Virus record (IMG/VR): IMGVR_UViG_3300036768_000165
Coordinates: 1-32,523 of that record
Length of the DNA stretch: 32,523 bases
Origin: a virus
Strand: one strand, 5' to 3'
How positions within the stretch are numbered: position 1 is the stretch's first letter; each line of letters begins with the position of its first letter. Position numbers and translations under genes: made by a program. Shown here one piece after another: positions 1 through 32,523 of the stretch. The notes beneath the pieces were generated by a model. It did not search any database, was not told where the DNA came from, and saw only the letters and a list, made by a program, of their open reading frames with translations.

Positions 1-2
1 GG

Positions 3-506
3 AACCAGCCGATCCCATACTGGTTCAGCGGCAATGGCGAACGTGTCGTGATCGTCGCCAACATCAACACAGTGTACGTGGCTGCATATCTCGGAAAGAT
101 GCTGCCGTATGGCACACCGCAGCAATTCCCGTATCCGCTCATCGTCGCCGCACCATTGCCTGGTGCGACTGGAACACGCTATTCGGACACGTCAGTCAGT
201 TTGCCATTCAAAGGCAACAGAACGAACATGAAACTGCGGACAGTTGCAGGAACATGGGTTCAACCATACGCTTGGCCGTATTCGACGACGAACTCGTTCC
301 GTGATGTCAACGGGCAATATCCATTGCTGCCTATCGTCTTATACGACAGCAGCAACACCTATGGCGTGCTTGACGGTGTTTCGCACGTGACGGGGTTCTC
401 AAATGCCCCTGAAAACACCATCACTGTAGGAACGGAAACGCACACAGTCTTTCCTGAGACGAACAAAACGGGCATCAACGACTTTTTTGCAATGAGGACT
501 GCCTGA
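3..506 (+). CDS. Phage virion/tail-associated protein, 5' end missing
   Basis: The reading frame is open from the window edge to a TGA at 504-506, so only the C-terminal part (about 167 residues) is visible; a GTG at 48 is internal. The visible part begins near PYWFSGNGERVVIVA and continues with LPYGTPQQFPYPL, a pattern I recall from structural proteins encoded just before tail-tip genes in siphophages. It ends with an NAPENTITVG stretch, also typical of that family. The stop overlaps the ATG of the next gene by one base, which places it in the tail operon. The exact role is unknown; a surface or tail-tip accessory protein is an inference from position. Confidence 0.7.
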   Translation, partial: NQPIPYWFSGNGERVVIVANINTVYVAAYLGKMLPYGTPQQFPYPLIVAAPLPGATGTRYSDTSVSLPFKGNRTNMKLRTVAGTWVQPYAWPYSTTNSFRDVNGQYPLLPIVLYDSSNTYGVLDGVSHVTGFSNAPENTITVGTETHTVFPETNKTGINDFFAMRTA

Positions 507-1429
507 TGGCCTACCAAACCGGAACAGTGACATCGACATCCGACCTTGCTTCCGTCATCACGAACTTTGCCGTGGCGAACGGGTGGACACTCAACTCAGG
601 TGTGCTCAGCAAGGGTGGGGCCTACATCCGCTTGCAGGTCATCAGCGCGTCAGAACTCCGGATTGATGCAGCAAGGAATGGAAACTTTTCCTCGCCTGAC
701 ATCAGCCCGCTCTACTCCCGCATCTTCAATACGACTTGGCCGTCAACTGCCACCTACCACATCGTCGCATTTAGCAATCCGGATACGGTGTGGTGCACGA
801 TCAACTTCGACGTGATCAAGTTCCAGCACATTGGATTCGGCGTGATCGAAAAATACGGCACCTGGAATGGCGGTCAGTGGTTCCATGCGCAGCACACACA
901 GAGCTCAAAAGACGGTGATGTATCGTCATATATAGACGGAGGTGAATCACCTGCCGCTTTATTAGTCAAACCACTTGAGTGCGCGCTGTTCTGGGGCGGG
1001 AGCATGAATGATACAGCAAATAATTACATTGAAAATAGCCCTAGCAAAATACAGTGCGACTTGAGGGGCTATGTATGGGAACCGCCCTCTACGACTGGCG
1101 TCCAGATATACATGCCGCAAATCGTTAGCCCTATTCACAAGAACAACCCAAACGTGTTCAATGGGCAAACCGTACTCACGCCATTCACTCCATTCTTGAA
1201 AGGGGCGGACGGTTATTTCATGCCAATCGGGCGCATTGGCCATTTGCGCTTTGTGAAGCTGGCCAATTACGACCCTGGCGACGTGATTACCATCGGTTCA
1301 GAAAAGTGGAAGGTGTTCCCGTGGTACATAAAGGACACGACAAAGCCTGATGGAGAGAAATATCCTGGCGGTTCTAACACACCATCGACTGGAGTGCTTG
1401 GTATTGCTGTCAGATACGACGGGCCGTAG
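506..1429 (+). CDS. Phage virion protein of unknown function, tail region
   Basis: A 307-residue protein whose ATG overlaps the upstream stop by one base. The N-terminus (YQTGTVTSTSDLASVITNFA, then ANGWTLNSG) resembles phage proteins that sit beside the preceding family in tail operons. The C-terminus (DVITIGSEKWKVFPWYIKD, then GVLGIAVRYDGP) is also familiar from those proteins. No catalytic motif, signal peptide or membrane segment is visible. The segment from about 900 to 1080 is clearly richer in A and T than the neighbours, which suggests local exchange by recombination. A structural or host-surface-contact role is inferred from position only. Confidence 0.7.
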   Translation: MAYQTGTVTSTSDLASVITNFAVANGWTLNSGVLSKGGAYIRLQVISASELRIDAARNGNFSSPDISPLYSRIFNTTWPSTATYHIVAFSNPDTVWCTINFDVIKFQHIGFGVIEKYGTWNGGQWFHAQHTQSSKDGDVSSYIDGGESPAALLVKPLECALFWGGSMNDTANNYIENSPSKIQCDLRGYVWEPPSTTGVQIYMPQIVSPIHKNNPNVFNGQTVLTPFTPFLKGADGYFMPIGRIGHLRFVKLANYDPGDVITIGSEKWKVFPWYIKDTTKPDGEKYPGGSNTPSTGVLGIAVRYDGP

Positions 1430-1431
1430 CC

Positions 1432-3126
1432 ATGCCAACCTATACGGGCTTCAATCTCGGCATATCACAGCAATGGACGCGCGACCATCTGCACATCGCG
1501 CCGCTGGATGATTTTGGCGGTGCGCTGTATGCAGAACGGCAAGCGTCGTTGAACCCAGAGGCCAAGTATGGATCGTTCACCAACAATGCCCCAGTGGACA
1601 CCATCACGTCCACGGCGCAGGGCTTCAAGGGCAATACGTTCTTCGACGACTATTATTTCCGCGTGCACATCAGGCCCAACGTCATCGATGTGGGCAACCT
1701 GATCTCGACACAACAGCGACAATTCGAGGTCTGGAATGCTTATTTTGAATCTAAAACATTGAGCGCCATCAACAAATCCGGCACATATGCTGGACTTGAG
1801 CTATCTGATGCGCCGCTACCGCCCGCCGTGTACGGGCCTCTGCAATCATACGTGTACACCCTCACGGCGCGGGTGGCTGGCGACCCGGTGATCGATGCGA
1901 TCTTCGATTTCGTCTTCGGCTCTGAGCACGCCTACCTTCGTGTCACCGGACGCCGTGTGGTGATCTGGGTGATTCGCCCGGACTGGAGCAATGGCATCAC
2001 CGAGCGGCTGGAGTGGCTCACGGATGTGCTGATTGCCAACAACGGGAATGAACAGCGGGTGCGGCTACGCAAGAACGCAAGGCGCACTCTGGAAATGGCG
2101 TGGCTTGTCCAAGGGCAACGCGCCATGATGGCTGACACATTGCTCACCGGCTGGGGGAGCCGCAAATACTGCGTGCCTGTGTGGATGGAGCGGGATCGTT
2201 CTACTGCGCCCATCTCCGCCGGTGCGACCAGCATTACTGTCACCGATGCGGCACTCAAGGATTACGCCGTGGGCGGCTACGTGGTCCTGTGGGCCGACGA
2301 GACACAGGCCGAGGCCATCGAGATCGCAGCGATTTCCGGCAACACATTGACGCTCAAGACGCCCGTGGCCAACAGCTACCATGCTGGCGTGTCCATCTGC
2401 CCGGCCTTGTTTGGGCGCATCGATGGTGATGTGCAGGTGCGGCATATCAGAGCCGATGCACTGGCCGGGATGGTGCGCTTCCTTGACGAGGCAGCCACCG
2501 ACAGAACAGCGGCGGAGATTGGCACGACATGGCAGGGCTATGCCGTGCTCGACGAACGGCCAGATTACAGCGATGATCAGGAATCCACATGGAGCCGGAC
2601 TGTCGAGGTGCTGGACAATCTCACCGGCATGATGATGGTGGACGACACGACGGGCTTCCCCGTCATCCGCCGCACCTATGCCTGGGTGCTCAATGGCCGT
2701 CAGGCCATAGACCGCTGGAAGAAATGGGCAGCCGCGCGTGCTGGTCGTCTCACTGCCCTGTGGCTGCCCAGTTTCATGGACGATCTGGAGATCGTTCAGA
2801 ACATCCAGCCAACGGACACGTCCATAACGGTACGCAATGCGCTCAATGCCCGCTATGGCGTGGGCATGCCAAACCGTACGGCGATCCGCATCGAGACTAC
2901 GAGCGGCCAAGTGTTCCACCGCCGGATCACCAGCATGACAGAGACCGCCACTGGCGATGAGCAGCTTGTCATGGATTCGTCGCTTGGCGTTCTGGTGCCC
3001 GTGTCCAGCATCCGCCGCGCCATGTGGATGAGCCTGGCGAGGCTGGAATCTGATGCCGTCGAGATTCACTACGAAACTGACAGCATCGCCCGCATCCAGG
3101 CGACTTTTAGGATCGTGACGCAATGA
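1432..3126 (+). CDS. Phage distal tail/baseplate protein
   Basis: A 564-residue protein starting two bases after the upstream stop. It lies immediately before the BR0599-type hub gene, where the distal tail protein is found in GTA-like and many siphophage cassettes. Residues about 255-330 form a module (GATSITVTDAALKDYAVGGY, then ISGNTLTLKTPV) that recurs in tail proteins; a related module is seen in the tail-tip protein at 4375-6573. A second such module (IQPTDTSITVRNAL) lies near residue 460. The C-terminus (EIHYETDSIARIQATFRIV) has the beta-strand pattern of tail proteins. It is longer than the usual DUF2460 distal tail protein, so direct homology is uncertain. Confidence 0.7.
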   Translation: MPTYTGFNLGISQQWTRDHLHIAPLDDFGGALYAERQASLNPEAKYGSFTNNAPVDTITSTAQGFKGNTFFDDYYFRVHIRPNVIDVGNLISTQQRQFEVWNAYFESKTLSAINKSGTYAGLELSDAPLPPAVYGPLQSYVYTLTARVAGDPVIDAIFDFVFGSEHAYLRVTGRRVVIWVIRPDWSNGITERLEWLTDVLIANNGNEQRVRLRKNARRTLEMAWLVQGQRAMMADTLLTGWGSRKYCVPVWMERDRSTAPISAGATSITVTDAALKDYAVGGYVVLWADETQAEAIEIAAISGNTLTLKTPVANSYHAGVSICPALFGRIDGDVQVRHIRADALAGMVRFLDEAATDRTAAEIGTTWQGYAVLDERPDYSDDQESTWSRTVEVLDNLTGMMMVDDTTGFPVIRRTYAWVLNGRQAIDRWKKWAAARAGRLTALWLPSFMDDLEIVQNIQPTDTSITVRNALNARYGVGMPNRTAIRIETTSGQVFHRRITSMTETATGDEQLVMDSSLGVLVPVSSIRRAMWMSLARLESDAVEIHYETDSIARIQATFRIVTQ

Positions 3127-3926
3127 GCTACGCTGGGCAGGAGAGCAGCGTCGCATCAGGCCACCCGGTGGAGCTGTACCGGTTTGCGCTTGGTGCAAAC
3201 AGGTGGTTGTTTACGTCCGGCCAGAAGGAAGTGGTCTATCAATCCGAGACCTACGAACCCGCCCCGATCCGCCGATCGGGCATCGAGCAAGGTAACGAGA
3301 TCAACAGGTCGGGTCTGGAGATCACGCTGCCGCGTGACAACCTGCTGGCCAATCAGTTCATTGCCAGCCCGCCGGATGGCGTGGTTTCCGTCACCATCTA
3401 CCGCTATCACGCGACCGACACAGCCAATGAGGTCATCGTCCTCTGGAAGGGCCGCGTGGGCGGGACGCGGCTCTCAGGCTCTGACCTGGTGCTCAAATGC
3501 GAGCCCATCGCCACCAGCCTCAAACGCCCCGGGTTGCGGGCGCGGTATCAATTGCTTTGCCGTCATCCTCTGTATTCTGCGGGTTGCGGCGTGGCAAAGG
3601 AATCATTCATGACGAGCGGCACGGTGGCGTCCATTTCCGGTACGACAGTACAGGTTGCTGCTGCGGCCAGCAAGCCGAGCGGTTATTTCGTGGCCGGGAT
3701 GCTCGCCACAAACGATGGCCAACGCATGATCATCGGCCACAGTGGGGCGAACCTTACTTTGGTTGCCCCCATGCCTTCGCTTGGGGTGGGGGATTCGGTG
3801 CGTCTTTATGCCGGGTGCGACCACTCAACGGCCACCTGCCTCAACCGCTTCAACAACCTGGCCAACTTCGGCGGGTTCCCGTACATCCCGCAGAAGAACC
3901 CGTTTTCTGGTGATGCAATCGTGTGA
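3123..3926 (+). CDS. Phage tail hub protein, BR0599/DUF2163 family, probable Fe-S protein
   Basis: A 267-residue protein overlapping the previous gene by four bases (ATGA). The C-terminus carries the family signature: CDHSTATCLNRFNNLANFGG, then FPYIPQKNPF. This matches the BR0599 (TIGR02218) and DUF2163 proteins, the tail hub of GTA-like siphophages and a relative of lambda gpL. Four cysteines are placed as C146-x8-C155 and C232-x6-C239. As I recall it, this is the same spacing as the four cysteines that hold the iron-sulfur cluster in lambda gpL, so a [4Fe-4S] cluster in the tail tip is likely. A fifth cysteine, C126, stands apart. The protein probably links the distal tail ring to the tail-tip protein encoded at 4375. 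Confidence 0.88.
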   Translation: MSYAGQESSVASGHPVELYRFALGANRWLFTSGQKEVVYQSETYEPAPIRRSGIEQGNEINRSGLEITLPRDNLLANQFIASPPDGVVSVTIYRYHATDTANEVIVLWKGRVGGTRLSGSDLVLKCEPIATSLKRPGLRARYQLLCRHPLYSAGCGVAKESFMTSGTVASISGTTVQVAAAASKPSGYFVAGMLATNDGQRMIIGHSGANLTLVAPMPSLGVGDSVRLYAGCDHSTATCLNRFNNLANFGGFPYIPQKNPFSGDAIV

Positions 3927-3935
3927 GATGCAGCT

Positions 3936-4178
3936 ATGTTGGAGCAGCTCATTCTTTGGGTCGTCACCACAGTCATTTCCGCCTTATTGGCACCGCGTCC
4001 GCAGATTCACGATGCGCAGCCTGGGCAGATAGGAGACAAGGACATCCCCATTGCAAGCCAGGATGCGCCGATTCCGGTGCTCTTCGGTACACGTGTGCTA
4101 TCGCAGCCCAATGTGGTGTGGTGGGGTGATGTGCGCGTGGTGCCGATTCGCCGGTCGAGTGGGGGCAAGAAAGGATGA
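3936..4178 (+). CDS. Small tail-assembly protein with N-terminal membrane-like helix
   Basis: An 80-residue protein beginning with a hydrophobic stretch (LILWVVTTVISALLA, residues 4-18). A conserved block follows: PRPQ near residue 20, then APIPVLFGTRVLSQPNVVWW. I recognise the motif (vlFGT...pnvvWwGd) from small proteins, or from N-terminal segments of larger tail-tip proteins, in siphophage tail cassettes. Its position between the hub gene and the tail-tip gene agrees. It may have been split from, or act with, the large tail-tip protein. The stop overlaps the next start by four bases. Confidence 0.7.
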   Translation: MLEQLILWVVTTVISALLAPRPQIHDAQPGQIGDKDIPIASQDAPIPVLFGTRVLSQPNVVWWGDVRVVPIRRSSGGKKG

Positions 4179-4378
4179 GTGCCGAAGTGATGGCGAAGCT
4201 GGAGCACGCAAGACGCCTTGGCTATTGCGCCCGTGGCATGCGCCGGTGGTTTGATGGCCGCGAGCATACGTGGCAGGAGTTCGTCTCCTTCGGCGTGCCG
4301 GTCTCGTGGCTGCGCGCCACCGGTGACGAGATGGCAATTCGTGTAGCAGAAGAGGCTGAACGCGAGGCGGTAGCATGA
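4175..4378 (+). CDS. Small conserved phage tail-cassette protein
   Basis: A 67-residue soluble protein with the block RRLGYCARGMRRWFDGREHT, then WQEFVSFGVP and ATGDEMA. This pattern (GyCarGmR.Wf ... W..F...Gip ... L.atGD.ma) recurs in short proteins encoded between tail-tip genes in many siphophages. Its molecular role has not, to my knowledge, been established; a morphogenesis factor or chaperone is the usual guess. It overlaps both neighbours by four bases, so it is translated as part of the tail cassette. Confidence 0.7.
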   Translation: MSAEVMAKLEHARRLGYCARGMRRWFDGREHTWQEFVSFGVPVSWLRATGDEMAIRVAEEAEREAVA

Positions 4379-6573
4379 GCGGAGGAGGTAAAGGCAAGAA
4401 GTCATACACCGTCGGCTACTGGTATGGGCTTGGCATGCACATGGTGCTTTGCCACGGTCCGGTGGATGCCGTCACTGAAGTGATTGTCGGCGAACGCACT
4501 GCATGGACGGGAAGCGTTACGGGCAACACAAGCATTACGATCAGCCGACGTGACCTATTCGGTGGCGAGGAACGCGAAGGCGGCGTGGATGGCACGCTCG
4601 ACGTGATGTTCGGCGGTTCAAGCCAGACGGCGAATGCCTACCTGCAAAGCCAGCTTGGGGCCAACATTCCTGCATTTCGTGGCGTACTGTCCGTCGCTTG
4701 GCGCGGGCTTGTCTCCGCCATGAATCCCTACATCAAGCCGTGGCGCTTCCGCGTCAAGCGCATCCCAAAGGCTTGGTATTCGGCCAAGGCTGAGATCAGC
4801 GGGGATGCCAATCCTGCCCACATCATCCGCGAATGCCTGACAAACCCAGCTTGGGGCATGGGTTATCCGGATACAGACATTGATGACACTAGCTTCACTG
4901 CGGCAGCGGATACGCTCTACTCGGAAGGCTTCGGGCTGTCGATTCTCTGGGATCAGGAGCAGCCGATCGAGGACTTCATCCTTTCGATCCTGCGCCACAT
5001 CGACGGCGTGCTGTATGTCCACCCACGCACCGGCAAGTTCACCCTCAAGCTGGCGAGGGACGACTACAGCGTGGCGAGCCTCCACGTCCTTTCGCCGTCC
5101 AACGTGCTGCGCATCGATGAGTTCACCCGTCCATCTTGGGGCGAGATCGTCAACCAGGTCACGGTCCAGTACCGGGACGGTCAGACCGATAAGGACGCCA
5201 GCATCACGGTGCAGGACATCGCCGCCATTCAGGCACAAGGCGGTGTGGTGTCCACCACGGTGCGCTACCCCGGCATCAGCAAAGGCGATCTGGCCAACCG
5301 CGTGGCGATGCGTGAGCTGCGGCAGCTTTCCAGCACCCTGGCAAAGGTGACACTGGTGGCCAACCGCGAGGCGTCCAGCCTCGACATCGGCAGCGTCTTT
5401 AAGCTGACCTGGCCGCCCTATGGCATCACCGAGATGATCATGCGCGTTGCACGGATTAGTTACGGCGAACTGACAAACGGCCAGGTGCGCATCGAGGCGG
5501 TGCAGGACATCTTCGGCTTACCAACTGCCATTTACACCAACCCACCATCGACTGGCTGGCAGGAGCCGATCAGCATGCCAGCACCATGCCCCGCTCAGAC
5601 GGCCTATGAGGTTCCTTATTGGCAAATCGTGAAAGACTTGGTGGGCGAGTGGCCCAGCCTGCTCAACGACATCGACCCCACCGAGGGCATCGTTGCATCC
5701 CTGGGCGCGCGTCCGAGTGCGGACGCAATCGACTACCACGCCATGCGCTGGACAGGATCGGCCTGGGAGGATGCCGGTCGCGGCACTTTCGCGCCCACCG
5801 CCCTGCTTGCCGCAGACATGCCGCAGGGGGCGGCTGACATCTCCGTCAGCCTCGGTTCGCCCATCGACACCGACATGGTGGCCGTGGGCGATTTCGCCAT
5901 CGTGGACGACGAGTGGCTGATGGTCACAGCCATTTCCGGCTCGACCATGACCTTTGCCCGTGGGGTGCTGGACACCGTGCCAGCGGCGCATTCGGCAGGC
6001 ACACGGGTTTACTTCGTCGAGCCGCATTACGTCAACCACGAATACGTTACCGGGGAGACGGCGCAGCTTCGACTGCTTCCAAAGACAGGCAGGGGCGAGC
6101 TGAGCGTGTCGTCTGCCAGCACGCTGTCGCGCAGCATCCAGCAGCGATTCATCCGGCCCTATCCGCCTGGGAACGTCAAGCTGAATGGGACGGCCTACCC
6201 TGCCGCCGTGGCCGGTGACATCACCATCACCTGGGCCAACCGCAACCGGGTTACCCAGACCGCCAATGTCGTCAAGCAGACCGACGGCAACACAACGCCG
6301 GAGAGCGGCCAGACGACCACGATCCGCATCTACGGCGGCGCATCGCTCACGACGCTGCGCAAGACTTTCAGCGGCCTGACCGGGACAAGCCAGAGCTGGA
6401 CGCTCGCCCAGATCGCTACCGATGGCGCAAGCCTGGATGGCCGCATCAAGGTGGAGGTCGAATCGGCACGCACTGATTCAAACGGAACCTTCGCTAGCCT
6501 GTATAAGCATGTGATCGAGATAGATAGGGCAGGTTATGGGTTACAATACGGCAGCTACTATGGGGGTGTGTGA
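4375..6573 (+). CDS. Phage tail-tip protein (Phage-tail_3-like)
   Basis: A 732-residue protein, the largest tail gene visible. The N-terminus (GYWYGLGMHMVLCHGPVDAV, then GERTAWTG) and the block NPYIKPWRFRVKRIPKAWY fit the putative phage tail protein family PF13550. These are central tail-tip proteins analogous to the GTA mega-protein and lambda gpJ. Residues about 480-545 contain a DUF-like beta module (ISVSLGSPIDTDMVAVGDFA, then DEWLMVTAISG) resembling that in the 1432 gene. Residues 600-700 look like a fibronectin-type fold (ITITWANRNRV). It likely forms the tail spike or central fibre platform that contacts the host. No enzyme motif is visible. It overlaps its neighbours by four bases and one base. 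Confidence 0.82.
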   Translation: MSGGGKGKKSYTVGYWYGLGMHMVLCHGPVDAVTEVIVGERTAWTGSVTGNTSITISRRDLFGGEEREGGVDGTLDVMFGGSSQTANAYLQSQLGANIPAFRGVLSVAWRGLVSAMNPYIKPWRFRVKRIPKAWYSAKAEISGDANPAHIIRECLTNPAWGMGYPDTDIDDTSFTAAADTLYSEGFGLSILWDQEQPIEDFILSILRHIDGVLYVHPRTGKFTLKLARDDYSVASLHVLSPSNVLRIDEFTRPSWGEIVNQVTVQYRDGQTDKDASITVQDIAAIQAQGGVVSTTVRYPGISKGDLANRVAMRELRQLSSTLAKVTLVANREASSLDIGSVFKLTWPPYGITEMIMRVARISYGELTNGQVRIEAVQDIFGLPTAIYTNPPSTGWQEPISMPAPCPAQTAYEVPYWQIVKDLVGEWPSLLNDIDPTEGIVASLGARPSADAIDYHAMRWTGSAWEDAGRGTFAPTALLAADMPQGAADISVSLGSPIDTDMVAVGDFAIVDDEWLMVTAISGSTMTFARGVLDTVPAAHSAGTRVYFVEPHYVNHEYVTGETAQLRLLPKTGRGELSVSSASTLSRSIQQRFIRPYPPGNVKLNGTAYPAAVAGDITITWANRNRVTQTANVVKQTDGNTTPESGQTTTIRIYGGASLTTLRKTFSGLTGTSQSWTLAQIATDGASLDGRIKVEVESARTDSNGTFASLYKHVIEIDRAGYGLQYGSYYGGV

Positions 6574-6923
6574 TGCCAAGCACCGATCCTAATCTGGGAC
6601 TCAATTACGGCTGGGCGCTTGGAGAAAACGGCTGGAACGCTGGCATGGATGCGAACCTGAAGCGGCTCGGCGCGATTGTCTGCCTTTCCGTCAAAGACCG
6701 CGACCTGACATCCCCACCCGCCAGCCCGTCGGCGGGTGATCGCTACATCATCCCATCCGGTGCGACAGGCGCATGGGCTGGCAAGACAAACCAAATCGCC
6801 GTCTATATCGGCGGAACGTGGGAGTACTACGTTCCGAAAGTGGGCTGGCTGGCGTACATCGAGGACGAGGACAAGCTGGCGGCCTACAAATCCACCGGGT
6901 GGAGCGCTGGGGTGTCGATTTGA
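6573..6923 (+). CDS. DUF2793-type phage tail protein
   Basis: A 116-residue protein. I chose the ATG that overlaps the previous TGA by one base; a GTG one codon earlier is also possible. The signature is clear: PPASPSAGDRYIIPSGATGA, then WAGKTNQIAVYIGGTWEYY, then PKVGWLAYIEDED. This matches DUF2793 (PF10983), a small beta-rich domain found at the end of tail operons and often attached to fibres. Here it stands alone. It closes the tail cluster before the lysis genes. A role in fibre attachment or receptor contact is inferred from the family and position. Confidence 0.8.
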   Translation: MPSTDPNLGLNYGWALGENGWNAGMDANLKRLGAIVCLSVKDRDLTSPPASPSAGDRYIIPSGATGAWAGKTNQIAVYIGGTWEYYVPKVGWLAYIEDEDKLAAYKSTGWSAGVSI

Positions 6924-6946
6924 TGGAGCCGTGCTAGGAATGTCGC

Positions 6947-7153
6947 ATGTTACCGTCTCGGCTACGCCAACGCGCCAAGGAGTGGCTCGCGGCATTGGCC
7001 GCCAGCGCCATCATGGCATGCATTGCCTTCGCATTCTGCGGCCATCTTGTGCTTTCCATCATCTGCGCTGGCGTGGCGCTTGTCGTCTCGCCTTTTTGCA
7101 AAGCCGATGACATTCCACGAAGAACCACAACAGGAGATGATGATGAGCGATGA
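6947..7153 (+). CDS. Small membrane protein in lysis cassette
   Basis: A 68-residue protein with a basic N-terminus (LPSRLRQRAKEW). Two closely spaced hydrophobic stretches follow, at about residues 15-32 (AALAASAIMACIAFAFCG) and 33-49. The tail is hydrophilic and ends in DDDER. AGGA at 6936-6939 is correctly spaced from the ATG. The gene overlaps the next one by 11 bases. Its place between tail and endolysin genes suggests a role in lysis, such as a holin or antiholin, but no family is recognised. It could also be a small accessory protein. Confidence 0.5.
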   Translation: MLPSRLRQRAKEWLAALAASAIMACIAFAFCGHLVLSIICAGVALVVSPFCKADDIPRRTTTGDDDER

Positions 7154-7457
7154 GCAAATCGCAGCGCTTGCAAGGGACATCCAGCATATCCGGTCTGATC
7201 AAGGATCAATGCGTGCCGCCATCGAGCGGATGAGCGAGGCGGTGACACGCCTTGCCATCATTGAGGAGCGCCAGGCTGCTTCCTCGCAAGCTATCGAGAG
7301 GGTCATGGCCACTGTAGAAAAGATTGATGAGCGGGTGCGCGCCCTAGAGATTGCGGAGCCTATGCAGACCAAGACGAGCGAATGGATGCAATCGGCGATG
7401 TGGGCAACGATCAGCGCCATGGCGGTATTCGTGGCGCACAAGGTCGGGCTGTTCTGA
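7143..7457 (+). CDS. Small coiled-coil protein with C-terminal membrane helix
   Basis: A 104-residue protein. Three ATG codons in a row (7137, 7140, 7143) follow AGGAG at 7132-7136; the third has the best spacing. Residues 1-75 are charged and heptad-like (QHIRSDQGSMRAAIERMSEA and IERVMATVEKIDERVRALE). A single membrane helix lies near the C-terminus (WATISAMAVFVAHKVGLF). The layout resembles XhlA-like or Mu/P2-type accessory lysis proteins, which anchor coiled coils in the inner membrane. The function is inferred from neighbours; it could be an antiholin or a phage superinfection factor. Confidence 0.65.
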   Translation: MSDEQIAALARDIQHIRSDQGSMRAAIERMSEAVTRLAIIEERQAASSQAIERVMATVEKIDERVRALEIAEPMQTKTSEWMQSAMWATISAMAVFVAHKVGLF

Positions 7458-7468
7458 TCGGATAACCC

Positions 7469-7645
7469 ATGAGTCTGTGTGAGCGGTGCATTCACAACAC
7501 GGCAACGGATATTGACCTAGTGGTTGAGATTGACGCTAAGACAGGTGAGGTGCTTATTCCGCCGCATTGCGCGCTTGGCATGCCTGGGTTTCCGCATGCA
7601 AAGGAGTGCAACGCTTTTTACGAGGTGCCGATTGATGGGGATTGA
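7469..7645 (+). CDS. Short cysteine-rich protein, possible zinc ribbon
   Basis: A 58-residue gene: ATG at 7469, TGA at 7643-7645, with the downstream holin ATG overlapping its end by 11 bases. Four cysteines stand at positions 4, 7, 34 and 48 (start MSLCERCIHN; later PPHCALGMPGFPHAKECNAF), a CxxC...C...C layout that could bind one zinc ion. I do not recognise the family. The even packing between the gene at 7143 and the holin, with only short gaps, supports real coding. No strong Shine-Dalgarno sequence is visible; GGAT at 7460-7463 is weak. Confidence 0.5.
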   Translation: MSLCERCIHNTATDIDLVVEIDAKTGEVLIPPHCALGMPGFPHAKECNAFYEVPIDGD

Positions 7646-7859
7646 GCTCAAGCGCAAACTGCGCGGCCTCTGGCGTAGCCGAACCCATTGGGCTGGCGCA
7701 CTGTTAGGCGTGCTGGTGGGTGCGACGCCGCAAATCGAGAGGCTGATGCAAATCAAGCTGACTGCGGACGACTATGCCTTGGCCGGTGTGGTGCTCTATG
7801 GCGTGATTAGCTTCCTGCGCTGGATCACCACCCAGCCGCTTGAGGACAAGGGCAAATGA
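7635..7859 (+). CDS. Holin candidate
   Basis: A 74-residue protein (start MGIELKRKLRGLWRSRTHWA) with two predicted membrane helices: residues about 19-31 (WAGALLGVLVGATP) and 46-64 (YALAGVVLYGVISFLRW). The C-terminus is charged (TTQPLEDKGK). The R/K-rich N-terminus, two helices and TTQPL..K ending match small phage holin-like proteins that I recall from GC-rich proteobacterial phages. It ends four bases into the endolysin gene (ATGA). In the usual scheme such a protein would form the inner-membrane hole that releases or activates the endolysin. The assignment rests on topology and context. Confidence 0.7.
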   Translation: MGIELKRKLRGLWRSRTHWAGALLGVLVGATPQIERLMQIKLTADDYALAGVVLYGVISFLRWITTQPLEDKGK

Positions 7860-8365
7860 CCGTTGACGATGTGATCGACGACATCATCCGCCGCGAGGGT
7901 GGCTATGTGGACAACCAAGCGGATCGCGGCGGGCCGACGAAGTACGGCATTACGCAGGCCACGCTTGCGCAGTGGCGTGGCCGTCCGGTCACGGCAAAGG
8001 ATGTGGAAGAACTGACCGTTGATGAGGCTAGGCGCATCTACCGGACGCTCTATATCGACAAGCCTGGTTTCGCCCCTTTGCCCGAGCCGCTGCGCGGCCT
8101 GGTGGTGGATACCGCCGTGCATAGTGGGGTTAAGACTGCCGTGAGGCTTCTGCAAAAAGCGCTTGGTGGGATTCTCGTGGACGGCGTTCTGGGGCATGAA
8201 ACCTTTGCAGCCGTGCAGGATGCCAATCCCTCTTGGCTATACCGCAAGATGCTGGCCGAGCGCATCCGCTACCTTGGCGATGTGATCGTTGCGCGCCCTG
8301 CCAATGCGACGTTCGCAAAGGGATGGATGGCCCGCGTGGCCGAGTTCATGGAGAACGCGCCATGA
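7856..8365 (+). CDS. Endolysin, GH108 N-acetylmuramidase
   Basis: A 169-residue enzyme that cleaves the glycan backbone of peptidoglycan at the end of infection. Near the N-terminus it carries the family motif REGGYVDNQADRGGPTKYGI, with the expected catalytic glutamate at E14. The second half (GVKTAVRLLQKAL, then VDGVLGHETFAAV) matches the PG_binding_3 domain usual in this family. No signal peptide or signal-anchor is visible, so export depends on the holin. It overlaps the holin gene and the Rz gene by four bases each. Confidence 0.92.
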   Translation: MTVDDVIDDIIRREGGYVDNQADRGGPTKYGITQATLAQWRGRPVTAKDVEELTVDEARRIYRTLYIDKPGFAPLPEPLRGLVVDTAVHSGVKTAVRLLQKALGGILVDGVLGHETFAAVQDANPSWLYRKMLAERIRYLGDVIVARPANATFAKGWMARVAEFMENAP

Positions 8366-8889
8366 TTCCGTTACCGAGCACAACCGCCGTCGCCATTGCC
8401 ATTGCCGTAGCGGCTGGCTTCGTCGCTGGCTACACCTGGGAGCACCGCGCCCGCATGGCCGAAGTTGCGCAAATCCGGGCTGACATCGCCAAGCGCGAGG
8501 CCGCCGCAGCAGAGGAATCCCGCCGCCGCATCGAGACCGCACAGAAGGCGGCAGACCAGGCTATCGCCGCTCGAGACGCGCGCATTGCCGACCTTGACGC
8601 AACCAACAGGAGACTGCGCCATGACCTTTCGACTGCCACGACTGGCCGCCCTTGCCTATCTGCTGACGCTCGCTGGCTGCTCCAGCAATCCCCCGCTTTC
8701 GGTATCAGACTGCCCGAGACCACCGGCGGCGCTCCTTCAGCCCCTGCCGCCCCTGCCACCGATCCCCGCGACAGCACCGACGCCGACATCGCCGACTGGA
8801 TCATCGAAGCAGCCAGCCTCTACGAGCAGTGCCGCGCAAGGATCGACGCAATCCGGCAGTTGGATGAAGTGACAAACGGCGCGCGGTGA
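8362..8889 (+). CDS. Rz: i-spanin (Rz-like)
   Basis: A 175-residue protein starting at the ATG that overlaps the endolysin stop by four bases. A single N-terminal membrane helix (TTAVAIAIAVAAGFVAGY, residues about 7-24) is followed by a long charged helical region (IRADIAKREAAAAEESRRRI and onward to about residue 90), as in inner-membrane spanin subunits. The C-terminal third is proline/alanine-rich. A shorter lipoprotein gene lies wholly inside it in another frame, the classic embedded Rz/Rz1 arrangement. With Rz1 it should bridge the periplasm and fuse inner and outer membranes, which implies a Gram-negative host. Confidence 0.88.
   Translation: MIPLPSTTAVAIAIAVAAGFVAGYTWEHRARMAEVAQIRADIAKREAAAAEESRRRIETAQKAADQAIAARDARIADLDATNRRLRHDLSTATTGRPCLSADARWLLQQSPAFGIRLPETTGGAPSAPAAPATDPRDSTDADIADWIIEAASLYEQCRARIDAIRQLDEVTNGAR
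8621..8872 (+). CDS. Rz1: o-spanin lipoprotein (Rz1-like), embedded in Rz
   Basis: An 83-residue lipoprotein wholly within the Rz gene in a different frame. The start ATG at 8621 follows AGGAGA at about 8608-8613. The signal sequence MTFRLPRLAALAYLLTLAGC ends in a lipobox (LAGC) with the lipidated cysteine at residue 20. The mature part is proline-rich (PRPPAALLQPLPPLPPIP) and then threonine/serine-rich, as in Rz1 proteins. It should sit in the inner leaflet of the outer membrane and pair with the Rz C-terminus. At 63 residues after processing it is larger than lambda Rz1 (about 40). Confidence 0.88.
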   Translation: MTFRLPRLAALAYLLTLAGCSSNPPLSVSDCPRPPAALLQPLPPLPPIPATAPTPTSPTGSSKQPASTSSAAQGSTQSGSWMK

Positions 8890-8910
8890 TGAGCATGGAA
8901 TACTCCACCT

Positions 8911-9165
8911 TTATTTCCTGCACCCGACATGCCGCCCGTAGCCATCGAGCCTTGGGGTAATGCCGCCACCCGGCACGGTCAGGTACTGGCATCCTGTGAG
9001 CGCGTCCGTCATTGGCCTCATCCCGCTACGCCCGCCGCCCCACGATCCGCTGTCAGAATCGTCGCGCCCAATGGGCGTCTGATCAACGATCCATGCCGAT
9101 ACGATCACCAGGATGACCCATTTGGCTATCCAGCGTGTCCATTTCTTGAGCGTTTCAAGTTCCAT
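8911..9165 (-). CDS. Small membrane-anchored protein, DUF6440-like
   Basis: An 84-residue protein with an excellent ribosome-binding site (AAGGAG, seven bases before the ATG). Residues about 12-28 form a membrane helix (WIAKWVILVIVSAWIVD). The C-terminal half has DALTGCQYLTVPGGGITPRL, which I recognise from the DUF6440 family of small phage and bacterial proteins; the function is unknown. The last gene of the long minus-strand block, it is convergent with the lysis cassette, with only 21 bases between the stops. No clear terminator is visible in that gap. Confidence 0.72.
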   Translation of the reverse strand: MELETLKKWTRWIAKWVILVIVSAWIVDQTPIGRDDSDSGSWGGGRSGMRPMTDALTGCQYLTVPGGGITPRLDGYGRHVGCRK

Positions 9166-9190
9166 GTTTGCCTCTCCTTAGGGGTGACCA

Positions 9191-9388
9191 ATGGCCGATG
9201 AAGCCGACCTCGCAGACGACAGCATTGAGACCTTGTTAAACGCCTCGTTGCACAAGCGCCACGAGTCTGGCCCAAAGGCAACCGGGCGTTGCCTATGGTG
9301 CGGGGTCAAGCTACCACCGGGCCGCCGCTGGTGCGATGCCGAATGCCGGGACGACTGGGAAGTACATGCCAAGCGGTATCGCAAGTAA
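9191..9388 (+). CDS. Small zinc-finger protein, opposite strand to neighbours
   Basis: A 65-residue protein with a C-terminal four-cysteine zinc ribbon: GRCLWCGVKLPPGRRWCDAE, then CRDDWEVHAKRYRK. The layout CxxC-x11-CxxxC resembles small DUF2116-like Zn-ribbon proteins found in phages. The N-terminus is acidic (MADEADLADDSIETLL). AGGGGTG at 9180-9186 precedes the start. It is the only plus-strand gene within the minus-strand early region and could be read by late transcripts running on from the lysis genes. Function unknown; nucleic-acid or protein binding is possible. Confidence 0.7.
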   Translation: MADEADLADDSIETLLNASLHKRHESGPKATGRCLWCGVKLPPGRRWCDAECRDDWEVHAKRYRK

Positions 9389-9395
9389 TTACACC

Positions 9396-9650
9396 TCACC
9401 CCTGCGGCGCTGCTGGCGTGAGCGGTGCCCAATGGGTCGGGTTGGGATCGGTGAAGTAAACATCATCAATGACCCACTTCTCGCCGTCCCAGAACACGTA
9501 AGCCTCGGCCCAGCGCCACCACTCGGACCAAGGCCCATCTTCCTCTGGCACGTCCACCCGAAGGCCCACGAAAACCCGGCCTTTCTCGAACAGCCACACC
9601 GGCCTTTCAAGTTCAGGGAGCCTGGTCTTGATCTCGGTCCACGTGGTCAT
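9396..9650 (-). CDS. DUF551-like small protein
   Basis: An 84-residue protein. I chose the ATG at 9650, which follows AAAGGAGC and overlaps the upstream stop by four bases; an earlier in-frame start (9683) lacks this. The sequence opens TWTEIKTRLPELERPVWLFE and ends DPNPTHWAPLTPAAP, with WSEWWRWAEAYVFWDGEKW between. This tryptophan-rich pattern with a terminal ThWaPLp resembles DUF551 proteins common in phages; no function is known. It is the last gene of the main minus-strand operon. Confidence 0.68.
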   Translation of the reverse strand: MTTWTEIKTRLPELERPVWLFEKGRVFVGLRVDVPEEDGPWSEWWRWAEAYVFWDGEKWVIDDVYFTDPNPTHWAPLTPAAPQG

Positions 9651-9853
9651 TGCCTGCTCCTTTCGTCTCCTCCGTACAGCCATTGATGAATGCGGCGCGC
9701 GATTTCTGGCAGATCGTGCTTTGCGGCCACGCCGCCGCCTGGGATCGCGTACACGCCGCTCACGGGTGCGAACGTGCCCCTCATGCGTACCATCAATGGC
9801 ACGAACCGAATCCCGTTCACGACTACGCTACCGTCACTGTTTTCCAGCATCAT
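9647..9853 (-). CDS. Hypothetical small phage protein
   Basis: A 68-residue protein with a strong ribosome-binding site (AAGGAGG) before two successive ATG codons; the first is used here. The N-terminus (ENSDGSVVVNGIRFVPLMVR) suggests a short beta-rich domain and the C-terminus is helical (DLPEIARRIHQWLYGG). The family is not recognised. It overlaps the next gene by four bases and lies downstream of the cytosine methyltransferase, so it is translated from the early operon. Confidence 0.6.
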   Translation of the reverse strand: MMLENSDGSVVVNGIRFVPLMVRMRGTFAPVSGVYAIPGGGVAAKHDLPEIARRIHQWLYGGDERSRQ

Positions 9854-9877
9854 CTTTAGTCCTCCTTGTCTGTACTG

Positions 9878-10846
9878 CTACAAAGTCATGAATGCCCTCA
9901 CGAACGCCTCAGCGACCGGCGCGACGAGGGCATTTCCGTAGGCGCGCAGTCGTCCCACTCTGGCGGCAGCCCCATGAGCCAGCGGGAATGAGCCGGGTTC
10001 AACTGGCCGCCATTTGCCATCCCGGCAGAGGAGCCAGTCAGCATCGCGCCAGAAGCCGTTAGTCGGGTAGGCTGCGTCTCGAAAAAGCCTATATGCGCCT
10101 GCGAGGCTAGGCCCATGTTCACTTTGCGCCCGCTCGGATGCCTCCCCGTCATTGTGGTGTCCGGGTGTGGCCGCTTCCCGCCCATTCCGTCCGATGCCGT
10201 GGGTGTGTTCCAGCCAGCCAATATCGCCTGCCCAGGAAGTTTCATATACTCCGCCCGCGTCCCGTCCGGCTTCATCGGCCCGTAGCAATGCGTGCTGCCG
10301 GTCGCGTCGTTCGCCGTTGGTGTTGTCCACCCTGCCAGCAACGAAGTAAATCCTGTGCCTTCCGTGCGGCGCGCCGAAGCCCGCAGCAGGTAGAACAACC
10401 GCCCCGAAGGCGTAGCCTGCCGCTTCCATGTCAGATTGAACAAGGTCGAGCCAAGCATAGCCGTCTGGACTCGCAACTTGCTCACCAAAGACGACAGGAG
10501 GGCGGCACTGCTCGATGAGGTGGAACCACGCTGGCCATAGGTGCCGCTCGTCAGCAGTCCCTTTTCTCTTGCCTGCCGTGCTGAAAGGTTGGCAAGGGCA
10601 GGAGCCTGTCCACACGGTGCGGTCATCCGGCCATCCTGCTCTTCGCAGTGCGTAGCCCCACACGCCGACCCCGGCAAAGAAATGGCACTGCGTGTATCCG
10701 CGCAGGTCGTCTGGTCTGACATCCTCGATGCTCCTTTCGTCCACGTCACCGGGCGCAATATGCCCGGCCTTGATCAGGTTGCGCAGCCATTGGGCTGCGT
10801 AGGGGTCAATGTCGTTGTAGTAGGCGCGCTGCGCGGTATTGTTCAT
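9878..10846 (-). CDS. C5 cytosine-specific DNA methyltransferase
   Basis: A 322-residue enzyme that would transfer a methyl group from S-adenosylmethionine to carbon 5 of cytosine. Motif I is FFAGVGVWG (about 56-64). Motif IV is GSCPCQPFS, with the catalytic cysteine in PCQ at C85. Motif VI is FGEQV (about 120-124), where ENV is commoner. Motif VIII is HGRHRIYFV (about 161-169), and motif X is [17 protein letters not shown] near the end. The region after motif VIII (about 170-270), where the target-recognition domain lies, is rich in charged residues and glycine. AAGGAG lies just before the ATG. It probably protects phage DNA from host restriction. A second long frame lies inside this gene on the same strand. 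Confidence 0.9.
9898..10722 (-). CDS. Putative overlapping gene inside the methyltransferase gene
   Basis: A 274-residue reading frame on the same strand as the methyltransferase but in another frame, covering most of it. The ATG at 10722 is preceded by AAGGAG at 10731-10736 with eight bases of spacing. The protein resembles a recurrent phage family I recall beside C5 methyltransferases: [20 protein letters not shown], then [21 protein letters not shown] and WNTP repeats ([26 protein letters not shown]) follow, and the end has [18 protein letters not shown]. The function is unknown. It may be a real dual-coding gene, or a shadow that looks conserved only because the methyltransferase is. The good start signal and the family-like motifs favour the first. 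Confidence 0.5.
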
Positions 10847-10852
10847 TTCTCC

Positions 10853-11143
10853 TTACCCGGAAATAGGCCATACAAACCACTCCTGGACCTGTTCCACCCC
10901 TCCATGCTGTTCGATGCCTCTCAAACGAAACCCATCTGCGCCAACAACAACCAGTTGAACATCAACCATTGGATCAATCACTTGTGTCCCATCTTGATTG
11001 ACAAGCTTTGCTTCCTTTACAAATCGATTGAGAACTGGATGTATGCGGTCAGATACATCCAGTTCCCCCTTGAAAACATCCAGTTTCTTGTCATGCGGTA
11101 TTGGCTTACCCGCCTTATAAAGCTGCGTCACAAAAACCTTCAT
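10853..11143 (-). CDS. Hypothetical small phage protein
   Basis: A 96-residue protein that ends six bases before the methyltransferase start and begins inside an ATGA overlap with the upstream gene. A GAGGGAG sequence precedes its ATG. It is soluble, with a beta-rich pattern (MKVFVTQLYKAGKPIPHD, later VQLVVVGADGFRLRGIEQ) and valine-rich strands. It ends QEWFVWPISG. The composition is less GC-rich than its neighbours: the stretch 10930-11060 is AT-rich on the plus strand. The family is not recognised. Confidence 0.65.
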   Translation of the reverse strand: MKVFVTQLYKAGKPIPHDKKLDVFKGELDVSDRIHPVLNRFVKEAKLVNQDGTQVIDPMVDVQLVVVGADGFRLRGIEQHGGVEQVQEWFVWPISG

Positions 11144-11337
11144 TGCACGCTCCCTCTTTGAATTAGCGGTGCGCCATTGGCCGATCTGATCATTGCGCGG
11201 ATCGTCTCAAAAAAGCCCCACCGCACACGGGCACAACACCCGTGGCGGCAGGAAAGGCCGGCAATGTGCCGGCAACGGAGGAGGGGCAGGCTATTGCTGG
11301 CGCCGCCTGCCAGGGCGCTCTCAATGTATCCGCACAT
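11140..11337 (-). CDS. Ash/Icd-like small protein or regulatory leader
   Basis: A 65-residue frame that fits exactly between dut (start overlaps the dut stop by one base) and the next gene (ATGA overlap). Its sequence, GYIESALAGGASNSLPLLR, then CRHIAGLSCRHG and WGFFETIRAMI, reminds me of short proteins next to phage regulatory regions, often named Ash- or Icd-like. In P1 and P4 such regions overlap an antisense regulatory RNA (c4/CI). The DNA also contains a terminator-like hairpin. There is no clear ribosome-binding site, so this may be RNA rather than protein, or both. Confidence 0.4.
   Translation of the reverse strand: MCGYIESALAGGASNSLPLLRCRHIAGLSCRHGCCARVRWGFFETIRAMIRSANGAPLIQRGSVQ
11209..11248 (-). 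terminator. Terminator-like hairpin with T run
   Basis: On the minus strand, arms CCGC-ACGGG and CCCGT-GCGG (plus-strand 11221-11248) form a hairpin with a seven-base loop and small bulges. About six bases further on there is a run of six T (plus-strand A run at 11209-11214). It lies inside the small Ash-like frame between dut and the next gene. It may be an intrinsic terminator, an attenuator or the 3' end of a small RNA. A second perfect repeat, GCCGGC twice around five bases, lies just upstream at about 11258-11274. Confidence 0.35.
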
Positions 11338-11795
11338 CAGTTTCCAGTGCTCCCAAACCCACCCTCGCCGCGCGCCGTTTCGCTCAGGCCGTCGGCCTCC
11401 TCAAACTCCACCCGCGGGACTTCGCAGATGTAAGCCTGCGCGATCCGGTCGCCTGGGTTGATGCGCAATGACAACGGAAGGTTGGTGACGGTCGGACGGA
11501 AGTTCAACAACACCTTGACCTCTCCGCGATAGTCGGAGTCAATGATGCCCGGGAACGCTTCAACGTTATGCTTGAAGGCAAGGCCGCTACGCGATGCGAC
11601 CCTCATCATATAGCCTGGCGGGATTTCAAACGCCAGACCAGTGCCGACGATGATCTGCTTCCCAGGATATAGAAGCCCTCCAGACCCGGCCTCGTCGATG
11701 ACAGTCGCCGCGTAAAGGTCAAAGCATGCCGCCCCATCGGTCGCATAGGTCGGCATGACCGCATGCGGATGCAGCTTTTTCACCTTGATTTTCAT
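11337..11795 (-). CDS. dut: dUTPase (deoxyuridine triphosphatase)
   Basis: A 152-residue trimeric-type dUTPase that hydrolyses dUTP to dUMP and pyrophosphate. All five family motifs are visible in order: AACFDLYAA, SRSGLAFKH, GIIDSDYRGEVKVLLNF, INPGDRIAQAYI and the glycine-rich end ARGEGGFGSTG. I chose the ATG at 11795, which follows GAGGAGGG; an in-frame ATG six codons earlier would put that ribosome-binding site inside the gene. It follows ssb in the early operon and keeps uracil out of replicating phage DNA, as in many siphophages. The C-terminal phenylalanine of motif 5 is present. Confidence 0.95.
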   Translation of the reverse strand: MKIKVKKLHPHAVMPTYATDGAACFDLYAATVIDEAGSGGLLYPGKQIIVGTGLAFEIPPGYMMRVASRSGLAFKHNVEAFPGIIDSDYRGEVKVLLNFRPTVTNLPLSLRINPGDRIAQAYICEVPRVEFEEADGLSETARGEGGFGSTGN

Positions 11796-11809
11796 CTCAT
11801 CCCTCCTCG

Positions 11810-12241
11810 TCAAAATGGCAAATCGTCCTCAAGATCATCAAATCCGCCGGCAGGCGCAGCCGGACGGCTTGGCGAATCCGCCACAGGCTGCGCCTTGCCG
11901 CCAGAATGGCCGCTTCCGGCCTCGCGCCCGCCGCCCGCAAACTCCAGCTCCAGCACACGCCCGACCAGCTTGAAGCCTACGCTTGGCGCTGTCGTCTTCC
12001 ATGTCTCGATGTGGGGATCAGCGAGAACGACGAAGATTGCAGTGCCCTTCGTCAGGTATTTCGCCAGCGCTTCAGCGCGCTTGCCGAACAACGAGGCTTC
12101 GACCCACTGCGTCGGCCTGCTGCCGTCGCTGTCTTTCTGGCCGTAACCGAAGGCGAGGCGCAGGGTGGCAACAGGCTCGCCGCTGTTGGTGTGGCGCAGT
12201 TCGGCATCCGCCCCAAGGCGGGCAAGTCCGGTCATTATCAT
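11810..12241 (-). CDS. ssb: Single-stranded DNA-binding protein
   Basis: A 143-residue OB-fold protein. The N-terminal domain (GLARLGADAELRHTNSGEPV, then ATLRLAFGY, then TQWVEASLFGKRAEALAKYL) fits the bacterial SSB family. A glycine/proline-rich linker (from about 105) leads to the acidic tip DDLEDDLPF, the usual partner-binding tail. GGAGGAG precedes the ATG with seven bases of spacing. It lies between recombination genes and dut, and likely coats single strands during replication and RecT-mediated annealing. The sequence is somewhat shorter than host SSBs (about 170 residues). Confidence 0.93.
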   Translation of the reverse strand: MIMTGLARLGADAELRHTNSGEPVATLRLAFGYGQKDSDGSRPTQWVEASLFGKRAEALAKYLTKGTAIFVVLADPHIETWKTTAPSVGFKLVGRVLELEFAGGGREAGSGHSGGKAQPVADSPSRPAAPAGGFDDLEDDLPF

Positions 12242-12825
12242 GATCTGGCTCCTCCTTTCTGTCTTGATTTCTGTTTACGCATTCGTGGCGCTTCCGCGTT
12301 CTGGTCAATCTGCGAGAGAATCTTGTCAAGTTTCTCGCCTACCGCGCGAAGTTTCTCAATCTGGGCCACCTGTTCGATTGATAGCGCATCAATCCTGATG
12401 CCGCCGACGTAAGCACCAAATACCATGTTGTCCGCGCGCCTCGGAACAAAGCAATACGTCTGGCTCAGGTACTGAAAGTTATGCCATTCTGGGCGTCGTT
12501 TGCCCAAGACAAGATCGTACATCCGACTTGCATCGTCATAATTCAGGATCGTGAGCTTTTTCATCCTTATGAATCTGTCGAGAACAGTATGCGAGTAGCA
12601 CCATTTGTACCTGTATTTGCCAGCGCGCGCATATCCGGCCCCGAACATCACGCATGGGGAATGCCCGTCCTCAAAATCAAAATCGCGCATCGCCCAAGAT
12701 ACTCGTTTGGCAAGGCGTCTGCGGTGCTCTTGGTATGTGCCTTCAGGCACAAATGGTAGGCCGTCGCCGTACTTGGCGTACCATTCCTCGAACGTCCATT
12801 TCTGCTTTTGCGGAAGCACCAGCAC
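12238..12825 (-). CDS. Hypothetical early protein upstream of ssb
   Basis: A 195-residue protein if translation starts at the GTG at 12825, two bases after the stop of the upstream gene; a GGGA lies in front. Longer in-frame extension would overlap that gene completely, so it is unlikely. The protein is rich in aromatic and basic residues (WTFEEWYAKYGDGLPFVPEG, later RYKWCYSHTVLDRFIRMKKL). It ends in a lysine/arginine-rich tail (RMRKQKSRQKGG). A predicted coiled segment (QVAQIEKLRAVGEKLDKIL) lies near the end. The family is not recognised. It overlaps ssb by four bases, which suggests a DNA-related role. Confidence 0.6.
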   Translation of the reverse strand: MLVLPQKQKWTFEEWYAKYGDGLPFVPEGTYQEHRRRLAKRVSWAMRDFDFEDGHSPCVMFGAGYARAGKYRYKWCYSHTVLDRFIRMKKLTILNYDDASRMYDLVLGKRRPEWHNFQYLSQTYCFVPRRADNMVFGAYVGGIRIDALSIEQVAQIEKLRAVGEKLDKILSQIDQNAEAPRMRKQKSRQKGGARS

Positions 12826-12826
12826 G

Positions 12827-13051
12827 TTACTCGTCCCTGTCGTCAAGGGACACGGGTTCGAGCTTTCCTGCCCCATGTTTTGCGCGTGCATGTGCATACT
12901 TGATCTCCATGTTGATGGTGTTGTAAATCTGCTGCGCGTAGTTGCACACGGCTTTTGCCGTGCTTGCATCTCGCATACCTTGAGCCGTTGCGATCATTTC
13001 TTCGATCAGGAATGCCCTAAGATCGGCCGTTGTTTTGATCCGCGTGTTCAT
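12827..13051 (-). CDS. Hypothetical small helical protein
   Basis: A 74-residue protein. I chose the ATG at 13051, preceded by GGGAGGG and overlapping the recT stop by four bases. It is almost entirely helical (TTADLRAFLIEEMIATAQGM, then STAKAVCNYAQQIYNTINME) and ends in charged residues (DDRDE). The pattern AKAVCNYAQQIYNTINMEIK resembles small phage early proteins seen next to recT, but the family name is unknown to me. It lies between recT and the gene upstream of ssb. Confidence 0.65.
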   Translation of the reverse strand: MNTRIKTTADLRAFLIEEMIATAQGMRDASTAKAVCNYAQQIYNTINMEIKYAHARAKHGAGKLEPVSLDDRDE

Positions 13052-13971
13052 TGCTTGCCCTCCCCGGCCTCGTAGGCCGCCAGCCATTCGTCATCCGTGT
13101 CAGCCTGGCCGCCTTCTTCATGCACGTCCTGCTCCGCCTGGTGCTCCTCCTTTGGCGGATCGTTCTCGGCATGTTCTGCGTTGTGCTCCAGGATTTCCCC
13201 CGCCTCAACGTCAACGGTCAGCGGGTTATCCTGCGGCAGCCCAAGCTCAGCCCTCTCGTCGGCATCAATGGCCGCCGCCAGCTCAATGCTGATCGGGAGC
13301 CACTTGAACAGGCGGCGCAGCACGGTCTTGAGCGCCATGGCCTCGAAGTGCGTCACCCAAGGGCCGCTCGATCCTGCTTTGGACTGCGCCCTCACTGCCT
13401 CAATCTCACGGCGGCTCATCACGTCGAACTGCACGCCACCGCCCTTGAGCTTGGCCACGGCGTACACGAACCGCAGCTTTTCCGGCTGCACCCGGTTCGG
13501 GTTATCAAAGTCGGGGACGTGGCGCAGGCTGCTGTACATCCCAAGAGTCACCTCAAAGGTGTCACCTTCGTACACCGGTCGGGCCTCGATGCTGACGATC
13601 TGGCCGGATCGGCGCGCCAGTTCGATCATGCCGCGATACCCGACGATGAATTGCACCTCCATGATTCCCTTCTTGCGATTCTCGAATGGGATCAGGTAAG
13701 CGTGCCCAAGCGGGCCGCCCGGCTCCAGCCCAAGCTGGGCGCAGGTCATGAGTGCCCCCAAGAAGCTGTGCTGGTCACATCGCGCCAAGGCGGGGTTCTT
13801 GCGAACCTCGGTGAGCGCTACGCGCGCCAGACGGTCGGCGGTCACGTGCTTGGGGAGCGCCAAGGCCATTTGCGCCTTGATCTTGGGATCGTTGAGAAGC
13901 GCCGCGATGTCGTTGGCGGGCTTACGGGTGACAGGGGTTTTGCCGGTAACGGCGGCCTTGAGGGTTGCCAT
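13048..13971 (-). CDS. recT: RecT-family single-strand annealing protein
   Basis: A 307-residue protein starting at 13971, where AAGGAGG precedes the ATG. The core matches RecT: ALTEVRKNPALARCDQHSF, LGALMTCAQLGLEPGGPLGH, AYLIPFENRKKGIMEVQFIV, GYRGMIELARRSG and VTHFEAMALKTVLRRLFKWL. It would anneal complementary single strands produced by the exonuclease encoded just upstream. The C-terminal 70 residues are acidic and variable (EHQAEQDVHEEGGQADTD), as is common in phage RecT. With ssb and the exonuclease it forms a Red-like recombination set. Confidence 0.94.
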   Translation of the reverse strand: MATLKAAVTGKTPVTRKPANDIAALLNDPKIKAQMALALPKHVTADRLARVALTEVRKNPALARCDQHSFLGALMTCAQLGLEPGGPLGHAYLIPFENRKKGIMEVQFIVGYRGMIELARRSGQIVSIEARPVYEGDTFEVTLGMYSSLRHVPDFDNPNRVQPEKLRFVYAVAKLKGGGVQFDVMSRREIEAVRAQSKAGSSGPWVTHFEAMALKTVLRRLFKWLPISIELAAAIDADERAELGLPQDNPLTVDVEAGEILEHNAEHAENDPPKEEHQAEQDVHEEGGQADTDDEWLAAYEAGEGKQ

Positions 13972-13973
13972 GA

Positions 13974-14954
13974 TCAGACCTCCTTGAGAAGAAACCGGCG
14001 GCTGCCGGGGGTTTCGGTGGTGAACTGTTCGACCAGATCGCGGGGCGGAACCGGCCAATGGTGATAGACCAGCGCCTTCCAGTCGGTGCGCCTGGTCGGC
14101 TTGCTGGCCTTCCAGGTCACCAGCGTCTGGCCGTTGAGCGTGAGAACTGACCGCTCGCCCAGCGCCAGCTTGATGCGCTCCACGGCGGCCTCGTAGTCGG
14201 CCTCCGCCTGCGCCATGCGGGCCTTTGCTTCCCTGGCGGCGTTGTAGGCCGCGATCAGGTCGTCCGTTGCCTCAATGGCCTCGCCGTTGTCGGACGGGAA
14301 AAGGCGCTCCACGTCCTTGGCCGTGGTCGGTTCCGGCGGCTGGCGGGTGAGAACGTGCCGGTGCCAGAACTCATGAGCGCGCTCCAGCATCGCTTTGATG
14401 ACCTCATCGTCGCGGTGAATGCGCCGGATCACCATGCGCTGCCCGCCGATGAGGGCGGCCACGTCCGCCCATTGCAGGTTCGTGATGCCTAGGTACCACA
14501 TGACCTGAGCTTGATGATGCAGGGGCACTGCCTCCTCGTCACCGTCCCGGCCCCACTCACCCGCCTTGTAGGCGCTTGCGGTCTTGACCTCCAGCAGGCC
14601 GTCCGCGCCAAGCAGCGTTCCGCCGTCACCGGCCACGCGCACCCTGCTCCCTGGCGCGACGATGGCGCGGTCAATGTTCCCAATGGCCCACTCATGGGCC
14701 GGGTGGCGAAGGATGCGGCGGACACGCTGGACGGTGCTCTCGGTGCGCTCCGCGTACTCGCGCGCCACGACGTCCTCCAGCAGCGTGCCCCACCGCACCG
14801 CCTCCTCATTGGCTACGGTGTCATCCGCCTGGCCGGTCTTGTCCAGCCAGACGTCGAGCGGGGTCTTCCATGGCGAAAGGCCCAGGATGGCGGCGATGTC
14901 GGAGCCGCCGATGCCGGTCTTTCGTTCCTCAAGCCATTTGCTTTTGTCGTCCAT
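13974..14954 (-). CDS. YqaJ/lambda-exo-like recombination nuclease
   Basis: A 326-residue nuclease of the PD-(D/E)xK type. The N-terminal motif is ERKTGIGGSDIAAILGLSPW (about 10-29). The catalytic block is GADGLLEVKTAS (about 116-127), and HHQAQVMWYLGITN follows with the conserved glutamine, as in YqaJ viral recombinases and lambda Exo. The C-terminal third has a long helical region (EAKARMAQAEADYEAAVERI) that may bind RecT or DNA. AGGAGG lies before the ATG. Two bases separate its stop from the recT start. It should digest 5' strands to give 3' tails for RecT. Confidence 0.92.
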   Translation of the reverse strand: MDDKSKWLEERKTGIGGSDIAAILGLSPWKTPLDVWLDKTGQADDTVANEEAVRWGTLLEDVVAREYAERTESTVQRVRRILRHPAHEWAIGNIDRAIVAPGSRVRVAGDGGTLLGADGLLEVKTASAYKAGEWGRDGDEEAVPLHHQAQVMWYLGITNLQWADVAALIGGQRMVIRRIHRDDEVIKAMLERAHEFWHRHVLTRQPPEPTTAKDVERLFPSDNGEAIEATDDLIAAYNAAREAKARMAQAEADYEAAVERIKLALGERSVLTLNGQTLVTWKASKPTRRTDWKALVYHHWPVPPRDLVEQFTTETPGSRRFLLKEV

Positions 14955-14966
14955 TGCTTGGTCCTC

Positions 14967-15164
14967 CTATTTCTGTTCAGCGCTCATCTCGGGCACTCCC
15001 AGCATCCTGGCCGCGCGCACTTGATAGACCGGATCGGTGCAGAACTGGGCGACTTCCAGCACAAAAAGCTTTAGCGCCGCATGCTGCGCCATGATGCGGG
15101 CCACATCAACGGCATCGCGCTCTGTGGTTGTTCCGGTGGCGATTCTGTCAAGGATATCCTCCAT
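14967..15164 (-). CDS. Hypothetical small helical protein upstream of the nuclease
   Basis: A 65-residue protein. The ATG at 15164 has the best distance to AAAGGAG; a second ATG two codons earlier (15170) overlaps the previous stop (ATGA) but is too close to that site. The sequence is helical (EDILDRIATGTTTERDAVDV, then ARIMAQHAALKLFVLEVAQF). It ends MSAEQK. The family is not recognised. It lies between the tiny gene at 15167 and the nuclease gene. Confidence 0.62.
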   Translation of the reverse strand: MEDILDRIATGTTTERDAVDVARIMAQHAALKLFVLEVAQFCTDPVYQVRAARMLGVPEMSAEQK

Positions 15165-15166
15165 GG

Positions 15167-15346
15167 TCATTCTCCTTTCTGATCTAGGCCACTAGGCGAT
15201 TGGCGTACCGGCTGCGCAAGAATCCAGCGATCCCCAAGCAGTGCGATAGCACGCGCGTATCGCGCCGCCTGCCGGCAGCGGGAAACGCGGTCAGTCAGAG
15301 GGAAATAGGCCCGCGCCTTTCGCGCGAGCTGAAGCGTTGTCTCCAT
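15167..15346 (-). CDS. Hypothetical tiny basic protein
   Basis: A 59-residue gene. The ATG at 15346 follows AAAGGAGAC, and the TGA at 15167-15169 overlaps the following gene's first ATG by four bases. The protein starts METTLQLARKARAYFPLTDR and continues RQAARYARAIALLGDRWILA. It is rich in arginine and alanine, has no cysteine pair and no membrane segment, and is likely a helical basic protein. Similar short proteins (TLQLAR.ar.yFp) occur in phages, but I know no function. Its first 56 bases overlap the end of the gene at 15291 in another frame. Confidence 0.55.
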   Translation of the reverse strand: METTLQLARKARAYFPLTDRVSRCRQAARYARAIALLGDRWILAQPVRQSPSGLDQKGE

Positions 15347-15497
15347 TTCTGTCTCCTTTCAGGATTTGCAGTGCCACCATCACGGCATCGCACGCATTCC
15401 GCGCGATGACGGTGAGGCGGATCGCGCCAGAGACGGCATAGAGCCGCCCGGGTTTGATGGTGGTGACGGAGAGGCGGATGGTGCTGGCCGGTTTCAT
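15291..15497 (-). CDS. Hypothetical small phage protein
   Basis: A 68-residue protein. I chose the ATG at 15497, which overlaps the upstream stop by four bases (ATGA); no strong ribosome-binding site is visible, so coupling is likely. The sequence (STIRLSVTTIKPGRLYAVSG, then RLTVIARNACDAVMVALQIL) resembles short phage proteins of unknown function. The N-terminal half is beta-rich, and AIRLTVIARNACDAVMVAL may be a strand-helix pair. It overlaps the next tiny gene by 56 bases, unusually long for this operon, so its C-terminus may be dual-coding. Confidence 0.6.
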   Translation of the reverse strand: MKPASTIRLSVTTIKPGRLYAVSGAIRLTVIARNACDAVMVALQILKGDRNGDNASARAKGAGLFPSD

Positions 15498-15754
15498 GGC
15501 TGGCGCACCACCAGTGCATCGGCGGGCAGCCCGAGCGCAGCCCAAGCGAGCGCGCCAGCGACCCGGCGGCGCTCAAGGTCGGTTGAGCACTCAATGCGCC
15601 AGCCGTCACGTGCCAGCGCGGCAAATGCCATGCCATCCAACGGTACACTGGACTTGGCGCGCAGCACCACGCCAAGCCCGTAGCTTGAGAGCGGGTGCTT
15701 GTCGGTCCAGCGCAGCCGCTCGCGGCGGCCGGTTGGGGAAATGAGATGGATCAT
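15494..15754 (-). CDS. Hypothetical small phage protein
   Basis: An 86-residue protein. I chose the ATG at 15754, preceded by AAAGGAGC; a longer in-frame extension to 15922 would overlap the cysteine-rich gene at 15766. The sequence (MIHLISPTGRRERLRWTDKH, later GWRIECSTDLERRRVAGALA) is basic, with an arginine-rich segment. The family is not recognised. Four-base overlap with the next gene. Confidence 0.6.
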   Translation of the reverse strand: MIHLISPTGRRERLRWTDKHPLSSYGLGVVLRAKSSVPLDGMAFAALARDGWRIECSTDLERRRVAGALAWAALGLPADALVVRQP

Positions 15755-15765
15755 GCTAGCTCCTT

Positions 15766-15909
15766 TCAAATCCACCCATGCCGCCGGGCGTATCTCTTCG
15801 AGCGCACCCTGGCTTTCGCGCAGCGGATGCAGCGGCAGCCAGAACGGTGGCCGGTCACTGCCGCAGCGTGGCGGGTTATGGCCTTGAGGATGGCGTCTTT
15901 CGCAGTCAT
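15766..15909 (-). CDS. Tiny cysteine-rich basic protein
   Basis: A 47-residue gene: ATG at 15909, TGA at 15766-15768. GGAGGTG lies just before the start, one of the best ribosome-binding sites in this block. The sequence is MTAKDAILKAITRHAAAVTG, then HRSGCRCIRCAKARVRSKRY. The three cysteines (C25, C27, C30) and a nearby histidine (H21) could bind zinc. The rest is strongly basic, so nucleic-acid binding is possible. It overlaps the upstream gene by four bases, and its end contains the ribosome-binding site of the next gene. Confidence 0.5.
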   Translation of the reverse strand: MTAKDAILKAITRHAAAVTGHRSGCRCIRCAKARVRSKRYARRHGWI

Positions 15910-16217
15910 GCGTCACCTCCAAACGGTGAACCGGCCAGGCCGCAATACCCTACTAAGCGCTTGCGCGCTTCATCGACCGGCTCGATCCAGCCGGCCACGT
16001 CTTCCCCGTTGAATGGGAAAAACTCCCATGTATCTGGCACCGTAGGTGGCCTTGTACCGGCATCTTCTTCTCTGCGGGCCAGAAGGTTCTGCGCAGCGAT
16101 GATACGCTGCGCCCCTGTCTCCGGCGTCACGGGCGGCGCGGTGCGCCAGCAGGCGCATGCTGCGCCGATGCACTTGACGGCCTCATGTCGAGCTGCGGAC
16201 AAGAATGGACAGAACAT
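15906..16217 (-). CDS. Hypothetical cysteine-containing phage protein
   Basis: A 103-residue protein starting MFCPFLSAARHEAVKCIGAA, then CACWRTAPPVTPETGAQRII. It ends RKRLVGYCGLAGSPFGGDA. The cysteines at the N-terminus (C3, C16, C21, C23) and the GYCG near the C-terminus recall small phage proteins with paired cysteine clusters at both ends, possibly a metal-binding fold. CTGGAG in a repeated leader element (16226-16256) is its probable ribosome-binding site. Function unknown. Confidence 0.65.
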   Translation of the reverse strand: MFCPFLSAARHEAVKCIGAACACWRTAPPVTPETGAQRIIAAQNLLARREEDAGTRPPTVPDTWEFFPFNGEDVAGWIEPVDEARKRLVGYCGLAGSPFGGDA

Positions 16218-16225
16218 GATATTGA

Positions 16226-16256
16226 CTCCAGCCCCAGACTAACCCCGAGGCGCGGG
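16226..16256 (-). repeat. Repeated leader element, copy 1
   Basis: A 31-base element whose second copy lies at 20476-20504. The two match throughout except for two extra bases in this copy. On the minus strand it ends in CTGGAG eight bases before the ATG at 16217, so it contains the ribosome-binding site. It begins with CCCG-N5-CGGG, which can form a short hairpin. This copy also covers the last codons and stop of the gene at 16239. Confidence 0.7.
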
Positions 16257-16448
16257 TTGCAGCTGGATGCTGCTGTCGTCATTGAAAGCCCTGATCTCAT
16301 CCTCGTCGCACTCGGCGCAGAGGAAGACGGTGTATTCTGTCCCGTCGTCATTTGTCCAGACGACAGGCCACGTCGGCCGCGCGCCGCAATAGGCGCAGGG
16401 CTCGTGGGACGCCCCTTCTGGCAGTGATGTTTGTATGTGTTCCATCAT
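16239..16448 (-). CDS. Small zinc-ribbon protein
   Basis: A 69-residue protein starting at the ATG that overlaps the VWA stop by four bases (MMEHIQTSLPEGASHEPCAY); a second ATG is one codon later. Two CxxC pairs (CAYC at about 18-21 and CAEC at about 44-47) mark a zinc ribbon, with VVWTNDDGTEYTVFLCAECD between them. The C-terminus is acidic, then ends QLQPAPRG. It immediately follows the VWA gene and may belong to the same functional unit. Family unknown. Confidence 0.72.
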   Translation of the reverse strand: MMEHIQTSLPEGASHEPCAYCGARPTWPVVWTNDDGTEYTVFLCAECDEDEIRAFNDDSSIQLQPAPRG

Positions 16449-18016
16449 GCCCTCCTTGCAAGACTTTCCACCGCCCCGGCAATGTCACCATCGGCGATGA
16501 GGGTGTAGGCGCACCAAGACGTATCTGACGGCGCGATGTCGGGGTTGGGGTTGGCCCACAGCACCCGGATTCCGGCCTTTGCAGCCGCGCGATAGCCGGC
16601 CGTGCCATGGGCATCGCCAAAGACCAGCATGTGGCTGATCCCGGCTGCCTTGACGCGCGCCCAGCCGTCAACGTCATCACCGTAGCCGACGATGGGTGGA
16701 AGCTTGGAGAAGCGCTTGGTGTCGCGCCCGACGATCTCTGACGGGTCGAGCGACCCTTCGGCATTAGCGTAATCGGAGCTGAGTGCTGGCGTCTGGGCGG
16801 CGTAGAAGCCCTTATACCGCATGGCCAGGGCCTCAGCGATACCCCATGTGCGGGCTGCGATCCACTCGCATGACCCGCTCACGTCATAGATGACAAGCAG
16901 GCCATTGACAGCAGGCGTGTCCCTGCGCATGCGGTGGAGCCGCACCTGGTGGGTGACGAGCTCGCGCACCAAGCGCTTACCATCCCAAAGCGGGCACGGC
17001 TCTTGGCGTGTGGCGTCGGCCATGAGACGAGACAGGGCGCGGACAACGCGCGCCAATTCAGAGACAGCGGCCAGCGTTGGCCGGTCGATTGATGCACGGG
17101 CGCCGCCTTCTTCTGTGACGGCAGCCGCAAAGGATTCTGTGCCATCGGATGACTGATCATCGGCCCCCGGCGAGGCGCTTGCATCGGCGGTTTCTTGCCG
17201 ATGGTCGCACTCCTCACCGGGTGCCGCGTCAGCCCCGGAGCCCATCCCGGACGCGGGCACCTCATCGGCTCCGCGATCACCCCCCTGGTCAGCCCCATGC
17301 TGGGCATCATCCCCGGGCTCAGGCGTGCCACCATGAGACGACTCGCCCGACGTGCCGCCATTGCTGGCGTCATCGCCGGCACGCTCGATCCCATGGCCAG
17401 GGTTGGGCGTGTCTCCGGTAGTGCCCGCATTGCAGGCGCTATCGGAGCCAGCCAGGTCTTCAGCCGACGTTTGAGCAGCGTGCTGGCACTCGCCGCTATT
17501 CCCGTCGCCGCCGTGGCTGTCGGCGGTGTCATTGGTGTGCGCCCCCTCACTGATCGGGGCGTCCTGGCCGACATTGTGGTCGGTACTGTCGGCTTCCTGG
17601 CGGTCGGACTCACCAGCAGCGTGCTGCTGCCTGTCATGCTGCCTGTCAGGATTGCCAGCAGCATGCTGGCGGATGGCAGCCCACACGTCCGCAGCGGACG
17701 CATCTGGACCGTACTGGCTGATGAGCCAGTCGAGAGCCCTCTCGGCGAGCCCGATTTGCCAATGGCTGGCTGGTACCTGCGGAATATCGTGCAGCAGGTA
17801 CAGCGGGCGGATGGACCCGGCGGCCACCATGAGCTCGGTGGCGTTAATCGCACAGTGTGCCGAGCTTTGGAACTCGTCCCACCCGTGGCGCACAGACGCG
17901 CGCCATTCTGCGACCTGCCTGCGCAGATCGCGCAGCCGGGTATCATCCCACTCCCAATTGTGGGAGCCCGTGCGCGCCCACACGGGGCTTGGCGGTGGGA
18001 GGCGGCGGATATTCAT
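16445..18016 (-). CDS. VWA-domain protein with long disordered linker, CobT/CoxE-like
   Basis: A 523-residue protein in three parts. Residues 1-115 are a helical N-terminal domain. Residues about 116-300 are a low-complexity linker rich in Asp, Gly, Ser, Ala and His. Residues about 310-523 form a von Willebrand A-type domain, with LLVIYDVSGSCEWIAARTWG giving the metal-ion-dependent adhesion site D378-x-S380-x-S382. The upstream overlapping gene encodes a MoxR-type AAA+ ATPase. VWA plus MoxR pairs act as chaperone or chelatase motors. The long acidic linker before a C-terminal VWA domain is the architecture of CobT/BchD subunits. No CobN-like chelatase is present, so the substrate here is unknown. 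Confidence 0.82.
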   Translation of the reverse strand: MNIRRLPPPSPVWARTGSHNWEWDDTRLRDLRRQVAEWRASVRHGWDEFQSSAHCAINATELMVAAGSIRPLYLLHDIPQVPASHWQIGLAERALDWLISQYGPDASAADVWAAIRQHAAGNPDRQHDRQQHAAGESDRQEADSTDHNVGQDAPISEGAHTNDTADSHGGDGNSGECQHAAQTSAEDLAGSDSACNAGTTGDTPNPGHGIERAGDDASNGGTSGESSHGGTPEPGDDAQHGADQGGDRGADEVPASGMGSGADAAPGEECDHRQETADASASPGADDQSSDGTESFAAAVTEEGGARASIDRPTLAAVSELARVVRALSRLMADATRQEPCPLWDGKRLVRELVTHQVRLHRMRRDTPAVNGLLVIYDVSGSCEWIAARTWGIAEALAMRYKGFYAAQTPALSSDYANAEGSLDPSEIVGRDTKRFSKLPPIVGYGDDVDGWARVKAAGISHMLVFGDAHGTAGYRAAAKAGIRVLWANPNPDIAPSDTSWCAYTLIADGDIAGAVESLARRA

Positions 18017-18840
18017 GCCGCCCTCCTGCGCGCCGCCACGATCTCGCCCCAGATGGACGCCACCAGGCGGCGCACCTCCTCGGTGTCCACCGCCATGGCC
18101 CCTTCGTCAGTGCGCGCGGCCCAGGCCCGCAGGGTTTCGGCCACGGCTTCAGCCGATGATGCGACAACCCACGCCTCGTGGCAGGCATGGGCGATTTCCT
18201 GAAGCGAGAGGGCTTCGTTGCCCTCCGCCCGCGCGACAATCTGGCAGGCGCGGTCCATCAGGCGGACCACGCCGATGGGAGCACCGCTACGGGCGGCGGC
18301 AAGTTCCACCCGCAGGGCTTCTGGAAGCGGCTGCATGCGCAGCCGACGGCACCGACGCAGCAAGGCGTCGGTGTGTGGACGTTGCCCGTTGCTGGTGATG
18401 ACCACCAGCACGCGGCTCAGGTCGGTCTGTAGGTGCTCGCCGGGTTTGACGGGCACCCGGCCGGATTGGAGCCAGTCGAGGAGCAGGGCCTCCACAGACT
18501 CCGGGGCCTTGTCCAGCTCGTCCAAACAGACGACGACGAGCTGGTGTTTGTGGCTGGCCTCTGCGGCCAGGGCGAGGATACCGGGCTGGTGGACGTGTGT
18601 GGCGTCCCCGGCCACGGCGGCCGGGACGTTGATCCCGGCGAAAAGGTCGTCCGCCCCGCTCCAGGAGTGGAGCAGGGCGTACAGGAAATGCCCGCCGTGC
18701 TCGCGGGCAATCGCTTCCGCGAGCGCGGTCTTGCCCGTCCCGGGCGCGCCGGTGACGAGAAGCGCCCGGGCGGAATGCCCTGGCTGGGCGAGGAGAGAGG
18801 CCACCGCTTGCGAGGTGGCGGTGGAATGGCGGTACTGCAT
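18013..18840 (-). CDS. MoxR/CobS-like AAA+ ATPase
   Basis: A 275-residue AAA+ protein. Walker A is TGAPGTGKTALAEAIA (P-loop residues 31-38). Walker B is LVVVCLDELDKAPES (D107, E108). Sensor 1 is VVITSNGQRPHTDALLRR (about 146-163), followed by an arginine-rich stretch (RRCRRLR) that could give the arginine finger. Residues about 49-93 (GHFLYALLHSWSGADDLFAG and onward) match the segment after the P-loop in MoxR/CobS-type proteins. The ATG at 18840 overlaps the previous stop by one base, and its own stop overlaps the VWA start by four. It likely forms a ring that works on a substrate chosen by the VWA partner. Confidence 0.88.
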   Translation of the reverse strand: MQYRHSTATSQAVASLLAQPGHSARALLVTGAPGTGKTALAEAIAREHGGHFLYALLHSWSGADDLFAGINVPAAVAGDATHVHQPGILALAAEASHKHQLVVVCLDELDKAPESVEALLLDWLQSGRVPVKPGEHLQTDLSRVLVVITSNGQRPHTDALLRRCRRLRMQPLPEALRVELAAARSGAPIGVVRLMDRACQIVARAEGNEALSLQEIAHACHEAWVVASSAEAVAETLRAWAARTDEGAMAVDTEEVRRLVASIWGEIVAARRRAA

Positions 18841-19964
18841 CACCGCTCCCCCTTTCTTGCCGAGCAACGGCTGGCTAGGTAGAAGGGCCAGTCGTCGCGG
18901 CGGATTTCGCCGGTGATGGCGATCTTGAGATCGATCGCCTTGATGCCGTAGACCGATCCGTCCTCGGCGAGCACAGCACCGAGGACGGCACCCGAAGGAG
19001 CGCCGACGACATCTTCCGTGGTCGGGCGCTCGACAACGACGCCGGCCACCTTGGTGGCCAGGGCGTCAAAGGCGGCGACGATGATGCCGTCCGCCTCGGG
19101 GATGATGGCGGGCTTGGGTTTAGGCTGGGCATGGGCGGGCACCGCCTTGCAGGCGGGCTGCCCGGAGGGGGTGACGTGGGTGATCTCCACCCACTCACCG
19201 GGTCTGACGGCAGTGGCCCCGAACCGGTCGGTGCCCGCCCAAATCCAGTGCTCGTGCCCGTCCACGAGCACCTGGACTTGGCCGGCGCGGTTGCCACCAC
19301 GCTTGCCGGCCCGTTCCACGCGGGCAACAGTGCCCACGGGAAGGGCCTCACGGGCGGCGGCCATCTCCGCCTCGCGGCGGGCGCGCTCCTCGGCGAGGAA
19401 CCGCGCCCGCTCCTCCCGCAAGGCCCGCTCTTTGGCCTTGCGGGCGTCGATCTGCGCCCGGAGGCGAGCCTGCCGGGCCTCCTCGTGCCTGGCCATTTCG
19501 GCCAGCACGGCTTGGCGGGCCAGCTTGGCCCGCTCCGGGTCAACTGCCCGGGCCGCCTCAAGGGCTGCGGCGTCCGGGGGTGTGAGCTTGCCCCCGAACA
19601 CGGCGCGGGCGAACGCGCCGTGCAAGGAGGCATCTTCTTCCGCCTCCTTGGCCAAGGCGGCCAAGGAGCGCATGGCCAGCCAGTCACGGCGGGCGCCGGC
19701 CTCAGCGGCCAGCACCCACCGGTGGCGGGCCACGGCGGCCCACATCTCGCGGATGCGGGCCGTGTCCTCCTCGCCGCCTTCCTTGGCGGCTGGAGTATCA
19801 TCGGCGGGGACGTACAGCTCAGCCCCGCCGTCGATCTTCTCGAGGAGCCGAAGCCCCTCGAGAAGGAGGTACTCGCGCTCCTCGTCAGGAGCGCGGATGT
19901 CCTGACTGAGGCGATCAAGCGCCTCAATCAGGCGGTCTCGGTCGATGTGGGTGATGTCTGCCAT
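18840..19964 (-). CDS. Large coiled-coil protein in the MoxR-VWA operon
   Basis: A 374-residue protein. GGGAGGAG precedes the ATG at 19964, which overlaps the upstream stop by one base. Residues 1-150 are mostly helical. Residues about 150-208 form a strongly charged Arg/Glu/Ala coiled coil (ARLRAQIDARKAKERALREE). Residues about 209-262 look like a small beta-barrel (VGTVARVERAGKRGGNRAGQ, then VQVLVDGHEHWIWAG), perhaps SH3- or OB-like. A lysine/proline hinge (KAVPAHAQPKPKP) leads to a C-terminal domain (288-374). No family is recognised. Its position directly before MoxR suggests it is a substrate adaptor or third component. Confidence 0.72.
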   Translation of the reverse strand: MADITHIDRDRLIEALDRLSQDIRAPDEEREYLLLEGLRLLEKIDGGAELYVPADDTPAAKEGGEEDTARIREMWAAVARHRWVLAAEAGARRDWLAMRSLAALAKEAEEDASLHGAFARAVFGGKLTPPDAAALEAARAVDPERAKLARQAVLAEMARHEEARQARLRAQIDARKAKERALREERARFLAEERARREAEMAAAREALPVGTVARVERAGKRGGNRAGQVQVLVDGHEHWIWAGTDRFGATAVRPGEWVEITHVTPSGQPACKAVPAHAQPKPKPAIIPEADGIIVAAFDALATKVAGVVVERPTTEDVVGAPSGAVLGAVLAEDGSVYGIKAIDLKIAITGEIRRDDWPFYLASRCSARKGER

Positions 19965-20227
19965 CACCGCTCCTCCCTATACTCCCGCACCCCGACCGTG
20001 CCCATGCGCGGGCCGGCGGTGGTCAGAAATGGGCGCTGGTATTCATTTGTGCCCCAGCGCCGGTCAGCACGGGCGTGGGCCTTCCCCAAGAGGCTGTACA
20101 GCCCGCGCCGATTTCTGGCGATTCCGACCCTCTGCCAGGATGCCCGGTAGAGGGCGTACTCGTCCCAGATGACAACCTCAATGGGGAATTGCAGTTCGTG
20201 GGCGTAGAGCGGATTGAGTATCGTCAT
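19964..20227 (-). CDS. Hypothetical early operon protein
   Basis: An 87-residue protein. I chose the ATG at 20227, preceded by GGGGGAG; an in-frame start at 20245 would overlap the previous gene. The sequence (MTILNPLYAHELQFPIEVVI, then WDEYALYRASWQRVGIARNR) is soluble, with aromatic and arginine-rich parts. The C-terminus is basic (RMGTVGVREYREER). The family is not recognised. It is the second gene behind the early minus-strand promoter. Confidence 0.62.
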   Translation of the reverse strand: MTILNPLYAHELQFPIEVVIWDEYALYRASWQRVGIARNRRGLYSLLGKAHARADRRWGTNEYQRPFLTTAGPRMGTVGVREYREER

Positions 20228-20241
20228 GGCTTCTCCCCCTC

Positions 20242-20469
20242 TCACATCAGACCGGCGACGGCCTGCTCAGGTGTGGACGCCTGCCGCACAATGCGCGGCA
20301 GGCCGGTTTCGTCGGCCGACTCAGCGTCGGCAACGAACCACTGGACTGAGGATCCCCTGGTATGCACCGCGTAGAGGGCATACCGGGAGAACTCCCCGAA
20401 GAGGAGCTTATCGCTGGCGAGCTTGCCAGCGAGCTGGGGGTTATTTTTTTCGGAAGAGGGGAACTTCAT
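20242..20469 (-). CDS. Hypothetical first gene of the early minus-strand operon
   Basis: A 75-residue protein if it starts at the ATG at 20469, six bases after a repeated leader element containing CTGGAG; an upstream in-frame ATG at 20541 would lie in the promoter. The start is MKFPSSEKNNPQLAGKLASD. The second half is VHTRGSSVQWFVADAESADE, then GLPRIVRQASTPEQAVAGLM. It looks like a small alpha/beta protein. Being first behind a strong promoter with an operator-like palindrome, it is expected to be expressed early and strongly. Family unknown. Confidence 0.62.
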   Translation of the reverse strand: MKFPSSEKNNPQLAGKLASDKLLFGEFSRYALYAVHTRGSSVQWFVADAESADETGLPRIVRQASTPEQAVAGLM

Positions 20470-20475
20470 AGAAGT

Positions 20476-20504
20476 CTCCAGCCCCAGACTCCCCGAGGCG
20501 CGGG
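20476..20504 (-). repeat. Repeated leader element, copy 2
   Basis: A 29-base copy of the element at 16226-16256. On the minus strand it ends in CTGGAG six bases before the ATG at 20469. In this copy AGTCT and AGACT can pair around GGGGCTGG, placing the ribosome-binding site in a hairpin loop; the other copy lacks that stem. It lies just after the early operator, at the start of the transcript. Confidence 0.7.
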
Positions 20505-20525
20505 AGAACAGCACAACGCTGTTCT
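20505..20525. promoter_or_regulatory. Operator-like palindrome
   Basis: A perfect eight-base inverted repeat, AGAACAGC-N5-GCTGTTCT, centred on 20515. It lies directly downstream of the early minus-strand promoter's -10 box, about where transcription should start. This position suits repressor binding, and the palindrome is too short and lacks a T run for a terminator. The binding protein is unknown; the YdaS/Cro-like protein at 20935 or a repressor outside the window are candidates. Confidence 0.6.
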
Positions 20526-20532
20526 TATCGTC

Positions 20533-20560
20533 ATGATACACTACGCCTTGTAGAAGTCAA
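20533..20560 (-). promoter_or_regulatory. Early minus-strand promoter
   Basis: A sigma70-like promoter on the minus strand: -35 TTGACT (20555-20560) and -10 TATCAT (20533-20538), with a 16-base spacer. The start should fall near 20526, at the edge of the palindrome at 20505-20525. It should drive the minus-strand operon from 20469 down to 9396. Confidence 0.65.
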
Positions 20561-20571
20561 TGGGGCAATGC

Positions 20572-20874
20572 ATGAAACTTTTTTATGGCAACGATAAGCT
20601 GGACTTATGGCCAGCCCACCCATGCCAGGACTGCCCGCGTGCCAAGACGGCTCGCCTGTCAGACGGGCGTGTCGTCTGCACCTGGTGCTTGGCATGGGCC
20701 ATCGATTGCGAGGCGCGCCACCTTCTGGCCCTGCCGCTACGGAAGCGCAGGGAAGCGCTTGAGGCGCGGGAGCGGGTGCGTGGGCGTGAGCAGGTGCAGG
20801 CCCTGAAGGATGCCATGACCCGGATTCACGCGCAGAGGCGGGCGGCGAAGTCTGACACGAAGAAGTGGACTTGA
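20572..20874 (+). CDS. Small phage protein with cysteine pairs
   Basis: A 100-residue protein. I prefer the ATG at 20572, with GGGG six bases before it; another in-frame ATG is at 20560. Two cysteine pairs (CQDC and CTWC) and a later cysteine in CEAR form the N-terminal part. A charged helix follows (RREALEARERVRGREQVQAL, then KDAMTRIHAQRR). I recall similar small phage proteins (C.dCp.A......VC..Cp.W...CEAR..), often near the early regulatory region; the function is unknown. It is the first gene of the rightward early region. Its end overlaps the promoter of the next gene. Confidence 0.68.
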   Translation: MKLFYGNDKLDLWPAHPCQDCPRAKTARLSDGRVVCTWCLAWAIDCEARHLLALPLRKRREALEARERVRGREQVQALKDAMTRIHAQRRAAKSDTKKWT

Positions 20875-20897
20875 TGCTCATGTGGCTAGTGTATAAT
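20871..20897 (+). promoter_or_regulatory. Rightward early promoter
   Basis: A perfect -10 box, TATAAT (20892-20897), with a weaker -35, TTGATG (20871-20876), 15 bases upstream. The -35 overlaps the stop of the previous gene. The likely start is near 20904, followed by the leader and a full AAAGGAGG site before the regulator ATG at 20935. It should drive the replication genes and perhaps the packaging genes. Confidence 0.6.
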
Positions 20898-20934
20898 AGA
20901 ATCGGCTTTCCTGTAACCGTAGAAAGGAGGAAGT

Positions 20935-21222
20935 ATGCAACCGAACCCACGAGAAGCGCTACGCCGAGCCATCGATGTGGCCGGTGGTCTGGCGAAGCTG
21001 GGCAGGATGATTGACTGCTCGATACAGCAGGTTTGGAACTGGACGGTAAGCGGGCGCGCCCCGGTGTCGGCCTGCCCCAAGATCGAGGCTGCCACAGGGG
21101 TTCCCTGCGAAGAGCTGCGGCCTGACATCAATTGGGCCTACATGCGGGAGCAGATGCGTTCGCTCAGCGAACGCTCAACGAACGCTCAACGAACGCTCAA
21201 CGACAATGGGAGCGAACGGTGA
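20935..21222 (+). CDS. YdaS/Cro-like DNA-binding regulator
   Basis: A 95-residue protein with a near-perfect ribosome-binding site (AAAGGAGG). Residues about 5-62 match YdaS-type Cro-like proteins (PF15943): REALRRAIDVAGGLAKLGRM, then IDCSIQQVWNWTVSGRAPVS and CPKIEAATG, giving a helix-turn-helix with V33 and W34 in the recognition helix. It continues with LRPDINWAYM, the usual ending, and then a tail made by the iteron repeats (STNAQRTLN). It probably regulates the early promoters, like Cro. It overlaps the replication gene by four bases. Confidence 0.85.
   Translation: MQPNPREALRRAIDVAGGLAKLGRMIDCSIQQVWNWTVSGRAPVSACPKIEAATGVPCEELRPDINWAYMREQMRSLSERSTNAQRTLNDNGSER
21158..21201 (+). repeat. 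Iteron cluster 1 (11-bp repeats)
   Basis: Three perfect tandem copies of GAACGCTCAAC (21169-21179, 21180-21190, 21191-21201) with a degenerate copy before them (21158-21168, three mismatches). The 11-base period is not a multiple of three, so selection acts on the DNA, not the peptide. The cluster lies at the end of the regulator gene. Confidence 0.75.
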
Positions 21223-22019
21223 ACTACTACCCTTTTCACGTCGGAGATTACGTCGCGCACACCGCACATCTCGAACCGCTCGAAGACTTGGCATACAGGC
21301 GTTTGCTTGATCTGTACTACCTACGAGAGGCCCCAATTCCGCCCGATGTGCAGGAGGCTGCGCGACTCATAAGGATGCGCGAGCACGTGGAATGCGTGGA
21401 ATCCGTGTTGCGCGAGTTCTTCCAGCTTTCGCCAGAAGGATGGAAAAATGCCCGTTGTGACGCGGAGTTAGCGCGCATGAGGGAGAAGCAGGCCAAGGCC
21501 CGCGCGTCGGCAGAGGCATCAGTCAAAGCTCGCAGAACGAACGCTCAACGAACGCTCAACGGACGCTCAACGGACGTTGAGCTACCAACACCAACACCAA
21601 TACCAATACCAATACCAACACCAACACCAGAAGATAAAGATATGCGCACGCAAAGCGTGCGCAATAACGCGCGCGCGAGGCGCGCTGTGGATTGTCCACC
21701 AGACGTTGCCCCGAAGGTGTTTGACGACTGGCTCGAAGTACGCAAGGCCAAGCGCGCAGGCCCGGTGACACAGACCGTGCTGGACGGCATCCGACGAGAG
21801 GCACAAAAGGCAGGCATCACCCTACAGGCGGCCATTGAGCACTGCTGTCTCTCCGGGTGGCAGGGTTTCAAGGCCGACTGGTATCTGAGCCGACCGGCGG
21901 CGAAGGCAGAGAAGTTCGACCCGGTGGCCTACGTCAACCGCAACCGCATCAGCACGCAAAGGATAGACCATGAGCACGAGCATGACATCATCGACATCAC
22001 GCCTGAGCGCTTGGCTTGA
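21219..22019 (+). CDS. DUF1376 replication protein
   Basis: A 266-residue protein starting at GTG 21219, which overlaps the previous stop by four bases; GGGAG lies before it. The N-terminus is a textbook DUF1376 domain: NYYPFHVGDYVAHTAHLEPL, then EDLAYRRLLDLYYLREAPIP, then ARLIRM. The middle contains the second iteron cluster and a (PT/PI) run (PTPTPIPIPIPTPTP). The C-terminus (WLEVRKAKRAGPVTQTVLDG, then CCLSGWQGFKADWY) is a winged-helix-like end seen in phage replication proteins. It is placed where lambda O would be and probably binds the origin inside its own gene. Confidence 0.86.
   Translation: MNYYPFHVGDYVAHTAHLEPLEDLAYRRLLDLYYLREAPIPPDVQEAARLIRMREHVECVESVLREFFQLSPEGWKNARCDAELARMREKQAKARASAEASVKARRTNAQRTLNGRSTDVELPTPTPIPIPIPTPTPEDKDMRTQSVRNNARARRAVDCPPDVAPKVFDDWLEVRKAKRAGPVTQTVLDGIRREAQKAGITLQAAIEHCCLSGWQGFKADWYLSRPAAKAEKFDPVAYVNRNRISTQRIDHEHEHDIIDITPERLA
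21539..21582 (+). repeat. Iteron cluster 2 (11-bp repeats)
   Basis: Two perfect copies of GAACGCTCAAC (21539-21549, 21550-21560), one copy with a single change (21561-21571) and an altered last unit (21572-21582). The last two units create a perfect seven-base inverted repeat, GCTCAAC-N4-GTTGAGC (21565-21582). The cluster lies 370 bases from cluster 1, inside the DUF1376 gene. Confidence 0.75.
21585..21663 (+). repeat. Hexamer repeat and palindrome beside the iterons (candidate origin)
   Basis: Seven tandem hexamers CCAACA or CCAATA run from 21585 to 21626, in the order ACA, ACA, ATA, ATA, ATA, ACA, ACA. A purine-rich, AT-rich stretch follows (21630-21642). Then comes a perfect nine-base inverted repeat, TGCGCACGC and GCGTGCGCA, around AAA (21643-21663). 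Together with the iterons this resembles a lambda-type origin: repeats, then an easily melted segment, within the initiator gene. Confidence 0.55.
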
Positions 22020-22611
22020 GCCGCACCCGAAGCTGGACGGCGTGGCACTGATCGACCACCTTTTCAACCGTCTGGACGGCCTCTATCCGAACCGGTGGCG
22101 GGCCGCCTTTGCCAATCAGCAGGCCATCGACAACTGGCGGGTGGCATGGGCAGAGGGGCTCGCCGAGGAAGGCATCACCTTTGCCGAGATCAAGCGCGGG
22201 CTTGTGGAATGCCGCCGGCGATTCGACTGGCCGCCGTCTTTCGCGGAATTCCTCAAGGCTTGCCGCCCCGCCCCGGACTACGAGGCGGCCTTCCTTGAAG
22301 CCGTGGAGCAGATGCGGCTCCGGGAGGCCGGGCAGGATAGGTGGAGCTCTCCGGCGGTGTACTGGGCAGCCGCGAAGCTGGGGGCTGACCTGTCGGCCCA
22401 CCCCTACGAGGCCATCAAAAACCGGTGGCGGGCAGCGCTAGACGAGGCAATCGAGGGTGTCAGGACGGGCAAGCTGCCGGGTGAGGTGCCGAAGCGCATG
22501 GGGTCACTTCCAGCGCCTGGCCAATGCGCTGTGCCGCCAGAGGTGGCTAGGCAGCGCCTGGCCGAGATCAGGCAGAAGCTGGCCGCCAAGATGACCGGGA
22601 TAGCGGCGTGA
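21970..22611 (+). CDS. Lambda P-like replication protein (helicase loader)
   Basis: A 213-residue protein starting at ATG 21970, overlapping the DUF1376 gene by 50 bases; AAGGA precedes it. The segment FNRLDGLYPNRWRAAFANQQ, then AIDNWRVAWAEGLAEEGITF and RRRFDWPPSFAEFLKACRP, matches the replication protein P family, which loads host DnaB at the origin. A second part (RWRAALDEAIEGVRTGKLPG) is typical of the C-terminal half. It would act with the DUF1376 initiator. Confidence 0.85.
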   Translation: MSTSMTSSTSRLSAWLEPHPKLDGVALIDHLFNRLDGLYPNRWRAAFANQQAIDNWRVAWAEGLAEEGITFAEIKRGLVECRRRFDWPPSFAEFLKACRPAPDYEAAFLEAVEQMRLREAGQDRWSSPAVYWAAAKLGADLSAHPYEAIKNRWRAALDEAIEGVRTGKLPGEVPKRMGSLPAPGQCAVPPEVARQRLAEIRQKLAAKMTGIAA

Positions 22612-22967
22612 GGATACGCGACGAGCACGCCGAGCAGGCGGCGCTCATGAGGTGGGTAGAGCTACAGGCGCGGCGATACCCGGCGCTGGAAATGCTGTTC
22701 GCAATCCCCAACGGCGGCAGGCGGGACGCAGTGACCGGAGCCAGGCTGAAGGCGGAAGGCGTGAAGGCCGGGGTGCCGGACCTTTTCCTGCCCTGGCCAG
22801 CAGGCGGGTGGCATGGGCTTTTCATTGAGCTCAAGGCACCGGGCGGGCGGCCAACGCCAGCACAGCGCCGGTGGATCGAGAGGCTACAGGCGGCCGGATA
22901 CCGGGCGGAGGTGTGCTACGGGTGGGAGGAGGCTGCGGTGGTGCTGAGCGATTACTTGCGCGCCTGA
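22608..22967 (+). CDS. VRR-NUC domain nuclease
   Basis: A 119-residue protein starting at a GTG that overlaps the previous stop by four bases. It consists of one VRR-NUC domain of the PD-(D/E)xK superfamily: AIPNGGRRDAVTGARLKAEG, then GVPDLFLPWPAGGWHGLFIE and LKAPGGRPTPAQRRWIERLQ. The expected catalytic residues are D in GVPDL and E-x-K in IELK. Such small nucleases are frequent in phage replication/packaging regions and may act on branched DNA. The gap to the next gene (22968-23023) holds a TACAAT box (22992-22997) but no convincing -35. Confidence 0.88.
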   Translation: MRIRDEHAEQAALMRWVELQARRYPALEMLFAIPNGGRRDAVTGARLKAEGVKAGVPDLFLPWPAGGWHGLFIELKAPGGRPTPAQRRWIERLQAAGYRAEVCYGWEEAAVVLSDYLRA

Positions 22968-23023
22968 TCATCGGCCAGCGGCCAGTTTTGCTACAATCGG
23001 CGCAAAGGTTTGTGGGGTAATAC

Positions 23024-23527
23024 ATGCCGAGACTGAGCAGAGAGACATGGGCCGACATCCGGGCTGAGAGGGAGGCGGGCGAATCCTTTGATGCGCTGGC
23101 CAAACGATTCGGCGTCAGCAAAACCGCCATCATCAAGCGCTCCAAGCTCGAGGGCTGGAGCAACGGCGAAGACGTTGCCGAGATTATCCGCCGCAAAGTT
23201 ACCGAAAAGGTTACTGGCGTAGTTACCGACGGTGACTTAAAAAAGCGGGTCGCTTCCATCAATGCCGCCACGGAGCGCGCAGCCGAGATCGTCAGACGGC
23301 ACCAAGAGGAGACCAATGCCGCACGCGAAAGGCTGTATGCTGGGCTGAAGGCGCATAAGGCCGCCGTCACCAAGGACGAGAAGGCGCTGGCCTTTGAAGA
23401 CCTGAAGGCGGCCAAGATCGCAGCGGAGGCGCTTGCCATCATCCAGCGGCTGGAGCGGATCAATTGGGGCCTGGAGGAGGCGAATGCGAAGCCGGAGATC
23501 GTGATCGAGAGGAGCTACGGGCGATGA
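23024..23527 (+). CDS. Terminase small subunit-like DNA-binding protein
   Basis: A 167-residue protein with an N-terminal helix-turn-helix (SFDALAKRFGVSKTAIIKRS, about 22-41) like TerS/Nu1-type proteins. A long helical C-terminal part follows (AAEIVRRHQEETNAARERLY, then KAAKIAAEALAIIQRLERIN), suited to ring formation and TerL contact. It lies just before the ParB-methyltransferase and TerL genes. It probably recognises the packaging site. The upstream gap is short and the ribosome-binding site is weak (GTGGGG). Confidence 0.8.
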   Translation: MPRLSRETWADIRAEREAGESFDALAKRFGVSKTAIIKRSKLEGWSNGEDVAEIIRRKVTEKVTGVVTDGDLKKRVASINAATERAAEIVRRHQEETNAARERLYAGLKAHKAAVTKDEKALAFEDLKAAKIAAEALAIIQRLERINWGLEEANAKPEIVIERSYGR

Positions 23528-25062
23528 CATCGTGGATCGCCGACAAGATCGAGCGATGGCCGATCGATAAGCTGATCCCATACGCTCGTAATGCACGCAC
23601 GCACTCGGACGCGCAGGTGGCGCAGATTGCGGCCAGCATCCGGGAATTTGGATTCACCAACCCCGTGCTGATCGACGGCAAAGGCAACATCATCGCCGGT
23701 CATGGCCGCGTGCTGGCGGCCCGCAAGCTGGGGATGCAAGAGGTGCCGTGCATCCGCATGGAACACCTCACCGATGCGCAGCGGCGCGCCTACATCATCG
23801 CCGATAACAAGCTGGCGCTGAATGCGGGGTGGGACGAGGAATTGCTGGCGCTTGAGCTGCAGGAGCTTGCCGACGTGGGGTTTGACTTGGAGATTACCGG
23901 TTTCGACGTTGATGAGCTTTCTGCGCTGCTTGATACAGAGCAAGGCACTGATGGTCTGACCGACCCAGACGATGCGCCAGAGCCAAGGGCAGACGCAATA
24001 ACAAAGCCTGGCGACATCTGGCTGTTGGGCGATCATCGCTTGATGTGTGGGGACAGCACGCGCCATTGCGATGTGGAAAGACTCATGGACGGAAAGACTG
24101 CGCAACTGCTGCACGCCGACCCGCCATACGGCATGGGCAAGGAGAGCGACGGGGTTGCGAACGACAACATCTACGGGCAAGAGCTTGACGCCTTCCAGAT
24201 GAAATGGTGGAAAACCTACCGCCGTTTCTTGGACGACAACGCAAGCGTATATATCTGGGGAAATGCTCCAGATTTGTGGCGTCTTTGGTACGTTGGCGGC
24301 CTTGGCGATTCTGAAAAGCTGGAGCTGCGCAATGAGATCGTGTGGGACAAGAAGGCAATCGCTGGCATGGCATCGCCAGACCTGACGCAATACCCGATTG
24401 CCACAGAGCGCTGCTTATTCTTCCAGCTTGGAAACCAGTTCTTGGGCAATGTCAATTCAAACGACTTTCCGGATAGCTGGGAGCCATTGCGCAGCTATAT
24501 GGAAGCCGAGGCAATGGCAGCCGGGATGAGGCCGGCAGATGTGAAGCGCATCTGCGGTGTCGGCATGTATTCTCATTGGTTCACCAGATCGCAATTCACC
24601 CTGATTCCAGAGAAGCACTACAACAAACTAGCTGCAGCATTTCCAGGACACTTTAAGCGCCCATGGCGAGAACTGAAGGCGGAGTGGGATCGCGTTGGGA
24701 AATGCAGCCCGAGTAGCGAAATAAACGGCGCGCGCAGCTATTTTGACAACACGCACGAGCCGATGCGCGACGTGTGGGAGTTCCCGCGCGTGACAGGAGA
24801 GGAACGCTACGGCCATGCGACACCTAAACCTGTAGCAATGATTGAGCGGGTGATTAAGTCGAGCCTGCGACCCGGCTGTCTGGTTGTCGAGCCGTTCTGC
24901 GGCACAGGAACAACAATCATCGCAGCCGAGAAAACCGGCCGCCGCTGCTACGCGATGGAACTATCGCCGCAATACGTCGATGTTACCGTCCGCCGCTGGC
25001 AGCAATTCACCGGCAAGCACGCAATCCTTGAGGCAACTGGTGAGCCATTCCCTGAAGAATGA
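23524..25062 (+). CDS. ParB-domain fused to adenine/cytosine-N4 DNA methyltransferase
   Basis: A 512-residue protein starting at ATG 23524, overlapping the previous stop by four bases. Residues about 14-100 form a ParB-like domain (RNARTHSDAQVAQIAASIRE, then GHGRVLAARKLGMQEVPCIR). Residues about 163-512 are an amino-methyltransferase: the catalytic motif is DPPYG (199-203), and the SAM-binding motif VEPFCGTGTTIIAAEKTGRR lies near the C-terminus. The middle part between the motifs (about 205-440) is large and less GC-rich; it probably holds the target-recognition domain. It would modify phage DNA, and its ParB part may link it to packaging. Such fusions occur in phages between TerS and TerL. 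Confidence 0.9.
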   Translation: MTSWIADKIERWPIDKLIPYARNARTHSDAQVAQIAASIREFGFTNPVLIDGKGNIIAGHGRVLAARKLGMQEVPCIRMEHLTDAQRRAYIIADNKLALNAGWDEELLALELQELADVGFDLEITGFDVDELSALLDTEQGTDGLTDPDDAPEPRADAITKPGDIWLLGDHRLMCGDSTRHCDVERLMDGKTAQLLHADPPYGMGKESDGVANDNIYGQELDAFQMKWWKTYRRFLDDNASVYIWGNAPDLWRLWYVGGLGDSEKLELRNEIVWDKKAIAGMASPDLTQYPIATERCLFFQLGNQFLGNVNSNDFPDSWEPLRSYMEAEAMAAGMRPADVKRICGVGMYSHWFTRSQFTLIPEKHYNKLAAAFPGHFKRPWRELKAEWDRVGKCSPSSEINGARSYFDNTHEPMRDVWEFPRVTGEERYGHATPKPVAMIERVIKSSLRPGCLVVEPFCGTGTTIIAAEKTGRRCYAMELSPQYVDVTVRRWQQFTGKHAILEATGEPFPEE

Positions 25063-26261
25063 CACGCATCCGCATCCCGCCAATCGGCCTGCACGAAGGC
25101 CAGCGCCGCATCCTTGAGAGCAAGGCGCGTCACAAGGTCATCAGCGCCGGGAGGCGATTCGGCAAGACGCTGCTGGCTGTGGAATGGCTTGCTCTCATGG
25201 AAGGCGGTGCAATTGAAGGAAAGCCAGTGGCGTTTTTCTCTCCGACCTACAAGCTGCTGCTGGACGTGTGGGCGGACATGGAGCGCACGCTAAAGCCGGT
25301 GACGCGCAAGGCCAACAGGACGGAGATGCGAATCGAGCTGATCACCGGAGGCGTGATCGACTTCTGGACGCTCGAAGACCCGGACGCTGGCCGTGGCCGC
25401 AAATATGCCCGCGTGGTGCTTGATGAGGCCGCGCATGCCCGCTATCTGAAGGACGCCTGGGAGCAGGCCATCAGCCCGACGCTCACGGACTACGCAGGCG
25501 AAGCGTGGTTCATCAGCACGCCGAAGGGGATGAACTACTTCTACGAGCTTTTCAGGCGAGCTGGCGATCCGGCATATCCAGACTGGGCGAGCTTCCACAT
25601 GCCGACCAGCATCAACCCGCACATCGACCAGTCGGAGATTGAGCAGAAACGCCGTGAGCTTCCAGAGCTTGTTTTCCGACAGGAATACCTAGCCGAGTTC
25701 GTTACCTTCGGCGGTGGGCTGGTGAAGCCGGAGATGCTTGCGGACGCGCCTTGCCCGCCCGGATTGCCAATCGTGCTCGGTGTTGACCTTGCCATCAGTG
25801 AGCGGCAGGAGGCGGACTACACCGCTATCGTGGCGCTTGGGCGCGATCCAGAAACAGGCATCCTCTACGTCAAGGAGGCGGAACGCCACCGCTGCGGATT
25901 CCATGACGTGCTCCAGCGCATCAAGGCCGCCGCAGCACGACACAAGCCTCGCGTGATCGCGGTGGAGCAGACGCAATACCAGGCCGCAGTGGTGCAGGAA
26001 CTGACGCGCACCACGACCCTTCCGGTGCGAGGCATCAGGCCGGACAGGGACAAGGTGACACGCTTCTTGCCCGTGCTCACGCGATACGAACAGCGCATGA
26101 TCCGGCATGACCCGTCAGGAGTGCCAGCGTGGTTCCGCGATGAGCTGCTTGCGTTTCCGGAGGGTGAGCACGACGACGGCGTGGACGCGCTGGCCTATGC
26201 GTTCTCGGCAATCGGCATGGCGGCGAGTCGTCCAATCGCCGCTGGCGGGAGGGTGTTCTGA
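25059..26261 (+). CDS. terL: Terminase large subunit
   Basis: A 400-residue protein, the ATPase-nuclease motor that packages DNA into the prohead. The Walker A-like motif is SAGRRFGKT (29-37), Walker B VVLDEAAH (119-126) and the coupling motif ISTPKG (152-157). The nuclease domain has GVDLAISERQEADYTAIV with D243, a middle glutamate in AVEQTQYQAAVV, and the last acidic motif in HDDGVDALAYAFS. All parts are complete. It overlaps its upstream neighbour by four bases (ATGA) and the next gene by one base (TGATG). Confidence 0.95.
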   Translation: MTRIRIPPIGLHEGQRRILESKARHKVISAGRRFGKTLLAVEWLALMEGGAIEGKPVAFFSPTYKLLLDVWADMERTLKPVTRKANRTEMRIELITGGVIDFWTLEDPDAGRGRKYARVVLDEAAHARYLKDAWEQAISPTLTDYAGEAWFISTPKGMNYFYELFRRAGDPAYPDWASFHMPTSINPHIDQSEIEQKRRELPELVFRQEYLAEFVTFGGGLVKPEMLADAPCPPGLPIVLGVDLAISERQEADYTAIVALGRDPETGILYVKEAERHRCGFHDVLQRIKAAAARHKPRVIAVEQTQYQAAVVQELTRTTTLPVRGIRPDRDKVTRFLPVLTRYEQRMIRHDPSGVPAWFRDELLAFPEGEHDDGVDALAYAFSAIGMAASRPIAAGGRVF

Positions 26262-26647
26262 TGCTGCACGAGATCATCGAGCTTCTTGGCCACGACGCCG
26301 CCACCCGGCTGGTGATGGCTTTCTGCGGCCGCGAAATCCGCGTGCCTGTTCGTCACAAAGGCCGGACGTGGGAAGCGCTGGTGCAGGCAATTGGCGAGCA
26401 AGACGCCTCCAGGTTTTGCGACTACTTCCGGGGCGAGCGCCTTTACATCGCCGGGAGCCAGAAGCTAACCGCCGAGTTCAACCGCCGCCGTGCGGCGGAA
26501 ATGCGCGCGCAGGGCAAGAGCTGGTCAGAGATTGCGAAGGCGCTTCAGCGTCCGAGTGGCTACACCGAGAGGGGAGCGCGCAAGCTCCTGGAGAGAATAG
26601 GCACGGCCATGCTCGTCTCAACGCCATTTGACGATCAGCCGGAATAG
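26261..26647 (+). CDS. Mor-like transcription regulator
   Basis: A 128-residue protein between the terminase and portal genes. Its N-terminal half (ATRLVMAFCGREIRVPVRHK and then AIGEQDASRFCDYFRGERLY) is a repeated fold like the dimerisation domain of Mu Mor/C proteins. The C-terminal half (RRRAAEMRAQGKSWSEIAKA, then LQRPSGYTERGARKLLERIG) is a helix-turn-helix. In Mu, Mor and C activate middle and late genes. Here it could activate head or tail genes. The start ATG overlaps the terL stop by one base. Confidence 0.8.
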   Translation: MLHEIIELLGHDAATRLVMAFCGREIRVPVRHKGRTWEALVQAIGEQDASRFCDYFRGERLYIAGSQKLTAEFNRRRAAEMRAQGKSWSEIAKALQRPSGYTERGARKLLERIGTAMLVSTPFDDQPE

Positions 26648-26689
26648 ATTCCTGACAGTTAGGACCCCCCGCAAGGGCAATATCACGAC

Positions 26690-28465
26690 ATGGCACAAAC
26701 ACCGACCTCATACACCTCCGCCGTCTCCATCGAGCGGGCGCTTGCCCGATTCGGCTGGCTCGGGGATGCCGACGAAATCCTTGCTCAGCTTGGCATTGAT
26801 CGCACCAAGCTGCGCCGTATCGCAGACGACGATGAAGTCGCGGCAGCGCTTGAGACGCGCCGCGACGCTGCGCTCAATACGCCCTGGCGCATTGAGCATG
26901 AGCAATCACGCGCGCGCCGGTTCTTCGAGGATGCTGCGGCGCACGCAATCCCGGCAATCATGGCAGCTGCCTGGAATGCCGTCCCCTATGGCTACAGCGT
27001 GTTCGAGGTGGTCTATGAGGATGCAGGGAATGGGCGAATCGCCATCGCCAACGTCATCGAGTGCCCGTTCGAGTGGTTCCTGATTCAGCCAGACGGCACC
27101 CTGAAATGGCGCGAGGCCAACGATCCAACCGACCCGCGCAAGTTCTTTGCCGTCGTGAATCAGGGCAGCCTGCGCAAGCCAATGGGCGAAGCGCTTCTGG
27201 CGAAAGCCTACTGGCCGTGGTATTTCCGCACCCACGGCTGGAGATTTTGGGCGAAGTTCCTAGAGCAGGCCGCCGTTCCCTTGCTTGTCGGGCGCACGCT
27301 TTCGGACAAGCAGGCGATGGTGGAGATGCTGCGCAATCTTTCCAGCGGGCCAGTGGCAGCGCTTGACCGCGAGGAGGAGATCGTCGCAGTCGATACTCCG
27401 GGGAATAGCCCAAACAAGTTCACCGAGTTCGAGATCGCCTGCACGCGCCGAATCCAGCGCTTGATCCTTGGGCAAACGCTTACCAGCGGCACTGACGGCG
27501 GCAGCGGCAACCGCGCATTGGGTGAGGTACACGACGCCATCCGCCAGGAAAAGCGCCGCGCCGACATCCGCTTGATCACCAATGCCGTGCAGCGTGTGCT
27601 GGACACGTTGGCCGTGCTCAATGCGTTACCGGCCCCTCGCTTCGTGATGGAGGATGAGGCGGGGCTGCAAATGGATCGCGCCACGCGCGACAAGACGCTG
27701 GTGGAAGCCGGGATGCTGCGCTTTACGCGCCGCTACATCGAGGAGAAATACGGATTCGAGCCTGACGACTTCGAGGAAGTCGCGCCGCAGCAGACGACGG
27801 AACCAGCAGACGGAGGCCAGGGAACAGGCGGGCAGAACCGGGCACAAGCAAGCGCCAGCATGTCCGCCACATTCGCCACGCCAGACGCGCCACACAAGCC
27901 AGACCGCCAGCGATTCACCGCCGGGCAGCAGGTCGTCGAGGATGAGATCGAGCGCATCCTTCCGTCCGTGGGAAGCCCCATCGAATCTGCTGCGATCAAA
28001 TCCGCGATCATGGGCGCGGAGAGCGTGGAAGACCTTTATGACCGGCTGGCCGTGGTGCTGCGCGATGCCGACGACAGCCGTTTCCGCGAGATTTTCGAGC
28101 GCGCCCTGTTCGCCGCCGACGTGATGGGCTATCTGCACGCCGGTGGCAGGACGCGGAAGAGCGAGGAGGCTGCATCTGCCGCACCGACGGTGAACCTGAC
28201 CGCGCCGATCACGATCAACATCCCGGAGCAGCCCGCACCGGTGGTGCGGATGGAAGCGGCCCCTGCTCCAATCGTCAACGTCGAGCCACCGGTCGTCAAC
28301 GTTCAGGTCGCAGCGCCGGAGGTCACCGTTCAGGCCGAAGTTCCGCCCGCGCAGGTGGTCGTGGCGCACCCGACCAAGGCTGTGCAGACTGTGGAGCGCG
28401 ATCCAGAAACGCTCGAAGTTACCCGCACCATTACCACCTACGAAACAGACCAACCGAAGGAGTAA
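26690..28465 (+). CDS. Portal protein, Mu gp29-like (DUF935)
   Basis: A 591-residue protein. Residues about 1-360 match the DUF935 family, the portal of Mu-like heads: RIADDDEVAAALETRRDAAL, then GYSVFEVVYED, then ECPFEWFLIQPDGTLKWRE, then FWAKFLEQAAVPLLVGR and LTSGTDGGSGNRALGEVHDA. It forms the ring through which DNA enters. The C-terminal extension (about 400-591) has a helical part (FTAGQQVVEDEIERILPSVG) and a repeated Val/Pro/Asn part (PAPIVNVEPPVVNVQVAAPE), unusual for a portal. The 42-base gap before it has no clear promoter, and only AAGGG is visible as a weak ribosome-binding site. Confidence 0.92.
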   Translation: MAQTPTSYTSAVSIERALARFGWLGDADEILAQLGIDRTKLRRIADDDEVAAALETRRDAALNTPWRIEHEQSRARRFFEDAAAHAIPAIMAAAWNAVPYGYSVFEVVYEDAGNGRIAIANVIECPFEWFLIQPDGTLKWREANDPTDPRKFFAVVNQGSLRKPMGEALLAKAYWPWYFRTHGWRFWAKFLEQAAVPLLVGRTLSDKQAMVEMLRNLSSGPVAALDREEEIVAVDTPGNSPNKFTEFEIACTRRIQRLILGQTLTSGTDGGSGNRALGEVHDAIRQEKRRADIRLITNAVQRVLDTLAVLNALPAPRFVMEDEAGLQMDRATRDKTLVEAGMLRFTRRYIEEKYGFEPDDFEEVAPQQTTEPADGGQGTGGQNRAQASASMSATFATPDAPHKPDRQRFTAGQQVVEDEIERILPSVGSPIESAAIKSAIMGAESVEDLYDRLAVVLRDADDSRFREIFERALFAADVMGYLHAGGRTRKSEEAASAAPTVNLTAPITINIPEQPAPVVRMEAAPAPIVNVEPPVVNVQVAAPEVTVQAEVPPAQVVVAHPTKAVQTVERDPETLEVTRTITTYETDQPKE

Positions 28466-28468
28466 GAC

Positions 28469-28876
28469 ATGGCTATCCAGTTTTCTGTCGCCGTTCGCAA
28501 CGCCCGCCTCGATGCCATCGAAACGGCCATCGGCACGTCCGCCATCCTGAAAATCCGCACCGGCGCGCCGCCTGCATCGTGTGCCACTGCCGACTCCGGC
28601 ACCGTGCTCGCCACGATCAACCTGCCTTCTGACTGGATGGCTGCCGCAGCGTCAGGCAGCAAGAGCATGCAAGGCACGTGGGAAGACACCAGCGCCGATG
28701 CTTCCGGCACCGCAGGGCATTTCCGCATCTATGCCAGTGACGGCGTTACCTGCCACATGCAAGGCACGGTCACGGCAACCGGTGGCGGTGGCGACCTGCA
28801 AGTCGATAACGTGAACTTCGCCACCGGCCAGAGCTTCACGATCACATCGTTCACCCTGACCGACGGCAACGCCTGA
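28469..28876 (+). CDS. Phage virion protein, small head-region structural protein
   Basis: A 135-residue protein beginning three bases after the portal stop. The sequence FSVAVRNARLDAIETAIGTS, then LKIRTGAPPASC and GDLQVDNVNFATGQSFTITS, is a pattern I recall from small conserved structural proteins in Mu-head phages. The fold is likely beta-rich. It ends in SFTLTDGNA. Location next to the portal suggests a head or connector accessory role. Function not established. Confidence 0.72.
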   Translation: MAIQFSVAVRNARLDAIETAIGTSAILKIRTGAPPASCATADSGTVLATINLPSDWMAAAASGSKSMQGTWEDTSADASGTAGHFRIYASDGVTCHMQGTVTATGGGGDLQVDNVNFATGQSFTITSFTLTDGNA

Positions 28877-28888
28877 CGAGGGCCGGTC

Positions 28889-29695
28889 ATGGCAATCACC
28901 ACGCTAGACCAACTGATCGCGGGGATGCTCCCGCCAGCATCCATCGCCAAGGCCGCGACGCCGACGCTGGTTGCAGGGCGTCCGCATAGCTTGTTCTATC
29001 TCGCAGGCGCACCTGGTGCGGCCACTGCGCCGTCTCCCGGCCTTGCCGGTGCCGCGCTCACCAGCTATGCCGGGCAAATCCCTTTCCCGGCCGCCGTCTC
29101 CGGCAAGAACATCCATCTGGCGCGCTTCCAGGCGCAGGCCACGATCGCGGGCACGCTCATTCTGTGTGATCGGCTCTGGCATAACTCCGGTCTCAATGTG
29201 ACCGTCACGAGCGCGCAGACCGTCAACTCGGTGACTTGGCCCGCGCGTGATGCCAATGGCACGACCAACGGCGCGCAGGTTCTGATTGGCCTTGAGGTCA
29301 CGACGGCGACCGGTAGCGGCACGCCGACGTTCACAATGAGCTACACCAACCAGGCCGGTACGTCTGGCCGTACAGGGACCGGCATCCTGACTGGTGCAGC
29401 ATCGTCCCCAGTCGGCGCGTTCTATCCGATTGGTCTGGATGCCGGCGACACTGGCGTGCGTTCGGTTCAGACGTTCACCTTCTCGGCTTCCTGGACATCC
29501 GGTGCCGTCTCGCTTGTGGCCTACCGCGAGATTGCGCGACTGGAACTGTCGGCAGCAAACGTTCCTGCCGCAATCGACGCCATCACCGCCGGAATGCCGC
29601 GCATGTATGACAACAGCGTCCCATTCCTGCTGTTCGTCCCCTCAACCACGACGGCTAGCAATATCAGCGGGCAGGTGGTGTACTCGCAAGGCTAA
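28889..29695 (+). CDS. Phage structural protein of unknown function
   Basis: A 268-residue protein, start TTLDQLIAGMLPPASIAKAA, with beta-rich sequence throughout (VTSAQTVNSVTWPARDANGT and FTFSASWTSGAVSLVAYREI). I recall similar proteins in siphophage head-tail regions; they are virion components of unknown role. The end (TTTASNISGQVVYSQG) is conserved in that family. No enzyme motif. The gap of 12 bases to the previous gene contains a possible ribosome-binding site, GAGGG. Confidence 0.72.
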   Translation: MAITTLDQLIAGMLPPASIAKAATPTLVAGRPHSLFYLAGAPGAATAPSPGLAGAALTSYAGQIPFPAAVSGKNIHLARFQAQATIAGTLILCDRLWHNSGLNVTVTSAQTVNSVTWPARDANGTTNGAQVLIGLEVTTATGSGTPTFTMSYTNQAGTSGRTGTGILTGAASSPVGAFYPIGLDAGDTGVRSVQTFTFSASWTSGAVSLVAYREIARLELSAANVPAAIDAITAGMPRMYDNSVPFLLFVPSTTTASNISGQVVYSQG

Positions 29696-29698
29696 CCC

Positions 29699-30850
29699 AT
29701 GACCTACGCCGCGCAGATCAATGGCTGGCTCAAGGCGCGGCATGTCAAACGCAGCGCTGCGCAGACCCATGCGCGTATCGCCTGGGGCGACCTTGATAAC
29801 ACCGAGGCCACGGTTTGGGGCGCGTGGATATTCGACGCCACAAGCGGGCCGGTCAATGGCACGCTGGCGGCGACCCTTGACGCTGTATCGGTATCCGCAG
29901 CCGGGAAGCTGGCAATCCAAGGAAGCGCCAGCGTAGCGCTTGCCACCTTGACCGCATCCGGGAGTGCAAAGCTGGCCCTCAAGGCTCAGGTGGCGGCAAT
30001 CCTTGATCCAGCGGTGCTGTCGGCGTCTGGGTCGGTCGCTTTTGTGGTCATCCACGGTACGCTTTCAAGCACGCTCGAACAGGCCACAGCCGCCGCAGTC
30101 GGGGAGCTGGCGATCCGTGGCCAAGGCGCGGCTGCGCTGGCGTGGTGCGCCCTGTCATCATCCGGCGCGCTTGCCATCAAGGCACATGGGGCGGCAGCGC
30201 TTTCGCCTGCTACCTTGGCAGCCAACGGCGCGCTTGCCATCCGCGCGCAGGCGTCTTTGACGCTTGACGACGCTACGGCAGGCGGGGCTGGGCAGCTCCC
30301 CATCGCTGCGCAGGCCGCAAGCGCGCTGGAGGCTGCAACGCTCACGGCGAGCGGCGCACTGGCCGTTCATGGACATCTGGCTGCTACTCTTTCGGACGCT
30401 ATGCTTACAGCCACGGGTGCGCTGCCAATCCTCGCCCAGGCTTCTGCAACGCTGGCTGATGCCAGCATGACAGGTTACGGATCGCAGGGCATACACGGGC
30501 AATGCGTGGCGACGCTTGACGATGCGCTCTCGGCAGGCGGTGCAAAACTACGTCTGGCGGCACAGATGACCGCCGGGCAGCTCGGTAATGCCGTCTGTGC
30601 TGCTGAGGGGCGGCTGGCGATCCTGGCGCAGGGCGCGGCTGCGCTCGACAACGTGTCTTGCATGGCGTCCGGCATGTCTAACAGCCCGTCGTTATCGCTG
30701 GCCGCAATTGAGGCGCTTGCCGCAGCCGTATGGGCGCAATCATTGCCGCTGCCAGGATCGCCCCCTGCATATACGCCAGGATCGGGCATGTTGTCAGCAG
30801 CCGAAATTGACCGTATTGCTTATGCTGTCTGGGAGCATAGCCTGCCATGA
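29699..30850 (+). CDS. Repeat protein of about thirteen 21-22-residue units
   Basis: A 383-residue protein with a non-repetitive start (MTYAAQINGWLKARHVKRSA). About thirteen units follow (residues about 53-330) with the pattern aQgxAaLxxAtLtasGaLaI; typical examples are HGAAALSPATLAANGALAIR and QASATLADASMTGYGSQGI. A short C-terminal domain (LSAAEIDRIAYAVWEHSLP) resembles a helical anchor. The repeats have alternating small/hydrophobic residues, which suggests a beta-solenoid or elongated fibre-like shape. Its exact role is unknown; it is likely a virion surface or adhesion protein. It overlaps the next gene by four bases. Confidence 0.75.
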   Translation: MTYAAQINGWLKARHVKRSAAQTHARIAWGDLDNTEATVWGAWIFDATSGPVNGTLAATLDAVSVSAAGKLAIQGSASVALATLTASGSAKLALKAQVAAILDPAVLSASGSVAFVVIHGTLSSTLEQATAAAVGELAIRGQGAAALAWCALSSSGALAIKAHGAAALSPATLAANGALAIRAQASLTLDDATAGGAGQLPIAAQAASALEAATLTASGALAVHGHLAATLSDAMLTATGALPILAQASATLADASMTGYGSQGIHGQCVATLDDALSAGGAKLRLAAQMTAGQLGNAVCAAEGRLAILAQGAAALDNVSCMASGMSNSPSLSLAAIEALAAAVWAQSLPLPGSPPAYTPGSGMLSAAEIDRIAYAVWEHSLP

Positions 30851-31110
30851 CGACGGCTGGCGCGAGACTGCGGGCTCTGGCCGGTCAGGACGGCCCTGCT
30901 GGCGTTCTGCTGCTCATGATCGGCAGCGGCGCGACCGCCGGGGCTGCGCTGGTCAACTATTCCGGGCTGGCGACAGGATCGGCAGCAGATCACCTGATGG
31001 TGGACAAGGCGCAGCCGTGGCAAAGTGGGACGTTCGGATTCGGATACGAACGCCTGGCGCGCCGTCGTAGGCCGCGCCACAAAAGGGATGAGGAGCTGGT
31101 ATGGCTGTAA
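30847..31110 (+). CDS. Hypothetical small phage protein
   Basis: An 87-residue protein overlapping the repeat gene by four bases. The N-terminal part (RLRALAGQDGPAGVLLLMIG, then SGATAGAALVNYSGLATGSA) is glycine/alanine-rich and somewhat hydrophobic. The C-terminus is strongly basic (RLARRRRPRHKRDEELVWL). It overlaps the gpF-like gene by ten bases. The family is known to me only as a small protein in such head operons. Confidence 0.6.
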   Translation: MTTAGARLRALAGQDGPAGVLLLMIGSGATAGAALVNYSGLATGSAADHLMVDKAQPWQSGTFGFGYERLARRRRPRHKRDEELVWL

Positions 31111-31844
31111 AGGTGTCACTGGACGACCCGCCGTCGAAGATCATCGCCGAGCTTCGACGCCGGAACGTCATGCTGCCGGAAATCTTCTATGCGCTGGATG
31201 ATGAGAAGCGCTCCCAAGCGTTCACCGTTTCCGGCCTGGCAAAGCTGGATCAGATTCAGCAGGTGGCTGACGAGTTGGCGCGCCATGTCGCGGAAGGCGG
31301 CACACTTCAGGAGTTCCAGAAATGGGCCGCAGAGCAGGATTGGAGCCTACCAAAGCACCGCCTTGAGACCATCTACCGCAACGCCGTGCAGACGGCCTAT
31401 AACGCGGGACACTGGCGGCGATTCGAGGAGACGAAGGAAACGCGCCCGTTCCTCATGTACGATGCAGTCAACGACAGCCGGACGCGCCCGTCGCATCTTG
31501 CGCTCGATGGCGTGATCCGTCCTGTTGACGACCCCTTTTGGAACACCCATTCGCCACCGCTTGGGCACCGCTGCCGGTGCGTCTTGCGCTCCCTCTCCGC
31601 CGACCAGGCGCGCGAGCGCGGTGGCGTCACCCAAAACCCGCCAGCAGAAGGTATCGCAGACCCAGGCTGGGGCGCGAAGCCGACGATGTGGAGCGAAACG
31701 CTGGCAGACGTGGGCGAGCAGAAGGTCGCGGCGCTCAAGGAATCCATGACGCGCACCGCGTTCACGCTCGGAATCCAGATTGCGGCGATCGAGGCGCTCA
31801 TCGACGCCATCAGGCGCGCCATCTTGGGCGGCGAACTGTCGTGA
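31101..31844 (+). CDS. Head morphogenesis protein, Mu gpF/SPP1 gp7-like
   Basis: A 247-residue protein with the family signature at residues about 115-165: YDAVNDSRTRPSHLALDGVI, then WNTHSPPLGHRCRCVLRSLS. It also has the leading helix pattern ETIYRNAVQTAYNAGHWRRF. MuF proteins are minor head proteins that are packaged with, or help load, the DNA. The C-terminal 80 residues are variable. It follows the portal by three small genes. Overlaps its upstream neighbour by ten bases. Confidence 0.9.
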   Translation: MAVKVSLDDPPSKIIAELRRRNVMLPEIFYALDDEKRSQAFTVSGLAKLDQIQQVADELARHVAEGGTLQEFQKWAAEQDWSLPKHRLETIYRNAVQTAYNAGHWRRFEETKETRPFLMYDAVNDSRTRPSHLALDGVIRPVDDPFWNTHSPPLGHRCRCVLRSLSADQARERGGVTQNPPAEGIADPGWGAKPTMWSETLADVGEQKVAALKESMTRTAFTLGIQIAAIEALIDAIRRAILGGELS

Positions 31845-31868
31845 ACTAGTCCTAGGCACAATTTCCAA

Positions 31869-31899
31869 TGCTCATGCCCATGATGCTGCGGCATGAGCA
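31869..31899 (+). promoter_or_regulatory. Hairpin covering the start codon of the protease gene
   Basis: A perfect ten-base inverted repeat, TGCTCATGCC (31869-31878) and GGCATGAGCA (31890-31899), with an eleven-base loop. The right arm contains the ATG of the protease gene (31893-31895). No ribosome-binding site is visible in front of that ATG, so the structure may hide the start and limit translation. Confidence 0.6.
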
Positions 31900-32523
31900 C
31901 ATCCACGCTTTCTCTGACCTTTGCGGCAACGCCGGTCGCAGGATCGCCGCGCCGATTCTCCGGTGTCGCGTACTCCGGCGGCGTGATTCCGAACTACGGC
32001 TGGCTCGGCGACGTAGCCATCGACCTTGATTCGCTCAAGAACGACCAGGGCGAAGAAGTCCCGATCCTTGTTGACCACGACCGGAGCATCGACGGTATCG
32101 CTGGCAGGGGCCGCATCTTCAAGGCCACCGATGCAGACGGTCTCCCGTTCCTTGCCGTAGAGGGTGAGCTTTCACAATCCACAGAGGCCGGGAAGAAGGT
32201 TTCCGCTCTGTTCGCCGAAGGCTTCCCTGTTCAGCTTTCCGTCGGAATGCAGGCCAACGTGCGCGAGGTCTCAGAGCCGGTCACGATCAACGGGCGCGAG
32301 ATGAATGTCTCCGCCATCTTCGAGGACGCCACCGTTCGGGAGGTGTCGTTTGTTCCGGTTGCGGCCGACCCGAACACAGAGGCGCATGCCTTTTCAGCAA
32401 CCGCAACCGCAACCCCAAAGGAGAAACCAGACATGGAAGACGTTGAGGCATTGAAGGCCCGCATCGCGGAGCTTGAGGCGCAAATCGAGGCCATGCGTAT
32501 CGAGCGGCGCAGGGCTGAACTGT
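31893..32523 (+). CDS. Prohead protease (scaffold), 3' end missing
   Basis: The frame opens at ATG 31893 (MSTSTLSLTFAATPVAG) and is still open at the window edge (about 210 residues). The sequence RFSGVAYSGGVIPNYGWLGD, then VPILVDHDRSIDGIAGRGRI, then FPVQLSVGM and ATVREVSFVPVAADPNTEA, matches Mu gpI-like/HK97-like prohead proteases. The histidine in VDHDRS and the serine in LSVG are likely catalytic. The end (EALKARIAELEAQIEAMRIE) begins a coiled coil, the usual scaffold segment. It follows the MuF gene, the normal order in Mu-type heads. Confidence 0.88.
   Translation, partial: MSTSTLSLTFAATPVAGSPRRFSGVAYSGGVIPNYGWLGDVAIDLDSLKNDQGEEVPILVDHDRSIDGIAGRGRIFKATDADGLPFLAVEGELSQSTEAGKKVSALFAEGFPVQLSVGMQANVREVSEPVTINGREMNVSAIFEDATVREVSFVPVAADPNTEAHAFSATATATPKEKPDMEDVEALKARIAELEAQIEAMRIERRRAEL

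Follow-up and report, generated by a model that had tools for sequence, protein, structure and literature searches.

The window is a 32,523 nucleotide stretch of viral DNA, comprising positions 1 to 32,523 of IMG/VR virus record IMGVR_UViG_3300036768_000165. It contains a C5 cytosine methyltransferase (MTase) ORF of 322 amino acids on the minus strand, at 9878-10846. The protein was matched by PF00145 (1.4e-18) and by phrog_363 (9e-89), and the C5 motifs FAGVG, PCQPFS, EQV and GRHR are all found in the MTase frame within the PF00145 domain. Its ribosome-binding site is AAGGAG at 10849-10854 on the same strand. The preliminary description had proposed a second reading frame of 274 codons inside this gene. 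That frame was confirmed as a nested ORF of 274 amino acids in the +1 frame of the MTase, also on the minus strand, running from an ATG at 10722 to 9898 (9898-10722). The ribosome-binding site claimed for it, an AAGGAG eight bases ahead of the ATG, was located on the minus strand at 10731-10736. The phrog_1008 profile matched the nested protein at 1.5e-33 and spans residues 28-264, which is most of the protein.

The features of the two frames are interleaved on the minus strand. MTase catalytic motif IV, PCQPFS, lies at 10580-10597, and strong constraint on the second frame starts there. The motifs first quoted for the nested protein were all found. They include two WxTPTAxD repeats, WTTPTAND (10306-10329) and WNTPTASD (10189-10212), which overlie NTNG and HTHG of the MTase. 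A segment resembling MTase motif IX follows at 9955-10002. It has near-invariant columns in the alignments A1 and A2, and a counterpart within the MTase frame of actinophage enzymes. Motif X of the MTase, represented by the GN of YGNALVAP, is at 9932-9937; in the usual relative it is found 35 nt beyond the MG of the motif-IX-like sequence.

Motif order is locally permuted in group-1 MTases, including that of the window: a motif-II-like YYN[DE]xD precedes motif I (FAGxG) in 202/234 loci. Among the neighbouring ORFs, which were read by eye, are a dUTPase (11337-11813) and a single-strand binding protein (11810-12241). Such genes are what a phage early region would hold. Farther along, two antisense ORFs of 336 and 337 amino acids mirror each other at 13048-14058 (minus strand) and 13051-14064 (plus strand), and one of them is probably a shadow frame.

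Relatives were collected with each protein. A tblastn search returned 272 phage records with the second protein and 420 with the MTase, and scans of IMG/VR supplied 80 loci picked by the second protein and 80 picked by the MTase. In the loci from the IMG/VR scans the second frame was +1 relative to the MTase. Taken by itself, the window leaves some room for a chance open frame in high-GC sequence that was then spread as a mis-annotation. The GC content of its MTase gene is 62%, and synonymous shuffling of the gene gave a mean of 2.9 stops in the second frame, with zero stops in 2.5% of shuffles. The relatives argue against chance. In 57/57 unique loci picked by the MTase alone, the second frame had no stop between motif IV and a point shortly ahead of motif X. 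Stop codons among relatives, which the preliminary description had weighed against a second protein, were almost absent. The two stretches that form the constrained core contained 1 and 5 second-frame stops in 102 non-redundant relatives, vs 219.5 and 101.5 expected, and several of the 5 appear to be sites where the second ORF of a relative ends earlier. High GC is not needed for an open frame, which was also found at 37-45% GC in Microcystis, Acinetobacter, Bacteroides and Lacticaseibacillus phages. Chromosomal C5 MTases, used as a control, were never open (0/29), with 370 second-frame stops vs 376 expected. A chance frame is excluded by these stop counts and by the selection tests given below, and we assign it next to no probability.

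The suspicion of mis-annotation was nevertheless correct in another respect, as databases often label either frame 'DNA methyltransferase' and list only one of them. The record of PMG1 annotates the second frame only. PHROGs contains both frames of the window as phrog_363 and phrog_1008, each labeled 'DNA methyltransferase', and the label is silent on the DNA that they share. Some records annotate both frames, among them that of K1ind3, as 'C-specific methylase' and 'Mte8-like protein', and that of Paenibacillus phage Diva, as g49 and 'g49 internal gene', in each case without an analysis of function or selection. In Mycobacterium phage Constella (L581:1878-2495) an HNH endonuclease gene is annotated within the methyltransferase gene in another frame. 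In Mycobacterium phage Seabastian (L163:1884-2643) the MTase is annotated as genes 75 and 76, which are in different frames, and the second-frame family overlaps gene 76.

Selection was examined in 102 non-redundant MTases using 4392 pairs below 65% identity. Codon identity at identical residues was expressed as a ratio of observed to that expected from codon usage. The ratio was 1.06 ahead of the overlap (codons 8-36), where synonymous sites were saturated, and 1.82 within it, with a maximum of 3.20 in codons 290-301. Past the overlap (codons 317-322) the ratio was 1.00, meaning that synonymous sites were saturated again. The climb from 0.99 in codons 74-85 to 2.10 in codons 86-97 coincides with motif IV.

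The unusual conservation of synonymous sites in the MTase is not by itself proof of translation. It would also be seen if conservation acted on the DNA or RNA, through RNA structure, codon usage or recombination sites, with the second ORF as a by-product. The two classes of silent sites argue against such a constraint. Doubly silent changes, which alter neither protein, occurred in the core (codons 86-313) at 0.46-0.51 per site, as in the control region, vs 0.065-0.145 for changes silent in the MTase only. Sites at which a change alters neither protein thus vary freely, unlike those at which only the second protein would be altered. The loci L272, L304 and L239, in which the C-terminus is duplicated (described below), also weigh against it: the motif of the second frame survives there in a copy whose MTase frame no longer has its own motif. 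Constraint at the level of DNA or RNA was therefore rejected, and we regard it as extremely improbable.

The dN/dS ratios place both frames under purifying selection. In the core, dN/dS was 0.14-0.28 for the second frame and 0.10-0.14 for the MTase, and 70% subsamples gave 0.11-0.25 for the second frame. These values are simple pair counts over codons with single changes, with no correction for multiple hits, and the contrast with the control regions carries more weight than the exact figures. The two proteins are not constrained equally along the overlap. In the catalytic part the stronger constraint falls on the MTase, at 0.05-0.12 vs 0.15-0.35 for the second frame. Over the variable region, where the WxTPTAxD repeats are located, the second protein is the more constrained, at 0.08-0.14 vs 0.39-0.42 for the MTase. 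The second frame is conserved as a protein. The suggestion that one DNA sequence keeps two proteins is thus supported both by the near absence of stops and by purifying selection on the second frame itself, which goes beyond the constraint imposed by the MTase.

The same +1 frame was found outside the group to which the window belongs, in Acinetobacter phage ABMM1, Lacticaseibacillus phage R23.9, Bacteroides phage BS-TP4, Microcystis phage Mel-JY01 and N15. The pair is also carried by epsilon15 and by BASEL phages. An arrangement in the +1 frame is a recurrent one, shared by phages from many phyla of bacteria. With ABMM1 as its basis, a second and distantly related set was built, comprising 103 non-redundant phage genes. 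Three successive segments of these genes held 0, 1 and 4 second-frame stops vs 114, 218 and 174 expected. The second-frame dN/dS was 0.06-0.16 in codons 181-290, and codons 76-180 were uninformative (0.6-1.8). In 55/67 genes of this set the start of the second ORF follows the MTase ATG by 4 nt within ATGAATGA, so that nearly the whole gene is dual coding. In the ABMM1-like phages (L402-L561) both start codons in ATGAATGA stand behind what is apparently one ribosome-binding site. The ABMM1-like MTases have the usual motif order. The second-frame profiles built for the two phage groups also detect one another, at 5.8e-16.

In the window's group the nested protein starts internally. Codons 44-85 of the MTase, corresponding to about the first 44 residues of the second protein, are without amino acid constraint in the second frame, and they contain 1 second-frame stop vs 41.6 expected under synonymous shuffling. 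By comparison, codons 21-40 have 149 stops vs 108 expected. At the ribosome-binding site, Arg is encoded by AGG in 39% of 101 relatives, vs 8% elsewhere in the genes. We considered whether ribosomes might reach the +1 frame solely through a programmed frameshift out of the MTase frame, which would yield a single longer or alternative MTase. Such a fusion would put motifs I-IV ahead of the second-frame domain, and amino acid constraint does start sharply at motif IV rather than at the ATG. Against it, the 44 unconstrained codons between the ATG and motif IV are kept free of stops (the 1 vs 41.6 given above), which points to translation from an internal start. The enriched AGG codon and the frame of the ABMM1-like set, open from 4 nt after the MTase ATG, also count against frameshifting. 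In addition, a ribosome that had shifted would have to return to the first frame to read motif X, which remains there. Frameshift expression is thus disfavoured by the stop-free start region, and we consider it very unlikely.

Several variant loci separate the two frames. In L272, L304 and L239 the MTase carries an insertion of about 150 residues, and its C-terminus is present twice. QLxPxxSxWLMGxPxxWD is retained in the second frame of the first copy, where the MTase frame has lost its own motif. In the second copy the MTase frame is retained, including motif X, and the second-frame motif is incomplete. The MTase frame is interrupted by a stop and the second frame is intact in L182, L190, L210 and L246/L294; L055 is the reverse. 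At L031:3001-4395 the MTase stop is followed by a further 184 codons of the nested ORF, which shares its frame with a downstream reading frame containing NPPF. By eye, this downstream frame resembles an adenine methyltransferase on account of the NPPF motif, and it had no Pfam match.

The MTase frame has motifs I-VIII and X. An HMM of chromosomal C5 MTases aligned to it at motif II-VIII and at motif X, and not at motif IX. The canonical motif IX pattern was found in 22/24 chromosomal enzymes vs 0/250 and 0/129 MTase frames of the two phage groups. The C-terminal end of the second protein reads LNPxxxxWLMGxPxxW, which resembles the canonical LTPRExARLQGFPDxW. The distance from the MG of this sequence to motif X is 35 nt in 208/250 group-1 loci and in 123/129 group-2 loci. 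With a short HMM of canonical motif IX, the second-frame motif did not score above decoys and was not significant; its identity as motif IX is therefore argued from its position and from the actinophage enzymes that bridge the two.

Those enzymes are the MTases of ShiLan, Neville and their relatives (21 genes). They have EWxMGxP within the MTase frame, most of them with LPTP repeats, and motif X usually follows 63-66 nt on, near the canonical 57 nt. Second-frame profiles matched the in-frame segments of the actinophage enzymes at up to 2e-9 (best shuffled decoy, 3.6), and profile-profile comparison gave a match at 7e-12. The single-chain enzymes ShiLan gp70 and Neville gp75 thus have a motif-IX-like sequence at the matching position, with LPTP repeats in ShiLan. 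They differ from the window in that the segment is in the MTase frame and the overlap is absent, whereas here it is in the +1 frame. From its position and these in-frame relatives, we infer that LNPxxxxWLMGxPxxW is probably motif IX. The matches suggest that the small domain of single-chain enzymes, made up of the variable region and motif IX, has its counterpart in the C-terminal half of the second protein.

No other source provided a fold or family for the second protein. Pfam includes no family for it, and PDB sequence profiles gave nothing. Two AlphaFold models were poor, with pLDDT of 63 and 55. In Foldseek searches no solved fold was matched, and among viral models the convincing matches were to family members only.

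The second frame might instead encode a real protein with a separate function, such as anti-restriction or DNA binding, that merely shares its DNA with the MTase. Single-chain enzymes contain nothing equivalent to the conserved segment of the second protein that lies over motifs IV-VIII, and the few loci with a broken MTase frame and an unbroken second frame also fit a separate function. The nested protein is basic (pI 9.9 in the window), which would be in keeping with such a role; however, codon-shuffled controls were equally basic, so the pI is not evidence for DNA binding. No stand-alone copy was found among 398 proteobacterial genomes (phrog_1008, phrog_27243) or in profile scans of viral and genome contigs, and each second-frame match that was examined falls inside a C5 MTase gene. 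The preliminary description had asked for the same family encoded without an overlap. It was not found as a separate gene, and its C-terminal half was found within the MTase frame of the actinophage enzymes. This in-frame fusion, and an MTase frame that is missing exactly the motif that the second protein appears to hold, further weigh against a separate function, which we judge unlikely.

C5 MTases made of two polypeptides are a known kind. The small subunit of M.EcoHK31I is reported to be encoded inside the large one, in another frame. If so, the arrangement is like that of the nested ORF described here. M.EcoHK31I, which recognizes YGGCCR, is a naturally split C5 MTase (Lee, Kam and Shaw 1995, as described in PMC3404938 and PMC3439449). 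Its large subunit has motifs I-VIII, X and the TRD, and its small subunit has motif IX only (PMC3404938). The likeness to the window lies in two polypeptides, the larger with motifs I-VIII and X, which is here the MTase frame. There are also differences. M.EcoHK31I is one cellular restriction-modification system and the window encodes an orphan phage MTase; the two are likened by description, not by sequence. The TRD belongs to the large subunit of M.EcoHK31I, whereas here the second frame is the better conserved across the TRD region. M.AquI (CYCGRG) is another C5 MTase built from two subunits, and its motif IX is in the smaller of them (PMC3404938). The phage locus, as read here, would share with it the division into two chains and a motif IX carried by the smaller one. 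M.AquI differs in that the small chain also has motif X and half of the variable region, and it is not described as nested (PMC3404938). In the open-licence literature we did not find a description of the nested MTase arrangement in phages or of its breadth among them, although it may be noted elsewhere.

The analogy with M.EcoHK31I and the position of the motif make an enzyme of two subunits the best explanation of the locus: a C5 MTase in which the gene of the large subunit also contains the coding frame of a small-domain subunit. We give this explanation a probability of about 80%. The outer frame would produce the large subunit, with catalytic motifs I-VIII and motif X, and the ribosome-binding site within the gene would direct synthesis of the second protein from the +1 frame. 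The C-terminal half of the nested protein, with its WxTP repeats followed by the motif-IX-like segment, would be the counterpart of the small domain of single-chain enzymes. As is the case for M.EcoHK31I, the two chains would then come together to form one active enzyme. This enzyme would methylate phage DNA, probably as protection against host restriction.

A recurrent annotation problem is settled by these results. At every locus examined phrog_363 and phrog_1008 are two frames of one DNA, and listing one of them alone probably omits a subunit. If the two-subunit reading is true, codon-optimised cloning of a phage MTase of this type from its annotated frame would abolish the second subunit, and the resulting enzyme would be inactive. 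Research on overlapping genes gains a large and deeply sampled test case with built-in controls, namely the flanks, the doubly silent sites, the chromosomal enzymes and the natural decoupling of the frames by duplication. As to its history, we raise tentatively the possibility that the small domain, comprising the WxTP repeats and motif IX, has switched reading frame in evolution. In actinophages it resides in the MTase frame, and in phages of proteobacteria, firmicutes, bacteroidetes and cyanobacteria in the +1 frame over the MTase's own variable region. Should both layers bind DNA, two superposed recognition parts of one enzyme would be encoded by a single stretch of sequence, and the overlap would count among the same-strand overlaps most widely distributed in phages.

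Follow-up and report, generated by a model that had tools for sequence, protein, structure and literature searches.

The window, as we call the whole 32,523-nt stretch of DNA from an IMG/VR virus record that was analyzed here, very probably contains a lambda-like replication origin inside the gene of its own initiator, a DUF1376 protein unrelated to the O family. Comparison of this gene with its relatives revealed repeats, a periodicity at the DNA level, a recurring order of elements, co-variation between a protein motif and the iterons, and recombinant genes. On balance, though with clearly less assurance, we also favor a wider reading in which DUF1376 proteins are a large, unrecognized class of initiators, the end of a long helix supplies a code with five well-populated types and a small sixth, and the swap of a block of about 150 bp switches origin identity.

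Two clusters of 11-bp repeats

Exact copies of the unit GAACGCTCAAC start at positions 21169, 21180, 21191, 21539 and 21550, and a copy with one mismatch, GGACGCTCAAC, starts at 21561; a search allowing up to two mismatches gave 19 matches, the 13 remaining ones all carrying two. These positions confirm the initial annotation, which had described three perfect repeats at 21169-21201 and two repeats plus a near-match at 21539-21571. Iteron cluster 1 (21169-21201, + strand) consists of three perfect GAACGCTCAAC units located 18-50 bp 5' of the DUF1376 start codon, within the end of a YdaS-like regulator gene (20935-21222, + strand; Pfam PF15943, E 4.2e-16). Iteron cluster 2 (21539-21582, + strand, period 11 bp), which holds the proposed initiator binding sites, comprises two GAACGCTCAAC units, GGACGCTCAAC and an inverted last unit, the inverted repeat GCTCAACGGACGTTGAGC being present at 21565-21582 as the annotation had also described. 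This second cluster occupies codons 107-122 of 266 in the DUF1376 gene, between the two folded parts of the protein. Tandem Repeats Finder, applied to the whole 32.5 kb (score 40), returned five rows, four of them in the origin region: period-11 rows at 21161-21203 (3.9 copies) and 21536-21576 (3.7 copies), an overlapping period-22 row, and a period-6 tract at 21584-21629. The sole row outside that region is an unrelated, perfect 12-bp tandem pair, TGCTGCCTGTCA, at 17625-17648.

The upstream cluster was present in three of 162 genes, namely the window, a relative that is 80% identical (L342), and L011, and was accordingly rejected as a general feature of the system. The register of the units is identical in the window and L342 (-50, -39 and -28 upstream; +320, +331 and +342 in the linker). 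CTCAAC stands in all three units of both window clusters, and L342 carries CTCAGC in two of its four upstream units and in all three linker units. The gene before the DUF1376 gene of L342 encodes an HNH endonuclease, and the cluster follows its stop codon, where it is covered only by small overlapping frames. These observations suggest that cluster 1 has a function at the DNA level in a small lineage, as an operator or as part of the origin, and it may be an operator rather than an origin element. Two separated iteron groups had been put forward as the layout of the origin, a proposal we do not retain given the rarity of the upstream group and its possible role as an operator. In L011, roughly eight class A-like upstream units, counted by eye, extend from about 20 to 105 bp before the DUF1376 start, forming a longer cluster than that of the window.

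The DUF1376 protein and its gene neighborhood

The proposed replication initiator is a DUF1376 (YdaU-like) protein of 266 aa encoded at 21219-22019 on the + strand, and its GTG start codon overlaps the stop codon of the YdaS-like gene. The match to PF07120 (E 3.9e-25, residues 2-85) scores 88.5 bits against a curated Pfam cut-off of 30.1, and a Pfam scan at E <= 0.001 found DUF1376 as the sole family in the protein, with no Rep family. Nine PHROGs match it, the best of them without function and four named 'primosomal protein', and residues 95-230 match PHROG 678, 'replication initiation O-like'. The N-terminal domain (residues 1-109; codons 21219-21545, + strand), modeled alone with AlphaFold2 at a pLDDT of 93.5, is predicted to adopt a winged-helix-like fold with a long helix, residues 78-109, at its end; the linker that carries cluster 2 is a low-confidence portion of the AlphaFold2 model. 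VIA-align of this domain gave rows at modest Z (4.7-6.2), many with winged-helix titles. Foldseek found no match for the model in the PDB at E <= 0.001, and at the same threshold the model matched 42 viral predictions in BFVD, where most of those with a name are DUF1376 proteins. A sequence search for solved relatives of the protein found none, nor did NCBIfam yield names for the five DUF1376 proteins for which they were sought.

A gene for a lambda P-like helicase loader, the proposed partner of the initiator, lies at 21970-22611 on the + strand (PF06992, E 8.9e-12; PHROG 109 'P-like helicase loader', E 1.5e-32) and is followed by a VRR_NUC gene. Among 87 scanned frames 3' of DUF1376 genes (the window's own and 86 of 164 automatically picked frames), matches were to IstB/DnaC-like families in 17, DUF6475 in 14, DnaB_C in six and lambda P in five, a pattern that, for a fair share of these frames, fits an initiator placed 5' of a helicase or loader gene. 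Elsewhere in the window, a gene at 18013-18867 (- strand) encodes an AAA ATPase (Pfam AAA_5, with a weak match to bpMoxR), and it adjoins a gene for a 523-aa protein without a Pfam match (16445-18016, - strand), so that the two perhaps represent a MoxR/VWA-like pair in a phage. A 532-aa frame at 23464-25062 (+ strand), directly 5' of the large terminase gene, appears by eye to fuse a ParB-type N-terminal part to a DNA methyltransferase.

Periodicity in related genes

Relatives were collected because they resemble the window protein or one of a few relatives of it, and are therefore not a random sample; 502 sequences, in which the same contig was often repeated, gave 470 open frames, 295 of them distinct and 282 complete and longer than 150 aa, from which 182 representatives were taken. 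The initial annotation had argued for selection on the DNA from the identical peptide encoded by both clusters. That argument fails, because an 11-bp unit in any frame gives one 11-residue cycle, rotated, per 33 bp, and the shared peptide is thus trivial arithmetic. The claim of DNA-level selection is nonetheless supported by the linkers of the relatives (codons 91-150 of the 182 representatives), whose self-match of 0.371 at a shift of 11 and 0.346 at a shift of 22 exceeds the means of 0.315 and 0.305 obtained in 60 synonymous-codon shuffles that left every protein unchanged. The corresponding z scores are 24.3 at 11 bp, 21.0 at 22, 13.7 at 33 and 7.4 at 44, and the N- and C-terminal parts of the same 182 genes show no series of comparable size. 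Shifts of 7, 21 and 14 are also above the shuffles (z 17.3, 14.1 and 9.4), an excess we attribute to the 7-bp spacing of ACCA words described below.

The proposal had been staked on related phages carrying repeats at this place, and it survives that comparison: an array score of at least 0.5 was found there in 147 of 182 representatives, leaving 35 without such an array, and period 11 beat periods 8, 9, 10, 12, 13 and 14 in a best-array search in only 112 of the 182. Spacing in these arrays is constant and the sequence of the unit differs between groups, which is the pattern that had been anticipated for related phages. Named phages with four-unit scores of 0.65-0.74 include Acinetobacter phage phiAC-1, Vibrio phages 1.003.O and 1.052.A, Bordetella phage vB_BaM-IFTN2, Thalassomonas phage BA3 and phage zth2-2. 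Vibrio phage 340E47.2, Pseudomonas phages AH02 and VB_PaD_phPA-G, and the Rac-like Escherichia phage vB_EcoS-683R6 score 0.50 or less, with class words still visible.

A G-poor tract and a stem-loop follow the array

Cluster 2 is followed by a G-poor tract (21583-21642, + strand; three G among 60 bases), the proposed zone of unwinding or loading. The seven CCAAYA hexamers (21585-21626) and the AT-rich stretch (21629-21644) that had been noted there are both present; the hexamer part has a GC content of 18/42 and is not a classical AT-rich element. The 'nine-base palindrome' described next to it does exist, at 21643-21663 (no strand assigned), though it is properly an inverted repeat, a stem-loop of two 9-bp arms around a 3-base loop, and stem-loops are also seen in relatives.

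Defining an ACCA tract as 36 consecutive bases that include no more than one G and three or more ACCA words, we found such a tract in 87 of 182 relatives, compared with 15.4 (SD 3.3, ten rounds) in synonymous shuffles, and its mirror version on the coding strand in 0 of 182. The words are mostly spaced by 7 or 6 bases, and in 51 of the 87 genes they fall in every one of the three reading frames, which argues that the DNA, not one peptide, is being kept. Within 75 bases 3' of the tract, 35 of the 87 genes have a perfect stem of 6 bp or more, against a mean of 10 and a maximum of 15 in shuffles; three control windows taken from these genes gave counts of 6, 7 and 9. The stems differ in sequence, and several of their loops read C-TAAC-G or C-TGAC-G (L265, L303, L335, L261), which may represent a recognized loop. 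GC skew, suggested earlier as a check on the origin, was dismissed as evidence: the cumulative curve has a low plateau at 14-20 kb and a minimum at 17-18 kb, away from the site, and it is confounded since gene direction seems, from the ORF list, to switch near 20.5 kb.

Iteron class follows the DUF1376 domain

Iteron classes were assigned to 142 of the 182 representatives from hand-picked exemplars. Class A, to which the window belongs, approximates CGTTSAACG; class F approximates TGCGAACGCA, class B AACCCAGTGG and class D CCCCTATAGC, class C is ATGCCACGGCA, and class E is a small group with ATCTGA and ATCAGAT words. Palindromic units (p <= 0.05) occur in 55% of class A genes and 47% of class F genes; as a general feature these are suggestive for A and F and not for B, C, D or E, and we did not build on them.

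Across 147 genes, iteron similarity was associated with N-domain identity (partial rank correlation 0.236; maximum of 200 permutations 0.086) and not with the C-terminal region (-0.008). Of 691 pairs whose similarity was limited to the N-domain, 71% had like iterons, compared with 6% of the 34 pairs whose similarity was limited to the C-terminus (206 of the 282 genes; pairs non-independent); the figures were 93% for 273 non-independent pairs similar at both ends and 30% for 4846 similar at neither, the last one being raised by the large classes. On trees of the same 72 genes, which were those of the 142 whose C-terminal segment was located by pattern, the N tree called for 12 changes of class and the C tree for 31, shuffles giving a mean of 33.9 and a minimum of 28; a stricter C-terminal pattern retained 32 genes, with 5 (N) and 12 (C) changes. 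The N tree of all 142 genes required 20 changes, as opposed to 68.6 by shuffling (minimum 57). Judged from these comparisons, the repeat class follows the DUF1376 domain and not the C-terminal domain.

A motif at the end of the long helix matches the iteron class

The end of the last helix of the domain carries short motifs of several types: G-x-A/I-S or SAxAS in class A, SA-x-ARW in F, KANKRW in C, GGRPK in B, KGAA-x-RW in D and AAN-x-x-RW in E. The window's own motif, SAEASV (residues 97-102; codons 21507-21524, + strand), is the proposed class A specificity motif on the strength of motif-class agreement in relatives. Among classed representatives that bear a motif, its type and the iteron class coincide in 121 of 121, with patterns written after an alignment had been viewed; no motif matched in 45 of the 182, of which 21 have an iteron class. 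When only words strictly 3' of the motif codons were used, 107 of 137 motif genes could be called (30 were not), and 105 of these agree and two disagree.

With the rule fixed beforehand, a held-out set of 74 loci and 10 named-phage loci gave 49 new genes (40 and 9, respectively), 28 without a motif and 21 with one. Fifteen of the latter were callable and all 15 agree (six F, six A and three B), the other six being uncallable; six of the 15 were named phages whose linkers had been viewed before the rule was set, and the nine unseen genes include two, L578 and L579, that look near-identical. The nearest training N-terminal regions of the 15 called genes are 45-90% identical to them. Pairs at least 50% identical in the domain body (residues 1-76) shared a motif type in 1326 cases and differed in 2450, out of 3776 non-independent pairs; on this comparison, the body of the DUF1376 domain does not settle the class. 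Together, the alignments suggest that a short stretch of protein and its repeat sites change together across relatives. Distant DUF1376 genes such as L556-L562, where listed, have no called class, and known motifs are missing from five of the six, so the rule may apply to just a section of the family.

Recombinant genes and an apparently exchangeable block

Seven pairs of genes of different class with similar C-terminal DNA were compared, and five break at the edge of or inside the ACCA tract, 3' of the iterons (L064/L047, L046/L071, L023/L045, L023/L074 and L008/L017, L023 thus appearing twice); L352/L355 and L006/L030 gave no clear break. Aligned over their length, L371 (class A) and L413 (class D) have a DNA identity of 0.83-1.0 in columns 0-210, 0.23-0.57 in columns 210-360 and 0.73-1.0 in columns 360-600, with lower values beyond, so that a differing block of about 150 bp lies between similar flanks. 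Wing, motif-bearing long helix and iterons all fall in this middle block, and because it includes the wing and the start of the helix, the motif is not singled out. When 215 motif genes were passed through a word filter, five pairs of differing class emerged whose heads and tails were similar, L371/L413 not among them; one of the five is clear, L369 (class A) and L413, with identities of 0.91 in the head, 0.46 in the middle and 0.82 in the tail. In a sample of 90 same-class pairs with head identity of at least 0.8 and tail identity of at least 0.75, the middle was at least 0.69 (median 0.93), and under looser limits (116 pairs) it ranged down to 0.41.

Discussion

From the repeats, the adjoining tract and the neighboring genes we infer binding, unwinding, helicase loading and origin activity at the DUF1376 locus, according to the following model. 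The winged-helix-like domain of the DUF1376 protein, together with its long C-terminal helix, would bind the 11-bp iterons, which are about one helical turn apart, so that all sites face one side. The resulting nucleoprotein complex would open the adjoining G-poor ACCA and AT-rich tract, the C-terminal domain and the neighboring P-like loader would place the host helicase, and the stem-loop would close the origin region. The end of the long helix may help to set the iteron sequence used, with helix end and iterons inherited, and exchangeable, as one cassette. We lean only somewhat toward the claim that the choice of iteron is caused by the helix end; prior viewing of six among the fifteen held-out genes, and an exchanged block wider than the motif, slightly weaken it.

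The same repeats could instead be operators through which the DUF1376 protein regulates transcription or translation of its own and the loader gene, with the origin elsewhere. Cluster 1, 18-50 bp before the start and in the same register in the window and L342 despite different upstream genes, is placed as an operator might be, and the N-terminal domain, as modeled, resembles a winged helix, the kind of fold that regulators often have too. We nevertheless consider this account improbable, as the upstream cluster is confined to three of 162 genes whereas the intragenic array is common, the G-poor tract and stem-loop follow that array in many genes, and helicase or loader neighbors are frequent. 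Still less credible, indeed very improbable, is a functionless minisatellite made by slippage in a disordered linker and tolerated by the protein. The low confidence of the linker in the AlphaFold2 model and the perfect tandem copies in genes such as L038, which look like slippage products, are what such an account would predict, but unit sequence is alike within classes over divergent genes and follows the N-terminal domain, the periodicity rises above synonymous shuffles, and the matching cluster of L342 lies after the stop codon of the HNH gene, covered only by small overlapping frames. The elements that follow the intragenic array might have another role: the G-poor tract and hairpin could act in RNA, for instance as a Rho-use site or a translational pause. 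The tract is indeed C-containing and G-poor on the coding strand, its mirror version is absent from all 182 genes, and 35 of 87 genes have perfect stems of at least 6 bp; set against this, an Rfam scan of 20400-23200 found no family at its threshold, and in lambda ori an AT-rich tract adjoining the iterons is described, in a passage of PMC7466680, as crucial for unwinding. We therefore regard action in RNA as unlikely.

A further alternative questions the code and not the origin: motif and class may agree since they are neighbors in one gene and are co-inherited, with no causal recognition. The motif codons end near the array, running in some class A genes into part of its first degenerate units; the independent changes on supported branches are few (three for class A) and too few for significance; and the wing and the beginning of the long helix also lie within the L371/L413 block. 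As motif and iterons are neighbors, linked inheritance does explain part of the association. That it explains the whole is a tentative possibility which we take seriously but think rather unlikely, given that the same motif recurs in N-domain bodies less than 38% identical (285 non-independent pairs), that motifs differ in most of the pairs with bodies at least 50% identical (the 2450 of 3776 non-independent pairs above, where class agreement restates the 121 of 121), and that arrays which are not read would be expected to decay.

If the origin and its code are as we propose, a role as origin-binding initiator falls to a domain of unknown function that many phages and prophages carry, and both the location of an origin and the class of its binding sites become predictable from sequence. 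Natural pairs of initiator and origin, recombinants included, would offer material for asking how both shift specificity together, and the model, if true, points to a possible reason for coexistence or competition between related phages at the level of replication.

Comparison with known systems

Among the matches listed in a literature search that left most subscription journals outside, no title or start of an abstract reported a DUF1376 origin, and no experiment was found. Papers that mention DUF1376 name it without function in the passages concerned, and none is on an origin by its title.

For lambdoid phages, PMC7466680 places the origin midway through gene O, where the O protein binds the iterons, and calls an AT-rich tract crucial for unwinding. 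The parallel with lambda ori that the initial annotation had drawn, with a DUF1376 protein as initiator, is supported by the mid-gene repeats, the adjoining tract and the P-family loader. In both cases, direct repeats in the middle of the initiator gene precede a G-poor or AT-rich tract, and a P-family loader gene lies directly 3' of the initiator; gene position is similar too, the annotated iterons of lambda (NC_001416) starting at codons 117, 123, 131 and 139 of 299 and spanning codons 117-144. The systems differ in that the N-terminal domain is DUF1376 here and Phage_rep_O in lambda O, that the iterons are 11 bp long rather than 18 bp and vary in sequence among DUF1376 relatives, and that this phage has an extra upstream cluster. 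Lambda O matches only PF04492 and TIGR01610 and the window protein only PF07120, and hhalign of the two proteins found no kinship (E 0.69). As Pfam, NCBIfam and hhalign do not place the protein in the O family, we propose a lambda-like working without O-family membership.

The Rac prophage of E. coli, which a supplementary legend in PMC3945230 says possesses an active origin, oriJ, has ydaS, ydaT and ydaU (DUF1376) followed by ydaV, a putative ATP-binding protein. A literature search on the map position of oriJ found no passage placing it in ydaU. The setting of ydaU resembles that of the window gene, and TGTTCAAAC-like words occur at the right place in the ydaU linker. Unlike the window, Rac lacks a lambda P-like loader and has a more degenerate array below the four-unit score; a Rac-like ydaU (L505) fails the four-unit search, with 0.47 at period 11 and 0.54 at period 8.

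Iteron-controlled plasmid origins combine a Rep protein, iterons and an operator that bears repeats. Like them, the DUF1376 locus has direct repeats spaced by about one or two helical turns, a predicted winged-helix initiator and a second cluster near the start of the initiator gene; unlike them, it carries the array inside the coding sequence of the initiator, for which Pfam gives DUF1376 and no Rep family. Relative to these known systems, the new points here are a layout like that of lambda around an unrelated initiator, iterons of 11 bp that come in several sequences, and an apparently exchangeable specificity block.
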